Positions 1 to 64,000 of a DNA stretch of 64,000 bases are shown in pieces. Source of the DNA: an uncultured Pelagibacteraceae bacterium (lineage in GTDB: Bacteria; Pseudomonadota; Alphaproteobacteria; Pelagibacterales; Pelagibacteraceae); contig CACGGD010000001.1 of assembly GCA_902572605.1 (NCBI GenBank), positions 221,861-285,860 of the forward strand, given 5' to 3'. The notes below the pieces were generated by a model that was not told the origin of the DNA, ran no database searches, and worked only from the letters and a program-made list of their open reading frames with translations. The position numbers and the translations under genes were made by a program. Position 1 is the stretch's first letter. Each line of letters begins with the position of its first letter.

Positions 1-124
1 CAAGATCAAAAACAGTAAGAGGTTGAGAACGTAAAGTTTTCTCAATTAAGTTTACATCTGCCTTAACAGTTGTAAATGTTATAGTTAATAAAACCAGAAT
101 TATATAATTTGTTATTCTAGTCAT
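1..124 (-). CDS. partial CDS (3' part off the left edge), secreted protein with N-terminal signal peptide (MTRITNYIILVLLTITFTTVKADVNLIEKTLRSQPLTVFDL...)
   Basis: Manual translation of the minus strand from ATG at 122-124; hydrophobic signal-like N-terminus; open to the window edge. Confidence 0.5.
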   Translation of the reverse strand, partial: MTRITNYIILVLLTITFTTVKADVNLIEKTLRSQPLTVFDL

Positions 125-187
125 ACTAGAATTTTACCTATTTTGCTGTCTATCTCAAGACAAAATATAATTAAACTTTAATATTTG

Positions 188-1387
188 CTAAAATTTAGAA
201 AAATGAACCTTTATTTCGGTGCCACTTTGAGCCTCACTTTTTATTTCTAACTCACCTCTATGCTGATTAACAATGTGCTTCACGATCGCCATTCCAAGTC
301 CAGTACCACCAACTTTTTTACTTTTAGCTGCATCAACTCTAAAAAATCTTTCTGTAATTCTCGGAAGTTGCTCAGTTGGAATCCCAATACCGTTATCTTT
401 AATGGACACGGTGTAAGAGTCTCCTATTACTTTTCCGTTACCTTGCCCACAATTAACCTCAATCTTTTTATTTTTTTCTGAATATTTTATACTGTTGTCA
501 ATAATATTTGAAAAAACTTCAATTAATTTTTCATAATCGCCTTTAATAAAGAAATCATTTTTTATATTATTTTTAAATTCAAACAATTTTAAATTTTTTT
601 GATGTATATCCTCAACGTTACTTAAAACTTCTTTTAAGTTTACTTTATCTTGAGGTTGTATATGTTCTTCTAATTCAATTTTACTCAATGAAAGTAAATC
701 TTTAATTAAGCTTTCCATCCTATCAGCTTGCTCAAGCATTATCGGTATGAATTTTTTTTGTGCTTCTAAATCATCTTTCGCATGTCCGCTTATAGTTTCT
801 AAAAATCCTTTAATAGAAACAAGAGGCGTTTTAAGTTCATGGCTGACATTGGCTACAAAATCAGATTTGAACCTTTGCGCTTTTATAATATCAGTTAAAT
901 CTTTTAGAAATAAAATAACTGAATCAGGATCATCGACATATGAGGTCGGTCCAGAAAATAGATGAACTTTAAAGAACTGAAATGAGGGAGAGGATAATTC
1001 TAAATCCATAGTAATTGTCTCTTTTTTTAAAAGCACTAAATCAATATTTTGGAGTAAATCAGGAACTCTCAATAAAGTAGCTACGTGCTTATTTAAATTA
1101 TTTTCTCCAAATTTTTTTTTGGCGCTATTATTAAAAAATTTGATATTTTTAAATTTATCTACAATTAAAATTAAATCATCGATTTGATTTATAATCTTTA
1201 CCTGCTCATTAGATTCTTCAATATTTTCATTGGTAATATCTTGAACTTCTTGATTTAAATTTTCAGATTGTTTTTGATCTCTAATTTCGCTTCTGGCATC
1301 AAATCCGGCCTTGATGAATTTCGCAGAAACTAGAATAACAACAATTGCAATAATTACTGCCAAAGATAAAAATAATAATGTCATCAT
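188..1387 (-). CDS. phoR: PhoR-like sensor histidine kinase
   Basis: N-terminal TM segment, PAS-like region, H-box 'FVANVSHELKTPLVSIKGFLET', N/G boxes 'NIIDNSIKYS', 'DNGIGI', 'GGTGLGMAIVKHIV'. Confidence 0.85.
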   Translation of the reverse strand: MMTLLFLSLAVIIAIVVILVSAKFIKAGFDARSEIRDQKQSENLNQEVQDITNENIEESNEQVKIINQIDDLILIVDKFKNIKFFNNSAKKKFGENNLNKHVATLLRVPDLLQNIDLVLLKKETITMDLELSSPSFQFFKVHLFSGPTSYVDDPDSVILFLKDLTDIIKAQRFKSDFVANVSHELKTPLVSIKGFLETISGHAKDDLEAQKKFIPIMLEQADRMESLIKDLLSLSKIELEEHIQPQDKVNLKEVLSNVEDIHQKNLKLFEFKNNIKNDFFIKGDYEKLIEVFSNIIDNSIKYSEKNKKIEVNCGQGNGKVIGDSYTVSIKDNGIGIPTEQLPRITERFFRVDAAKSKKVGGTGLGMAIVKHIVNQHRGELEIKSEAQSGTEIKVHFSKF

Positions 1388-1475
1388 AATTTAAGTTTTT
1401 CTAAAGTATTTATAAGAATTGCTCCATATAAATATGAATTATAACTTAAACTTTGAATTATGCAAAATATAGGGG

Positions 1476-2507
1476 TTAATTAGGTGCGGTGTTAGCTAAA
1501 AATATTTTAGCGCAGTTCTCCCAGGTATATTTTTTAGCTATTTCTTTACAGTCGTCTCTATTTAATTTTAAAGCTTCTAGCGCGGCTACTTTTAAATCTT
1601 TGTTTAAAACACCACCATTTGTTCCCTCTAAAATATCTTTTGGACCTGTAACTGGATAGGCTGCAACAGGTGTTCCGCATTGTAAACCTTCAATAATAAC
1701 TATGCCAAAAGTGTCTGTTAAGCTCGGCATTACAAAAACATCTGCTGATGCAAAGTAAGATGCTAACTCACCATTTGTTTTCTCACCTTTAAAAATAACA
1801 TTAGGAAATTCTTGTTTTAATTCATTTAAATCTGGCCCCTTTCCTACTACAATTTTAGTACCTTCTAGATCAAGTTTAAGAAAAGCTCTAATATTTTTCT
1901 CAATAGAAACTCTACCTACATATAACCAAATAGGTCTTTTATATTGTAAATTGAGACGCTTCGGGTTTTTAAATGCCCCATGATTAGCTCCTCTTGTCCA
2001 AACAGCTAGTTTTTCTGGATCAAAACCAATTTTTTTTAAATCCTCTTTCATTGATTTTGTAGTTACTAACGTTTTGTGAGCGGCTGAATGAAAGTTTTTG
2101 AGAAATTTTTGAGGTATTTTAATAGGTATAAAAGGTGCGTAAAGCTTAATATATTTATCGAAAGACGTGTGGTAACTGGTTGTAAATTTTAAATTATTTT
2201 TTAAACAATATCTTCTTGCAAAGTATCCCAGCGTATCTTCTGTGGCTATATGGATAATTAATTTTTCTTTATTTTTTTTAGCAAATTCTAACTCTTTTTG
2301 AATCATTCTTCCAACTTTAGGCCATACATTTATAGCAATTTTAATATCATTATATTTGGGCAACGGAACAGTCAAAAAGTTTACCGGAGTTATAAAGCTA
2401 ACTGTATGCCCAAGTTTTTTTAATTCATCTTTTAATTGTTCAAGAGTCCTCACTACACCATTTATTACCTGTTCTTTGCAAGCTCCTGTGACTATTAATA
2501 TTCTCAT
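1476..2507 (-). CDS. agt: GT4-family glycosyltransferase, likely diacylglycerol glycosyltransferase (Agt-like)
   Basis: GT-B fold motifs 'YVGRVSIEKNIRAFL', 'VMPSLTDTFGIVIIEGLQCGTPVAAYPVTGP'; directly downstream of a PlcP-like gene. Confidence 0.75.
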   Translation of the reverse strand: MRILIVTGACKEQVINGVVRTLEQLKDELKKLGHTVSFITPVNFLTVPLPKYNDIKIAINVWPKVGRMIQKELEFAKKNKEKLIIHIATEDTLGYFARRYCLKNNLKFTTSYHTSFDKYIKLYAPFIPIKIPQKFLKNFHSAAHKTLVTTKSMKEDLKKIGFDPEKLAVWTRGANHGAFKNPKRLNLQYKRPIWLYVGRVSIEKNIRAFLKLDLEGTKIVVGKGPDLNELKQEFPNVIFKGEKTNGELASYFASADVFVMPSLTDTFGIVIIEGLQCGTPVAAYPVTGPKDILEGTNGGVLNKDLKVAALEALKLNRDDCKEIAKKYTWENCAKIFLANTAPN

Positions 2508-2510
2508 GGA

Positions 2511-3326
2511 TTATTTATTAACCACTTTTAAATATGGCTCGTAATCAACAACATCACCTCTGATTTTATCCCAGTCAATGACTTCCATACGACCATCAAA
2601 ATGTTCCACTAAGAAAGTCGCACCTTCAACCCAATCACCACAATTTAGATATCTCACGCCATCTAAAACTTGATCAGCAGAATGATGGATATGACCACAA
2701 ATTATTCCATCAGCGTTTTTTCTTTTGGCATAACTTGCTAAAGTTTTTTCATAATCACCTATATATTTCACTGCATTTTTTACTTTGTGTTTTAAATATT
2801 TTGCTAACGACCAATTACCTTTTTTGAATAATCTTCTAAAAAAATTGATAACAAGATTAAATTCAAGTAAAAAACTATAGGCTATAGCACCTACTTTTGA
2901 CAACCATGGAGCATATTTCATTACTCCATCCCAGGCGTCACCGTGAACAACGATATACTTTTTATTATCTGAAGTTACGTGTATAGCTCTATTTACAACT
3001 TCAATATCACCAAAATGTAATGGTAAAAATTTTCTAAAGACATCATCGTGATTTCCAACGATATATTTTACTTTTGTTCCATGTCTTGCTTTTCTTAATG
3101 TTTTTTGAATCACATCATTATGTTCTTGAGGCCAGTAAAATTTAGTTTTTAAAGCCCAGATATCAATAATATCTCCAACTAAATATAAATTCTCAGATCT
3201 AGAATGTTTGTAAAATTCTAAAAGTTTATTAGCAGAACTTTTTCTATGACCAAGATGAACATCACTAATAAAGATACTTTTAAAATTTAAAATTTTACCT
3301 TTAGATTTAGTTTGAATTTTTTCCAT
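2511..3326 (-). CDS. plcP: calcineurin-like metallophosphoesterase, PlcP-type phospholipase C / UDP-2,3-diacylglucosamine hydrolase family
   Basis: 'SDVHLGH', 'GDIIDIW', 'GNHDD', 'VHGDAWD', 'GHIHH' metal-binding motifs; ORF track begins at 3365 but internal ATG at 3326 is the more likely start. Confidence 0.75.
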   Translation of the reverse strand: MEKIQTKSKGKILNFKSIFISDVHLGHRKSSANKLLEFYKHSRSENLYLVGDIIDIWALKTKFYWPQEHNDVIQKTLRKARHGTKVKYIVGNHDDVFRKFLPLHFGDIEVVNRAIHVTSDNKKYIVVHGDAWDGVMKYAPWLSKVGAIAYSFLLEFNLVINFFRRLFKKGNWSLAKYLKHKVKNAVKYIGDYEKTLASYAKRKNADGIICGHIHHSADQVLDGVRYLNCGDWVEGATFLVEHFDGRMEVIDWDKIRGDVVDYEPYLKVVNK

Positions 3327-3390
3327 ATTTTTTATAAAACGAATCTCTAGTACAAGTAGAATCATAAATATGTTACAGATTTATTAAAAA

Positions 3391-4287
3391 ATGAGTAAAA
3401 AACTATATTTTGCAGTTATATTTAACGCCAATGCAGCAGGTGGTAGAAAACTTAAGTTAATTAATGAGGTCATTTATCTTCTAGAAAAAAATCACATTGT
3501 AGATCTTTTTAAAACTCAAAGTGAAGAACATGCGAGAAAAGTGTTTAAAGAATTATCTAATAAACAATTTGATCGGTTAGTAATTGCTGGCGGTGATGGA
3601 AGTGTTTGCTTCGGTATCAATGAAATGTTTAAAAGTGATAATTTAAAAGACAAATTAGTTGGATATATACCTGCAGGCACTGCAAATATTCTACAAATAG
3701 AAACTCAAATTAAGAAAAAGGCGGAGGAGATTTATAATGTCCTCGTATCAGATAATCATAAGAAAATTTCATTAGCAAAAATAAATGATAAGTATTTTTT
3801 CTTGATGGCCGGTATAGGTTTTGACTCTAAAATTGTTGAGTCCATAAATACTAATATTAAAAAGTATCTCGGAAAAGTAATTTTCGCTTTAAAAAGTTTT
3901 CAGCATTTTTTATTTTTAAAAAATAATAAAATGGAAGTAGAGGTAGATAATGAAAAAATTATGGCTGATTGGATTTTATGCACTAATTCAAAATACTATG
4001 CTGGACCCCATTCTATTACAAACGATACAAATATATTTGAAAACAAGATAGTGGCTTACATATTCAAGGACCTAACCAGAATAAAATTGCTTTATTATGT
4101 TTGGTTGATTTTAACTAAAGGTGACTTAACTCCTGCAAAAAGTGTCATCAAAAAAGAACTGGACAGATTAAAAGTAAATGGTGTTAACAATAAAGTTCTA
4201 TCTCAGGTTGATGGTGAAAATTGTGGGTACGTAAACAGTCTTGAAATCCAAAAAACAGACAGATTTATAAATTTATTAGTTCCGTAA
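3391..4287 (+). CDS. diacylglycerol/lipid kinase family protein (DAGK catalytic domain)
   Basis: 'FNANAAGG', 'GGDGSVCFGINEM', 'GYIPAGTANILQIE' DAGK motifs. Confidence 0.8.
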   Translation: MSKKLYFAVIFNANAAGGRKLKLINEVIYLLEKNHIVDLFKTQSEEHARKVFKELSNKQFDRLVIAGGDGSVCFGINEMFKSDNLKDKLVGYIPAGTANILQIETQIKKKAEEIYNVLVSDNHKKISLAKINDKYFFLMAGIGFDSKIVESINTNIKKYLGKVIFALKSFQHFLFLKNNKMEVEVDNEKIMADWILCTNSKYYAGPHSITNDTNIFENKIVAYIFKDLTRIKLLYYVWLILTKGDLTPAKSVIKKELDRLKVNGVNNKVLSQVDGENCGYVNSLEIQKTDRFINLLVP

Positions 4288-4390
4288 GATAATATAAATT
4301 TTTTTTCTACTTTAAGTTTAAAAGGTTTTTTAAATTTCATTTGAAAAATTTTTTTAATTATTTTAGAATTATTTTTTTTGGAGGAACATT

Positions 4391-4588
4391 ATGAAAAAAA
4401 AATTAAAAAAAAACGAAAAGAAGAAAAAAAAAATACAAAGATCCATCGATAAGCTTAAAAATAAGATAAGCACTAAACAAAAAAAACTATCAAAGATTGA
4501 TCTGAAGATAGCTAGTATCGAGAAAAAAATTGCTGAGAAAAGAGCTAGCAAAAATAAAGAACCTATCGCAGCATCTTTAAATAATTAG
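4391..4588 (+). CDS. small lysine-rich coiled-coil hypothetical protein (65 aa)
   Basis: ORF with good SD (ggaggaacattATG) and a terminator immediately downstream. Confidence 0.6.
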   Translation: MKKKLKKNEKKKKKIQRSIDKLKNKISTKQKKLSKIDLKIASIEKKIAEKRASKNKEPIAASLNN

Positions 4589-4607
4589 TTTATAAAGAAA
4601 TTAAATG

Positions 4608-4632
4608 CCCCTGATTTAAAAAAAATCAGGGG
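4608..4632. terminator. bidirectional rho-independent terminator between convergent genes
   Basis: CCCCTGATTT-N5-AAATCAGGGG perfect inverted repeat. Confidence 0.85.
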
Positions 4633-4633
4633 T

Positions 4634-4978
4634 TTATTTTAATTTACCAAAAAGGTTTAGAAGTATAACCCCTGAAACAATTAAAATTAAACCTAAAGTG
4701 CCGTAAATATTTGGTGATTGATTATATTTTAAAATCCCAAACAAAGTTACCGCTGTAATTGTAAGAGCTCCATAAGTTGCATAAGTAAAACCCACAGGAA
4801 TAACGCTCATAGCTTTTGAGAGACAGAATATACATACGGTCATATTGGCTATACAAAAGAGAGTTGGTCCAAGTTTAGTAAACCCTTCTGTAGTTTTTAA
4901 AAAACTGTTTGAAGTAATGCCAGTTATAGTTGCTAAAATTAAAAAAATATAACCTGATAATAAACTAATACTTTTCAT
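4634..4978 (-). CDS. SMR-family small multidrug/polyamine-type transporter (EmrE-like)
   Basis: 114 aa, four TM helices, SMR-like pattern. Confidence 0.75.
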   Translation of the reverse strand: MKSISLLSGYIFLILATITGITSNSFLKTTEGFTKLGPTLFCIANMTVCIFCLSKAMSVIPVGFTYATYGALTITAVTLFGILKYNQSPNIYGTLGLILIVSGVILLNLFGKLK

Positions 4979-5919
4979 TGTACTTTCGCAAACTGTCCGC
5001 CATCTCTATATCTCCACAACCATTTTTTCATAGCTTCCTCAACATCGGATGGCTTTACGTTAAGGTCTTCTAAAGTTAAATGATTATTTGAAACGATATT
5101 ATCTGCTTCAGATAATATTTTACATTGATCAATCGTTAACATTGGGGGAATGGGAAGCATGCTCATAAGTACGCTTTGAGTTTTAGCTAGTGGCATTGGC
5201 ATTTCTACTACAAATCTTTTTTTATTGAGAGTTCTCATAATTGATTTAACCATATCTCCAAAACTTATAACTTGTGGTCCCCCTATTTCATAAATTTTTC
5301 CATGATTGTCTTTAGCTTCAATTGCTTTAACGATTGTATCCGCTACATCTGAAACTAATATAGGTTGAAATTTATAATTCATCTTAACAACTGGTATTAT
5401 GGGTAGAATGCTTAATTTAGAAAACAAATTAGTAAAATTATCTTCTGTCCCACAAACAACGCTCGGTCTAATAATTACAGTATTTTTAAAATTTGTAAGC
5501 GCATTAACTTCTCCTTGAAATTTAGATCTTTGATATAAAGATTTTGAATTTTCACTCGCACCTATTGCGCTTACTTGAATGAATTTTTTAACATCTGATT
5601 GAGCGCATATTTTTGCAACTGCCTCAGGTATACCTGCATGAATATTCATAAATTTTTGTTTTCTAGTTTCATAAAGAATCCCGATTAAGTTAATGACAAC
5701 ATCAGAGTTTTTGATTGATTCTTTTAATTCATCAAAATTATTAGGATTCCAATTTATTAACTCTATAGAGCCTGGTGTGGCCTGAGTCTTCAAATATCCT
5801 TTTTGAAAAGCATTTCTAGTGGATATGATGCATCTATAGTTTTTCTTGGTCAAATTTCGAACAAGATATCTTCCTATAAAACCTCCACCACCTAAAATTG
5901 TGCAAATTTGATTTTTCAT
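4975..5919 (-). CDS. NAD(P)-dependent epimerase, complex I NDUFA9 (39 kDa)-like subunit family
   Basis: N-terminal 'ILGGGGFIGRYLVRNL' Rossmann motif; atypical SDR architecture. Confidence 0.8.
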   Translation of the reverse strand: MKNQICTILGGGGFIGRYLVRNLTKKNYRCIISTRNAFQKGYLKTQATPGSIELINWNPNNFDELKESIKNSDVVINLIGILYETRKQKFMNIHAGIPEAVAKICAQSDVKKFIQVSAIGASENSKSLYQRSKFQGEVNALTNFKNTVIIRPSVVCGTEDNFTNLFSKLSILPIIPVVKMNYKFQPILVSDVADTIVKAIEAKDNHGKIYEIGGPQVISFGDMVKSIMRTLNKKRFVVEMPMPLAKTQSVLMSMLPIPPMLTIDQCKILSEADNIVSNNHLTLEDLNVKPSDVEEAMKKWLWRYRDGGQFAKVQ

Positions 5920-5937
5920 GGTATTTAGAAACTATAT

Positions 5938-6561
5938 ATGAAAATAACTAAGATTAAAGAGGACATAACTTCAGAGATAGCTAATTCATTTAAAAATAGT
6001 ATTGCAATTGATACAGAGGCTACTGGCTTGCAAATCCCAGAGAGAGACAAGTTAAGTCTAATCCAAATTTGTGATGAAAAAGATAATGTTTACATCATCC
6101 AGCCAAATAAAAAAACTTACAAAGCTCCAAATTTAGTTTCAGTATTAGAAAATGATAAAATTCTTAAAATTGGTCATTTTTTAAGATTTGATAAGAGTGC
6201 GTTAGAATTTTTTTTAAAATGCAAAATGAAAAACATTTTTGATACAAAAATTGCATCAAAAATAGTGAGAACTTATACTGATGCACATGGTTTAAAAAAT
6301 CTAGTCCAAGAATTTTGCAATAAGAGTTTAGACAAACGTCAGGGTAGTAGTGATTGGAACAAAGATATTAATGATCTTTCTGATAAACAATTAGAGTATG
6401 CTGCTAATGACGTAATTTATTTACATAAAATTAAATCAGAATTAGAAAAAATGCTTGTTAGAGAAAATAGAATGGATTTATTTAAAAGTTGTTTAACTTT
6501 TTTAAACACAAGAGTTGAACTTGATCAAAATGGATTTAAATTTGATATTTTTGAACATTAA
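5938..6561 (+). CDS. rnd: ribonuclease D-like 3'-5' exonuclease
   Basis: DEDDy motifs 'AIDTEATGL', 'GHFLRFDKSAL', 'YAANDVIYL'. Confidence 0.85.
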   Translation: MKITKIKEDITSEIANSFKNSIAIDTEATGLQIPERDKLSLIQICDEKDNVYIIQPNKKTYKAPNLVSVLENDKILKIGHFLRFDKSALEFFLKCKMKNIFDTKIASKIVRTYTDAHGLKNLVQEFCNKSLDKRQGSSDWNKDINDLSDKQLEYAANDVIYLHKIKSELEKMLVRENRMDLFKSCLTFLNTRVELDQNGFKFDIFEH

Positions 6562-7541
6562 TGAATAAAAAAAATTATATAAATTTAGCTAAAAAGTCTG
6601 CTAATATTCAAATTAAAGAATTAAAAAAAATAAATAAAGTTTTTAATAATTCTTTTGTCAAAGCGGTCGACTCAATTTTAAATTGTAAGGGTAAAGTAGT
6701 TTTAGGTGGCATTGGTAAATCAGGATTAATTGCTAGAAAAATTTCGGCAACTTTTTCAAGCGTAGGAATTCCAAGTTTCTTTTGTGATCCGGCTCAAGCT
6801 TTACATGGAGACATGGGACAAATAGAAAAAAAAGATATTTTAATTATTTTTTCTTATTCTGGAAATACTTCGGAGCTAACAAACATACTTAAATATGCAA
6901 ATCGTTTTAGAATAAAAATTATAGGAGTGGCTTCAAAACCAGATAGCCTTCTTCTTAAAGCAAGCGATATAAAGATTGTTCTTCCAAAAGTAAAAGAGTC
7001 CGATGTTACAGGAATGGTGCCAACCTCAAGCACGTCAATTACCATGCTTCTTGGAGATTGCTTAGCTACAACTGTCATGCATAAAAGAAAATTTTCTAAA
7101 GAAAAATTTAAAGTTTTTCATCCAGGAGGAAATATTGGTAGTTCTTTACTTCTTGCAAAGGACATTATGATTACAGGAAAAAAAATGCCAGTTATAGATT
7201 TTAAAAAGAAATTAAGTGATGCTCTTAGAGTGATGACACAAAAAAAATTGGGTATTGTTGTCGTTTTACAAAATAAATCTATCGCTGGTTTATTTACTGA
7301 TGGAGACTTGAGAAGAGAAATGAAATATTTTTCTAAAAACACATTCTTAAAAGAGATAATGACAAAAAAACCAATTGTAATTAATGAAAATATGCCTGCC
7401 TCCAAAACATTAGCAATCATGAATGAGAAGATGATTACGTCTATACTTGTCGTTTCTGATAATGATTTTAAAAAAAAACATGGACTTAGATTAAGAGGAG
7501 TTATTGAAATACATTCGCTTTTAAAACACGGTCTTAAATGA
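6561..7541 (+). CDS. kdsD: arabinose-5-phosphate isomerase (KpsF/GutQ) with SIS and CBS domains
   Basis: SIS motif 'GGIGKSGLIARKISATFSS', 'HGDMGQIEKKDILIIFSYSGNT', CBS pair at C-terminus. Confidence 0.9.
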   Translation: MNKKNYINLAKKSANIQIKELKKINKVFNNSFVKAVDSILNCKGKVVLGGIGKSGLIARKISATFSSVGIPSFFCDPAQALHGDMGQIEKKDILIIFSYSGNTSELTNILKYANRFRIKIIGVASKPDSLLLKASDIKIVLPKVKESDVTGMVPTSSTSITMLLGDCLATTVMHKRKFSKEKFKVFHPGGNIGSSLLLAKDIMITGKKMPVIDFKKKLSDALRVMTQKKLGIVVVLQNKSIAGLFTDGDLRREMKYFSKNTFLKEIMTKKPIVINENMPASKTLAIMNEKMITSILVVSDNDFKKKHGLRLRGVIEIHSLLKHGLK

Positions 7542-8146
7542 TAGATAGAAAAAAAAAATTAAGAATTATTCAATTTTTTTTACTTATTTTTAGTCTAATA
7601 ATAATTTATTTAACTTATTACAATAAACAAATCAGTGATACAGATTTAGCTGAATCTAAAGCGATTGAAGAAAATTTAAAAGATGAAGATCAAGAAGAAG
7701 GAGATTTATTTTTTAATATTGAGTACACAGGCTTAGATCTTCGTGGAAATAGATATATTTTAAAATCTAAGAAAGCACGTTTAGATGAATTAAAACCGGA
7801 AATAGTCTATATGGACGAGGTTCATGCAATTTTTTATTTTAAAGACAATACAATATTATATATTTGGTCAGATAAGGGAATATATAATAATAAAAATTTA
7901 GATATGAAATTTTCTGATAATGTAAGAGCAGAGTACATGGAGAGCAAACTTTTTGCTGAGAAAGCTGACTATTCAAACTCAAAAAATTATCTAAGTATAT
8001 ATGAAAACGTCAGAATTGACGACATAAAGGGAAACTTGATTGCAGATAAATTATTATTTGATATAAAAAAACAAAATCTAGCTATTACATCTTTTAATGA
8101 TGGTAAAATAAATGCTAATATAAAATTAAATGAAAAAAGGTTTTAG
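7538..8146 (+). CDS. lptC: LPS export protein LptC
   Basis: N-terminal TM, beta-rich periplasmic domain with 'GLDLRGNRYILKSKKA'; position upstream of lptB. Confidence 0.75.
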   Translation: MIDRKKKLRIIQFFLLIFSLIIIYLTYYNKQISDTDLAESKAIEENLKDEDQEEGDLFFNIEYTGLDLRGNRYILKSKKARLDELKPEIVYMDEVHAIFYFKDNTILYIWSDKGIYNNKNLDMKFSDNVRAEYMESKLFAEKADYSNSKNYLSIYENVRIDDIKGNLIADKLLFDIKKQNLAITSFNDGKINANIKLNEKRF

Positions 8147-8882
8147 AATTTTAAAATTTAAAAAAGACAGACCTATCCTTGAGGTCAAAGAAATAAACAA
8201 ATCTTTTGATGGAAGGCCAATTTTAAAAAAGCTTTCACTAAAAGTTTTTCCAGGAGAGTGCGTTGGTGTCCTAGGTCCAAACGGTTGTGGAAAAACAACT
8301 TTGTTTCAAATGTGTATTGGTGAACAAAATCCTGAAGGAGGAAAAATATATCTAAACAATAAAGCTATAGATGAGATTCCTATGCATCTTAGATCAAAAA
8401 AAGGTTTGGGTTACCTTCCTCAACAAAGAAGCGTATTTAATATGAGCGTTTATGATAATATACTTGGGATCGCTCAAATAAATATAAAAGACTCTCAAAA
8501 CCAAAAAGAAATTACTGAAAAACTTCTCGACGAGTTCAACTTACAACACTTAAGATCATTAAATGCAAACGTATTATCGGGAGGAGAATTGAGACGCTTG
8601 ATGATGGCTCGTGTAATGATAAATAAACCAAAAATAGTTTTACTCGATGAACCCTTAGCAGCTTTAGATCCAATCGTAATTGAAGACATTCAAAAATATA
8701 TTTTAAAAATTCAATCTAGTGGTACGGCAATACTTGTAACAGATCACAACGTAAAAAACTTGTTTCAAATAACAGATCGTTCATACATCCTGGGCGAACA
8801 AACTGTTATAGCAGAAGGAACGTCGAGAGAACTGTTAAAATCTTCAAAGGCAATAGAGCATTATTTTGGATCACAATTTTAA
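8130..8882 (+). CDS. lptB: LPS export ABC transporter ATP-binding protein LptB
   Basis: Walker A 'GPNGCGKTT', 'LSGGELRRLMMARVM', Walker B 'IVLLDEPLAALDP'. Confidence 0.9.
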   Translation: MKKGFRILKFKKDRPILEVKEINKSFDGRPILKKLSLKVFPGECVGVLGPNGCGKTTLFQMCIGEQNPEGGKIYLNNKAIDEIPMHLRSKKGLGYLPQQRSVFNMSVYDNILGIAQINIKDSQNQKEITEKLLDEFNLQHLRSLNANVLSGGELRRLMMARVMINKPKIVLLDEPLAALDPIVIEDIQKYILKIQSSGTAILVTDHNVKNLFQITDRSYILGEQTVIAEGTSRELLKSSKAIEHYFGSQF

Positions 8883-8890
8883 TAAATTTA

Positions 8891-10234
8891 ATGCAGTCTA
8901 AAAGTTTTTCTTTAAATATTAATCACAAAATAAAACCTTTTTCAAAATCAATTAAAGTAGACTCAGACAAATCTTTATCAATCAGAAGTTTTTTAATCGG
9001 ATCGATTTGTGAAAATATTTCAGTAGCTAAAAATGTATTGGAGTCTGAAGATGTTTTTTCAACAATTAATTGTTTAAAGAAACTTGGTGTCCAAATAAGA
9101 AAAGAGTCAAAATCGTATTTTATTCATGGAAAAGGTCTAGGTTCATTATTTGCTAAAAAAAACTTAAATTTAAATTTTGGGAATTCAGGTACTTTAGCAA
9201 GACTTTTAATAGGAATTTTATCAACTACGCCTGACATAGAAATTAAAATACAAGGTGATAATTCTTTAAATAAAAGAAGTATGGAAAAATTAATTAAGCT
9301 AATGTCAGAATTTGGAGCCGAGTTTTTACCAAAAAATAAATTTAATTTTCCGCTTAAACTTATTTCAACTGAAATGCCAGTTTGTATTAACTATACTGCT
9401 GGAGTTTCTGCTCAACTTAAAAGTGCAGTTATACTAGCTGGTTTAAATTCTTATGGAACTACTGAAATAATTGAAGATAAAAAAAGTAGAGACCATACAG
9501 AAAATATGCTGATAAAAAATCCTAAAGCAATAAGAATAAAAAAAAAAAGAAAAAAACTTATAAAAATATATGGAAAAAAAAAATTAAATCCAATTAATAT
9601 TAATGTGCCTGGAGATCCTTCCTCAGCGGCTTTTTTTACAGCACTAACATTATTAAATAAAAATTCAAAATTAAAAATAAAAAATGTGGGGTTAAACCCA
9701 ACCCGAATTGGTTTTTATGAATTACTAAAAAAACATGGAGCAAAAATAAAATTTAAAAATATAAGAAAAAATAATAATGAAGTTTATGGAGATATCTATG
9801 TTCAAAGTTCAAAAATAAGACCAATAAAAGCCTCTAAGGATTTTTATGTTAAAACTACAGATGAATATCCAATACTTTCAGTCATCGCCGCTTTAACTAA
9901 AGGAACATCTGTGTTTAAAGGAATAGGAGATCTAGTTAATAAAGAAAGTAATCGTATAAAAGAAATGCAAAAAGTTTTAAAACAAATTGGTATAAAAAGT
10001 AAATCCACAAAAGATCAGATTAAGATTTTTGGAAAAAATATATTAATGCCTAAAAATAAAATAATAAAAATCCCTGATATAAAAGATCATCGAATTTTTC
10101 AAAGCACCTCTATTCTTGCTTTAGTTACAGGAACAAAAGCAAGAATGAAAAATTTTGAAACGGTTTTTACTTCTGCACCATCTTTTTTAAAAATACTAAA
10201 ATCATTAGGAGGAAAATTTGAAATTAAAAGATAA
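8891..10234 (+). CDS. aroA: 3-phosphoshikimate 1-carboxyvinyltransferase
   Basis: 'DSDKSLSIRSFLIGSI', 'NFGNSGTLARLLIG', 'PGDPSSAAFF', 'KESNRI'. Confidence 0.9.
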   Translation: MQSKSFSLNINHKIKPFSKSIKVDSDKSLSIRSFLIGSICENISVAKNVLESEDVFSTINCLKKLGVQIRKESKSYFIHGKGLGSLFAKKNLNLNFGNSGTLARLLIGILSTTPDIEIKIQGDNSLNKRSMEKLIKLMSEFGAEFLPKNKFNFPLKLISTEMPVCINYTAGVSAQLKSAVILAGLNSYGTTEIIEDKKSRDHTENMLIKNPKAIRIKKKRKKLIKIYGKKKLNPININVPGDPSSAAFFTALTLLNKNSKLKIKNVGLNPTRIGFYELLKKHGAKIKFKNIRKNNNEVYGDIYVQSSKIRPIKASKDFYVKTTDEYPILSVIAALTKGTSVFKGIGDLVNKESNRIKEMQKVLKQIGIKSKSTKDQIKIFGKNILMPKNKIIKIPDIKDHRIFQSTSILALVTGTKARMKNFETVFTSAPSFLKILKSLGGKFEIKR

Positions 10235-10874
10235 AAAAATTCAAATCTCCTGTGATGGAGGAGCCGCAACAGGTAAATCAACTGGAGCTAAAATGATTGC
10301 CAAGAAATATAAGCTAAGTTTTTTATCATCTGGTCTACTATATAGATATGCAAGTCATCTTTTAATTAAATATAAGCCCAGAAATAAATTAAAACTTTTA
10401 AGAAACAAATTTAAAAAATTAAATTATAAAAAATTAAATAAAATAAATTTGCACACAATTGAAATATCTAAGCACAGTGCGATTATTGCAAAAATTTACA
10501 AGGTAAGACAAATTCTAAAAGATTTTCAAACTACTTTTGCAAAAAAAAATAAAAATTGTTGTATTGAAGGAAGAGATATATCAACAAAAATTCTTCCTAA
10601 TTCAGATGTAAAGTTTTTTTTTAAATGCAATTTAAACATTGCAGCTTTTAGAAGATACAATGAATTAAAAAAAAGGAATTATAAAATTAAAATTAAAGAC
10701 GTTAAAAAAGCCTTGAGAATTAGAAATAATCACGACATCAAAAGAAAAAGTAGCCCTTTACTCAAACATAGAGATGCGATAGAAATCGACACCGGAAAAT
10801 TAAACAAAAAAGCTATGGTGAAAAAAATGTCTAAATATGTAGATAAAATGATTAAAATAAAATATGGCAACTGA
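10218..10874 (+). CDS. cmk: cytidylate kinase
   Basis: 'CDGGAATGKST' P-loop, 'IEGRDISTKILPNSDVKFF'. Confidence 0.9.
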   Translation: MKLKDKKIQISCDGGAATGKSTGAKMIAKKYKLSFLSSGLLYRYASHLLIKYKPRNKLKLLRNKFKKLNYKKLNKINLHTIEISKHSAIIAKIYKVRQILKDFQTTFAKKNKNCCIEGRDISTKILPNSDVKFFFKCNLNIAAFRRYNELKKRNYKIKIKDVKKALRIRNNHDIKRKSSPLLKHRDAIEIDTGKLNKKAMVKKMSKYVDKMIKIKYGN

Positions 10875-12591
10875 ACAAGAACTAAATAAAACTAATCCCT
10901 TACATAAAGAATTTCAATCCCTTCTAGAAAAGGACTTCAAAGACAGAAAATTAAAAGAAAACGAAATCATTAAAGCTACAGTTACAGAAATAACGAAAAA
11001 TTTTATCGTAGTAGATTGTAAAGCGAAAATGGAGGGAATGATTCCAATCGAAGAATTTAAAAATGATGATGAGTTATCAAAATTAAAAGTTGGCTCAACT
11101 ATTGATGTATACTTAGACAGAATAGAAAGCGCGAGAGGAGAAATTGTTATTTCTAGAGACAAAGCCAGAAAAATGAAGTCTTGGAAAAAAATGGAAAAAG
11201 TTTTTGAGTCTCAGGAAGAATTAACTGGTTATATCACTGGAAAAGTTAAAGGAGGATTTATTACTACTGTAGAAGGTTTGCCTTGTTTTATGCCTTCCTC
11301 TCAAATTGATATAAGACCACTAAAAAAAGTTGATCATCTAATGAATACCCCGGTAAAAGTGATAGCAACAAGAATAGATAAGAATCGTGGAAATGTTTGC
11401 GTTTCGAGAAGAGCAGTACTTGAAAAAAGTAAAAATGCAGAAATAACTGAAGCGTTAAAAAATATTAAAGAAGGTACCATTGTAGAGAATGCAATTGTGA
11501 AAGCTACGACGGATTGGGGAATATTTTTAGATATAAATGGAGTGGATGCGTTGTTGCACGTTTCTGATTTAAGTCATGGAAGAGTTAAGAAACCGTCAGA
11601 CTTAGTAACTATAGGACAAAAATTAAAAGTAAAAATCACAAAGATTGATCAAAAAACAAACAGAGTATCAGCATCTATTAAAGCTTTAACTGAAGATCCT
11701 TACTCTAATATAGAAAAAAAATATAAAGTGGGTGAATTTTATAAGGGTACCGTTACAAAAATTATGGATTATGGCTGTTTTGTTAGAATTGAAGATGGAA
11801 TTGAAGGTTTAATTCACAATTCAGAACTAGATTGGACGAATAGAAATGTTAAACCAAGTAAAGTTTTATCAGTATCTCAAAGTATAAAGTTTAAAATTGT
11901 TAATATTGATAAAGAGTCAAAAAGAATTTCATTATCTTATAAAGCAACTTTGGATAATCCTTGGAATAAAATTAAAGAGAGTATTGGTAAAGAAGTAAAA
12001 GTTAAGATTAATAATATTACTGATAAAGCAATATTTGCAGAATTGACTGAGTCAGGTTTAACTGGAATGCTGCATTATAAAGAAATTTCTTATGATGAAA
12101 ATTTAGAGGATCTTAAAAAATTCAAAAAAAATGAAATCATAAGCGTCAAGATTATTGAAATCAAAGATGATAAAATCAGATTTTCAAAAAGGGCTTTGAG
12201 CAAAGATCCTTTAGATTGGTTTAAAGACAATAAGAAAAAAGTCGGCAACGTAATTACAACAAGAATTCATGAGGTTTTAAAATCTGGAGTAAAAGTTGCT
12301 GTAGATAAAGAAAAAAAATTAATTGTAACTATTAAAAAAGCAGATTTAGCAAAAGAATCTAGCGATGCTCGTCCAGAAGTATTTTCTCCAGGAAATGCAT
12401 TGGATGCTAAAATTACTGAATTAGATTTGAAAAATAGAAAAATTAAATTAAGTGTAAAAGCAGCACAAATAGATGAAGAAAAATCTCTTATTGCCAAATT
12501 TGGTGAAGGAGCAACTAAATCAGGCGCTACCTTAAAAGGAATTTTTGAAAAAGCTATTGGCAGCAAAAAAAAGAAAAAAGAAGAAAAATAA
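10864..12591 (+). CDS. rpsA: 30S ribosomal protein S1
   Basis: 575 aa with multiple S1 repeats; follows cmk as in most proteobacteria. Confidence 0.95.
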   Translation: MATEQELNKTNPLHKEFQSLLEKDFKDRKLKENEIIKATVTEITKNFIVVDCKAKMEGMIPIEEFKNDDELSKLKVGSTIDVYLDRIESARGEIVISRDKARKMKSWKKMEKVFESQEELTGYITGKVKGGFITTVEGLPCFMPSSQIDIRPLKKVDHLMNTPVKVIATRIDKNRGNVCVSRRAVLEKSKNAEITEALKNIKEGTIVENAIVKATTDWGIFLDINGVDALLHVSDLSHGRVKKPSDLVTIGQKLKVKITKIDQKTNRVSASIKALTEDPYSNIEKKYKVGEFYKGTVTKIMDYGCFVRIEDGIEGLIHNSELDWTNRNVKPSKVLSVSQSIKFKIVNIDKESKRISLSYKATLDNPWNKIKESIGKEVKVKINNITDKAIFAELTESGLTGMLHYKEISYDENLEDLKKFKKNEIISVKIIEIKDDKIRFSKRALSKDPLDWFKDNKKKVGNVITTRIHEVLKSGVKVAVDKEKKLIVTIKKADLAKESSDARPEVFSPGNALDAKITELDLKNRKIKLSVKAAQIDEEKSLIAKFGEGATKSGATLKGIFEKAIGSKKKKKEEK

Positions 12592-12873
12592 TTGTCTCGA
12601 CCCGAGCTCATTAAACTACTTAAAAAAAAACATCCAAAACTTATTAAACCTCAATTAGAAACCATCATTGATACTTTTTTTGAAAGTATTAAGGAAGCTT
12701 TAATGAAAAAAAGATCTATTGAATTGCGTGGTTTTGGCACTTTTTTTATAAAAGAAATTAAAGAAAAATACTCTGCAAGAAATCCCAAAACGGGAGAGCT
12801 GATTTATGTGCCAAAAAAGAATAAGGTAAGGTTTAGAGCTAGTAAACAATTTAAGGAGTTTTTAAATCAATGA
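12592..12873 (+). CDS. ihfB: HU/IHF-family DNA-binding protein, IHF beta-like
   Basis: 'ELRGFGTFFIKEIKEKYSARNPKTGE'; TTG start directly after the rpsA stop. Confidence 0.85.
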   Translation: MSRPELIKLLKKKHPKLIKPQLETIIDTFFESIKEALMKKRSIELRGFGTFFIKEIKEKYSARNPKTGELIYVPKKNKVRFRASKQFKEFLNQ

Positions 12874-13529
12874 AAAAACCAAAAATATTTATAGCTTGTG
12901 ATACTACAAATTTAACAAAAGTAAAAAAAATAATATTTCAATCACAAACAAATAAAATAAAGATTGGCTATAAATTTGGATTAGAATTTATGAACTCTAA
13001 AAAAGGAAGAGAGTTTGTATCTAAATTAAGAAATAAGATTATTTTTGTTGATCTCAAATTAAATGACACAGTACATACAATGATATCAACCGTGAAAGCA
13101 TTGAAAGATTTAAAGATAAATTACCTTACCGTTCATATTTCATCGGGGTTAGCTGCTCTAAGAGCAGTTAAAAAAGTTTCTGGGTCTATCAAGATAGTTG
13201 GGGTATCAACTTTAACATCGCTTAATAACAAAGATTTAAAAATAATAGGATACAATAGATCAGTTAAAAATTTAGTAAGCCATCAAGCTAAACTTGCTAA
13301 AAAAGCAGCATTGGATGCTTTAGTCTGTAGTCCTTTTGAAGTGAATATTGTCAGGAAGATTTTTAAGAAAGAAATCATTACTCCTGGAGTGCAAATAGGT
13401 AAAAAAAACTATGATCAAAAAAGGTCTATGGAAGCCAAAAAAGTCAACTCAGATTGGTTAGTCATAGGGCGCTCAGTAACGAGGGGAAGTATTAAAAAAA
13501 ATATTCAAAAGCTCATCAAATCATTATAA
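12870..13529 (+). CDS. pyrF: orotidine 5'-phosphate decarboxylase homologue
   Basis: 'FVDLKLNDTVHT' (D-K-D triad), 'GVQIGKKNYDQKR', 'VIGRSVT'; ATGA overlap with ihfB. Confidence 0.75.
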   Translation: MKKPKIFIACDTTNLTKVKKIIFQSQTNKIKIGYKFGLEFMNSKKGREFVSKLRNKIIFVDLKLNDTVHTMISTVKALKDLKINYLTVHISSGLAALRAVKKVSGSIKIVGVSTLTSLNNKDLKIIGYNRSVKNLVSHQAKLAKKAALDALVCSPFEVNIVRKIFKKEIITPGVQIGKKNYDQKRSMEAKKVNSDWLVIGRSVTRGSIKKNIQKLIKSL

Positions 13530-13537
13530 AAGAAATA

Positions 13538-14767
13538 ATGATGAAGATTAAAAAGGGTGTTCAGTTAATAGACCAACATGACAAAAATTATATGTATGGT
13601 GGTAAATTTGGTGGCAATTTCATTCCTGAAACTCTTAAAAAACCTATTGATGACTTAACTAAATTATTTTTTAAACTTAGAAAAGATAAGAAATTTCTAA
13701 AAGAAAGAGATTATCACTTTAAAAATTATATTGGAACACCAACACCTTTTATTAAATTAGAAAATTTAACTGATCATCTAGGAGGAGCTCAAATTTATGC
13801 AAAAGTTGTTTCTGAAGCTAATGGAGGAGCTCATAAAATTTATAATGCAACCGTTCACTGTCTAATAGCTAAAAGAGCTGGAAAAAAATATATTGTTGGA
13901 GATACAGGAGCTGGTTATGCTGGCAAAATGCTTTCTATGGCAGCCAAAAAATTTGGTCTTAAGTGTAAAATTTTTATGGGAGCCAAAGATATTAAAAGAC
14001 AAAGACCGAATGTCCAAGCTATTAAAAAAAATGGCGCCCAAATTGTGCCTGTTACTACGGGAAGTCAAACGCTTGTGGATGCTGTTAGTGAATGTATGCG
14101 TTACTGGGTTTCAAATTGCGACACTACTCATATGTGTGTAGGATCAACAGTAGGTCCCAACATATTTATAAAGATTTGTGCTTGGAGCACAGCACAAATT
14201 TCAAGAGAATTAATGGTACAAGTTAAAGAAGAATTTGGAAAAATTCCAAATAAATTAAAGTTATTAAATTGTGTTGGTGGTGGAAGTTCTGCTATGGGTT
14301 TTTGGAATGAGTTTATGAATACAAATGCTGAATTTATTGGCATTGAAGCTGGAGGACCAAGAAAAAGCAAGTTACACGCCGCTCCTCTTACTAATGGATC
14401 AAAAATTGGAATACTTCATGGAGCTGCCCAATACGTAGTTCAAGATAAGGAAGGTCAAATTAGTCCTACAGAGTCGATTTCTGCAGGTTTAGATTATCCA
14501 GGAATTTCTCCTCTTCATTGTTTTTTAAAGGACACAAAACGTGCAAGTTATGTCTCTGCAACTGATGAAGAGGCTCTAAATGCTTACAAACTTGTTTCTA
14601 AATTAGAAAATATTTCTCCATCTTTAGAACCATCACATGCTTTTGCTCATGCAATTTCTATTTCTCCAAAATTAAAAAAGTCTGATGTTATTATTGTAAA
14701 TAGCTGTGGGGACTCATTAAAAGATAAGGACATCATAAAGAGTAAATTAGGAACTTACATAAGATGA
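13538..14767 (+). CDS. trpB: tryptophan synthase beta-like PLP enzyme with divergent active-site motifs
   Basis: Full-length TrpB scaffold; PLP lysine in 'NGGAHK', 'VGGGSSA', 'SAGLDYPGISP', 'LEPSHA'. Confidence 0.8.
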   Translation: MMKIKKGVQLIDQHDKNYMYGGKFGGNFIPETLKKPIDDLTKLFFKLRKDKKFLKERDYHFKNYIGTPTPFIKLENLTDHLGGAQIYAKVVSEANGGAHKIYNATVHCLIAKRAGKKYIVGDTGAGYAGKMLSMAAKKFGLKCKIFMGAKDIKRQRPNVQAIKKNGAQIVPVTTGSQTLVDAVSECMRYWVSNCDTTHMCVGSTVGPNIFIKICAWSTAQISRELMVQVKEEFGKIPNKLKLLNCVGGGSSAMGFWNEFMNTNAEFIGIEAGGPRKSKLHAAPLTNGSKIGILHGAAQYVVQDKEGQISPTESISAGLDYPGISPLHCFLKDTKRASYVSATDEEALNAYKLVSKLENISPSLEPSHAFAHAISISPKLKKSDVIIVNSCGDSLKDKDIIKSKLGTYIR

Positions 14768-15564
14768 AATCTAAAATTAAAATAGCTTTTGAAAAATGTA
14801 AAAAAGAAAAAAGGCCTGCGCTTTTAACCTATACTGTAGCAGGAGATAACACCAAAAAAAATTCGTTGAAAATATTGAATTCAATTTCAAAGTATGCTGA
14901 TATTTTAGAACTAGGTTTTCCTCACAACACACCAATAGCTGATGGAGGACAAATTCAAGGAAGTTCTCATAGGTCTCTAAAAAATGGAATTAAATTAAAA
15001 GATGTTTTTCAAATAGTAAAAAATTTTAAAAAAACTAATCCTTTGAAACCTCTTATTTTAATGGGTTATTATAATCTAATTTATCAAAATGGTGAGAGTA
15101 ATTTTTTAAACAGCTGTAAATCTTCAGGTGTTGATGGAATTATTGTTGTTGATTTACCATGGCCAGAAAACAAAAATTTTTCAAATAAATGCAAAAAAAA
15201 ATTTATAAACTTTATTCAACTTTTGTCACCTACAACTTCAAAAGATAGAATGAAAAAAATAATTAAAGACTCTCATGATATGATTTATTATATCAGTATG
15301 CTGTCTACGACAGGTGGAAAATTAAAAGTTTCTCCAAAAAAGATTCTTGAAAATTACGAAAAAATAAAAAGATATAGTGGAAAAAAAAATCTAGTGATAG
15401 GGTTTGGAATAACAAATAAAACTATCGCCTCTCTAAGTGCAGCTGATGGATTAGTTGTGGGTAGTCAATTATGTAAGACTATTACGGATTCTATTAAAAA
15501 AAGACAAAATCCTGTCACAAAATTAAATAAAGTAGTATATAATTTGAGAAATCAAATCATATGA
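14764..15564 (+). CDS. trpA: tryptophan synthase alpha-like TIM barrel with divergent motifs
   Basis: 'ILELGFPHNTPIADGGQIQ', 'GFGITNK', 'VVGSQLC'; ATGA overlap with trpB. Confidence 0.8.
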   Translation: MKSKIKIAFEKCKKEKRPALLTYTVAGDNTKKNSLKILNSISKYADILELGFPHNTPIADGGQIQGSSHRSLKNGIKLKDVFQIVKNFKKTNPLKPLILMGYYNLIYQNGESNFLNSCKSSGVDGIIVVDLPWPENKNFSNKCKKKFINFIQLLSPTTSKDRMKKIIKDSHDMIYYISMLSTTGGKLKVSPKKILENYEKIKRYSGKKNLVIGFGITNKTIASLSAADGLVVGSQLCKTITDSIKKRQNPVTKLNKVVYNLRNQII

Positions 15565-16478
15565 ACTGGATAACAAAATTTATAAAGCCAAAAATTAAAT
15601 CACTCTTTGAAAAAAGATCTTCAAAAACAAAAGAAAATCTTTGGACATCATGTGAATGTAAAAATTTAATTTATAAAGAAGATCTTGCATCTAATTTTAA
15701 TTGTTGTCCCAAGTGTGGAGCTCACCATAAATTATCTTGTAAAGAAAGATTTGAAACTTTTTTTGATAATAAAGAATATGAATTAATAAAGACTCCTTTA
15801 CCAAAGGATGATCCTTTGAAATTTGAAGATAATAAGAAATATGAAGATAGGTTAAAATCAGCTAGGAAAATCACTCAGCAGGATGATGCTGTAGCAATAG
15901 CAAAAGGTAAAGTTAAAGATATTAATGTTGTAGTAGGTGCACAAGATTTTAGATTCATTGGAGGATCTTTTGGTGCAGCCTCCGGAGAAGCGTTCATTGC
16001 AGGTATTCAACATTCAATTGAAAATAATAAGCCATTTATCTTTTTTAGTTGTAGCGGAGGACAAAGAATGATGGAGTCATCAATTGCTTTAATGCAAATG
16101 TCTAGAACTGCTTTAGCTGTAAATGAATTAAAGAAAAAAAATATTCCTTATATAGTTGTTTTAACAAATCCTACAACGGGAGGTGTCACAGCTTCCTGGG
16201 CTATGTTAGGTGATATTTTAATTGCTGAACCTAAAGCAACTATAGGTTTTGCTGGGAGACGTGTAATTCAAGACACGGTAAGAGAGACTTTACCAGAAGA
16301 ATTTCAAACAGCAGAGTATGTAAAAGATCATGGTGGTATAGACCTAGTGGTTGAAAGAAAATATTTAAACTCAACTATAGGAACTTTACTAAATGTATTG
16401 TTGAAAAAAGCAGAGGCTCAGGCTAAAAATGAGTCATCTAATGTCACAATCGATCGATCTTTACAATCAGCTAGCTAA
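15561..16478 (+). CDS. accD: acetyl-CoA carboxylase carboxyltransferase subunit beta
   Basis: N-terminal zinc ribbon, 'SCSGGQRMMESSIALMQM', 'PTTGGVTASWAMLGDILIAEPKATIGFAGRRVI'. Confidence 0.95.
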   Translation: MNWITKFIKPKIKSLFEKRSSKTKENLWTSCECKNLIYKEDLASNFNCCPKCGAHHKLSCKERFETFFDNKEYELIKTPLPKDDPLKFEDNKKYEDRLKSARKITQQDDAVAIAKGKVKDINVVVGAQDFRFIGGSFGAASGEAFIAGIQHSIENNKPFIFFSCSGGQRMMESSIALMQMSRTALAVNELKKKNIPYIVVLTNPTTGGVTASWAMLGDILIAEPKATIGFAGRRVIQDTVRETLPEEFQTAEYVKDHGGIDLVVERKYLNSTIGTLLNVLLKKAEAQAKNESSNVTIDRSLQSAS

Positions 16479-17703
16479 GAATAAACTATTTAGTAAATCC
16501 GTAAATTTTGATCTTAAGAGGATTAAATTAGTTCTTAAAAAATTAAACAACCCTGAAAAAAAATTAAAAAATGTTATCAATATTATAGGAAGCGATGGGA
16601 AATACTCTCTTTTAACTTCCTTAAAATTTTTTATCGAAGCGAATAATCAAAAAACTTCAGCTTATATTTCACCTAGTTTAAAAGATATTAGAGAACGTTT
16701 CTGGATGGGTAATAATTTTTTACGTTATGAAGAAATTAAAAAAACAGTAAAAATCATAGAAAAGCAGAGGATTAACTTAACAATTTTTGAAGCTCTAACG
16801 GTTATATTTATCTTAAATGTAGCGAAAAAAAATAATGATTATAATCTTATCGAAGCTGGCGCATTATTCGCTAAAGACTCGACAAATCTTTTTGATTTTC
16901 CAAAAATACAAGCTGTAGTGAACATAAATAAACAGCATTTAAATTTTTTAAAAAATAAAACTTTGAATGAAGTGATTTATCAAAAAGTTGGATTTTTAAG
17001 CAACTTTACCAATATTTATATTGGGAAACAAAAACCCGTGGTTTTGAAAAAGATAAAACAAGTATTAAAAAGAAATACCAGTTTTATTCAGTATTCTAAC
17101 TCATGGAAACTGATTAAATCAAATAATAGTTTTTTTTATAAAGATAAAAAAACAAAGATAAAATTGAATACAAAATATATTCATTCAAAAGGTCTATTAG
17201 AAAATCTTTGTTTAGCTATTAAAATTGCTTTAGATCTTAAAATCGATAAAAAAATAATATTAAAAACTATTCCTAAAATTAAGTTTGAAGCTAGAATAGA
17301 TTATATAACGAAAGGTAAATTAACTAAAAAGATATATAAAAATGAAAAACTTTTAATAGATGGTTGTCATTCTGAAGTAAGTGGTAAAAATTTAGCTAAT
17401 TATCTTAAAACTCTCAAAGTCCCAATTTATGGCATATGGGCCATGACAAAAAATAAAAATCCCATAAGATTTATAAAACAATTTGAAGGAATATTTAGAA
17501 AAATTATAACTATTCCAATAGAAAATGAGACTGCTGCCTTATCTAATAAATTATTGTTCAAAATAGCAAAAAGAAATAATTATAATTCTGAAACTTCTAA
17601 AAGTTTTGAAGAAGCTTTAAAAAAAATTAGTTCGAGAGAGAAAAAGATTATTTGTGTTTTTGGATCTCTTTATTTATGTGGAAATGTTTTAAATAAAAAT
17701 TAA
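16429..17703 (+). CDS. folC: FolC-like (folylpolyglutamate/dihydrofolate synthase family) protein with degenerate P-loop
   Basis: Mur ligase-like scaffold, 'TIFEALTVIFI', 'EARIDYITKG', 'LLIDGCHSEVSG'; follows accD as in alphaproteobacteria; internal ATG at 16441 possible. Confidence 0.7.
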   Translation: MSHLMSQSIDLYNQLAKNKLFSKSVNFDLKRIKLVLKKLNNPEKKLKNVINIIGSDGKYSLLTSLKFFIEANNQKTSAYISPSLKDIRERFWMGNNFLRYEEIKKTVKIIEKQRINLTIFEALTVIFILNVAKKNNDYNLIEAGALFAKDSTNLFDFPKIQAVVNINKQHLNFLKNKTLNEVIYQKVGFLSNFTNIYIGKQKPVVLKKIKQVLKRNTSFIQYSNSWKLIKSNNSFFYKDKKTKIKLNTKYIHSKGLLENLCLAIKIALDLKIDKKIILKTIPKIKFEARIDYITKGKLTKKIYKNEKLLIDGCHSEVSGKNLANYLKTLKVPIYGIWAMTKNKNPIRFIKQFEGIFRKIITIPIENETAALSNKLLFKIAKRNNYNSETSKSFEEALKKISSREKKIICVFGSLYLCGNVLNKN

Positions 17704-18020
17704 ATATTTTCTTTAATCCAAGAAACAATATTTGATTTTGTAGTTGCTCCTACTTTAGTAGCCTTAAGCTCACCTCCTTTAAATAATAGCATGGTAGGTA
17801 TACCTTTAATTCCATACTTGGTAGGTGTGTTGGGCTCTTGATCTATATTATGTTTTGCTATAACAACTTGATCTTTCATCTCTTCAGATATTTCTTCAAG
17901 AACAGGACCAATTTGTTTACAAGGACCGCACCATTCAGCCCAAAAATCTACTACGGTAGGTTTATTTGATTTGATAACATCACTATCAAAACTTTCGTCT
18001 GTAATTGCTTTAGTAGGCAT
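17700..18020 (-). CDS. trxA: thioredoxin
   Basis: 'VDFWAEWCGPCKQIGPVLEEI' and 'GIKGIPTMLLFKGGE'. Confidence 0.95.
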   Translation of the reverse strand: MPTKAITDESFDSDVIKSNKPTVVDFWAEWCGPCKQIGPVLEEISEEMKDQVVIAKHNIDQEPNTPTKYGIKGIPTMLLFKGGELKATKVGATTKSNIVSWIKENI

Positions 18021-18054
18021 ATATTCTAAATAAGTATTTTTGATTTAAAGTCAA

Positions 18055-19476
18055 CTATGCAGAAGAGTAAATTTTTTCTAATTCTTCAACGTACGCGTTA
18101 ATTTCATCAAGGATAACTAATTTTTCAGGTTGTCCCTCTTTTTCAAATTTAGCTCTGAGAGTATCTATTTCTGAATAAGTTCTTGGAATAGTGTTCCATT
18201 TTTCATTATTTGTACTTAAAAGTTTTTTTGCTGTATCTCTGTGAATTAAGTTATAGTCAGACTTACTTAACATTTCAGGTTTCTCCATATAAAATAGTTT
18301 TTTTCCAAAATATTGAAGTCTTTCATCTTTAAATTTAGAGAGAACTGCTAATTTTTTATCCCAATCAACTTTATGAAATTCAGGCATTATTTTATTATCT
18401 TCAGCAGAGGTAAACTTGGCATAAATGCTTTCTTCATTATGTAAATCTTCTTGTGATTTAGACTGTTCTTTTTCTTCTACTTCTGAACGTTTAATTGATA
18501 TAATTTTCTCTGAAAATTCTTTATTTTCTTTTACAAGTTTAGCTCTAGCTTGTAGTTTTGCCGTTCCAATCATTTTGTACTCATCAAATTTATCACCGTA
18601 GGATGGATCCATTATAACAGGATGTTTATTATGTCTTACAGTTCTAATAAATTTAGGTTGTTTTTTCATTGCAGCTGTTAATTCTTGGATTGGCATTTTT
18701 AAATATAAGCTGGGATCATGTCTTAAATCAAAACATAAAGGCCACTGGTATTGAGGATGTTGACAAATAAAAGTTTGAACATAAGGTCTGCTCTTTCCGT
18801 AAAAATATTCATTAGTACAAAATAATAATTCTTTTTGTATCAAGGTTAAGGTCTGGTTTTTATCCATTGTTAACATACTAGCTTTCCAAACATTGGGAGC
18901 TTTATTTATAATTAATTTTGCTATACCGACTGTAGCCATGACATCTCCAATTGCACTATGAGCAGCGCCATGTTCAATTCCATTTAAAGGCGCCATTTGA
19001 TCTAATTTATAAACGTCATTACCTTTTTCATTCACAGAATTTTTAAGTGTATTTGGATAATAGAGATTAGCTGCACGTGCTAAGCTCAGCATGTCACCTC
19101 TTGTGTTGCCATTAGTGCTAGTAATATAAGGGTATTCCAAGGTTTGAAAAAGTGTGCATCTTAAAAATTCTTCATCAAATTCAATACTATTAAATCCAAT
19201 ATAAGTAGCCTTTCCCCATCTTTTTAAGGTCTCGACAAATTGTCTAATCATTTCATAATGAGAAAGATTAGATTTTTTTAACATACTGGGTGAAGTTTTA
19301 TTTACTATTAAAGCCATGGCTTCAGGTATTACTCCAGGACTAAGTCTGCATCTCGAGTCAAAACGATCTAATTCTTCTAGATTATCATTTGTTAAAACTG
19401 CGCCAATTTGAATTATTTGACCCCAGTATTTATTAGAAGAACTCGTCTCAAAATCATAAAAGACAAAATTTGACAT
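18055..19476 (-). CDS. sbcB: exodeoxyribonuclease I
   Basis: 'FYDFETSSSNKYWGQIIQIGAVLT', 'YIGFNSIEFDEEFLR', 'HSAIGDVMATVGIAKLI'. Confidence 0.9.
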   Translation of the reverse strand: MSNFVFYDFETSSSNKYWGQIIQIGAVLTNDNLEELDRFDSRCRLSPGVIPEAMALIVNKTSPSMLKKSNLSHYEMIRQFVETLKRWGKATYIGFNSIEFDEEFLRCTLFQTLEYPYITSTNGNTRGDMLSLARAANLYYPNTLKNSVNEKGNDVYKLDQMAPLNGIEHGAAHSAIGDVMATVGIAKLIINKAPNVWKASMLTMDKNQTLTLIQKELLFCTNEYFYGKSRPYVQTFICQHPQYQWPLCFDLRHDPSLYLKMPIQELTAAMKKQPKFIRTVRHNKHPVIMDPSYGDKFDEYKMIGTAKLQARAKLVKENKEFSEKIISIKRSEVEEKEQSKSQEDLHNEESIYAKFTSAEDNKIMPEFHKVDWDKKLAVLSKFKDERLQYFGKKLFYMEKPEMLSKSDYNLIHRDTAKKLLSTNNEKWNTIPRTYSEIDTLRAKFEKEGQPEKLVILDEINAYVEELEKIYSSA

Positions 19477-19482
19477 ATTGAT

Positions 19483-20511
19483 TTACTTTAGAACTTTTAT
19501 CTTTTCTGGATTTTCTTTCAAGGAGTCTGTTACTTGCTCTGGATTTTTAATATTTCCAAGCGTATTCATTATAGATCTGGCGTCTCTACCAAAACCATCG
19601 GTTGCAGTCATAGCTTGTTCTAACTTCTTTCTTAGGTCTTTAATTCCTTCAAAATGTTTTTCAAACCTTGAGCTTATATTTCTTAAATCGCTATAAATTT
19701 GAGTGGCATGTTGTTGAACTTTGAGTGTCTGAAATCCTAAATGATAAGATTGTAGCAAAGCAGATAAAGTGTTAGGGCCTGAAACAGTAACTTTATATTT
19801 TGCTCTAAGTTCTTGCAGTAAGAGTTCTTTTGTCTTTGGGTCTCTATAGCTTGAAAGTTCTGAGAATAATCCTTCAGTGGGAACATAAATAATCGCAAAA
19901 TCTGTACTTTTAGGTGGAGCTATATATTTTGAATTAACTGTTTTAGCTTTTAATCTAAAGGCTGCCGCTAAATCTTTTCTCGCCTCAGCTTGAGCCTCTT
20001 TATTATTAGCATTGTAGGCATCATCAATTGCTTTATATTTCTCAACTGGCCAATGACTATCTATTGGTAATAAAACATCTTGAAGCTTTATAGCAAATTC
20101 AACTGTTTCTGATGTATCATCTTTCATTTTTGCATTAGCAATAAATTGAGATGCAGGAAGTAAGTCTTTTAGAAGAGCGCCTAACCCAAATTCCGCAAGA
20201 GTCCCGTAAGTTTTTACTCCACTTAAAATTCTACTAAAATTATCTTGGCTTTTATTAAGCTCACTGACTTGCTGGTTAAAAACTGAAACTTTTTCATCAA
20301 CTTTAGTTAAAGCTCCTGTCATATCTTTAGCAATTTCTTTACTCATAGAACCAAAAGATTGACCAAAGGTTTCTTTAAATGAATTAAATTCATCTTTGAA
20401 AGTTTGCTCTGGGTTAACAGGTTTTTCAGGCTTATTTCTTATTAAAAAGAAAATAACCCCAAGATTAATAACAACTAATAATACGACTAAAACTATAATT
20501 AACGAATCCAT
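19483..20511 (-). CDS. rmuC: DNA recombination protein RmuC
   Basis: N-terminal TM, coiled coil, 'IYVPTEGLFSEL', 'VSGPNTLSALLQSYHLGFQTLKVQQHA'. Confidence 0.9.
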   Translation of the reverse strand: MDSLIIVLVVLLVVINLGVIFFLIRNKPEKPVNPEQTFKDEFNSFKETFGQSFGSMSKEIAKDMTGALTKVDEKVSVFNQQVSELNKSQDNFSRILSGVKTYGTLAEFGLGALLKDLLPASQFIANAKMKDDTSETVEFAIKLQDVLLPIDSHWPVEKYKAIDDAYNANNKEAQAEARKDLAAAFRLKAKTVNSKYIAPPKSTDFAIIYVPTEGLFSELSSYRDPKTKELLLQELRAKYKVTVSGPNTLSALLQSYHLGFQTLKVQQHATQIYSDLRNISSRFEKHFEGIKDLRKKLEQAMTATDGFGRDARSIMNTLGNIKNPEQVTDSLKENPEKIKVLK

Positions 20512-20532
20512 ATTTTAATATACCTCACAATT

Positions 20533-20721
20533 TTATTTTCCTCTAGCAATATCAATTTGCATCTGTGTCCATTGATCTCCAGGATCGTAGTCCGGGTTCT
20601 CTTCCATAAATGCTTTTTCATCCTGGAGCATTTCAGCTAGATCTCTTCCACATGGTTCGAAATCCTCATAGATATATTTTTTTTTATCTATCTCAGGTTT
20701 TATTTTTTTTCTTTTAGACAT
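20533..20721 (-). CDS. small hypothetical protein (MSKRKKIKPEIDKKKYIYEDFEPCGRDLAEML...)
   Basis: ORF; SD AAAGGAGGG precedes the internal ATG at 20721, preferred over 20736. Confidence 0.6.
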   Translation of the reverse strand: MSKRKKIKPEIDKKKYIYEDFEPCGRDLAEMLQDEKAFMEENPDYDPGDQWTQMQIDIARGK

Positions 20722-21571
20722 CTGCCCTCCTTTCATTCATTTTTTTAAGTTTTAAACCTTTATTCCAGGCAACCTGGGCACCTTTCTTTCCCTTGTTCCA
20801 AGGAACATGTCCTTTGTGACTTAAAGACATTCTCATTCTTGTCTCCATAGAAAATTTCTTTCCTTTATTCCAGGCAAGTTGAAGTCCTTTCTTTCCTTTA
20901 TTCCACGGCTCATTACCTTTATTCCACATAAATTTTTTTAAATTTTTTCTTAATTTAGCTTTATGTTTTTCACTTTTAGGAACTCCCTTTCGCATTTCTG
21001 ACATTTTCAATCTTGTTTCTTCTGATGCTTTTCTTCCTAAATTTGCTAATCTTATTTTTTGTCGGGTTTCCAAACTTCTCTTAACCCCAATATTTCCTTT
21101 TCTTATATTTTCAATATGTGTTTTACTCAGTTTTCTTCCTCTTCTCATTTTTGACAATTTTGCTTTAGTTTCTAAACTAGCTTTTTTTCCTTTGTTACCT
21201 TTTGATATTTTTAATCTCGTTTCTTTCGAAGGCTTCTTACCTAATAGTGGGTGCACCTTATTTAAAATTGCTGGGAAAGCATTTTTATTTATCCAATTTT
21301 CATTTTTGTAAATTTTTCTATTGTATTTTGTTTCATATAATCTTGCCTCATTAACAGTGTCGAAAGTCCAACAAAACTTAATTTTAAAATTTGACGGATT
21401 ATTTTTAAATTCATTTCTTATTTCCCTACTACTTGTAAAGTAAACTACTCGTAGATCTTTTATTGGAGGCACCTTATTTCCCCATCTAACACCATGGTAT
21501 TTCTTATTGTCTGACAATCTAGTTACTAAATAAGTATAAGGTTTGATTTTATTGAATTGTTTTGTTTTCAT
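20714..21571 (-). CDS. putative phage-type homing endonuclease: divergent GIY-YIG-like N-terminus plus NUMOD3 repeats
   Basis: 'YTYLVTRLSDNKKYHGVRW', 'YFTSSREIRNEF', 'EARLYETKYNRKI', then repeated 'GKKxSxETRxKIS' and 'WNKGKKG' motifs. Confidence 0.75.
   Translation of the reverse strand: MKTKQFNKIKPYTYLVTRLSDNKKYHGVRWGNKVPPIKDLRVVYFTSSREIRNEFKNNPSNFKIKFCWTFDTVNEARLYETKYNRKIYKNENWINKNAFPAILNKVHPLLGKKPSKETRLKISKGNKGKKASLETKAKLSKMRRGRKLSKTHIENIRKGNIGVKRSLETRQKIRLANLGRKASEETRLKMSEMRKGVPKSEKHKAKLRKNLKKFMWNKGNEPWNKGKKGLQLAWNKGKKFSMETRMRMSLSHKGHVPWNKGKKGAQVAWNKGLKLKKMNERRADV
20741..21247 (-). repeat. intragenic tandem repeats encoding about 7 NUMOD3-like modules and 5 WNKG motifs
   Basis: Repeated peptide units read from the translation: KKPSKETRLKIS, KKASLETKAKLS, VKRSLETRQKIR, RKASEETRLKMS, KKFSMETRMRMS, etc. 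Confidence 0.8.
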
Positions 21572-21572
21572 A

Positions 21573-21845
21573 TTAATTTAAAACGCTATGCCCTCTGTTA
21601 GTTAAACATTTTTTGTAAATTACTTTTGATTTTGTCTCAGCGTTCGGTGACCATAACCAATGAGAAAAATCCCCAATTAAAGAACTATTGGCTTTAGCTA
21701 TTGTTTTACAATGCTGTAAATCGTTCGTTATCTCTGATGCCTTGTCGCTTTTAAAAGTACCGCTTCTACCAGCTGTATCTATTACTGGTTTGTAAGAGCA
21801 AGCATTTACTGCCACAAAAGCAATTATAATAAATAAATATTTCAT
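21573..21845 (-). CDS. hypothetical lipoprotein
   Basis: Signal peptide with lipobox-like 'AFVAVNAC'; SD AGGATC upstream. Confidence 0.6.
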   Translation of the reverse strand: MKYLFIIIAFVAVNACSYKPVIDTAGRSGTFKSDKASEITNDLQHCKTIAKANSSLIGDFSHWLWSPNAETKSKVIYKKCLTNRGHSVLN

Positions 21846-21879
21846 AACTTGATCCTATTTTGTTTAAGAAAAAAATCGA

Positions 21880-21914
21880 TTTAATTGATGCCTAATCTTT
21901 TAGAATATTTAGGC
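21880..21914 (+). repeat. stem-loop repeat copy 1 (TTTAATTGATGCCTAATCTTTTAGAATATTTAGGC)
   Basis: Direct repeat of 22007-22041, 29/35 identical by manual alignment; GCCTAA/TTAGGC stem. Confidence 0.6.
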
Positions 21915-21950
21915 AAAAAAAAACAACCCCTAGTGCGTACTAGGGGTTGT
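21915..21950 (-). terminator. strong rho-independent terminator, minus-strand orientation
   Basis: Perfect 12-bp stem ACAACCCCTAGT-GCGT-ACTAGGGGTTGT; 9-nt T tract on the minus strand. Confidence 0.75.
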
Positions 21951-22006
21951 TGGATAGAAAGGATGATAATGCAAATTAACACTATCAAAATTATACAAAA
22001 AATATA

Positions 22007-22041
22007 TTTAATTGATGCCTAAAATTCTATAAACTTTAGGC
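22007..22041 (+). repeat. stem-loop repeat copy 2 (TTTAATTGATGCCTAAAATTCTATAAACTTTAGGC)
   Basis: GCCTAAA/TTTAGGC stem; ends 7 nt before the ATG at 22049. Confidence 0.6.
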
Positions 22042-22048
22042 GTAGATT

Positions 22049-22501
22049 ATGCCAAAGGTAAGAGACTTTTTAACTATAGAACAAGCTCTAAGTCGAGCAC
22101 TTGAACATCTTTCAGATGAAGATTTACAAGCAACTAAAAAGAAGAAAATAACATTTCGGGATTATGCTGACCCAAGTAAACAAGATAGAAATATTACTCT
22201 TAAAGATACTATTGATTTAGACATAGCATTAATGAAAAAAGGGAAAGGCCATCCTTTGTTTGACGTTTATCAATCAATCATGGAAAAAGCTTTGGAAGGT
22301 CAAAATTTAAAGCCAGACGTTACGAAAACTCTTCTAAATATGGGTGAACGAGTTGGTAAATTAATGGGAGTTACCGAAAAGGCTATGGAACCATCGAGTC
22401 CAGGAGGTAGCTTAATTAGCCCAAAAGAAAAAGAAAATATTTACAATGCTATAAAAGATTTAGAAGAAAAAATTACCAATTTAAAAAGTTCAATTAAATA
22501 A
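22049..22501 (+). CDS. hypothetical protein (150 aa) with C-terminal coiled coil
   Basis: Long ORF with non-random composition; no family recognised. Confidence 0.6.
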   Translation: MPKVRDFLTIEQALSRALEHLSDEDLQATKKKKITFRDYADPSKQDRNITLKDTIDLDIALMKKGKGHPLFDVYQSIMEKALEGQNLKPDVTKTLLNMGERVGKLMGVTEKAMEPSSPGGSLISPKEKENIYNAIKDLEEKITNLKSSIK

Positions 22502-23578
22502 TGCCTTCTTATTTGCCAAAGAACCACATGATGCATTTATATCTCTACCTCTACTTCTTCTAAACAAAGAAAGAAATCCTGCATCTTGTATAGTCTTTGA
22601 AAATTTATCGATATTCTCCTGACTTGCGGCCTTAAAATTTTTATTTGAAAGTGGATTAAACTCAATTAAATTTAGTTTTGAAGGTACTTTTTTCATAATC
22701 TTTATTAACTCTTTAGCGTGATCCCCTGTTAAATTTTCATCTAAACATATCCACTCAATAAATATTGGTAATTTTGTTTTTTCATAATATTTTTTTAATT
22801 GCGGGATTAAAGAATTAATTGAATACTTATCATTAATAGGCATTAACTCTGATCTATGCTTTGGTATTGAGCTATGTAAACTCCATGCAAGATAAACATC
22901 TAGTTCATTTGCAGCCCACTCAATAGCATCTATATCATCTTTTTTAATACCAATGCCTACTGTACTTACTGTTATTCGGGTTCTGCCATATTCTAAGCCA
23001 TCTTTATTTTTTGAATTATCGATAGCAATTTTAACGTTATCTAAATTTAAAAAAGGAGATCCTTCACCCATTAAAACTTGATTAGTTATTTTTTTTTGCG
23101 TGGACCAGTCATCTATATAATCCTTGCACAGTATTATTTGTGAAATAATTTCACCTGGCGACAAGTTTCTTACTAATTTTTTAGAAATTTGAGCTGTTGC
23201 ACAAAACTCACAAGAAAGGTAGCAGCCCACTGAAACTGATAAACAAATCGTATATCTACTTTGAGTTTTATCTGGAATTAAAACTGTTTCAACATTTCTT
23301 TTGTCTTTAAGTTCTAAAAGAAATTTGATTGTTCCATCTTTTGATTTTTGAATATCTACAATTTTTGGTTTATCTAAACTGATTAAGTCTTTAATTTTAT
23401 TTCTTAACTCAATTCCAAATGTTGTTAGTTCATCAAAACTTTTTATATTTTTCTTATAAACAGCATTAAAAAGCTGTTGAGATCTCATTTTAGCTTTTGT
23501 AGGTTCGACTTCAGCACTTTCTACCAAAAATACCTTAAGCTGATCAAAGTTTAAGTCGTAGAAATTTTGTTTTTCCAT
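22490..23578 (-). CDS. rlmN: 23S rRNA (adenine-2503-C2)-methyltransferase
   Basis: Radical SAM 'CYLSCEFCATAQ', 'GEGSPFLNLDNV', C-terminal 'RRSRGRDINASCGSL'. Confidence 0.9.
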   Translation of the reverse strand: MEKQNFYDLNFDQLKVFLVESAEVEPTKAKMRSQQLFNAVYKKNIKSFDELTTFGIELRNKIKDLISLDKPKIVDIQKSKDGTIKFLLELKDKRNVETVLIPDKTQSRYTICLSVSVGCYLSCEFCATAQISKKLVRNLSPGEIISQIILCKDYIDDWSTQKKITNQVLMGEGSPFLNLDNVKIAIDNSKNKDGLEYGRTRITVSTVGIGIKKDDIDAIEWAANELDVYLAWSLHSSIPKHRSELMPINDKYSINSLIPQLKKYYEKTKLPIFIEWICLDENLTGDHAKELIKIMKKVPSKLNLIEFNPLSNKNFKAASQENIDKFSKTIQDAGFLSLFRRSRGRDINASCGSLANKKALFN

Positions 23579-23599
23579 TTTAAAGATTGTAAAGGCTTA

Positions 23600-23621
23600 A
23601 GAGGGGTTTTAAAACCCCTCT
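23600..23621 (-). terminator. rho-independent terminator (palindrome AGAGGGGTTTTAAAACCCCTCT)
   Basis: 22-nt perfect palindrome just downstream of the minus-strand small ORF and upstream of rlmN. Confidence 0.7.
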
Positions 23622-23630
23622 CTATAAAAG

Positions 23631-23822
23631 TTAAATATTCTCAGATGATTTTTTTAAATGCTTAAGAACTTTTCCGGCATTGACGCCTTCTTTAATTCTA
23701 TATCCAGAAGTTCCATTAGCATTTGTTTCTACCGCTTTTCTGGACTTTTGCATTTTGTTAAGAAATTCAGCCTGAGATTTGCTTCGGCTGAATTCATTTA
23801 ACAATTTTGTGTGTCTATCCAT
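23631..23822 (-). CDS. small hypothetical protein (63 aa)
   Basis: SD GGAGGG upstream of ATG, promoter and terminator both identifiable. Confidence 0.65.
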   Translation of the reverse strand: MDRHTKLLNEFSRSKSQAEFLNKMQKSRKAVETNANGTSGYRIKEGVNAGKVLKHLKKSSENI

Positions 23823-23905
23823 AACACCCTCCTTGTTTTATATTATTCAACCTACTTTTAACTCATGTAGATGAGCCACTTTCTTACCATGTGGATGGTG
23901 ATATC

Positions 23906-23934
23906 ATTATAATATATAATAATTAAAGGATCAA
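23906..23934 (-). promoter_or_regulatory. sigma70-type promoter for the 63-aa small protein gene
   Basis: Minus strand TTGATC - 17 bp - TATAAT. Confidence 0.6.
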
Positions 23935-23944
23935 TAACTGTAAA

Positions 23945-24100
23945 ATGAACAACAAAACCCTAGGAATAATTGCCATAGTATTTGGAAGTTTAGTCTTATA
24001 CAGCTCACAAGAATATGCTTGGATAATATCTGCAATTTTTATTGGAATAGGTACTGGTATTTGGTTTTGGAAAGATAAAAAAAGTGACACAGAAAAATAA
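23945..24100 (+). CDS. small two-TM membrane protein (MNNKTLGIIAIVFGSLVLYSSQEYAWIISAIFIGIGTGIWFWKDKKSDTEK, 51 aa)
   Basis: Manual translation; SD AAAGGA upstream; not in the ORF track because it is under 60 aa. Confidence 0.5.
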   Translation: MNNKTLGIIAIVFGSLVLYSSQEYAWIISAIFIGIGTGIWFWKDKKSDTEK

Positions 24101-24101
24101 T

Positions 24102-24680
24102 ATGTCTAAGAGAATCTTTATTGTATACGGTCATCATAATACAAAAAAATGTTTCAATCAGGAAATTAGGGATACTTTTATTTCTGAAGCTAAAAAATTA
24201 GGTCATGACATTGATCTAATAAATTTACATGAAGAAAAACCAATACCATTTTATGATGGTTCAGAGCCTAGTGAACAAATTTTAAATTATAGAAAAAGAT
24301 TAGAAAAAAGCGATGTATTATTTATGATCTCACCATGCTACAACTTAAGAGCAACTGCTATTTTAGAAAATTGGATAGATCTCGTTCTGGCTCCTAAATG
24401 GTTTTTTTCTTTTAAAAGACTTGTGGGAAATTGGGGATACCCTGTTGCTGGTGCGATGAAAAACCGTCAAGCAATTATGTCAATGAGTTATGGAGGTAAC
24501 TGGTTTAGTATTCAAACCTGGTTTCAAAATATTCCTTTTAGAAGGATAAAGGCAGGTGTTCTTAAACTTGGAGGAATGAAAACAACATATATAAGATTTT
24601 ATGAAGTCTTACCTGGGATGAAAGAAGAAAAATTTGCAGAACATATGGAAAGAGTAAAAAAATTAGTAAATAGGATATAA
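24102..24680 (+). CDS. NAD(P)H oxidoreductase, flavodoxin-like fold (KefF/MdaB family)
   Basis: 'YGHHNTKKCFNQEIRDTF', 'ISPCYNLRATAILENWIDLVL'; start at 24102 preferred to 24084. Confidence 0.75.
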   Translation: MSKRIFIVYGHHNTKKCFNQEIRDTFISEAKKLGHDIDLINLHEEKPIPFYDGSEPSEQILNYRKRLEKSDVLFMISPCYNLRATAILENWIDLVLAPKWFFSFKRLVGNWGYPVAGAMKNRQAIMSMSYGGNWFSIQTWFQNIPFRRIKAGVLKLGGMKTTYIRFYEVLPGMKEEKFAEHMERVKKLVNRI

Positions 24681-24689
24681 GATCAACAA

Positions 24690-24800
24690 ATGTCTAAAAG
24701 ATATAGTGGTAAGAGTAATAAGGATAGGAGCTTTAAGAAAAAAGCTAAACTTAGTCTTAAAGAAAAAAGAAGATTAAAAAGACAAAAGAAAAAGAAATAA
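24690..24800 (+). CDS. 36-aa highly basic peptide (MSKRYSGKSNKDRSFKKKAKLSLKEKRRLKRQKKKK)
   Basis: Manual translation; stop overlaps the start of the next gene (TAATG). Confidence 0.4.
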   Translation: MSKRYSGKSNKDRSFKKKAKLSLKEKRRLKRQKKKK

Positions 24801-25426
24801 TGTGTGGAAGATACAAGATTTGTAAACCAGTCAGTAAAACGGTTGATCTTGTTAAAACAAATATAAAAGTGGAAGACACGGATAATTACAACGCTCATCC
24901 TAGCCAAAAATTACCTATCATAAAATCTTATACTAATGGAAAAGCTTTAGAATTGTATGAATGGGGTTTAATTCCAGCCTGGTCTAAAAAAATAGAAAAA
25001 TTTTCTCCTCTAATTAATGCTAGAAAAGAAACACTAATGGAAAAAATTACTTTTAAAAATTTGATACAAACATCTAGATGTCTAGTTCTTGCAGATGGTT
25101 ATTACGAATGGAAAAGAGAAGAAAAAAATAAAACTCCATATTATTTTACAAAAGAAGATGATGAATTAATGTTTTTTGCTGGTATCCATCAAAATAATCA
25201 ATTTTGTATTATAACGAGAGAAGCCACGGAAAATATAAGTCAAATTCATCATCGAGAACCTTTAATAATCAATCAAAGCCAAATAAATAATTATTTAAAT
25301 ATAAAAAAAGATGCTATTGAAATTTTAAATTCTATCAAACCACCTAAATTAAAATTTCATGAAATAACAAAAGATGTAAACAATCCTTTAAATAATGACC
25401 CAAGTTTGATTGCTGTAGTCAATTAA
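24800..25426 (+). CDS. yedK: SOS response-associated peptidase (SRAP/HMCES family)
   Basis: N-terminal 'MCGRYKI', 'NARKET', 'CLVLADGYYEWKR', 'HHREPLII'. Confidence 0.9.
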   Translation: MCGRYKICKPVSKTVDLVKTNIKVEDTDNYNAHPSQKLPIIKSYTNGKALELYEWGLIPAWSKKIEKFSPLINARKETLMEKITFKNLIQTSRCLVLADGYYEWKREEKNKTPYYFTKEDDELMFFAGIHQNNQFCIITREATENISQIHHREPLIINQSQINNYLNIKKDAIEILNSIKPPKLKFHEITKDVNNPLNNDPSLIAVVN

Positions 25427-25433
25427 TTTCCAC

Positions 25434-26477
25434 TTAACTCTTTAAAATTGTTAAATGTCCCATTTTTCTCTTATCTTTAATTTCTTTTTTTTTATAATCA
25501 AAAAAGAATTCGTTATCTTTAAAAGATTTATTTTGAAATTTCTCAATTTCGTTACCTAATATATTGTCCATCTCAGCGTTTGAAATTTTCTTAACTGGCT
25601 CCATTTTTAAATCACAGACTGCTCTAACATGATTTTCAAATTGACTAATATTAAAGGCATTTATTGTTAAATGCCCAGAATTATGAACTCTAGGTGCAAT
25701 TTCATTCGTCAAAAGATTATCATTTTGGTCTATGAAGTATTCAACACACATAACTCCTATGTAACCTAATTTTTCAGCAATCATCTTAGCATTTGATTGT
25801 GCCTCTTTATATATCTTATCACTAATATCTGCTGGAATTTTTGAATGCTTTAAAATTTGATCTTTATGAACATTTTCTATTGGTTCATAAATATATGTTT
25901 CTCCATTAGAAAACCTCGATATAACAACTGAAATTTCTTTTTTTAAATTGACTTTTTTTTCAAGAATATAATCAGCTGTAAAACACCAATCTTTTTTTAA
26001 ATCTGATAAAGAATTTAAAATAAACTGCCCATGCCCGTCATAACCTAAGGTATTAGTTTTCAGTATTCCTGGTAATAATTTTTCATTTTTCTTAACATCT
26101 TCAGCTGAATTGATAAATGCCCATTCAGTTGTTTTTATACCAAGATCATTAACAAAAGTTTTTTCTAATTTTCTATTTTGAATAATTTCGTTAATATTTG
26201 GTTTAGGTAAAACTTTTTTTTCTTTATTAATTTGTTTTAGTGTTTCAACTGGTATATTTTCAAACTCGTAAGTTACTACATCTACTTTATCTAAAAATTC
26301 TTTAATTTTATTTTTATTATCATATTTAGAAAATATAAATTGATCTGCGTAATTTTGGGCTGGGCCCTGATTATCATCTGAAATAACAATTGTTTTTACT
26401 TTTAATTTTCTAGCTGCCTGACACAATAAAGACCCTAATTGACCAGAACCAATTATACCTAGGGTAATAGCTGACAT
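25434..26477 (-). CDS. purK: 5-(carboxyamino)imidazole ribonucleotide synthase
   Basis: 'GIIGSGQLGSLLCQAA', 'KTNTLGYDGHGQF', 'NEIAPRVHNSGH'. Confidence 0.95.
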   Translation of the reverse strand: MSAITLGIIGSGQLGSLLCQAARKLKVKTIVISDDNQGPAQNYADQFIFSKYDNKNKIKEFLDKVDVVTYEFENIPVETLKQINKEKKVLPKPNINEIIQNRKLEKTFVNDLGIKTTEWAFINSAEDVKKNEKLLPGILKTNTLGYDGHGQFILNSLSDLKKDWCFTADYILEKKVNLKKEISVVISRFSNGETYIYEPIENVHKDQILKHSKIPADISDKIYKEAQSNAKMIAEKLGYIGVMCVEYFIDQNDNLLTNEIAPRVHNSGHLTINAFNISQFENHVRAVCDLKMEPVKKISNAEMDNILGNEIEKFQNKSFKDNEFFFDYKKKEIKDKRKMGHLTILKS

Positions 26478-26483
26478 TAATTG

Positions 26484-26972
26484 TTATTTAAGTTTTTTTT
26501 TAACAGATTTTGTTTGTAATCTTTTCCACTTCTCGAGATTAGATCTAACTTTTAAGTCGAATGTTCCAATTATAGAAGCTGCATGCAATCCTGCATTAAA
26601 TGCTCCATTTATAGACATGGTTGCCATAGGACATCCTTTAGGCATCTGAACTATTGATAATAAACTATCTAGTCCTTTAAGTTTTTTACTTTCAATTGGA
26701 ACTCCAATAACTGGCACAGTAGCCAATGATGCTACCATCCCTGGCAAATGAGCTGCTCCACCTGCCCCAGCAATAATCACTGCAAAACCATTTTTTGATG
26801 CAGATTCAGCAAATTCAAACATTCTTTTTGGGGTTCTATGGGCAGATACAATAGAGACTTGAAACTTGATCTGTAAGGTTCTTAAAATTTTTTCACATTC
26901 TTTCATAATAGGATAATCAGATTGTGACCCCATTATGATTGCTACTTTATTATTTTGTTTCTTGAGTTTCAC
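26484..26972 (-). CDS. purE: 5-(carboxyamino)imidazole ribonucleotide mutase
   Basis: 'IMGSQSDYPIMKECEK', 'SAHRTPKRMFEFA', 'AGAGGAAHLPGMVAS'. Confidence 0.95.
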   Translation of the reverse strand: MKLKKQNNKVAIIMGSQSDYPIMKECEKILRTLQIKFQVSIVSAHRTPKRMFEFAESASKNGFAVIIAGAGGAAHLPGMVASLATVPVIGVPIESKKLKGLDSLLSIVQMPKGCPMATMSINGAFNAGLHAASIIGTFDLKVRSNLEKWKRLQTKSVKKKLK

Positions 26973-27078
26973 AAACCAATTTAATCAATTTTATAAATAA
27001 AAACAATAGAGTTTTAATTTCTTTTTTTTGACTAATTTATGCCAATCAAAACACAGATTTTTTTCTCATGTTAGAGTT

Positions 27079-27282
27079 ATGAAAATATTATCTATTTTAT
27101 CTTTGTTGTTTTTGTTAACTAATTGTGCTGGTAGCAACTTGGCCAAAGTGAAATTTGGTGAGCGTTGTACTGCTTCTGATGCAAAACAACTACAGGAAAA
27201 ATCTTATGTGTGGTTTGTGAGCAAAGATGCCGCAAAGGATTTTGACAAAAGAATAAACAAATCAAACTGTTTAGATAGCTAA
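27079..27282 (+). CDS. small lipoprotein
   Basis: 'MKILSILSLLFLLTNCAGS' lipobox; internal ATG preferred over 27028. Confidence 0.65.
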   Translation: MKILSILSLLFLLTNCAGSNLAKVKFGERCTASDAKQLQEKSYVWFVSKDAAKDFDKRINKSNCLDS

Positions 27283-27310
27283 ATTAATTATTAATTGTAG
27301 TTATTTATGT

Positions 27311-27342
27311 TAATAAGGGGTCTATGTATAGACCCCTTATTA
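27311..27342 (+). terminator. terminator-like hairpin whose loop contains the ATG of the next ORF
   Basis: TAATAAGGGGTCT-ATGTAT-AGACCCCTTATTA, 13-bp perfect stem followed by a T-rich stretch. Confidence 0.65.
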
Positions 27343-28412
27343 TTTATTGTATACTCTCATTTCTTTTTAATTCAAATTTAGTAGCAATGGATTTAAAGCC
27401 CTACCATCATATTTACAAAGACGGAAAGCTGTTCGCTTTTAAGAATATAAAAGACAGCCCTAAACGAAATCCTAATTTCAAGTGGAATTGGAGAGTTTTT
27501 AGTGAAGAAAAAAAGAAACTTAATATTAATTATCCTAGTGAACATGTGATTGATAAACAAGAAGTTTTAAAAAACCTTCAAAAACATAAATCAGATTCTT
27601 ATGTTATGTGGCTTGATCATGCGAGCTTTATAATTAAGCTTGGAGATACCACAATTATTACAGATCCAGTTTTTGAAAAAAATTATGGACCTTTATGGTT
27701 TGGTCCAAAAAAATATATCGAGTCACCTTTAACATTAAAAGAACTTCCAGAAATAAATTTATTTTTATTAACGCATAATCATTATGATCATATGAGTATT
27801 AGAACTATAAAAAATTTTCCTTATAAGAATGCTGAAGTTCTTGTTCCCCTTAAACTTGGAAAATATTTTACAAGAAATGGATATAAAAAAGATAACGTAA
27901 AAGAGATGGATTGGTATGATAAAATTAAAATTAACGATGAAATCTCAATAACAATGCTTCCAGCTCAACATTGGAGTAAACGATGGATTTGGGGAGATGG
28001 AAATACAGATAGAAGTCTTTGGGGTAGTTTTTTAATCGAGTATAAAGGTAAAAAAATATTTTTTGCCTGTGATACTGGACCTGCACCTTTTTATAAAGAT
28101 TTAGGAAAACAATTTGGTTCAATTGATTTAGGTTTTGGAAATATTGGAGCTTACAATTTTTTTCCTATCGCTCAAGAAAAAGATAAATCTATATTTCATA
28201 CAAACCCAGAGGAACTTTTATCATTGATGCAAGACTTAAAAGTTAAAAAAGTAGTTGGAATGCATTTTGGAACTGCAATCTTAAGCTTAGAACCAATTTG
28301 GGAACCTCCAGTCAGATTTAAAGCAAACGCTGAAAAATTTGGATATAAGAAAGAAGATGCAATTGTATTTAAAATTGGTGAAATAAAAAAACTTGATGAA
28401 TTAATTAACTAG
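27324..28412 (+). CDS. MBL-fold metallohydrolase (RomA/NAPE-PLD-like), putatively secreted
   Basis: 'LTHNHYDHMSIRTI', 'ACDTGPAPFY', 'VGMHFGT'; N-terminal signal-like segment. Confidence 0.8.
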   Translation: MYRPLIIYCILSFLFNSNLVAMDLKPYHHIYKDGKLFAFKNIKDSPKRNPNFKWNWRVFSEEKKKLNINYPSEHVIDKQEVLKNLQKHKSDSYVMWLDHASFIIKLGDTTIITDPVFEKNYGPLWFGPKKYIESPLTLKELPEINLFLLTHNHYDHMSIRTIKNFPYKNAEVLVPLKLGKYFTRNGYKKDNVKEMDWYDKIKINDEISITMLPAQHWSKRWIWGDGNTDRSLWGSFLIEYKGKKIFFACDTGPAPFYKDLGKQFGSIDLGFGNIGAYNFFPIAQEKDKSIFHTNPEELLSLMQDLKVKKVVGMHFGTAILSLEPIWEPPVRFKANAEKFGYKKEDAIVFKIGEIKKLDELIN

Positions 28413-29559
28413 CTTTTCTTTTATTTCTTTCTTTATCCAAAAGTTTTGTTAAAGCATCTACCATAATATCTGACGCTTTGAATATTTCATTAGATTTAAA
28501 TTCGTGTGAAATATTCCTTTCAGGATCAGTTTTGTCTTCTATTATTATTCCTTCATCTGGAGAATTATTTTTTAGATAAATTAAAATTAACCACTCATCA
28601 TCAGGTGCATCATCCCATTTAATAAATATTTCTGATGTTTCAAATCTTAAATCATGACATCTTAAAATACTTAAATATTTTGGAATATATCTTTTGTTGA
28701 TTTGATAACATAAGCTATGGGCTGAACGATAAAAGCTTTCTAATGCAAATTCAATTTTTTGTCTTTCTAAATTGTAAACTCTTTCTTTCTCAAGTAATGC
28801 CGCTCGATCATCACCTTCTTCAACTTTGACTCCAAGTTGCTCGACTCTTTCTCTTATTTTTTGATCTCTTAATGCCTGATATTTTTGTTTAACTTTATTA
28901 ATACGCTCTTGAACATCTGCATAAGACTCCCTTTGTTGGCTTAAAACAAATTTTTCTAGATTTTTTATTTCTAAAGCTTCACGCTTTCTAAATTTCTCAA
29001 TTTTTTTCTCTAATTTAATTTGCTCTAAAAATTTTCTTTGCTTTTCAGCTTGCTCTCTTCTTACTTCAGCTTGTTCAAGCTTAATAAATCTTTGTAATTC
29101 TTGTTTTCTTTCTTTTTCAAGTTTAATCTCCTCTTTTAGTTCTTGTTCTTTAGCTTTTAGCTCGTTCTTTTGTTCAGCCTTTATTCTATTCTGGATCTCT
29201 TTTTTTTCTCTCTCCATTGCTTGAAGTTTAAGTCGCTTTTGTTTTTCTCTTTCCTCATGAATTACTTCTTTTATTTCTGAAAGTTTATTTGATATTCCTT
29301 GAAAGAAATTTTGAAGAGACTGATCTAAATTGATATTAAATCTAAAAACTGATTTTAATTTCTCGTTAGCTTTTAATAGGCCAAGTATTACTGTTCTTGT
29401 TTTTTTTTGAGACTTTGATCTCTTTTTGGCTTTTCTTTTTTTTACTTTATTTTTTTTTTTTCTTCTTCTCGAAAATTTTTTAATCTTTTTTTTTAGAGAT
29501 TTTCGCTTAACCTTTTTCTTGAGGTACCTTTTTTTAAGTTTTCTTTTCTTTTTTTTCAT
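28405..29559 (-). CDS. hypothetical protein with polybasic N-terminus, long charged coiled coil and conserved-looking C-terminal domain (384 aa)
   Basis: First ~55 residues mostly K/R; heptad-like K/E/Q-rich middle; normal-composition C-terminal ~120 aa. Confidence 0.65.
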   Translation of the reverse strand: MKKKKRKLKKRYLKKKVKRKSLKKKIKKFSRRRKKKNKVKKRKAKKRSKSQKKTRTVILGLLKANEKLKSVFRFNINLDQSLQNFFQGISNKLSEIKEVIHEEREKQKRLKLQAMEREKKEIQNRIKAEQKNELKAKEQELKEEIKLEKERKQELQRFIKLEQAEVRREQAEKQRKFLEQIKLEKKIEKFRKREALEIKNLEKFVLSQQRESYADVQERINKVKQKYQALRDQKIRERVEQLGVKVEEGDDRAALLEKERVYNLERQKIEFALESFYRSAHSLCYQINKRYIPKYLSILRCHDLRFETSEIFIKWDDAPDDEWLILIYLKNNSPDEGIIIEDKTDPERNISHEFKSNEIFKASDIMVDALTKLLDKERNKRKAS

Positions 29560-29585
29560 ACCTGTATTTAATTAAATATCAGGTT

Positions 29586-30791
29586 TTATGAATATATATA
29601 GTCTCTTGTTCTGTGGGCTGATTGAAAGTTTTTCACAATTTGTAATTGAAAAACAGCTAAGTCCCTATATCTAAAAGCAGCAGCACAACTTGCTAAATAA
29701 AACTCCCACATTTTTACAAACTTTTCGTCAAAAAGGTCTTTTACCTCTTTTCTTTTAGAAAGAAATCTTTCTAGCCAACTTTCTAGTGTTTTATCGTAGT
29801 GTCTAATAAGTGTTTCTGTGTCAGATACGATAAGCCCTGTTTTCTCAATAGGTTCTATAATTTGACTAAATGATGGGCAAACACCTCCTGGGAAAATATA
29901 TTTGTTTATAAATTTGTTTGGAGGAGAGGGTTTATCTACAACACCTATGGTGTGTAGTAAAAATATACCATCCTCTTTAAGTAATTTATTCATTGACTCA
30001 AAAAAAGCTTTATAAAATTTTTTTCCTACGTGCTCAAACATTCCAACTGAATAAATTCTGTCATACTGGCCTTGAATTTCTCGATAATCAGCTAATTCAA
30101 AATTGACCTGATTGTCTAAACCAAGTTCTTTAGCTTTATTTTTGCAGTATTTAATCTGATTTTTACTTAAAGAAATTCCTAAAACTTCGCAGCCTTTTTG
30201 TTTGGCAATTTCAAAAGCCATTCCTCCCCAGCCACAACCAACTTCTAAAACTTTTTGCCCTTGTTTAATATCTAATTTTTTTACGATATGGTTTATTTTA
30301 TTTTTCTGTGCCTCCTCTAAAGTTTTTGTATCATTCTTCCAATAAGCACATGAATACAATCTATGATCTCTATCTAAAAATATATCATAAAGTTTTTCAC
30401 CTTTTTCACCCCCGATATCATAATGATGCTCTACATTCTTTCTTGATTTTCCAGGTAAATTAAAGTTTGATAAATATCTCCATATCTGAAATATCCTTTT
30501 AGAAATATAACTAGCTGAATTTACTTCTCTTCTCCCCAAATTTTTGACTAAATCCATTAAAAATTCTTTAAGAGATGCGTTCTCAATAATGATTTCACCA
30601 CGCATATAAGCTTCTGGAAATTCCAATTCAGGATCTAAGATAAGTTTCCAATTAAGATTTTCTTTTAACAATTTAACGGTAACTGGATTATCCTTTCTTG
30701 GGCTCCCACAAATATATTTTTGTCCTTTGGAATCAATAAGGATCATTCCACTTTCTTTATAAATATTTGAAAATACTCTTGCTAACATCAT
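29586..30791 (-). CDS. cfa: cyclopropane-fatty-acyl-phospholipid synthase
   Basis: 'HYDIGGEKGEKLYDIFLD', 'VLEVGCGWGGMAFEIAK', 'SVGMFEHVG'. Confidence 0.9.
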   Translation of the reverse strand: MMLARVFSNIYKESGMILIDSKGQKYICGSPRKDNPVTVKLLKENLNWKLILDPELEFPEAYMRGEIIIENASLKEFLMDLVKNLGRREVNSASYISKRIFQIWRYLSNFNLPGKSRKNVEHHYDIGGEKGEKLYDIFLDRDHRLYSCAYWKNDTKTLEEAQKNKINHIVKKLDIKQGQKVLEVGCGWGGMAFEIAKQKGCEVLGISLSKNQIKYCKNKAKELGLDNQVNFELADYREIQGQYDRIYSVGMFEHVGKKFYKAFFESMNKLLKEDGIFLLHTIGVVDKPSPPNKFINKYIFPGGVCPSFSQIIEPIEKTGLIVSDTETLIRHYDKTLESWLERFLSKRKEVKDLFDEKFVKMWEFYLASCAAAFRYRDLAVFQLQIVKNFQSAHRTRDYIYS

Positions 30792-30793
30792 AT

Positions 30794-31672
30794 CTAAGCT
30801 GCCAAATTATTTTTAGTTATAAACTTTAAATTATTTAATTTGCTAGTTAAGTGCTTTTTTTCTTCAGAATTCAAAAGAACTAAAGGAGGTAATAAATTCT
30901 TAAAACTATCATCTTGTACAGACATATAACTATGAAGAGCTGATATTAAGTTATAGTCATCAAATGCTTTTCTAACTGCAATTAATTTCTCATTTTGAGT
31001 CTGTTCCTTTTTTTTTTCAAAATCATCAAAAACTTTTCTAGCAAGTGAAGCTGTTACATTGCAAATAGCTGAAATGATTCCACTGTTGCCCAATTCTAAG
31101 CCTTTTAATAGTTTTGTTTCAGAACCTGGAAAAATTAAAAAATTTGGAATTTTTAAATTTTCATAAAGATTATAACTAGAGTCTTTCACTCCAATAATAT
31201 TTGGAAATTCAGAAACTAATTGTTTAATAAATTCTGGCTTAAACAAAAATGAACTTAATTTTTCAAAATTATATAATATAATTTTTACTTTTGGGATTTG
31301 CCTTATTATATTTTTATAAAAATTATAAACTCCTTGTTCAGTATTGGATGAATAATATGCTGGTGGCATGATTAACCAAGTTTTAAATTCGTATTCCATT
31401 CCATATTTAATTAAATTGATAGTATCATTTAAAGAATTACAACCGGTTCCAAAAAAAAATTGTTTTCTTAACTTATGATTTGCAGCTTTAGAAATTAAAT
31501 TTTTTTTTGAATTTAAATCGATTAATTGACCTTGGCCTGTTGAACCAAAAAATATAACTCCATGTAGCCCACTTTTAATTGAGGATGCAGCATGTGCAAT
31601 TGTTGCATCAACATTTAATGAACAATCATCATGTAAAATGCTGCAAGTAGCTGAATATACTCCTTTAATCAT
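30794..31672 (-). CDS. dihydrodipicolinate synthase/N-acetylneuraminate lyase family protein
   Basis: 'FFGSTGQGQLIDLNSKKNLI', 'IILYNFEKLSS', 'NIIGVKDSSYN' with Schiff-base Lys. Confidence 0.8.
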   Translation of the reverse strand: MIKGVYSATCSILHDDCSLNVDATIAHAASSIKSGLHGVIFFGSTGQGQLIDLNSKKNLISKAANHKLRKQFFFGTGCNSLNDTINLIKYGMEYEFKTWLIMPPAYYSSNTEQGVYNFYKNIIRQIPKVKIILYNFEKLSSFLFKPEFIKQLVSEFPNIIGVKDSSYNLYENLKIPNFLIFPGSETKLLKGLELGNSGIISAICNVTASLARKVFDDFEKKKEQTQNEKLIAVRKAFDDYNLISALHSYMSVQDDSFKNLLPPLVLLNSEEKKHLTSKLNNLKFITKNNLAA

Positions 31673-31719
31673 AATCTTACCTAATTTATTCTATCTAAGT
31701 TATATAGTTAGAATCAAGT

Positions 31720-32646
31720 ATGAAAATTCTTTGTATTAACACAAGAAAAGGAATGGGAGATCAGATTATTTTTCTTCCTTATATTCATGCTATTTCACAA
31801 AAATTCAAAACACCCGTTTCTTTATTGGCTAAAAATAATTCTAGAGCTAAAGATCTCCTAGAAGGAGATAGCCATGTAAATGAAATTATTCCTCTTGAAA
31901 AAGAAATGGATGGAATGGGTGGAATTTTAAAATTAGCAAATGAATTAAAAAAAAGATCATTCGATAAAATTTTCATTTTTAATTCATCATTAAGATATAA
32001 TTTAATTGCTAGATTGGCAGGTATCAAATCAATTTATCAATACCCATTTAGTTTTGGAAAAAAAGATAACATGGTTATTAGTGCAAAAATTTTTACTGAA
32101 GACATAACTGAAAAAGTTGTTTCAACAGAACCTAATTTAATAATTAAGAAAGAAAATAATAATTTTGATAAGAATTTTAAACATGTTATTTTTGGTATTT
32201 CGGCAAGTGGTAAAACTAAAATTTGGGATATCAATAATTATATAAGGTTAGGACAAGAGATATCAAAAAAGGTGAGGTGTAAATTTTACATAGCTGCCGG
32301 ACCAAATGATATTGATCTGATTAATAAATTTAAAAACTCAAATATTGGAAAAAATTCTATTTCATTTGAAAAGTTAAGCATCAAAGAAACTCTTCCAATT
32401 ATAAAAAATTGCGATGTTTATATTGGAAATGATACAGGTTTTGCTCATATATCTGTAGCTCTTAAAATTAAATCTTTAGTTATTTTCACGGACACACCAA
32501 TTAAAGTTTACGGTCGATATGCTCCAGCGTTTATGTCTACTGTAGAGCCGCAAGGAGAGAACGAAAGTACTGTCCATAATACTTTGGGTGCTGACTCTAT
32601 CTCTTTTGACGAAGTTTATAATAAATCAATTCAAATGCTTAACTAA
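31720..32646 (+). CDS. glycosyltransferase family 9 (heptosyltransferase-like)
   Basis: 'CINTRKGMGDQIIFLPYIHAI', 'CDVYIGNDTGFAHISVAL'. Confidence 0.8.
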   Translation: MKILCINTRKGMGDQIIFLPYIHAISQKFKTPVSLLAKNNSRAKDLLEGDSHVNEIIPLEKEMDGMGGILKLANELKKRSFDKIFIFNSSLRYNLIARLAGIKSIYQYPFSFGKKDNMVISAKIFTEDITEKVVSTEPNLIIKKENNNFDKNFKHVIFGISASGKTKIWDINNYIRLGQEISKKVRCKFYIAAGPNDIDLINKFKNSNIGKNSISFEKLSIKETLPIIKNCDVYIGNDTGFAHISVALKIKSLVIFTDTPIKVYGRYAPAFMSTVEPQGENESTVHNTLGADSISFDEVYNKSIQMLN

Positions 32647-33163
32647 AATCAGTTTTAATTATTTTATCTACTGCTTGATTTACAAGTTTACTTAATTCTT
32701 CTGTTTTAACATCAGTGTTTATATCAGGATGAATTTTCTGCTGTAATTTTTTTGCTACTTTTAATACTTCCTCTTTAGAGCATCCTTTTTTTAATCCTAG
32801 CAATTTATAAGCCTCATCTATAGATACACTCGATGATCCCTGAGGTTTATTAAACTGCCCTTGAGAAAATCTTCCAGAATTTTTTAAAAATTGAATTAAT
32901 CTCCATAACTGAAACATTTGTAATGCGGTAAAGCCTTTTATCTTAAGACCAGAGAGTAAAATTAACCAGAAAGGTAGAGAGAAAAGAAATTTACCACCTA
33001 TTGTAAATACCACAGTTAAGATTAAGGACAAATACACTGCAATTTTTTTGAGAATAAAGGCAATTTTTTTTGAGCTAGCTCTAGCAAATGCATTTAATAA
33101 AAGATAAATAATGACAAAAATGATAATTCCAATCAAAACTAAATTCATATAACTTTTTACCAT
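32639..33163 (-). CDS. membrane-anchored DnaJ-domain protein
   Basis: N-terminal TM segments; C-terminal 'AYKLLGLKKGCSKEEVLKVAKKLQQKIHPDINTD' J-domain with HPD. Confidence 0.75.
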   Translation of the reverse strand: MVKSYMNLVLIGIIIFVIIYLLLNAFARASSKKIAFILKKIAVYLSLILTVVFTIGGKFLFSLPFWLILLSGLKIKGFTALQMFQLWRLIQFLKNSGRFSQGQFNKPQGSSSVSIDEAYKLLGLKKGCSKEEVLKVAKKLQQKIHPDINTDVKTEELSKLVNQAVDKIIKTDFS

Positions 33164-35246
33164 GAAAACTCCTAAATTGAAAAAAATAGAATCTGTAAAA
33201 AAACATCATGGAATATTACTAGAGGATAATTATGCTTGGGTAGATCAACCTAATATTTTAGAGGTTTTAAAAGACCCAAATAAATTATTACCAGAAGTAA
33301 GGAGTTATATTGAGGAAAATAATTCTATTACAAAGGATTATTTTAAAGATGTAAAAAATTTACAAAAAAATCTTTTTAATGAAATTAAATCTAAAATAAA
33401 ATTAGATGATACTTCATTAAAGTTTAAAGATAAAAAATATTATTACTGGAATAAAACCGAAGCTAAAGGAAATTATGGAAAAAATATCAGACAGCTTATA
33501 GATGGTTCTAAACCTGAAGAAATTTATTTTGATGGCGATCTTGAAAAGAAAAAATGTGGTTCAGAATATTTTGGTTTAGGAAGTATAAGTGTTTCTCATT
33601 GTGACAAATATATGGCTTATTCTTTAGACCTAAAAGGGTCTGAATATTTTACAATTTATCTTAGAGATCTTGATATTAATAAAAATGAACAGGATATAAT
33701 TGAAAATACTAGTGGAAGTATAATTTGGTCTTTAGACAGTAAAAGTTTTTTTTATTCAAAACTAGATAAATTTCATAGACCTAGACAGATTTATAAACAT
33801 GAAATTGGAACTCCAGTTAATAATGATGAATTAATATTTGAAGAACAGGACGAAACTTTTACTTGTGGTATAAGTTTGAGTTCAGATGAAAAATTTTTTA
33901 TAATTTCATCTTCTGATCATATCACTACAGAAGAATATTTTTTTCCATCAAATATAAACTCGATAAAACCTGTATTATTCCAAAAGAGAGAAAGAGATGT
34001 TCGTTATTCAATCGACTCCTGGAAAGATTATTTTTATATCCAAACAAATAAAGACGCGAGGGATTATAAAATTCTTAGGTGTAAGATTGATGAGATTAAT
34101 AAATTGGAAGAATTTATTCCTTCAAAAAAAGAAACTATTATTGGAGCGCTAGAATTTTTAGATGATTTTATTATTAGAAGTGAAAAAACGGATGCTATTC
34201 CTAAACTATTCATAAGAAATATAAAAACCAATAAAGAAGAAGAAATAAAAATTTCAGATGAAGCAATAGGTTGTCCTGGGGCTTCTTTAATGCAAAAAGA
34301 TAGAAAAACTTCTAAAATTAGAGTTGGTTGGGAAAGTTTGAAAACTCCAGGTAAAATTTATGAATACGATATTTTAACAAAGAAAAAAAAACTTGTGAAA
34401 GAAACTGTAATTCCTTCAGGTCATGATCCAGATAAATATGTTGTCGAGAGAATAAAAGCTAAATCTCACGACGGCAGAATGATACCTATTAGCTTAGTAC
34501 GTTTAAAAAATTCTAAACAAGATGGAAAATCAAAAATCTTACTTTATGCCTATGGAGCCTACAAACATAGTATTTCTCCATCATTTAGTGCCTCAAGGTT
34601 TTGTTTGGTAGATCGAGGAATAACTTTTGCAATTGCCCATGTTAGAGGAGGTGGTGATCTTGGTGATGTCTGGCATGAAGAAGGAAAAAAGAAATTAAAA
34701 AAAAATACGTTCTTAGATTATATTGCATGTGCTAACTATTTAATTGATCATAAATATACTTACAAAGGTGGAATTTGTTTTTATGGTGGATCAGCTGGTG
34801 GGCTAACTGGTGGAGCACTAGCTAACATGGCGCCTGAATTATTTTTTTCGATGCTTCTGCTTGTACCCTTTGTTGACACTATGACCACTATGCTAAATGA
34901 AAAATTGCCACTTACTCCAGCTGAATGGGAATTATGGGGAAACCCAATTGAAAGCAAAGAGTACTTTGAATATATTTATTCTTATTCTCCTTATAATAAT
35001 CTTGATAATAAATCTTACCCTTCAATGCTGATAACTACTTCTCTTTTTGATAATCGTGTCTTATATAGTGAGCCAGTAAAGTATATTGCTAAACTAAGGG
35101 ACGTTAAAAATGATAATAATGTTCAATTGCTAAAGTGCAAGATGGAAGCTGCTGGTCATGGAGGTATGAGCGGACGTGATAATGCTATCACAGAGTTGGC
35201 TGAAGAATATAGTTTTATTTTAAAAACTGCTAAAGTTGCTGATTAA
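33162..35246 (+). CDS. ptrB: oligopeptidase B (prolyl oligopeptidase family S9)
   Basis: 'GGSAGGLTGGALANMAPELF' nucleophile, 'YGAYKHSISPSFSASRFCLVDRGITFAIAHVRGGGDLG', 'AGHGGMSGR'. Confidence 0.9.
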   Translation: MKTPKLKKIESVKKHHGILLEDNYAWVDQPNILEVLKDPNKLLPEVRSYIEENNSITKDYFKDVKNLQKNLFNEIKSKIKLDDTSLKFKDKKYYYWNKTEAKGNYGKNIRQLIDGSKPEEIYFDGDLEKKKCGSEYFGLGSISVSHCDKYMAYSLDLKGSEYFTIYLRDLDINKNEQDIIENTSGSIIWSLDSKSFFYSKLDKFHRPRQIYKHEIGTPVNNDELIFEEQDETFTCGISLSSDEKFFIISSSDHITTEEYFFPSNINSIKPVLFQKRERDVRYSIDSWKDYFYIQTNKDARDYKILRCKIDEINKLEEFIPSKKETIIGALEFLDDFIIRSEKTDAIPKLFIRNIKTNKEEEIKISDEAIGCPGASLMQKDRKTSKIRVGWESLKTPGKIYEYDILTKKKKLVKETVIPSGHDPDKYVVERIKAKSHDGRMIPISLVRLKNSKQDGKSKILLYAYGAYKHSISPSFSASRFCLVDRGITFAIAHVRGGGDLGDVWHEEGKKKLKKNTFLDYIACANYLIDHKYTYKGGICFYGGSAGGLTGGALANMAPELFFSMLLLVPFVDTMTTMLNEKLPLTPAEWELWGNPIESKEYFEYIYSYSPYNNLDNKSYPSMLITTSLFDNRVLYSEPVKYIAKLRDVKNDNNVQLLKCKMEAAGHGGMSGRDNAITELAEEYSFILKTAKVAD

Positions 35247-35251
35247 ACATT

Positions 35252-35557
35252 TTAAAAACAATTCTTGCTGCTAAAACCTATTACCACATTATTAGGATTA
35301 ATTTCGAATTTTCTAACACAAGTAATATTATATTTCTTTGAAGAATAAATATAAAATCTGTTTCTAGTTTCTGAAAATTCTACTTTATCTGGTTGTCCAT
35401 AAGCAATTTTAAGTTTTGACTCTGGTTTATTTAACCATTTGCTTAATTCTTTTTCTTCTTGAATTGTTTTTTCATCTATTTTTTTAGAAACAGATTGACA
35501 GCCTATAAAAAGAATAAACGAGCTGAATATAATAAAAAAAAATTTAATTTTGCCCAT
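35252..35557 (-). CDS. small lipoprotein, hypothetical
   Basis: 'FFIIFSSFILFIGCQS' lipobox. Confidence 0.6.
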   Translation of the reverse strand: MGKIKFFFIIFSSFILFIGCQSVSKKIDEKTIQEEKELSKWLNKPESKLKIAYGQPDKVEFSETRNRFYIYSSKKYNITCVRKFEINPNNVVIGFSSKNCF

Positions 35558-35691
35558 AATGATAAATTCATTTTATACCTAAAACTTATAAACAGAAATA
35601 TTACCTACAGGTTGTAAAATGTCTCAAAACCTAACTTTTAAAGGATTTTTTCATCGAATCGGAGTAATTAGCATTAAACGGAGGTTGAATT

Positions 35692-37002
35692 ATGATGAAT
35701 AAATATTTTGAGTATAGAAAGCATAAAACTAATTTTAAAACAGAAGTAATTGCTGGAGTAACTACATTTCTTACTATGGCATATATTATGTTTTTAAATC
35801 CTTTTATTCTTTCTGGCGAATTTGCAGGACCAGAAAAAGGTTTCTTTGACTTTGGGGCAGTATTTACTGCAACAATAGTGGCTACTGCATTAGCTTGTTT
35901 TATAATGGCATTTTACGGTAAGACTTGGCCAGTTGGCCTAGCGCCTGGAATGGGAATAAATGCATTTGTTGCATTTGGAGTAGTTGGAGGTATGGGATAT
36001 ACGCCTCAAGCAGCTCTTGGTGCAGTTTTAGTAGCAGGTGTATTATTCTTAATTATATCTTTAACGCCAATAAGAGCATGGTTGATCAATTCAATTCCAA
36101 GAAGTTTAAAACTTGGGATAGGTGCTGGTATTGGTTTGTTCTTAGCAATTATAGGTTTGGAGATTATGGGAGTTGTTGGAGATCATCCTGTAACACTCGT
36201 AACTATTGGAGATATTAAAAATCCGTTAGTGCTTCTTGCATGCTTAGCATTTGTAGCAATGGTTGTTTTAGAAAAAATGAAAGTTAAAGGTAACATAATA
36301 ATAGGTATACTTGTTTTTAGCGTTATAGCTTGGGGAACAGGATTAGCTAAGTTTAATGGTGTCGTAGGATCTATACCTCCAATGACTTATCTTTTTGATT
36401 TTGATCTAAAAGCTGCTCTAACTGCAGGAATGTCTACAGTAGTGTTTACTTTATTATTTATTGACTTCTTTGATACTGCAGGAACATTAACTTCGGTAGC
36501 TAATGTAGCAGGCAAAGTAGATAGAAACGGAAAAGTTCAAGATATTAATAAAGCAATGCTCTCTGATAGTGTTGGAACTGTTGCGGGAGCCATGATGGGA
36601 ACCACTACGGTAACAAGTTATGTTGAGTCTGGAGCTGGAGTTAAAGCAGGTGGTCGAACTGGAATGACTTCTTTAGTCATTGGAGTTCTTTTTTTAGCTT
36701 GTTTATTTTTTGCACCGTTAGCAACTAGTTTACCAAAAGAGATTGATGGTGCTGCATTACTATATGTTGCTGTTCTTTTTGTTAGAAATATCACTGACAT
36801 TGAGTGGAATGATATAGGTGAATCCGCACCAGCGGTTTTAGCTATGATTACAATGCCGCTTACTTACAGCATTAGTAACGGAATCGCTTTAGCATTTATT
36901 GCTTATGCATTAATCAGATTACTTACTGGAAAATTTGGAAAAACATCTCCAGCTATTTGGGTTATTGCAGCCGTTAGTGTATTAAGTTTTTACGTAGCTT
37001 AA
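35692..37002 (+). CDS. NCS2/AzgA-type purine permease
   Basis: 'EVIAGVTTFLTMAYIMFLNPFIL', 'GLAPGMGINAFVAFGVV', 'TVTSYVESGAGVKAGGRTGMTSLV'. Confidence 0.9.
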   Translation: MMNKYFEYRKHKTNFKTEVIAGVTTFLTMAYIMFLNPFILSGEFAGPEKGFFDFGAVFTATIVATALACFIMAFYGKTWPVGLAPGMGINAFVAFGVVGGMGYTPQAALGAVLVAGVLFLIISLTPIRAWLINSIPRSLKLGIGAGIGLFLAIIGLEIMGVVGDHPVTLVTIGDIKNPLVLLACLAFVAMVVLEKMKVKGNIIIGILVFSVIAWGTGLAKFNGVVGSIPPMTYLFDFDLKAALTAGMSTVVFTLLFIDFFDTAGTLTSVANVAGKVDRNGKVQDINKAMLSDSVGTVAGAMMGTTTVTSYVESGAGVKAGGRTGMTSLVIGVLFLACLFFAPLATSLPKEIDGAALLYVAVLFVRNITDIEWNDIGESAPAVLAMITMPLTYSISNGIALAFIAYALIRLLTGKFGKTSPAIWVIAAVSVLSFYVA

Positions 37003-37009
37003 TAAATTC

Positions 37010-37033
37010 AAGGGCCAGTTTTCACTGGCCCTT
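37010..37033. terminator. bidirectional rho-independent terminator
   Basis: AAGGGCCAGT-TTTC-ACTGGCCCTT followed by ATTTTTT. Confidence 0.85.
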
Positions 37034-37556
37034 ATTTTTTGTGTTTCTTAACTAAATCTTCTACTTTAATCTCTTCGTAACGTTCAAAAGGTTGAACAAT
37101 CCAAGGATTGCTATCTAATTTTTGAGCACAGAAATCTGGTTCAAAAGAGGAGTCTTTCTTTTTCCAAAGTACTGCGGTCTTAATATTTTTAATATTTCCT
37201 TTTAAAGGAGGATAATTTTTTAGCCATAGAATGCTTTTATTCAATGTGACTCCAGTGTCTGACAAATCATCACATAAAAGAATATTTCCTTTCATGTCTT
37301 GAACTGTAGAACTCATCTCTCTAGAAAATACCAATTCCCCTTGTTGATCCTCAATTCCTTGACCTGAGTATGACTCTACTGCAAGATAAGCACATTTTAA
37401 TTTAAAAATTCTGCTTAGAACATCTATAATGGGCGCGCCACCTCTCATAATTCCAATTAAGATGTCAGGTTTAAATCCACTTTCATAAATCTTAACTGCC
37501 AATTTTTCTGTAATTAGATTATATTCTTTCCAATCTATGATAAGTTTCTCAGCCAT
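37032..37556 (-). CDS. purine-type phosphoribosyltransferase
   Basis: 'IGIMRGGAPIIDVLSR', PRPP motif 'ILLCDDLSDTGVTL'. Confidence 0.8.
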   Translation of the reverse strand: MAEKLIIDWKEYNLITEKLAVKIYESGFKPDILIGIMRGGAPIIDVLSRIFKLKCAYLAVESYSGQGIEDQQGELVFSREMSSTVQDMKGNILLCDDLSDTGVTLNKSILWLKNYPPLKGNIKNIKTAVLWKKKDSSFEPDFCAQKLDSNPWIVQPFERYEEIKVEDLVKKHKK

Positions 37557-37589
37557 AGAAAAAACTAAATTATTTTAAAGGAGTTGTAA

Positions 37590-37877
37590 ATGAAAGCTTA
37601 TTGGGTGTGTATATACGAAAATATTGATAATGCAGAAAAATTAGAGGAATATGCAGTTAAAGCTAGGCCAGTAGTAGAAAAATTTTCTGGAAAATTCCTG
37701 GTTAGAGGTGGAAAAAATAGAACTAATGATGGAATTGAATCTCCTAGAACGGCTGTAGTTGAATTTCCTGATTATAAAACTGCTATAGAGTGTTATGACT
37801 CTAATGAATATCAAGAAGCACATGATATTCTTAAAGGACATGTTGTAAGACATCATCAGATAGTAGAAGGAAGTTAA
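37590..37877 (+). CDS. DUF1330 domain protein
   Basis: 95 aa, 'YAVKARPVVEKFSGKFLVRGG', 'TAVVEFPDYKTAIECYDSNEYQEA'. Confidence 0.85.
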   Translation: MKAYWVCIYENIDNAEKLEEYAVKARPVVEKFSGKFLVRGGKNRTNDGIESPRTAVVEFPDYKTAIECYDSNEYQEAHDILKGHVVRHHQIVEGS

Positions 37878-38497
37878 TATTGAATAGGCTCATTATCTAT
37901 TGATCTCCAAAGATACCATGTAGCTACCGAACAATAAGGACTAAATTTTTTATAAAGTTTATCTAAAAAACTTTTTGGAGGAAAATATTTTTTATTATAA
38001 TTATTAGATATAGCTCTTAAAAGACCAATATCCTGAAGAGGCCAAATATTTGATCTATTAAAGGTAAATAATAAAATCATTTCGGCTGACCATCTTCCTA
38101 TTTGTCTGAGTTCGGATAAATATAAGATTGCCTCTTCATCACTCATCTTTTTAATTAAATGAGGTTTAAATTCTTTATTGATTATTTTTCTTGCTAAATC
38201 TTTAATACCCCTTACTTTTTGCCTACTTAAACCACATCTTTTTAAAGTTATAACAGATAATTTATTTACATTTTTTGCGTTAATTCTTCCTTTGCAGCTT
38301 TTCTCAAATTTAGAAAAAACAGAGTTTGCTGCTGCTACACTTATTTGTTGACCTATTATGCTTTTGCATAGTGAAAAAAAAACATCATTTCTTGTTATTA
38401 AAGTTCCATCTTTATAATTATTGATTAATTTTTTCATAACTTTATCTTTTTTCGACAAAAATATTTTTGCCTTATTCCAATAACTCGGTTTTCTCAT
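37874..38497 (-). CDS. DNA-3-methyladenine glycosylase II-like HhH-GPD protein
   Basis: 'SIIGQQISVAAANSVFSKF', 'LRQIGRWSAEMILLFTFNRSNIWPLQDIGL'. Confidence 0.85.
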   Translation of the reverse strand: MRKPSYWNKAKIFLSKKDKVMKKLINNYKDGTLITRNDVFFSLCKSIIGQQISVAAANSVFSKFEKSCKGRINAKNVNKLSVITLKRCGLSRQKVRGIKDLARKIINKEFKPHLIKKMSDEEAILYLSELRQIGRWSAEMILLFTFNRSNIWPLQDIGLLRAISNNYNKKYFPPKSFLDKLYKKFSPYCSVATWYLWRSIDNEPIQY

Positions 38498-39402
38498 GCC
38501 CGCGGATTAACTATTTGTTTTTTAAGCTGAGACTCTCTTACAAATATTATTAAAGAACTTGCAATGACTAATAATGCTCCGAATAAGGTAAGGATCTTAG
38601 GAATTTCACTCCAAATTAAAAATCCAAAAACAATTGCAAATACTAAGCTTAAATACTTTATAGGTGTAACTAATGAAGCTTCAGCTAGTCTATAACTTTG
38701 AGTTAACATAAGGTTTGCTATACTTCCACATAAGCCCATTACAATAAAAATTATTAAGTCAATTAATGTTGGCATTTTCCATTCTACAAAAAATATTGAA
38801 CCAAGACCAAGTAAAGTGCAGAGAAAAGTAAAATAAAAAGCTATTGTATAATTAGCTTCAGTTTTTGATAAAGATCTAACGCTTATCGCTACGCAAGCAA
38901 AGAAAATACAGAAAACTATTGGAGTGATATAGTAATAATTCAAATCAATAAAAGCAGGCTGAACTATTAATAACATTCCTATAAAACCTAAAAATACAGC
39001 CGACCAACGCTTTATTCCAACTTTCTCAGATAAAAAGAAAATGGAAGCAACAGTAACGAATATTGGTCCTCCAAAGGTTAAAGACACTACATCAGCTAAA
39101 GGCAATTCCCTTAATCCAATAAATAATGCAATGATAGCTGCGGCGCCAGTGATAGCACGGAACGCATGGAGACCTGGTCTAGATGTTTTATAAAAACTGA
39201 ATAATTTATCTTTTGGTATGATAAAAAAAATTGGAATAAAACCGATAAAGAATCTTAAAAATAAAACTTGTCCAACAGGATAGTAATCAAGCCATTTCAC
39301 GCAAATATCCATGACGGAAAAGCAAATTACGCTTGCAACCATGTACAATACGCCTATTTGATTTTGTGTTAACAATTTAATATCCTCATAAATTCTAAAC
39401 AT
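38494..39402 (-). CDS. DMT-family transporter (EamA)
   Basis: 10-TM pattern, 'RAITGAAAIIALFIGLRELPLADVVSLTFGGPIFV'; start at 39402 preferred, since 39567 would overlap msrA. Confidence 0.8.
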   Translation of the reverse strand: MFRIYEDIKLLTQNQIGVLYMVASVICFSVMDICVKWLDYYPVGQVLFLRFFIGFIPIFFIIPKDKLFSFYKTSRPGLHAFRAITGAAAIIALFIGLRELPLADVVSLTFGGPIFVTVASIFFLSEKVGIKRWSAVFLGFIGMLLIVQPAFIDLNYYYITPIVFCIFFACVAISVRSLSKTEANYTIAFYFTFLCTLLGLGSIFFVEWKMPTLIDLIIFIVMGLCGSIANLMLTQSYRLAEASLVTPIKYLSLVFAIVFGFLIWSEIPKILTLFGALLVIASSLIIFVRESQLKKQIVNPRA

Positions 39403-39414
39403 ACTAAATAACTT

Positions 39415-39864
39415 ATGAAGAAATGTACACTTGCACTTGGTTGTTTTTGGAAACCTGAGGAAAACTTCAAAAATAAACTTGGAATTATTGAAACTGAAGT
39501 AGGTTACGCTGGAGGTAAAAATCCTAATGTTACTTATGAGGAAGTATGTATTGGGGATACAGGTCATGCTGAAGTAGTAAGACTTACATTTGATGAAAAG
39601 TTAACTTCTTATAAAAAAATATTAGATTTATTTTTTAAAATGCACGATCCAACTCAAAAAGATATGCAATTTCCTGATGTTGGAACTCAATATAGAAGTG
39701 AAATATTTTATGAAAATGATGAACAAAAAAAAGAAGCCGAAGAAGTTTTAAACGAAAAAAATAAAGAATTTAATGGAAAAATTGAAACCAATATTTCAAA
39801 AATTAAAAATTATTGTAAAGCTGAACAGTATCATCAAAAATATATTGAAAAAAATAAAAGATGA
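39415..39864 (+). CDS. msrA: peptide-methionine (S)-S-oxide reductase MsrA
   Basis: 'ALGCFWKPE', 'EVGYAGG', 'GHAEVVRLTFD', 'QYRSEIFY'. Confidence 0.9.
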   Translation: MKKCTLALGCFWKPEENFKNKLGIIETEVGYAGGKNPNVTYEEVCIGDTGHAEVVRLTFDEKLTSYKKILDLFFKMHDPTQKDMQFPDVGTQYRSEIFYENDEQKKEAEEVLNEKNKEFNGKIETNISKIKNYCKAEQYHQKYIEKNKR

Positions 39865-40673
39865 AAAACTTAGTCTCTACGGATTGGCTTGAAAAAAATT
39901 TGAATAATGTAAGAATATTTGATGGAAGTTGGCATTTACCTAGTTCAAATCGAAATGCTTTAGAAGAATTTATATCTGTTCATATAGAAAACTCAAATTT
40001 TTTTGACATAGACAAGTATTCTAATCAGGAATCTAATTTACCCCATATGTTGCCTAAAAAAGATCAATGGGAAAAAATTATGTCTGACTTTGGAGTAAAA
40101 AATTCTGATCATATTGTCATTTATGATAATTCTGATGTACTTAGCTCTTGTCGTGTCTGGTACACTTTTTTATATTTTAATCATGATCCTGATTTAGTTT
40201 CTGTTTTAGATGGTGGTTTAAAAAAATGGTTAAGTGAAAAAAAAGATACTACAAGGAAAATTAAAAAATTTGAAACCAGCTCCTACTCAGCAAATGAAAA
40301 TAATTCATTAGTTTTGAATAAAAATCAGATAATAGCTAATATTAAAAATAAGTCTTTTGAACTTATAGACGCAAGAAGTAAAAATAGATTTTTAGGACTC
40401 CAACCTGAACCAAGAGAAGGACTTAAAAATGGAAATATTGAAGGTTCAAAAAATATTCCTTTTACTGAATTAATTAACAGCGACAATACCTTTAAGAGTA
40501 AAAAAGAATTAATAGATATATTTCTGAGAAATAAAGTTGATCCAAATAAAAAAGTTGCTTTTACCTGCGGATCAGGAGTAACAGCATGTATTTTGGGGTT
40601 AACTAATTCTATCATAAGTGGTAGAAAGCCCGTTGTCTATGATGGTTCTTGGGCAGAATACGGAATTAAATAA
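39861..40673 (+). CDS. sseA: sulfurtransferase (3-mercaptopyruvate/thiosulfate, two rhodanese domains)
   Basis: 'DARSKNRFLG', active loop 'CGSGVTAC'. Confidence 0.85.
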   Translation: MKNLVSTDWLEKNLNNVRIFDGSWHLPSSNRNALEEFISVHIENSNFFDIDKYSNQESNLPHMLPKKDQWEKIMSDFGVKNSDHIVIYDNSDVLSSCRVWYTFLYFNHDPDLVSVLDGGLKKWLSEKKDTTRKIKKFETSSYSANENNSLVLNKNQIIANIKNKSFELIDARSKNRFLGLQPEPREGLKNGNIEGSKNIPFTELINSDNTFKSKKELIDIFLRNKVDPNKKVAFTCGSGVTACILGLTNSIISGRKPVVYDGSWAEYGIK

Positions 40674-40675
40674 AA

Positions 40676-41542
40676 ATGAAAACAGGATCAAAGTTAAAAA
40701 CTTTTTTAATAATTTTTTTAATCGCTATTTTTGTAATAATAGCTGCAAGGCATTTTATTGGTTTGCATTTTAAAAAAAAATTTAGTGTCAGACCAGCGCC
40801 TGGGGTAATTATTAGTAAAGTAGAAAAATCACTATTTTATAAAAGTATAGAAACATTCGGAACTGCTATAGCTCAAAGTTCTAAAGTATATAGAGTCCAA
40901 AAGGATAACATAGTTGGAAATTTAAATCTTGAAAATAGATTTGTAAAAAAAGGGGAAATAATAATTGCTTTAAAAGATGGAAAAAATATTATTGCTGACT
41001 TTGAGGGAAAAGTTGGAAAAAGAGAAATTGCGCAAGGTGTTCTTGGTTCAAATAGTTTAATCGTAACTCTCGATGATTTAAAAAAAATCGTAATAGATAT
41101 TAAAGTACCAGAAAACTATGTAGGTATCTTAAAGCCTAATTTGAAAGCAGAAATAATAAATTCAGCATTTAATAAAACTTTCAAAGGTAAAGTTGAATCG
41201 ATTAGTTCAAGAATAGATCCTTCAACTAGATCTATCCTAGCAAGAATTCTTGTAGATAATTCAAATTTTGAAATTATACCTGGTCAATTAATGACTGTAA
41301 AAATAATTTATGATGAAGTAAATCAAATCGGTGTCCCAGAAAGTGCGGTAACTATTCAAGGAAATACTGCCTTCGTATATATAGTAAATGCCAACATTGC
41401 CGAAAAGAAAAATATTAAAATGGGGAAAAGAAATTTTGGCAAAGTATCTATTATTTCTGGAATAAATGAAGGCGATATAGTTATTAGTGAAGGTATATCT
41501 AAAGTTAGAAATAAATCTAAAGTTAAAATTTTAAATCCATAA
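40676..41542 (+). CDS. RND efflux periplasmic adaptor subunit
   Basis: N-terminal TM, HlyD-like barrel; directly upstream of RND permease. Confidence 0.85.
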   Translation: MKTGSKLKTFLIIFLIAIFVIIAARHFIGLHFKKKFSVRPAPGVIISKVEKSLFYKSIETFGTAIAQSSKVYRVQKDNIVGNLNLENRFVKKGEIIIALKDGKNIIADFEGKVGKREIAQGVLGSNSLIVTLDDLKKIVIDIKVPENYVGILKPNLKAEIINSAFNKTFKGKVESISSRIDPSTRSILARILVDNSNFEIIPGQLMTVKIIYDEVNQIGVPESAVTIQGNTAFVYIVNANIAEKKNIKMGKRNFGKVSIISGINEGDIVISEGISKVRNKSKVKILNP

Positions 41543-41549
41543 GATAAAT

Positions 41550-44500
41550 ATGTTTTTAACAGACTTATCCATTAAAAGACCTGTAGTAGCATCAGTAATG
41601 AGTTTAGTTCTTGTTATTTTTGGACTAGTAACTTTTCAAGAAATACCTACTGATGAACTACCTGACGTACAGCCCCCTGTAGTTACAATTCAAACAGAAT
41701 ATAGAGGAGCATCTGCTGAAGTAGTAGATACACAAATTACACAAAAGATAGAAGATTTTGTAGCTGGAACACCAGGACTTGAAACGGTCGATTCATTCAG
41801 TGAAGATGAAAGTTCTAGAATAACTCTAACATTTGAAAATGATTTAAATCTCGATAATGTTGCTAATGATGTAAGAAGCTCTGTCTCAAGAGTATTGGAT
41901 AATTTACCTGAAGGGGCGGGACAACCTGAAATATTTAAACAAAGCGCAGGAATGAGGACTACTATGTGGCTCTCTTTTAACTCAGAAATAATGACAGATT
42001 TAGAGTTAACAGATTACGCTGATAGATATTTAACCGACGTTTTTTCTACTGTTGATGGTGTAGGAAGAGTGCGATTAGGAGGAGAAAGAGAACTTTCTTT
42101 AAGAGTTTGGTTAGACCCTATTGCGTTAGCTGCTAGAGATATAACAACTCAAGAAGTAGAACAGGTTTTAAATAGAGAAAATGTAGAATTTCCTGCTGGA
42201 AGAATTGAGTCTAAAGATATAGATCTAACTATAAAATTAGAGAAAGCTTATAAAAATTTAGAAAATTATAAAAAATTACCTCTTAAGAGAGCTAGAGATG
42301 GTTCCATAATTACTCTTGGTGATGTTGCTCGTGTAGAGTTAGGCGCAGAGTCAACCAGAACTTTATTTAAAGGGAATGGTAAACAAGTTGTAGGAATTGG
42401 AATTTATCAACAATCAGATGCAAATACGATTGCTGTAGCCAACGGTATCAAAAAAAAGATAAAAGAAATAAAACCATCTCTACCGCCAAGTACAACTCTT
42501 GAAGTTTCATTTGATAGAAGTAATTATATTAAAGCAGCTATTTATGAAGTGTATAAAACATTATTCATTGCTTTAATTTTAGTAACAATAATAATTTATT
42601 TATTTTTAGGAAATATAAGAGCCCTTGTTGTTCCATTAATTGCATTGCCTGTTTCTCTAATCTCAACTTTTTTATCTATTTATATTTTTGGTTTTTCTAT
42701 TAATCTTTTTACTCTTATGGCTCTAGTTTTAGCTATTGGAATTGTAGTAGACGATGCAATAGTAATGTTAGAAAATATTGTAAGAAGAATAGAGTTAGGA
42801 GATAGTCCATTGGTTGCTGCGTATAAAGGGGCAAAACAAGTATCCTTCGCTATTATAGCAACAACTGTCGTGTTAGTGGCAGTATTTGTTCCTCTAATCT
42901 TTATTAAAGGCATAACAGGAGTTTTATTTACTCAAACTGCAATTACTCTGGCTTCTGCAGTAATAATCTCAAGTTTTGTAGCTCTCTCTTTAAGCCCAAT
43001 GCTTGGAAGCAAGTTCTTAAAGAAAAACATGAACAAATCAAAAATTGTAATAAAATTTGAAAAGTTTTTAAAAAATTTAACTCAGCTTTATAAGATATCT
43101 CTTTTAGGTTGGATAAAAAAAAAGAAAATAATTACATCCTTCTTAATTGGTACTCTTGCTTTAACTATTTTTTTATTTAATTTTGCACCGAAAGAATTAA
43201 TAGCACCAGAGGATCGAGGAGCTTTCTTTGTAATTGTAAAAGCTCCCCAAGGATCAGGTTTTAATTTTACAAAAACTAAAGCTGAAGAAATTGAAAAACT
43301 CTTACTTCCTGAAGTAGGTAAAGGAGAGTATAGAAAACTTATAATGAGAGTACCAGGGTTTGGAAAATCTGCAAAACAAGTTAATAGTGGCTTCATTATT
43401 GTGCTTCTAGAACCTTGGTCAAAAAGAGATCGGCATGGAGTTAAAATAATGAGGGAGTCTTTTGGAAAAATAGGAAAAGTTCCTGGGGTTCTTGCATTTC
43501 CTATAATGCCACAAGGAATTCGAACTGGAGGAGTAGAAAGTCCTGTTCAATTTGTAATATTAGGGAATACTTACGATCAACTAATTAAATGGAAAGAAAT
43601 AATAAAAAAAGAAGCCAGAAAAAATCCAGGCCTTGTATCGATACAGGACGACTTTGATCTAAACAAACCTCAGCTAAATGTCCAAATTAATCAAAAAAAA
43701 GCTGCTGATTTGGGAGTTTCTACAGAAGATATAGGTAGAACAATAGAAACTATTTTTGGCTCAAAAAAAGTTACAAATTTTACTCAAGATGGAAAAGAAT
43801 ATTCAATTATTCTCCAAGGGGATATTAAGGATAGACAGGAACCAGAAAGCATAAGTAAAGTATTTGTTAGATCAAAAAATAACGGAAAGCTTGTTTCTAT
43901 TTCTAATTTAGTTGAATACGAAGAAGAAGGTCAGTCTCCTTTTTTAGCAAGATATAACAGACAAAAAGCAGTTACAATTTCAGCAAGACTAGCAGGGGAC
44001 TATTCGTTAGATGAAGCACTAAAATTTTTGGTTAATGTTGTAGAAGAAAATACTCCTCAAGCTCAAATTGCTTACAAAGGAGAGAGCGAAGAATATAAAA
44101 AAACGAACACTGAGTTATACATTATTTTTGCTTTGGCTCTAATTACTGCCTATCTTGCTATGTGTGCTCAGTTTGAAAGTTGGAAACATCCGCTCACAAT
44201 TATGCTAACTGTTCCTATGGCTATTCTTGGAGGACTGCTTGGTCTTTTGGTCGTAGGATCTTCTTTAAATATTTATAGCCAAATAGCATTAATAATATTG
44301 ATTGGGTTATCCGCTAAGAATGGAATTTTAATTGTAGAATTTGCAAATCAATTGAGAAAAGAGGGGAAGAATCTAGAAGTGGCTGTATTTGAAGCAGCAG
44401 CTATTAGATTAAGGCCAATCTTAATGACAAGCCTATCCACTATCATAGGCGTGCTACCTTTAATCATAAGCTTTGGGCCTGGTGCAGCAAGCAGACTTAC

Positions 44501-44645
44501 AGTGGGAATTACAATTTTTGCAGGAATGATTTTTTCTACTTTTTTTACACTATATGTAATACCCACAATCTATACGGTGATTGGAAAAAACACCCAAAGA
44601 ATTGATGCTGTAGAAATTGAGTTGAACAAACAACTTAAAAAATAA
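41550..44645 (+). CDS. RND efflux transporter permease (AcrB/MexF-like)
   Basis: 1031 aa, 'GIVVDDAIVMLENIVRR', 'LIGLSAKNGILIVEFANQLR'. Confidence 0.95.
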   Translation: MFLTDLSIKRPVVASVMSLVLVIFGLVTFQEIPTDELPDVQPPVVTIQTEYRGASAEVVDTQITQKIEDFVAGTPGLETVDSFSEDESSRITLTFENDLNLDNVANDVRSSVSRVLDNLPEGAGQPEIFKQSAGMRTTMWLSFNSEIMTDLELTDYADRYLTDVFSTVDGVGRVRLGGERELSLRVWLDPIALAARDITTQEVEQVLNRENVEFPAGRIESKDIDLTIKLEKAYKNLENYKKLPLKRARDGSIITLGDVARVELGAESTRTLFKGNGKQVVGIGIYQQSDANTIAVANGIKKKIKEIKPSLPPSTTLEVSFDRSNYIKAAIYEVYKTLFIALILVTIIIYLFLGNIRALVVPLIALPVSLISTFLSIYIFGFSINLFTLMALVLAIGIVVDDAIVMLENIVRRIELGDSPLVAAYKGAKQVSFAIIATTVVLVAVFVPLIFIKGITGVLFTQTAITLASAVIISSFVALSLSPMLGSKFLKKNMNKSKIVIKFEKFLKNLTQLYKISLLGWIKKKKIITSFLIGTLALTIFLFNFAPKELIAPEDRGAFFVIVKAPQGSGFNFTKTKAEEIEKLLLPEVGKGEYRKLIMRVPGFGKSAKQVNSGFIIVLLEPWSKRDRHGVKIMRESFGKIGKVPGVLAFPIMPQGIRTGGVESPVQFVILGNTYDQLIKWKEIIKKEARKNPGLVSIQDDFDLNKPQLNVQINQKKAADLGVSTEDIGRTIETIFGSKKVTNFTQDGKEYSIILQGDIKDRQEPESISKVFVRSKNNGKLVSISNLVEYEEEGQSPFLARYNRQKAVTISARLAGDYSLDEALKFLVNVVEENTPQAQIAYKGESEEYKKTNTELYIIFALALITAYLAMCAQFESWKHPLTIMLTVPMAILGGLLGLLVVGSSLNIYSQIALIILIGLSAKNGILIVEFANQLRKEGKNLEVAVFEAAAIRLRPILMTSLSTIIGVLPLIISFGPGAASRLTVGITIFAGMIFSTFFTLYVIPTIYTVIGKNTQRIDAVEIELNKQLKK

Positions 44646-45234
44646 TATATTTATTTTTATCTAGATTTTTTTTACAAAGTGTAAGTTGTTTCCTGTATTT
44701 ACTCGCCAGCTCTTTTACTGATTTCGCATAAATAATAGCTTTTTTATCTTTTGAATAATTTTTATAATCTCCCCAGCCTTTATAATAAGCTAGATATTGT
44801 CTGTAGGCATCTTTTTTAGATATTTTTAATAGCTTAGAAGTTTTATTAATATACCATCCTATAAAGTCAACTGAGTCTTTAAAACGAGCACGTGTTGCAA
44901 GAGGGTTCTTTGTTTCTCTTTTATATTGCTCCCAAGTACCTTTCACAGCCTGAGAATAGCCAAAAGAACTAGATGGTCTTTTAAACGGAATGACTTTAAA
45001 TAATTTTTTTCTGGGAGGTTTAGCCAACCAATTAAAATCACTCTCTTTTTTTACAAAAGCAAGCTGTAAGTGTATAGGTGCTCCCCATTTTTCATATGAA
45101 GCCTTAGCATGTTTGTACCAAAGATATCTTTCTTCAAATATTGCACAGCTATTTTGAGTATTTTTTGGAATTGAAGAACAAGCAGCTATTAAAAAAAAAA
45201 TTCCAATAAATAAAGTTTTTTTAAAAAGAATCAT
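44635..45234 (-). CDS. lipoprotein with lytic transglycosylase (SLT) domain
   Basis: Lipobox 'FFLIAACSS', catalytic 'FVKKESDFNWLA', 'SFGYSQAVKGTW'. Confidence 0.75.
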   Translation of the reverse strand: MILFKKTLFIGIFFLIAACSSIPKNTQNSCAIFEERYLWYKHAKASYEKWGAPIHLQLAFVKKESDFNWLAKPPRKKLFKVIPFKRPSSSFGYSQAVKGTWEQYKRETKNPLATRARFKDSVDFIGWYINKTSKLLKISKKDAYRQYLAYYKGWGDYKNYSKDKKAIIYAKSVKELASKYRKQLTLCKKNLDKNKYIIF

Positions 45235-45254
45235 TTCTTAAATTATATAAGAAA

Positions 45255-45746
45255 TTAATTTAGCTTTCTCCATTTTTCTGGTTTAATAAAAGACCCTTCC
45301 CATATTCCCAATTTTTCTTCTTTTGCAAAATTTTCATCAAGTATATACAGTTTTGAATATTTTCTATAAGCTATTGCATAACCATTACGCACCATCCATC
45401 TGTTTAAATCTATTTTACCTTTTAAACATTTTCCCAAATATCTTTTATATCTATCTTTTCCTAATAAAATACATTTTACAGGTTTGTTGCCAATTTTTTG
45501 AGTCAGTTTTTTTTTAGATAATTGTCCACAATAATAATCTTTTTGAAAATTTAAAAACATTACTTGGAGGTAAGGTTTTTTACATTTTTGTCTCATTTCG
45601 GGAGCATCAATACCTTCTAATCTAATTTTATAAGATTTAATATGAATTGTATCTCCATCAACTACTTTTGGAATTCCAATAATTTCTGATGCTTGAATAT
45701 TTTGAAAAAAAAATAAGATCAAGATTATTATTATGTGTTTATTCAT
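45255..45746 (-). CDS. thermonuclease-family (SNase-like) secreted nuclease
   Basis: 'VVDGDTIHIKSYKIRLEGIDAPEMRQKC', 'DRYKRYLGKCL', 'NGYAIAYRKY'. Confidence 0.85.
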   Translation of the reverse strand: MNKHIIIILILFFFQNIQASEIIGIPKVVDGDTIHIKSYKIRLEGIDAPEMRQKCKKPYLQVMFLNFQKDYYCGQLSKKKLTQKIGNKPVKCILLGKDRYKRYLGKCLKGKIDLNRWMVRNGYAIAYRKYSKLYILDENFAKEEKLGIWEGSFIKPEKWRKLN

Positions 45747-46144
45747 AAAGTTATTTTTCTTAATAAAAATATTAATATTACTCCAAACATATTACCCAAC
45801 AAATCATAAAGCTCGAAAGCTCGATTAGCAATAAAATAGTGTGAGATTTCTAAAAAAATAGATATAAAAAAAATAAAATAAAGATTAGTAAAAATTCGGA
45901 TCTGTTTTAAATTACAAATCACAGCTAAAGTTGTAATGTACATAAAACAAAATAAATGATTAATTGAAGTCCCTATAGGGTTGTCAACTAAATTTGGTTG
46001 TTTTCCTAAATCTCCATAAAAAAAATATCCGATAAGACTTCCCGGAAATAGATATAAAATGAACAATGTTATTAAAGAGAAATAGTAAAGATATTCAATC
46101 AACTTTATGACATTATTTTTCATTATAAATTTAATATAGTACAT
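45743..46144 (-). CDS. VanZ-like membrane protein
   Basis: 'INHLFCFMYITTLAV', 'EISHYFIANRAFELYDLLGNMFGVIL'. Confidence 0.6.
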   Translation of the reverse strand: MYYIKFIMKNNVIKLIEYLYYFSLITLFILYLFPGSLIGYFFYGDLGKQPNLVDNPIGTSINHLFCFMYITTLAVICNLKQIRIFTNLYFIFFISIFLEISHYFIANRAFELYDLLGNMFGVILIFLLRKITL

Positions 46145-46165
46145 AATATCTGATATTTAACTATT

Positions 46166-46885
46166 ATGAGCAAATTAATCTTAACAAGACACGGCCAAAG
46201 TGTATGGAATGCAGAAAATAGATTTACAGGGTGGGTAGATGTTGATTTATCTGAGAAAGGAATTTTAGAAGCTCAAAAATCTGGTCAATTAATTAAAAAT
46301 TTAAATATTATTATAGATGTTTCCTACACATCTTTTTTAAAAAGAGCCATCAAAACTCTTACTACCATTCTTCAGGAAAATAATTTGGAACTTAAATTTA
46401 ATACTTCTTGGGAATTAAATGAGAGACATTACGGATCCTTAACAGGTTTAAATAAAGAAGAAACTAAAAAGAGAATTGGCGAAGAACAGTTTAAAAAGTA
46501 TAGAAGGTCTTGGGATATACCACCACCACCAATGGCTGAGAACGACAAAAATCATTCTTTATTTAGTCCATTAAACCCAAGTATACCTGTGGGAATGATA
46601 CCTTTTACTGAGTCTTTAAAAGATACATACAAAAGAGTAATTCCTTATTATGAAAAAGAAATTCAAAAACATATTAAAGAAAATAAAAATGTTCTAATAT
46701 CAGCTCATGGGAATTCACTAAGAACACTATGCAAATATCTATTTAATATTTCCGATCAAAAGATCAATGAACTCGAAATTCCAACAGGAAATCCTTTAAT
46801 AATTGAATTTGATAACAATCTTAAAATTCAAAAATATTATTATCTGGATGAAACTAGAGCTAAACCTATTATTTTTAATCAGTAA
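46166..46885 (+). CDS. gpmA: 2,3-bisphosphoglycerate-dependent phosphoglycerate mutase
   Basis: 'LTRHGQSVWNAENRFTGWVDVDLSEKG', 'ELNERHYGSLTGLNKEET', 'AHGNSLR'. Confidence 0.95.
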   Translation: MSKLILTRHGQSVWNAENRFTGWVDVDLSEKGILEAQKSGQLIKNLNIIIDVSYTSFLKRAIKTLTTILQENNLELKFNTSWELNERHYGSLTGLNKEETKKRIGEEQFKKYRRSWDIPPPPMAENDKNHSLFSPLNPSIPVGMIPFTESLKDTYKRVIPYYEKEIQKHIKENKNVLISAHGNSLRTLCKYLFNISDQKINELEIPTGNPLIIEFDNNLKIQKYYYLDETRAKPIIFNQ

Positions 46886-47570
46886 TCTTTAAATTTGATA
46901 ATTTGTTATAAATTTCTATTGCGTTTAAGTGATAAAATTTTTGCTTACTTTCATTTCCAATTAAGGAATTTTCCTTAATTAGATAGTTCCATATCTTGTT
47001 CATAGAAAATTTTTTATCTTTTATAGAACTAAAAACACTTTCATCTAAAATTTGAAGACCGGTAAAAATAAATTCATTACTATTGTCTCTGCTAATCACT
47101 CCGTCATTGAGATTAAAATCTCCCTTAAAAGAACTATCAAAGCTCAAGTTTTTATTAACAAGCAATAAGCAAGGTTTTTTCTTTTCAAAGTATAAATCTT
47201 CCAAATCTTTTAATTCATTATAATAAGCCTTACTCCATAAAGTATCTGGATTAATTGCTATAAAAGGTTTTTTGAAAGATCTAGTAGCGTGAAATATTCC
47301 TCCTCCAGTATCAAGCAAAATATCCCGTTCATAAGAAATTGTAATCTTTATTTTATATTTTTTTTTATTTATAAAATCTTTTATTTGACCTGGAAGATGA
47401 TGAACATTAACCGCTATTTCCTCTACACCATGATTAATTAATAGCTCTATAGCTCTCTCAATTAAATTCTTGTTCCCTATTTGAATTAATGGTTTTGGAA
47501 TTTTAAAGGTAATGGGCTGCATTCTTTTTCCTAATCCAGCAGCTAAAATCATTCCATGTTTAATTTTCAT
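46875..47570 (-). CDS. murU: N-acetylmuramate-1-phosphate uridylyltransferase-like nucleotidyltransferase
   Basis: 'MILAAGLGKRMQPITFKIPKPLIQIGNKNLIE'; adjacent to amgK. Confidence 0.8.
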   Translation of the reverse strand: MKIKHGMILAAGLGKRMQPITFKIPKPLIQIGNKNLIERAIELLINHGVEEIAVNVHHLPGQIKDFINKKKYKIKITISYERDILLDTGGGIFHATRSFKKPFIAINPDTLWSKAYYNELKDLEDLYFEKKKPCLLLVNKNLSFDSSFKGDFNLNDGVISRDNSNEFIFTGLQILDESVFSSIKDKKFSMNKIWNYLIKENSLIGNESKQKFYHLNAIEIYNKLSNLKITD

Positions 47571-48526
47571 ATTTTAACCTTTTTTAATTTTTTCAACGGC
47601 AGATGTTTTTTAAATAATATATTCAGTTTATCAAAAATAGGGTTTTTCATTCTTCTTTCAATAAGCAGCCAAGTGTAAGGTAAATATTTAATATAGTTTG
47701 GTTTTTTGTCTCTTTTATATAATCTAACAAAAATTCCAAGTATCTTTAAGTTTCTTTGAACAGATAAAATATCAAAATCATTTTTTAGATAAGATTGATT
47801 TTTAGCTTTAAATTTTGTTTTTTGTAAATAATATTTAAATAAATTATCTTGTAAATTTTTTGACATCTTAATTCTCACATCATCAATTAATGAAGCAACA
47901 TCATATAAAGGATTGCCAATTATTGCATCTTGACTATCAATGAGGCTTAATTTTTTTTTGGTCACCATAATATTTGATGCATGAAAATCTCTATGAGTAA
48001 AACAATCATTTTTAAAATATAGTTTTTTATAAATATTATTTAATTCTTTCTTTAATATTTTTTTAATTTTGCTAAGTTTTAAATTTTTAGAACAATGCTT
48101 TAAATACCAATCAAAAAATAAATCTGACTCTTTGTGCAGATGAGTAAGAGAATATTTAGTAAATTTTATTTTTTTTCCACTAAAATAATATTGATTTTTA
48201 ATTTTAATTTTTTGAAGTTTAATAATTAATTCAATTAATTTTTTATAATCTTTAAGCTTATTTTTTTTATTTTTGATGTAATCAAAAAAAGACTTATCAC
48301 CTAAATCTGAAATTTCAATCATATTATTTTTGTAATAATTATTAAGAAGTTTAGGTGATGAAATATTATGACTATTTAAAATTTTATTTATTGCAGAGTA
48401 GACAATTAAATTTTTATATTGTTCTTTTCTAGCAAAGACTACTATTGAAGTTTTATTGTTCTTTTTTATCCTATAAAATTCTCTAAAAGATGCGTCTCCA
48501 GAAATTTTTTTCAATTTATAATTCAT
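47567..48526 (-). CDS. amgK: aminoglycoside phosphotransferase-fold sugar kinase (AmgK-like)
   Basis: 'FTHRDFHASNIMV', 'LIDSQDAIIGNPLYDVASLIDD'. Confidence 0.8.
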   Translation of the reverse strand: MNYKLKKISGDASFREFYRIKKNNKTSIVVFARKEQYKNLIVYSAINKILNSHNISSPKLLNNYYKNNMIEISDLGDKSFFDYIKNKKNKLKDYKKLIELIIKLQKIKIKNQYYFSGKKIKFTKYSLTHLHKESDLFFDWYLKHCSKNLKLSKIKKILKKELNNIYKKLYFKNDCFTHRDFHASNIMVTKKKLSLIDSQDAIIGNPLYDVASLIDDVRIKMSKNLQDNLFKYYLQKTKFKAKNQSYLKNDFDILSVQRNLKILGIFVRLYKRDKKPNYIKYLPYTWLLIERRMKNPIFDKLNILFKKHLPLKKLKKVKI

Positions 48527-48971
48527 TTTTATTAATATCTTTCCATTTTCCTTGTCCTACAAGACTCAATTCTCTCTCGTTCTCTTTGTTAGAATAATTT
48601 AACCTTAACTCTAATCTATTTACTAAATTTATCTCAACTAGTTCAGGCCATTCAATTATTTTAATTGAGTCAAGACTCTCTTTAAAAATACCAAGCTGAT
48701 CTAACTCCTTCTTGTTTTTAATTCTGTAAAGATCATAATGCATTACCTTCAAATTTTTAATATCGTATTCATATAATAAGTTGAATGTAGGACTTAAAAC
48801 TTCTGTTTCCTTAACCCCTTCTCTTTTTTGTAAATAATTAATAAAATTTCTTGCAAAAGTTGTTTTTCCAACACCAATTTCTCCAATTAAAAGAATGCAA
48901 TCTTTCTCAGATACATTGTCTGCAATTTTATTTGAAATTAATTTAAGATGATCTAAAGATTTAATAATCAT
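48516..48971 (-). CDS. tsaE: tRNA threonylcarbamoyladenosine biosynthesis ATPase TsaE
   Basis: 'LIGEIGVGKTTFARNFI', 'SPTFNLLYEYD', 'HYDLYRI'. Confidence 0.9.
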   Translation of the reverse strand: MIIKSLDHLKLISNKIADNVSEKDCILLIGEIGVGKTTFARNFINYLQKREGVKETEVLSPTFNLLYEYDIKNLKVMHYDLYRIKNKKELDQLGIFKESLDSIKIIEWPELVEINLVNRLELRLNYSNKENERELSLVGQGKWKDINKNEL

Positions 48972-48982
48972 TAGCTACTAAT

Positions 48983-50272
48983 CTAGTAGCGATAAGTATC
49001 TGGTTTAAATGGTCCTGATGGTTTAACGCTAATGTAATCTGCTTGTTCTTTTGACATTTTAGTTAACTTTGCACCAACTTTATCCAAATGTAACATGGCT
49101 ACTTTTTCATCTAGATGTTTTGGTAAGACATAAACTTTCTTTTCATATTTGTCTGAGTTATTCCATAATTCTATTTGTGCAATTACTTGATTGGTAAAAG
49201 AAGCGCTCATTACAAAACTAGGATGCCCAGTTGCACATCCTAAATTTACTAGCCTACCTTCTGCTAATAAAATAATTCTTTTTTTGCTAGGCAATTCTAT
49301 TTCATGAACCTGAGGTTTTATTTCATTCCACTTATAGTTTTTTAAAGCTTCAACTTGAATTTCATTATCAAAGTGACCAATATTACATAATATTGCTCTG
49401 TCTTTCATGTTTCTCATATGATCTGCTGTTACAATATCCTTATTTCCTGTTGCGGTTACTACAATGTCAGCATCTTGTATTGCATCGTTCATTAAAACAA
49501 CTTCATATCCTTCCATTGCTGCTTGCAAAGCACAAATTGGGTCTGTTTCTGTTACCATAACTCTTGCACCAGCTTGTCTTAATGATGCGGCACTTCCTTT
49601 TCCAACATCACCAAATCCTGCAACAATAGCCACTTTACCTGACATCATAACATCTGTAGCTCTTTTTATCCCATCTACTAAACTTTCTCTACAACCGTAC
49701 AAATTATCAAATTTAGATTTTGTAACTGAGTCATTTACATTTATTGCAGGTATTAAAAGCTCGTTCTTTGCTTCCATTTTTTTTAGAGCCAGAACACCTG
49801 TTGTAGTTTCTTCTGAAACACCTTTAACATTTTTAAGCATATCTTTATATTCTTTGTGCATTAAAGCTGTGAGATCTCCTCCATCATCTAAAATCATATT
49901 TGGTTTCCAATCTTTCTTTCCTTCTATAGTTTGTTTAACACACCACCAATACTCTTTTTCTGTTTCACCTTTCCAAGCAAATACAGGTATACCTGCTTTT
50001 GCAATTGCTGCGGCTGCATGATCTTGAGTAGAAAAAATATTACAAGATGACCATCTAACTTCTGCACCTAAATCTACTAAGGTTTCAATTAAAACAGCAG
50101 TTTGAATCGTCATATGGAGACATCCAAGAATATGTGCTCCCTTTAAAGGTTTTTTACTCTTGTATTCTTTTCTTAATGCCATTAATCCTGGCATTTCCGT
50201 TTCTGCTAGAGAAATTTCTTTTCTACCAAATTCAGCTAGATTAATATCTTTTACTTTAAAATCTTGAGACAT
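48983..50272 (-). CDS. ahcY: adenosylhomocysteinase
   Basis: '[22 protein letters not shown]', '[21 protein letters not shown]', C-terminal 'KPDTYRY'. Confidence 0.97.
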
Positions 50273-50320
50273 ATTTTAGAGTTATTTAACAACATAAATG
50301 AACGTTATCAAGAAAGATTG

Positions 50321-51844
50321 CTAAGAAAATTTTGGCAGCAATACTTCGACCTGGGCACCTCCTTTATTTAGTCTATTTGAAGCTGATATTGTTCCTTCAT
50401 GCAATTCTACAATATTTTTAACGATGTTAAGTCCTAAACCAGAGTGTTTTCCAAAGCTCTCAGGCCTATTACTGTAGAATCTTTTAAATATTTTTTGAGG
50501 AGAGGTTTCAGAAAAACCTGGGCCTTCATCTTTAATTAATATTACAAGATTATTTGAAGTTTCCTCAACTTCAATTTCTATCTTTTTATTATCACCACTA
50601 AATGAAATAGAGTTGTCTAATAAATTAGCTATTACTTGCTCTAATCTATTTTCAATACCCAAGATATAATGACCATTTTTTGAAACTATCTTCTTTTTAA
50701 TATTTATCTTAATTTTTTTATTTTGATTTTTTAAATCTTGTTTAAAATCATCTGCAACATTAGTAATTATTTCAATCAAATTAACCTTACTCATTTGTTC
50801 TCTTGACCACGAAGCTTCATCTTTTAACATTTGAGAATAATCAGTAATTAATCTTTCAATTCTTTCAGCATCATGATTAATGATTTTCAATAATTTTTCA
50901 CTTTCCATTTTATCAGTTGTTTTATCTAATAATTCTGAAGCACTTTTTAATGAAGCTAAAGGATTCCTAATTTCATGCGCTAGGTCATTTGAAAAAGTTT
51001 CTGCTCTAGTAGTTCTTTTCTGAAGTTCCTTCGTCATCTCATCAATAGATTTTGTTAATTTTCCAATTTCATCTTCTCGAACAAAAAAGTTTTTTATATC
51101 AATATTTTTATTAGACTTTTTTTTTATTGCTTCACTAAATCTTACTAATAAACCAATTGGTTTTAAAATATATTTATTTAAAAAAAGAGAAAAAATTAAA
51201 ATTACTAGTGTTACAGCCAAAACAGTTCTAAGTATAAAAGCCTTTCTTTCTTCAACTGCATTAAGAATGTCATTTGCTTCTTCAGATACAACAATATAGC
51301 CTGCGTCTATCTCATTAAGTTTAATTCTACTCAATGTACTAACAAAAAAATTATTTTGAATATTTTCTGAGATTATTATTGGTTCATTTTGATATTTATT
51401 CAATATAGCTTCTTTAATTATATTTTTATTTTGTTTTTTTATTAATTTTTTTGAATTACTTTTTTCTTTAATCTGTCCATCAATTGTTTCTTCTATAATT
51501 ATATCTGATCTTGTAAATACATTTTGATCTAAATCTAAAATATTAGTGTCTCCAATTAAATCTCCATTAATATTATAAAATTGTACTCTATCGAGACTTT
51601 GAAATAAAAACCTAGTAGAAAATAAAAAAGTTCTTATATCTTTCTCGTTAAAATCGATATTCAATCTTTCTAGGTGATCAACAGTATTATTAATTACAAT
51701 ATAGTGATCAGCTGTTCTTTTTTTTATAAGATTTGGTTGAATGGCTTTTAGATAAAGTATTGTAAAAAGACCCAATATAGAAAAAACACCTAAGTTAAAT
51801 AGTAGAAATTTTTTTAGTATAGATGCTGATTTTTTTTGTCTCAT
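50321..51844 (-). CDS. chvG: ChvG/ExoS-type sensor histidine kinase
   Basis: HAMP, 'FSNDLAHEIRNPLASLKSASELL', 'DEGPGF', 'GLGLNIVKNIVELHEG'. Confidence 0.85.
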   Translation of the reverse strand: MRQKKSASILKKFLLFNLGVFSILGLFTILYLKAIQPNLIKKRTADHYIVINNTVDHLERLNIDFNEKDIRTFLFSTRFLFQSLDRVQFYNINGDLIGDTNILDLDQNVFTRSDIIIEETIDGQIKEKSNSKKLIKKQNKNIIKEAILNKYQNEPIIISENIQNNFFVSTLSRIKLNEIDAGYIVVSEEANDILNAVEERKAFILRTVLAVTLVILIFSLFLNKYILKPIGLLVRFSEAIKKKSNKNIDIKNFFVREDEIGKLTKSIDEMTKELQKRTTRAETFSNDLAHEIRNPLASLKSASELLDKTTDKMESEKLLKIINHDAERIERLITDYSQMLKDEASWSREQMSKVNLIEIITNVADDFKQDLKNQNKKIKINIKKKIVSKNGHYILGIENRLEQVIANLLDNSISFSGDNKKIEIEVEETSNNLVILIKDEGPGFSETSPQKIFKRFYSNRPESFGKHSGLGLNIVKNIVELHEGTISASNRLNKGGAQVEVLLPKFS

Positions 51845-52542
51845 TAACTAACATTCCATCTATACCCACTTCCATATCTAGTTTCAATTGCAGAAAACTT
51901 TTCATCAACTTTTTTAAACTTTTTTCTTATTCTTTTGACATGACTATCAATAGTTCTATCCTCAATTTCGGTATTTTCCTTGTAAGCTATGTCCATTAAA
52001 TGAGCTCTTTCTTTTATCACTCCTGGTCTCTTTGCTAACTCTTTAACAATTAAAAATTCCGTTGTCGTTAGTTTGTCAGGTAAAGGTTTTCCACCCCATT
52101 CGCATTCTAATTGAGAAGGGTCTAGTTTTAATTTTCCATGGGTTATAATATTTTTTGTATCATCAACTACATTGGTTTTTTTTCTTAATTGAACTCTTAT
52201 TCTCTCAATTAAAACTTTTGTCGAAAAACCACCCGATTTTTTTACAAAATCATCAGCTCCTAATTTTAAACCTAGTAATTCGTCAACTTCTTCGTCTTTA
52301 GAAGTTAAAAAGATTATAGGAATTGACATTTTTTTTCTTAATTTTTTTAATAATTCCTCTCCATCCATTTTTGGCATCTTAATATCCAAAACTGCCAAAT
52401 CGGGTGGATTTCTTGTTAGTCCAATCAATGCTGACTCTCCATCTATATAGGTCTGAACTTTAAAACCTTCTCTTTCAAGTGCAATGCTTATACCAGTTAA
52501 GATATTTCTATCATCATCTACTAATGCAATTGTTTGTGTCAT
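51844..52542 (-). CDS. chvI: ChvI-type response regulator (OmpR family)
   Basis: Receiver 'LVDDDRNI', 'LAVLDIKMPKMDGEELL', winged-helix 'RTIDSHVKRIRKKF'. Confidence 0.88.
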   Translation of the reverse strand: MTQTIALVDDDRNILTGISIALEREGFKVQTYIDGESALIGLTRNPPDLAVLDIKMPKMDGEELLKKLRKKMSIPIIFLTSKDEEVDELLGLKLGADDFVKKSGGFSTKVLIERIRVQLRKKTNVVDDTKNIITHGKLKLDPSQLECEWGGKPLPDKLTTTEFLIVKELAKRPGVIKERAHLMDIAYKENTEIEDRTIDSHVKRIRKKFKKVDEKFSAIETRYGSGYRWNVS

Positions 52543-52581
52543 ATAATCATTTTCAAGATCTTAATGTCAAAATTTAGGCGT

Positions 52582-55356
52582 CTAATGTGCTTCACCCCAA
52601 TTATTACCAGAATTAATACTTACCTCCAATGGAATTGAAAATTTATGGTGTTCTGAACTAGAAATTGAAATCATAGCATCTTTAATGATTTTTTTAATTT
52701 CATTTTCATCTTTTTTCAAACATTCAAATATAAGCTCATCATGTATCTGAAGAAGCATTTTAGCTTTGTTTTTCTGATCTTCTAAAATTTTATCTATCTT
52801 TATCATTGCGAGTCTAATGATATCAGCTGCTGAACCTTGAATGGGGGCATTAACAGCTGCTCTTTCTTGAAAACTTCTTACACTAAAATTTTTATCATTA
52901 ATTCCCCGAAGATGAATTCTCCTGCCAAAAATATTATTAACATAACCCTGCTTTCTGCAGATTTGAATTGTAGAATTCATATAATCTTTGATCTCTGGAA
53001 ATTTTTTAAAATAGGAATTTATAAAATCTAATGCTTCTTGATTAGATACAGATATTTGTTTTGCTAAACCATATTGTGTAATACCATAAATAATTCCAAA
53101 ATTTATTGCTTTAGCTTTTCTTCTAAAATCATCTGAAACTTTATTTAATGATAAACCAAAAACTTGGCTAGCAGTTAAAGCATGAATATCTTGATTGTTT
53201 TTAAAAGCTTTTTTTAACTCTTTGACATCTGCCATATCTGCTAGAATTCTCATTTCTATCTGATCATAATCAGCTGAAATAAGAATATTATCTTTTTCTG
53301 CTATAAAAGCTTTTCTAATTTCTTTACCATCTGAAGTCTTGATTGGAATATTTTGTAAATTTGGGTCACTAGATGCTAATCGTCCAGTATTAGTCGCAGC
53401 TAAAAGAAATGAAGTATGAACTCTTTTTGTTTTATTATTAATGTGCTCTTGTAAAGCATCAGTATAAGTGCTTTTTAATTTTGATACCTGTCTCCATTCT
53501 AAGACTAAGTTTGGAAATTTATGTCCCGTTAATGCCAAATCTTCTAAAATTTTAGCACTTGTAGCAAGACTACCCTTCTTAGTCTTTTTTAATTTTGCAA
53601 TTTTTAAATCATTATAAATTATCTCTCCTAGTTGCTTTGGAGAACCAATATTAAATTCTCGGCCTGAAATTTTATAAATTTCTTTTTCTATTTTTTTTAA
53701 TCTTTCTTCAAACTTTTTTGATAATCTTTTTAAATATGTGTCATCAACTTTAACTCCATTTATCTCTAACTTTGATAGCAACTTAACCATTGGTTTTTCA
53801 AAGATTTCATAAACTTTATTTAATTTCTCTTTATTAACCCTATCTAGCAAAAGATTATAAAGTCTTAATGTTATGTCTGCATCTTCAGCAGCATATTTAG
53901 TTGCTTCTTCTAAGTTTACATCGGAAAAATTCAACTGTTTTTTTCCAGAACCAACAACATCTTTATAAGAAATAGCTTTATGACCTAAATGTATTTCTGA
54001 AAGTGTATCCATATTATGCCTATTATTTCCAGCATCTAAAACATAGGATAGCAACATTGTATCTTCTACGGGATCTATTTTAATCCCATTTTTTTTTAAA
54101 ATAATAAAATCATATTTGATGTTCTGGCCAACTTTTTTAATGCTAGGATCTTCAAGCAAAGATTTAATCTTTTTTAAAACCAATTGTTTATCTAGTCCTT
54201 TAATATTCTTGTGTCCTAGAGGAATATAATAGGCTTCATTAGGAGCATAACTAAAAGAAATTCCAACTAATTCTGCTTCTAAAGGATTTAAAGATGAGGT
54301 TTCAGTATCTATAGAAATTAATGACTTTGTATTTAAAATATCTATTAATTTGTCTAAATTTTTTTCATTTAAAATACTTTTATAAAGCTTGGTATCTATT
54401 TTAGTAGTTTTAGATAGTTTATTATTAACTTTAGAATTGCTAACATTATCTTTGTCTTCGCCATAAAAACTTATTGCCTGACTTAATAATCGATTAAACT
54501 CCATTTCTCTTAAAAAATTATAAAGATTATCTTTATTTATTTCTTTGATTATAAAACTGCTTGGATCATCTTTAACTGGAACATCTTCTTTCAATTTAAC
54601 TAATTTTCGACTTAATAATGCTTTATCGCTATTTTCTAATAACGTCTGTCTTCTCTTATTTTGTGGAATTTCAGAAGCTTTTTTTAATAAAGTGTCTAAA
54701 TTTTTATATTTGTTAATCAATTCAGCTGCCGTTTTAATTCCTATACCTGGCACACCAGGAATATTATCTGAGGGGTCGCCTGCTAATGACTGAACATCTA
54801 TAACTTGATTAGGTTTTACTCCAAATTTCTCCAGAACTTCTTTCTCTCCAATAATTTTACTTTTCATTGGATCATACAATCTAATTTTATTAGATACTAA
54901 CTGCATTAAATCTTTATCAGACGAAATTACCGTAACTTTTGCTCCAGCATCTGTTATATGTTTTGCATAGGTAGCTATAAGATCGTCTGCTTCATAATTA
55001 AGAAGTTCTATAGATGGTAAATTAAATGCTTTGACTGATTTTCTTATATATTCAAATTGAGGTATTAAATCCTCTGGAGCTTCAGACCTATTTGCTTTGT
55101 ATTCACTATAAATATCATTTCTAAAGTTCTTTCTAGCTGAGTCAAAGATAACTGCAAAATGAGTTGGTTTATTAATTGAGTCATCCGATCTCGAGTCTTC
55201 TAATAATTTAAAAAGCATAGAGCAAAAACCACTTACTGCACCAGTTGGAAGTCCATCGCTTTTTCTAGATAATGGTGGCAAGGCATAATAAGCTCGAAAA
55301 ATATAACCTGATCCATCTACAAGATAATAATGATCTTTTTTTTTTATTGAACTCAT
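52582..55356 (-). CDS. polA: DNA polymerase I
   Basis: 5'-3' exo, 3'-5' exo-like and Pol A domains: 'SADYDQIEMRILADMADV', 'RRKAKAINFGIIYGITQYGLAKQ', 'LLQIHDELIFE'. Confidence 0.97.
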   Translation of the reverse strand: MSSIKKKDHYYLVDGSGYIFRAYYALPPLSRKSDGLPTGAVSGFCSMLFKLLEDSRSDDSINKPTHFAVIFDSARKNFRNDIYSEYKANRSEAPEDLIPQFEYIRKSVKAFNLPSIELLNYEADDLIATYAKHITDAGAKVTVISSDKDLMQLVSNKIRLYDPMKSKIIGEKEVLEKFGVKPNQVIDVQSLAGDPSDNIPGVPGIGIKTAAELINKYKNLDTLLKKASEIPQNKRRQTLLENSDKALLSRKLVKLKEDVPVKDDPSSFIIKEINKDNLYNFLREMEFNRLLSQAISFYGEDKDNVSNSKVNNKLSKTTKIDTKLYKSILNEKNLDKLIDILNTKSLISIDTETSSLNPLEAELVGISFSYAPNEAYYIPLGHKNIKGLDKQLVLKKIKSLLEDPSIKKVGQNIKYDFIILKKNGIKIDPVEDTMLLSYVLDAGNNRHNMDTLSEIHLGHKAISYKDVVGSGKKQLNFSDVNLEEATKYAAEDADITLRLYNLLLDRVNKEKLNKVYEIFEKPMVKLLSKLEINGVKVDDTYLKRLSKKFEERLKKIEKEIYKISGREFNIGSPKQLGEIIYNDLKIAKLKKTKKGSLATSAKILEDLALTGHKFPNLVLEWRQVSKLKSTYTDALQEHINNKTKRVHTSFLLAATNTGRLASSDPNLQNIPIKTSDGKEIRKAFIAEKDNILISADYDQIEMRILADMADVKELKKAFKNNQDIHALTASQVFGLSLNKVSDDFRRKAKAINFGIIYGITQYGLAKQISVSNQEALDFINSYFKKFPEIKDYMNSTIQICRKQGYVNNIFGRRIHLRGINDKNFSVRSFQERAAVNAPIQGSAADIIRLAMIKIDKILEDQKNKAKMLLQIHDELIFECLKKDENEIKKIIKDAMISISSSEHHKFSIPLEVSINSGNNWGEAH

Positions 55357-55399
55357 ATATATATATTACATTAATTTTTAACCTATATTTAATCAAACT

Positions 55400-56329
55400 A
55401 TGAATAAATACGCTTTAACTGTTGAAAATCTCACAAAGGTTTACTCGGATTCTAAAAACAAAAAAGAAAATAAAGCACTAAATAATTTAAATTTTCAGGT
55501 CAATCAGGGAGAAGTATTTGGTTTACTTGGTCCTAATGGAGCTGGCAAGACTACCTTTCTAGGTATTTTGGGTGGAACAGTTTCAAAAACAAAGGGTTAT
55601 ATAAATGTTTGGGGTTTTGATCTTGATAAAAATCCTAGACAAGTAAAAGCCTCTATTGGAATTGTCCCCCAAGAAGTTAATCTTGATGCCTTCTTTAGCC
55701 CTAAAAAATTGCTAGAATTGCAAGCCGGTCTATACGGGGTAACTAAAAAAGATAGAATTACTGACTTAATTTTAAAAATGGTAGCATTAGAAAATAAAGC
55801 CAATGCTTATTCTAGAAGCTTATCGGGCGGTATGAAAAGAAGACTACTAATTGCTAAAGCAATGGTACATCAACCACCTATCTTAATATTAGATGAGCCT
55901 ACAGCTGGTGTCGATGTTGAGCTAAGAAATAATCTTTGGAATAATGTCAAAGAGTTAAATAAGGAGGGTGTTACAATTATTCTTACCACACACTACTTAT
56001 TTGAAGCACAAGAAATGTGTGATCGAATAGCCATTATAGATAAAGGTAATTTAGTTGCTCTTGATACAACTCAAAAACTTTTAGATAGAATTCAGACAAA
56101 AAAAATAAACTTCAAAGTTAAGAATATAGAAAAAGATAAGATTTTAAAAATGGAAGGAATACAATTTAAAATCAGTTCTAATGACTCAATTTCAGTTACT
56201 TACGAAAAAAATTCACTTAATTTCGGAGAAATTATTAATTATTTCAGTCAAAACAACATAAAAATACTAGATATTGTCACAGAAGACGGGGATTTAGAGG
56301 ATGTATTCGTACAATTAACAAATAAGTAG
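55400..56329 (+). CDS. ABC-2 type transporter ATP-binding protein
   Basis: 'GLLGPNGAGKTTFLGILGG', 'LSGGMKRRLLIAKAMVHQPPILILDEPTAGVD'. Confidence 0.85.
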   Translation: MNKYALTVENLTKVYSDSKNKKENKALNNLNFQVNQGEVFGLLGPNGAGKTTFLGILGGTVSKTKGYINVWGFDLDKNPRQVKASIGIVPQEVNLDAFFSPKKLLELQAGLYGVTKKDRITDLILKMVALENKANAYSRSLSGGMKRRLLIAKAMVHQPPILILDEPTAGVDVELRNNLWNNVKELNKEGVTIILTTHYLFEAQEMCDRIAIIDKGNLVALDTTQKLLDRIQTKKINFKVKNIEKDKILKMEGIQFKISSNDSISVTYEKNSLNFGEIINYFSQNNIKILDIVTEDGDLEDVFVQLTNK

Positions 56330-56361
56330 ATTTAAGTTAAAAAAAAGATAAATATATACAT

Positions 56362-56913
56362 ATGGAACTTGTAAAAAATTTTACGCAATCAAAATTAGTT
56401 AAAAATATATTTATAGCCTTTATTGGGACAGTGTTGCTAGCTATTTCATCAAAAATAAAGATTCCTTTTTATCCAGTGCCTATGACAATGCAAACTTTAA
56501 TCGTCCTAATAATTGGTATTGGATTTGGATGGAAACTTGGAGTAGCTACTATAGCATTATATCTGTTTGAAGGAATAATAGGCTTACCAGTTTTTTCTGG
56601 AACCCCTGAAAAAGGAGTTGGTTTAGTTTATTTTACTGGTCCTACAATGGGTTATTTATTTGGTTTTCTAGTTACAGCTTTTGTAGCAGGAAAATTTAAT
56701 TACAATAATAATTTAATTTATAACTTTCTAAAATTAACTTTTGCAACTAGTTTCATTTATATATTAGGATTACTTTGGCTTGGAGGACTAATTGGTTGGG
56801 ATAAACCAATATTTAAATTAGGTGCTCAGCCTTTTTTATTGGCTGAATTATTTAAGATTCTCTTAGCTACGTTTGCTATCAATCAAATTAAAAAGATTAA
56901 AAAAATACTTTAA
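56362..56913 (+). CDS. bioY: biotin transporter BioY
   Basis: 'IPFYPVPMTMQTLIVLIIG', 'LYLFEGIIGLPVFSG', 'GPTMGYLFGF'. Confidence 0.9.
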   Translation: MELVKNFTQSKLVKNIFIAFIGTVLLAISSKIKIPFYPVPMTMQTLIVLIIGIGFGWKLGVATIALYLFEGIIGLPVFSGTPEKGVGLVYFTGPTMGYLFGFLVTAFVAGKFNYNNNLIYNFLKLTFATSFIYILGLLWLGGLIGWDKPIFKLGAQPFLLAELFKILLATFAINQIKKIKKIL

Positions 56914-56914
56914 T

Positions 56915-57487
56915 TTATCTTGGAGATCTTTTAGAAAGTATTCTCTGTAAAGTTCGTCTATGCATTTTAAGTCTCCTAGCTGTTTCAGAAACATTACGAT
57001 TGCATAATTCGAATACTCTGTGAATATGTTCCCATTTTACTCTATCAGCGGACATTGGATTTTCAGGTGGTTTAGCCTTTGACTCAGGTGATGCTAATAA
57101 TGCTGCCTCAACATCATCTGCATCTACAGGTTTCGCCATATAGTCTATTGCGCCTGCTTTAACTGCTGCTACTGCAGTGGGTAAGTTCCCGTATCCGGTT
57201 AACATTACAATCCTAGCATCTTTCTTGTTTTTAGATAGCTCATTAACCACATCTAGCCCATTCCCATCCTCTAGTCTTAAATCTACTAGAGCAAAGTTTG
57301 TAGGACTGTTTTTAGCAATCTCAAGGCCTTCAGACACCGTTTTAGCCTCTTTTACTTGAAAACCCTTCTTTTCCATTGCTCTGGAGAGCCTCCCTCGTAA
57401 GGGATCATCGTCATCAAGTATAAGAAGCGACTTATCAGAAAAATCTGACAGATTTAGTTGCTTTGGGTAATTTTTAGATGCTCTCAT
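56915..57487 (-). CDS. regA: RegA/ActR/PrrA-type response regulator
   Basis: Receiver 'LLILDDDDPLRGRLSRAME', C-terminal HTH 'CNRNVSETARRLKMHRRTLQRILSKRSPR'. Confidence 0.9.
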   Translation of the reverse strand: MRASKNYPKQLNLSDFSDKSLLILDDDDPLRGRLSRAMEKKGFQVKEAKTVSEGLEIAKNSPTNFALVDLRLEDGNGLDVVNELSKNKKDARIVMLTGYGNLPTAVAAVKAGAIDYMAKPVDADDVEAALLASPESKAKPPENPMSADRVKWEHIHRVFELCNRNVSETARRLKMHRRTLQRILSKRSPR

Positions 57488-57560
57488 ATATTGTTGATAT
57501 AGTTACTACAATCGATTTTACAACTGGTCAAAATAGCATTTTTTTCTTTACATAAAGTCA

Positions 57561-57594
57561 AAAAAACCTTAAACGCGATTAAATAAGGTTTTTT
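57561..57594 (+). promoter_or_regulatory. terminator/attenuator-like hairpin in the leader of the decarboxylase gene
   Basis: AAAAAACCTTA-N12-TAAGGTTTTTT with a T run continuing to 57596; AAAAACCTT repeated at 57610-57618. Confidence 0.6.
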
Positions 57595-57646
57595 TTGTAC
57601 AAATTTTTTAAAAACCTTTTGTGTAAATTAATGGAGGACACATGAA

Positions 57647-58825
57647 ATGCGAAAATTTAGAGACGTTGACGAATTAGTTAACGAATTGAAACCAGATTAC
57701 CCCGTATATTGCATACGGCCTGAATCGATAAAAAAATCTACAAAATTTTTTAAAGATAACTTTCCAGGTAAAGTTCTTTATGCTGTTAAAACAAATCCTA
57801 ATGAAAAAATAATAAAACAAATTGTTTCTAATGGAATAGAGGATTTCGATGTAGCTTCTTTAAATGAAATTAAGTTAATAAAAAAAATTAAACCAGAAGC
57901 CAATTTATATTTTATGCATACAATAAAAAGTAAAGAAAGTATTTCATTAGCTTATTTTGATTATGGAGTTAAAAACTTTTCATTAGATAGTAAAGATGAA
58001 CTTAGAAAAATTCTGGAAGCTACAAATCAAGCTAAAGATTTAAACTTATTTGTAAGAATTGCTATTTCTAATGAACATGCTGAAATTGACTTGTCTAGAA
58101 AATTTGGTGCACTACCTTCTGAAGCATTAGGCCTTGTGAGATTATGTAAAGAACATTCAAAAAAACTTGGAATAAGTTTTCATGTAGGTTCTCAATGTAT
58201 GCATAAGATTTCATATTCAAAAGGTATTCGTGAAATCGGAAATATAATTAAGAAAACGAAAATTATACCTGATATTATAAATGTTGGGGGAGGCTTTCCA
58301 TCATTGTATCCTGACCTTAATCCTGAACCACTTGATAACTACCTTAATGAAATAAAATTAGCACTTAAAAATTTAAAATTACAAAAACTACCTGATATTA
58401 TTTGTGAACCTGGAAGAGCTATTGTTGCTGAAAGTGGATCAACAATAGTAAAAGTTATATTAAGAAAAAAACAAAAACTTTATATAAATGATGGTACTTA
58501 TGGTTCTTTATTTGATGCGGGAGTTCCAAACTTCGTTTTACCGACAAAGATGATCACTAATGGGAGAATACATTCTAAAAAATTAACCGCTTTTAACTTC
58601 TTTGGACCAACTTGTGATAGCTTAGATTATATGAAGGGCCCTTTTTTATTACCAAATAATATAAAAGAGGGTGATTATATAGAGTTAGGTCAATTAGGTG
58701 CTTATGCATTAACCTTTAGAACAAAATTCAATGGTTTTTATTCTAATGAAATATTTGAATTGAACGATAAACCCATCATGTCTTTATATGAAGATTCAAG
58801 TAAAGTTGATTACTTGGTTGCTTAA
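57647..58825 (+). CDS. PLP-dependent ornithine/lysine (alanine racemase-fold) decarboxylase
   Basis: 'VLYAVKTNPN', 'FHVGSQCM', 'EPGRAIVA', 'GPTCDSLDYM'. Confidence 0.9.
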   Translation: MRKFRDVDELVNELKPDYPVYCIRPESIKKSTKFFKDNFPGKVLYAVKTNPNEKIIKQIVSNGIEDFDVASLNEIKLIKKIKPEANLYFMHTIKSKESISLAYFDYGVKNFSLDSKDELRKILEATNQAKDLNLFVRIAISNEHAEIDLSRKFGALPSEALGLVRLCKEHSKKLGISFHVGSQCMHKISYSKGIREIGNIIKKTKIIPDIINVGGGFPSLYPDLNPEPLDNYLNEIKLALKNLKLQKLPDIICEPGRAIVAESGSTIVKVILRKKQKLYINDGTYGSLFDAGVPNFVLPTKMITNGRIHSKKLTAFNFFGPTCDSLDYMKGPFLLPNNIKEGDYIELGQLGAYALTFRTKFNGFYSNEIFELNDKPIMSLYEDSSKVDYLVA

Positions 58826-59871
58826 TGACAAAAAAAAATGGTCCTAACATCGGACATAATAAAAAATCATTTTTAAATAATCCCGTAGAACATATTGATA
58901 TTACTTCCTTTGATGCTCGAAAAATAATTGAAGGTATGAGTAAAATGTCATTCACCTCTAGAGATACAGCTAATGCAGCTAAAATTTATAATGAAATGAT
59001 ATCAGATGAAAACTGCTCTATTTTTCTAACAATTGCTGGTTCAACTTCTGCTGGAGGCTGTATGAATCTTTATTCTGATTTAATTAAGTACAATATGGTT
59101 GATGCCGTAGTAGCCACAGGAGCCTCTATAATTGATATGGATTTCTTTGAAGCTTTAGGGTTTAAGCACTACCAAGGATCTCAATTTCAAGATGATACTG
59201 AGCTTAGAAAAAATTATATAGATAGAATTTATGATACTTATATCGATGAAGAAGAATTACAGGCATGTGATAAGGCTATTTGTGATGTGGCCAACTCTAT
59301 GCAACCAAAAGCTTATACTTCCAGAGAATTCATTCTAGAATTAGGCAAATTTTTAAAAAAGAATGCTAAAAAGAAAGGTTCATTGATAGAAACTGCTTTT
59401 GATAATAATGTACCTATTTTCTGTCCTGCCTTTACAGATAGTTCTGCTGGTTTTGGACTAGTCATGCACCAAGAACAAAATCCAGATAAGCATATAACAA
59501 TAGACTCGATAAGAGAAATGAGAGAATTAACTGAGATTAAAATAAAATCTAAGCAATCTGGCTTATTAATGGTGGGCGGAGGTGTCCCTAAAAATTTTGT
59601 TCAAGATACAGTTGTATGTGCAGAGCTGTTAGGAAAACAAGTAGATATGCATAAATATGCAATTCAAATTACTGTGGCTGACACTAGAGATGGTGCTTGT
59701 AGTAGTTCAACTTTAAAAGAAGCAAGTTCATGGGGAAAAGTAGATCTAGCTAAGGAACAAATGGTTTTTGCTGAAGCAACAAGTGTCTTGCCTTTAATTG
59801 CAAGTGATGCTTACCACAGACAAAATTGGAAAAATAGAAGTAAAAGAAATTTTCAAAAAATATTTAAATAA
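58825..59871 (+). CDS. deoxyhypusine synthase-like protein (possible homospermidine/polyamine synthase)
   Basis: 'IAGSTSAGGCMNLYSDLIKYNMVDAVVATGASI', 'PIFCPAFTDSSAGFGL', 'SSWGKVDL'. Confidence 0.85.
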   Translation: MTKKNGPNIGHNKKSFLNNPVEHIDITSFDARKIIEGMSKMSFTSRDTANAAKIYNEMISDENCSIFLTIAGSTSAGGCMNLYSDLIKYNMVDAVVATGASIIDMDFFEALGFKHYQGSQFQDDTELRKNYIDRIYDTYIDEEELQACDKAICDVANSMQPKAYTSREFILELGKFLKKNAKKKGSLIETAFDNNVPIFCPAFTDSSAGFGLVMHQEQNPDKHITIDSIREMRELTEIKIKSKQSGLLMVGGGVPKNFVQDTVVCAELLGKQVDMHKYAIQITVADTRDGACSSSTLKEASSWGKVDLAKEQMVFAEATSVLPLIASDAYHRQNWKNRSKRNFQKIFK

Positions 59872-59872
59872 G

Positions 59873-60748
59873 ATGGGAAAAACAAGATTAGCATTAATAC
59901 AGATGAAAATGTCATCTGAAAAAAAAAAAAATATTTCCAGCGCTATATCAAAAATATATAAAGCGAAAAAGAAAGGTGCAGAGATTATTTGTTTACCAGA
60001 ATTATTTTTAACAAATTATTTTTGTCAAATAGAAAAACACTCTAATTTTAATTTTGCAGAAAAAATTCCTGGACCGACAACTGATATATTTTCTTCATTA
60101 GCTAAAAAACTAAAAGTAATACTCCTTTTATCTTTATTTGAAAAAAGAACTTCAGGTATTTATCACAATACTTGTGTAGTTATAGACGAGTATGGAAAAA
60201 TTAGAGGGAAGTATCGAAAAATGCATATACCAGATGACCCTCAATATTATGAAAAATTTTATTTTACTCCTGGCGATCTTGGTTTTAGATCCTTTAAAAC
60301 TTCAAAAGGTAATTTAGGAACTTTAATTTGTTGGGATCAATGGTTTCCTGAAGCAGCAAGATTAACAGCTTTGAAAGGAGCTGAAATACTTTTTTATCCT
60401 ACTGCAATAGGCTGGCATCCAAAAGAAAAGAGAAAATTTGGACAATCTCAGCTTAATTCTTGGTTATCAGTTCAGCGATCACATGCTATAGCAAATGGTG
60501 TTTATGTTGCTGCTATAAATAGAACTGGTGTAGAAAAACAAGGTTCAAAGAAATTAGAATTTTGGGGTAATAGTGTAATATTTGATCCTAGTGGAAATAT
60601 TATCAAAAAGGGAAATTTAGCAGAACAAATTCTTATTTGTGATATAGATTTTAAAAAAATAGAAACTGTAAGAAGACATTGGCCATTTTTTAGAGATAGA
60701 AGGATAGATTATTATAAAGGCATATTGAAAAATCCTAAAGATGCTTAA
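59873..60748 (+). CDS. aguB: N-carbamoylputrescine amidase
   Basis: Nitrilase-fold 'LPELFLTNYFCQ', 'GTLICWDQWFPEAARLTALKGAEILFYPTAIG'; start at 59873 preferred. Confidence 0.9.
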   Translation: MGKTRLALIQMKMSSEKKKNISSAISKIYKAKKKGAEIICLPELFLTNYFCQIEKHSNFNFAEKIPGPTTDIFSSLAKKLKVILLLSLFEKRTSGIYHNTCVVIDEYGKIRGKYRKMHIPDDPQYYEKFYFTPGDLGFRSFKTSKGNLGTLICWDQWFPEAARLTALKGAEILFYPTAIGWHPKEKRKFGQSQLNSWLSVQRSHAIANGVYVAAINRTGVEKQGSKKLEFWGNSVIFDPSGNIIKKGNLAEQILICDIDFKKIETVRRHWPFFRDRRIDYYKGILKNPKDA

Positions 60749-61787
60749 AGATTTGAAAGATCCTAACTATCGGATGCCCGCTGAATGGGAAAAACAAAAA
60801 TCTACTTGGGTAGCCTGGCCACATAATCAAAGAGATTGGCCTAATAAATTTCAATACATACCTTTTGTTTTCTGTGAGATAATATCTAAAATCTCAACTC
60901 ACCAAAAAGTGAATATTCTTATAGAAAAAAAAACGATTAAAAAAAAAATAGATTTACTTTTAAAAAAGTATTTAAGTAATACTAAAAATATAAATTTTAG
61001 GGTTTGTAAGACAAATAGAGTTTGGCTAAGGGACTCTTTTCCAATCTTCGTCAAAAATAGTAAAAACAAAAAGGTTTTAATGGACTGGGGTTTTAATGGA
61101 TGGGCAAAGTATAAGAATTTTAGTTATGACAATAAAATATGCACAAAAATTAAGAAATTTGTTGGTTTAAAATCTGTAACTCCGATTATAAGAAATAAAA
61201 GAATAATTTTAGAGGGTGGATCTATAGACGTTAATGGTAAAGGAATTCTTCTCACAACTCGTGAGTGTCTATTAAGCAATATACAAGCACGGAATCCCGG
61301 CCTAAATAAACAAGAATACGAATTTATATTTAAAAAATATTTGGGCATCGAAGAAGTTGTGTGGCTTAATAAAGGTATTGCAGGAGATGATACTCATGGC
61401 CATATAGATGATATCGCAAGGTTTGTGAATGAAAAAAAAATTTTTTTAGCTTATGAAAGCAATAAAAATGACATTAATTACAAATCATTAAAAGAAAACT
61501 ATCTAATATTAAAAAAAACAATCAAGACTAAACAAATTAAAATTATTAAAATTCCAATGCCTAAGGCAAAATATATAAATGGAATAAGAGTTCCAGCTAC
61601 TTACCTAAACTTTTATGTGGCAAATAAAATAGTTTTAGTCCCAATCTTTAATGACAAAAAAGATAGAATAGTAATTAAAATTTTTAAAAAACATTTTAAA
61701 AATAGAAAAATTATTCCAATAGATTGTTCTTTGCTAATTTGGGGATTTGGGGCTATTCATTGTATGACTCAACAAGAGCCTAGATAA
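60741..61787 (+). CDS. aguA: agmatine deiminase
   Basis: 'WVAWPHNQRDWP', 'LEGGSIDVNGKG', 'GDDTHGHIDDIARFV', 'GAIHCMTQQEP'. Confidence 0.95.
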   Translation: MLKDLKDPNYRMPAEWEKQKSTWVAWPHNQRDWPNKFQYIPFVFCEIISKISTHQKVNILIEKKTIKKKIDLLLKKYLSNTKNINFRVCKTNRVWLRDSFPIFVKNSKNKKVLMDWGFNGWAKYKNFSYDNKICTKIKKFVGLKSVTPIIRNKRIILEGGSIDVNGKGILLTTRECLLSNIQARNPGLNKQEYEFIFKKYLGIEEVVWLNKGIAGDDTHGHIDDIARFVNEKKIFLAYESNKNDINYKSLKENYLILKKTIKTKQIKIIKIPMPKAKYINGIRVPATYLNFYVANKIVLVPIFNDKKDRIVIKIFKKHFKNRKIIPIDCSLLIWGFGAIHCMTQQEPR

Positions 61788-63063
61788 TTAAATCTTTACA
61801 TTTCCAAGAAATTTTTACTAAAGCTCCTTTATTATTTTTATCATTTAGAAAAGAAAGTTTAGCACCACTTCTTTCTAAGAGAGTTTTACCTAAAAATGTT
61901 CCTAAACCAGTTCCTGCATTATCATTTATTTCTGAGGATTTAGATTTAATATAAGGTTCACCTAATATTTCTATGATATCCTCAGGAAATCCTGGACCAT
62001 CATCTTTAATTAAAATTTCAATATCTTTTTTGTTACTACTTAATATTATGTCAACTTTGGTTTTTGAAAATTTTATTGCGTTACCTATAAAATTTCTTAA
62101 ACCGTAAATTATTTCTGGTGATCTTTGAAAAGAGATCTTATTCTTGTCATGCTCTGATTCTAGATTTATTTGTTTTGAGGAAGATTCTCTAAATGATGAA
62201 ATTAACTCACTTAGTAAATCTTCTAATCTAGTTTTAGAGAAAAATTCATCATCTTTGATTTGTTTTTTTGAAATCTTCTTTAATATTTCTCCACATCTTT
62301 TAGTTTGGCTGATCAACAAATCTATATCTTTAGAATGTTCATTCTTTTGTCCTAATTCTTTTTTAAGCTCTGAGGCAACTACGCTTATAGTTGCTAAAGG
62401 TGTACCTAAAGAATGAGCAGCTGCTGCAGCTTGACCACCAAGAGATTCTAATTCGTATTCTTTAGCTATCACCTGTTGTACTTTATTGACCGCGTCAGAC
62501 CTTCTTTTGCTTTCACCAGAAAACCTAATTCCAAAATAACTTAAAAATACTAAACCAACGATAATTGATAAAAAATATCCAGTTAAATATAGTTTTGGAA
62601 ATGTAATGGAATGATCATGTATACCTGGCAAAGGATAATGAAAGATTGTTAATAAAAATAAAAATAAAATAGTTAAAATTCCTAATATAATAGTTGTTCC
62701 CATGCTTAACAAAGTTGAAGAAACAATAGTTGGAATAATCATTAAAATTGAAAAAGGATTTGAAATTCCGCCTGTCAAATACAAAAGAGCTGTCAATTGA
62801 ACCAAATCATAAATTAAAAATATACTTGCATTAAAGTCTTTTAAAGTAATTGACCTAATCCTAAACTGTAAGTATGAGTTTGATATAAAGCCCAAAAATA
62901 AGATGCCAAAGGCAATTATTATTGGAAAATCCAACTTTAAATAAAAATAAACGAGATTTATTGCAGTAAATTGCCCAATTATTGCTATCCACCTTAAAAT
63001 TACAAGAGTTTTTCTATCTAAATTGAGATTTTCTCTCAGTCTAAAGAGAGTAGAAAAATTCAT
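61780..63063 (-). CDS. regB: RegB/ActS/PrrB-type redox sensor histidine kinase
   Basis: Six TM, 'GGISNPFSILMIIPTIVSSTLL', H-box 'GGQAAAAAHSLGTPLATISVVASEL', 'GTGLGTFLGKTLLERSGA'. Confidence 0.9.
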   Translation of the reverse strand: MNFSTLFRLRENLNLDRKTLVILRWIAIIGQFTAINLVYFYLKLDFPIIIAFGILFLGFISNSYLQFRIRSITLKDFNASIFLIYDLVQLTALLYLTGGISNPFSILMIIPTIVSSTLLSMGTTIILGILTILFLFLLTIFHYPLPGIHDHSITFPKLYLTGYFLSIIVGLVFLSYFGIRFSGESKRRSDAVNKVQQVIAKEYELESLGGQAAAAAHSLGTPLATISVVASELKKELGQKNEHSKDIDLLISQTKRCGEILKKISKKQIKDDEFFSKTRLEDLLSELISSFRESSSKQINLESEHDKNKISFQRSPEIIYGLRNFIGNAIKFSKTKVDIILSSNKKDIEILIKDDGPGFPEDIIEILGEPYIKSKSSEINDNAGTGLGTFLGKTLLERSGAKLSFLNDKNNKGALVKISWKCKDLII

Positions 63064-63070
63064 TTTATCT

Positions 63071-64000
<930 letters not shown>

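Follow-up and report, generated by a model that had tools for sequence, protein, structure and literature searches.

A SAR11 tryptophan synthase beta subunit that probably works with a rewired catalytic pocket

We investigated a tryptophan synthase locus in the window, that is, the whole 64,000-nucleotide stretch of DNA analyzed, which belongs to a SAR11 (Pelagibacterales) genome of 909 kb that is 82% complete. Named protein matches were from Pelagibacteraceae, namely 'Ca. Pelagibacter' TMED128 (91%), HIMB058 (89%), and Fonsibacter (79%). The genes and motifs at the locus are as follows:

12870..13529, + strand: pyrF (profile search), ending 8 bases upstream of trpB
13538..14767, + strand: trpB, D-type tryptophan synthase beta subunit, 409 aa, ATG start (TIGR00263, PDB matches, predicted fold)
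13835..13837, + strand: codon of K87, the PLP lysine (E. coli numbering; residue 100 of the protein), within GGAHK (sequence; unchanged in every TrpB type compared)
13901..13924, + strand: catalytic loop DTGAGYAG, residues 122-129, with D122 at the place of Glu109 (alignment)
14276..14290, + strand: PLP-phosphate loop GGGSS (canonical GGGSN), residues 247-251 (alignment)
14702..14728, + strand: SCGDSLKDK where canonical TrpB has L(S/C)GRGDKD, residues 389-397 (alignment)
14764..15564, + strand: trpA, alpha subunit, 266 aa, overlapping trpB by 4 bases (TIGR00262, 203.8 bits; cut-off 102.35)
15561..16478, + strand: accD, conserved downstream neighbor, named after the known trp neighborhood and PMC2395257

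The usual SAR11 arrangement has trpF between pyrF and trpB; it is missing in the window's lineage, being absent from the 8-base gap here (13529-13538) and from about 20 related loci. Elsewhere in the window, a 285-aa open reading frame (20714-21571, − strand) carries repeated SxETRxK/WNKGKK-type motifs and, judged by eye, resembles a DNA-binding protein of the homing-endonuclease (NUMOD) type.

The original prediction that the scaffold is TrpB was borne out by profile, structure, and fold searches. The window TrpB narrowly passed the TIGR00263 profile (396.3 bits; cut-off 392.45), a threshold exceeded by matches in no more than 12 of the 41 SAR11 genomes selected, and also matched Pfam PALP; the proposed comparison with TrpB2 placed it far outside that family (TIGR01415, 98.5 bits; cut-off 518.85). 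Its solved relatives in the PDB are TrpB1 enzymes, including those of P. furiosus and LBCA, at E values as low as 1e-105, TrpB2 matching much more weakly, and a structure search matched the predicted fold to TrpB with a probability of 1.00, the best hit being Pyrococcus furiosus TrpB (TM approximately 0.8). With a mean pLDDT of 70 and values below 50 for residues 273-331, the AlphaFold model is of no more than moderate quality, and we do not argue pocket geometry from it. Matches to the window TrpB with E < 1e-100 occurred in 258 of 297 Pelagibacterales genomes. A second, canonical trpB, which the original prediction had proposed to look for, was sought and not found in the 82% complete window genome, where the sole other PALP-family protein (458 aa) is probably threonine-synthase-like.

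We compared 113 distinct SAR11 TrpB sequences (the D-type set) with a canonical set of 34, comprising E. coli TrpB, 32 alphaproteobacterial TrpB, and a 475-aa outlier (L122); residue numbers are those of E. coli TrpB. The window TrpB carries H82N, E109D, Q114Y, H115A, V117K, K167V, H195N, P196I, Y197F, P198I, N236S, S377C, R379D, G380S, and D381L, and keeps H86, K87, R141, D305, and E350. All motifs quoted in the original prediction (KVVSEANGGAHK, GDTGAGYAG, GPNIFI, GGGSS, and NSCGDSLKDKD) are present in the translation. Its reading of GGAHK as holding the PLP lysine agrees with K87 in 113 of 113 D-type sequences, the GG of that motif being no departure from the norm, as E. coli TrpB itself has HGGAHK. 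The replacement of the catalytic glutamate by aspartate was likewise upheld (Asp in 113/113 D-type, Glu in 34/34 canonical sequences). That near-invariant positions are altered holds for E109 and N236 (34/34 canonical, each) and fails for Cys377, which is ordinary (26/34 canonical).

Within the D-type set, D109, S236, C377, V170, K87, R141, and E350 are invariant (113/113), the PLP-phosphate loop is always GGGSS in place of the canonical GGGSN, and D305 occurs in 112 of 113; the R141-D305 pair for domain closure thus appears to be kept, as far as residue identities indicate. The two sets share 80 conserved positions with the same residue, whereas at 28 further positions each set conserves a residue of its own. 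The D-type forms one clade (support: 100) on a long stem (1.24 changes per column), and the window gene and a 91% identical relative gave a dN of 0.037-0.060 against a dS of 0.87-1.19. The D-type state arose once on this long stem branch and was then held by purifying selection. Because the derived residues are invariant in 113 sequences, the D-type is a fixed, selected state, and the earlier view that random drift does not explain the changes stands: they are concentrated in the active site and form a constrained derived state, not decay.

The alpha subunit shows a matching pattern. The window TrpA keeps E49, D60, Y175, T183, G184, G213, G234, and S235, with D56 replaced by T; beside D-type TrpB in general, E49 (106/106), D60 (105/106), and the remaining indole-3-glycerol phosphate (IGP) lyase residues are kept. 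In the D-type, beta-K167 has become V or I together with alpha-D56 becoming T, C, or A, so that the inter-subunit salt bridge is lost from both sides. In the SAR11 and canonical sets, wherever beta-K167 is kept, alpha-56 is acidic (D in canonical, E in types III and IV, described below), and wherever it is lost (V/I or L; D-type and type V), alpha-56 is neutral (T/C/A). This covariation suggests that the two subunits have adapted to each other and so favors a complex that functions.

We asked whether an organism with this TrpB makes tryptophan. The DmdA encoded by one genome (G066) matches 3tfh, the DmdA of 'Ca. Pelagibacter ubique' HTCC1062, at all of 369 residues; this identity equates the genome with that strain. 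The genome carries a D-type TrpB (80% identical to that of the window) and no other TrpB, the next TIGR00263 match scoring only 36 bits. Its trpE, trpG, trpD, and trpC are consecutive beside lexA, and a trpF-sized gap of 615 bases lies between pyrF and trpB. A defined medium that supplies glycine, glycine betaine, pyruvate, and DMSP but no tryptophan supports growth of HTCC1062 (PMC5069961), and this strain must hence make its own. The D-type TrpB would then be the sole tryptophan synthase beta subunit of this prototroph, which bears indirectly on the window strain; we infer from prototrophy that it performs the synthesis there, as no alternative enzyme is visible.

The rest of the pathway is widespread: indole-3-glycerol phosphate synthase (trpC) was present in all 43 relatives tested whose genomes reach 90% completeness and in 15 of 16 of another tested set, and TrpD and TrpF were also common among tested relatives. 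The 82% complete window genome gave no profile matches for trpC, trpD, or trpF; the first two may lie in assembly gaps, and the locus itself lacks trpF. The closest genome searched (G014) has intact trpE, trpG, trpD, and trpC and no PRAI match; its step may be taken over by a different isomerase, perhaps HisA. Loss of TrpB was considered for the SAR11 genomes that gave no match (G033, G114, G137, and others); these were 7 of the 150 genomes at least 90% complete, approximately the rate expected from assembly gaps, and we therefore do not claim it. Viral carriage was rejected, as viral contigs held no relatives of D-type trpB. Three genomes of the family have, beside the usual trpB, an extra TIGR00263 match (454-459 aa, 144-152 bits), and HTCC1062 has none of this kind:

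G203:C14:22224-23258, extra TIGR00263 match
G252:C3:59633-60667, extra TIGR00263 match
G233:C14:15117-16151, extra TIGR00263 match

In four relatives (G004, G007, G009, and G026), a single additional base at an identical position (ATT GTG GGG GAT ACC A|GGC) interrupts trpB within the catalytic-loop codons:

L117:4196-4213, − strand: 18-base frameshift core, genome G004
L118:3670-3687, + strand: 18-base frameshift core, genome G007
L119:4487-4504, − strand: 18-base frameshift core, genome G009
L120:3413-3430, + strand: 18-base frameshift core, genome G026

All four share the core, GTGGGGGATACCAGGCGC, without a difference, and among the 270 loci fetched it occurs in none from another genome; the four genes are otherwise 76-85% identical in DNA, and in both halves dN lies far below dS, as under purifying selection. 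None of the 113 intact D-types has the residues just before the shift, GLR[E/Q]I, and a peptide spanning the site would contain IVGDTGAGYAGK. Outside the site, the protein sequences do not place the four relatives together (AU p = 0.002), so that their backgrounds are not one clade. No intact second trpB was seen in these genomes, and three of the four have TrpC and TrpD. The site resembles the +1 signals of prfB (a Shine-Dalgarno-like G run) and Ty1 (AGG-C); the simplest reading would be a candidate programmed +1 ribosomal frameshift. The idea that the frameshift is common to many Pelagibacter genomes proved wrong, most being intact copies with 64-65% identity.

The pyrF-trpBA-accD locus of SAR11 harbors five TrpB active-site architectures, each with a matching TrpA. 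Besides the D-type, they are:

G039 and G129: canonical TrpB at the SAR11 locus
G050 and G121: type III TrpB (Q114A, R141L, D305N)
G073 and six others: type IV TrpB (T110S, D305Q/T)
G005, G118, G233, and G317: type V TrpB (R141K, K167L)
L138/L197 (G073), L156/L198 (G118), L115 (G050), L116 (G005), and L114 (G039): trpBA loci of varied architecture

Every non-canonical type forms one clade. In some genome pairs, the genes on either side are more strongly conserved than trpBA. Between G005 and the window, which belong to one genus, TrpB and TrpA fall to 29% identity, against 84% for the flanking pyrF and 61% for rpsA. This pattern suggests that trpBA has been replaced in place by recombination.

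Taken together, the window protein is most probably (approximately 86%) a working beta subunit of the SAR11 tryptophan synthase with a rewired catalytic pocket; the TrpA partner, the pathway, and the prototrophy of HTCC1062 all point to that function. Brzovic et al. are said to have found in 1992 that E109D in the Salmonella enzyme strongly lowers tryptophan synthesis, which counts against the D-type as a working synthase. One could instead suppose that TrpAB has been neofunctionalized to make another beta-substituted amino acid, with tryptophan imported or made otherwise, as E109, Q114, H115, N236, and R379 are all replaced and refixed, trpF is gone from the window's lineage, and trpC and trpD escaped detection in its genome. 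We consider this improbable: HTCC1062, with the same TrpB type and no other, grows without tryptophan, trpC is near universal, trpEGDC is intact in the closest genome, TrpA retains its IGP-lyase residues, and sister lineages have an E109-type TrpB beside TrpA at the same locus, a distribution that interchangeable types would produce. The original prediction had named a large clade of functional TrpB with the same substitutions as evidence against neofunctionalization, and the D-type appears to be such a clade, its function following from prototrophy. Its suggestion of changed chemistry or substrate holds in that the pocket changes are fixed, whereas a changed overall reaction finds no support, given the prototrophy and the retained lyase residues.

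A slightly less probable alternative is an enzyme that makes tryptophan and a second beta-substitution product in vivo via the remade carboxylate loop and Asp109. The promiscuity of TrpB is well known, and the pocket differs at the nucleophile-side residues 186, 188, and 115, but no genomic partner or substrate indicates a second product, and other PALP enzymes are present in most relatives. Decay or sequence error might come to mind in a reduced genome, some relatives of which have broken trpB copies; with the window trpB intact, dN well below dS, and the derived residues invariant in 113 sequences, conservation has already refuted it, and we give it almost no weight.

The working D-type synthase would follow the course known from other bacteria: TrpA would cleave indole-3-glycerol phosphate to indole, which TrpB would then couple to the PLP-aminoacrylate that serine gives rise to. 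In that step, Asp109 would serve as the acid/base in the place of Glu109. In sequence, the serine-carboxylate loop has changed from GAGQHG to GAGYAG, and Ser stands for Asn236 in the PLP-phosphate loop; the alpha-D56/beta-K167 salt bridge is lost on both sides, with R141 and D305 staying. Textbook accounts of tryptophan synthase give Glu109 and the alpha-beta salt bridge a central role, and SAR11, whose cells rank with the most abundant in the sea, seem to make tryptophan without either. More tentatively, D-type TrpAB could be a second natural solution to tryptophan synthesis, with Asp109, a remade serine-carboxylate loop, and rewired alpha-beta communication, as one of at least five locus-swapping SAR11 architectures, some of which may accept other nucleophiles in vivo. 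D-type TrpB offer natural variants for testing what the mechanism can and cannot do without, new starting points for engineering, and a warning that a lost motif does not mean a lost function.

Kagan et al. (2008) reported a distinct SAR11 TrpB1 cluster with a single trpB copy and inferred function (PMC2395257); excerpts of that article describe the tree distance of this SAR11-like cluster and do not mention active-site changes. We found no published report of such changes in SAR11 TrpB, and searches of the available literature on E109D and TrpB classification returned nothing. Canonical TrpB1 enzymes (E. coli/Salmonella; P. furiosus, 1wdw; LBCA, 5ey5) are approximately 40% identical to the window TrpB and have in common with it the fold, the PLP lysine, R141, D305, E350, and a trpA partner as operon neighbor, whereas the window TrpB differs in E109D, Q114Y, H115A, N236S, R379D, and K167V and in the inter-subunit salt bridge, lost on both sides. 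TrpB2 and TrpB-like proteins (TIGR01415) have the PALP fold and PLP chemistry in common with the window TrpB, which nevertheless falls outside their profile. Among its PDB matches are engineered TrpB with a changed nucleophile scope (PfTrpB 2B9/4D11 and TmTyrS1), which are laboratory mutants; the natural D-type substitutions occur in other combinations.
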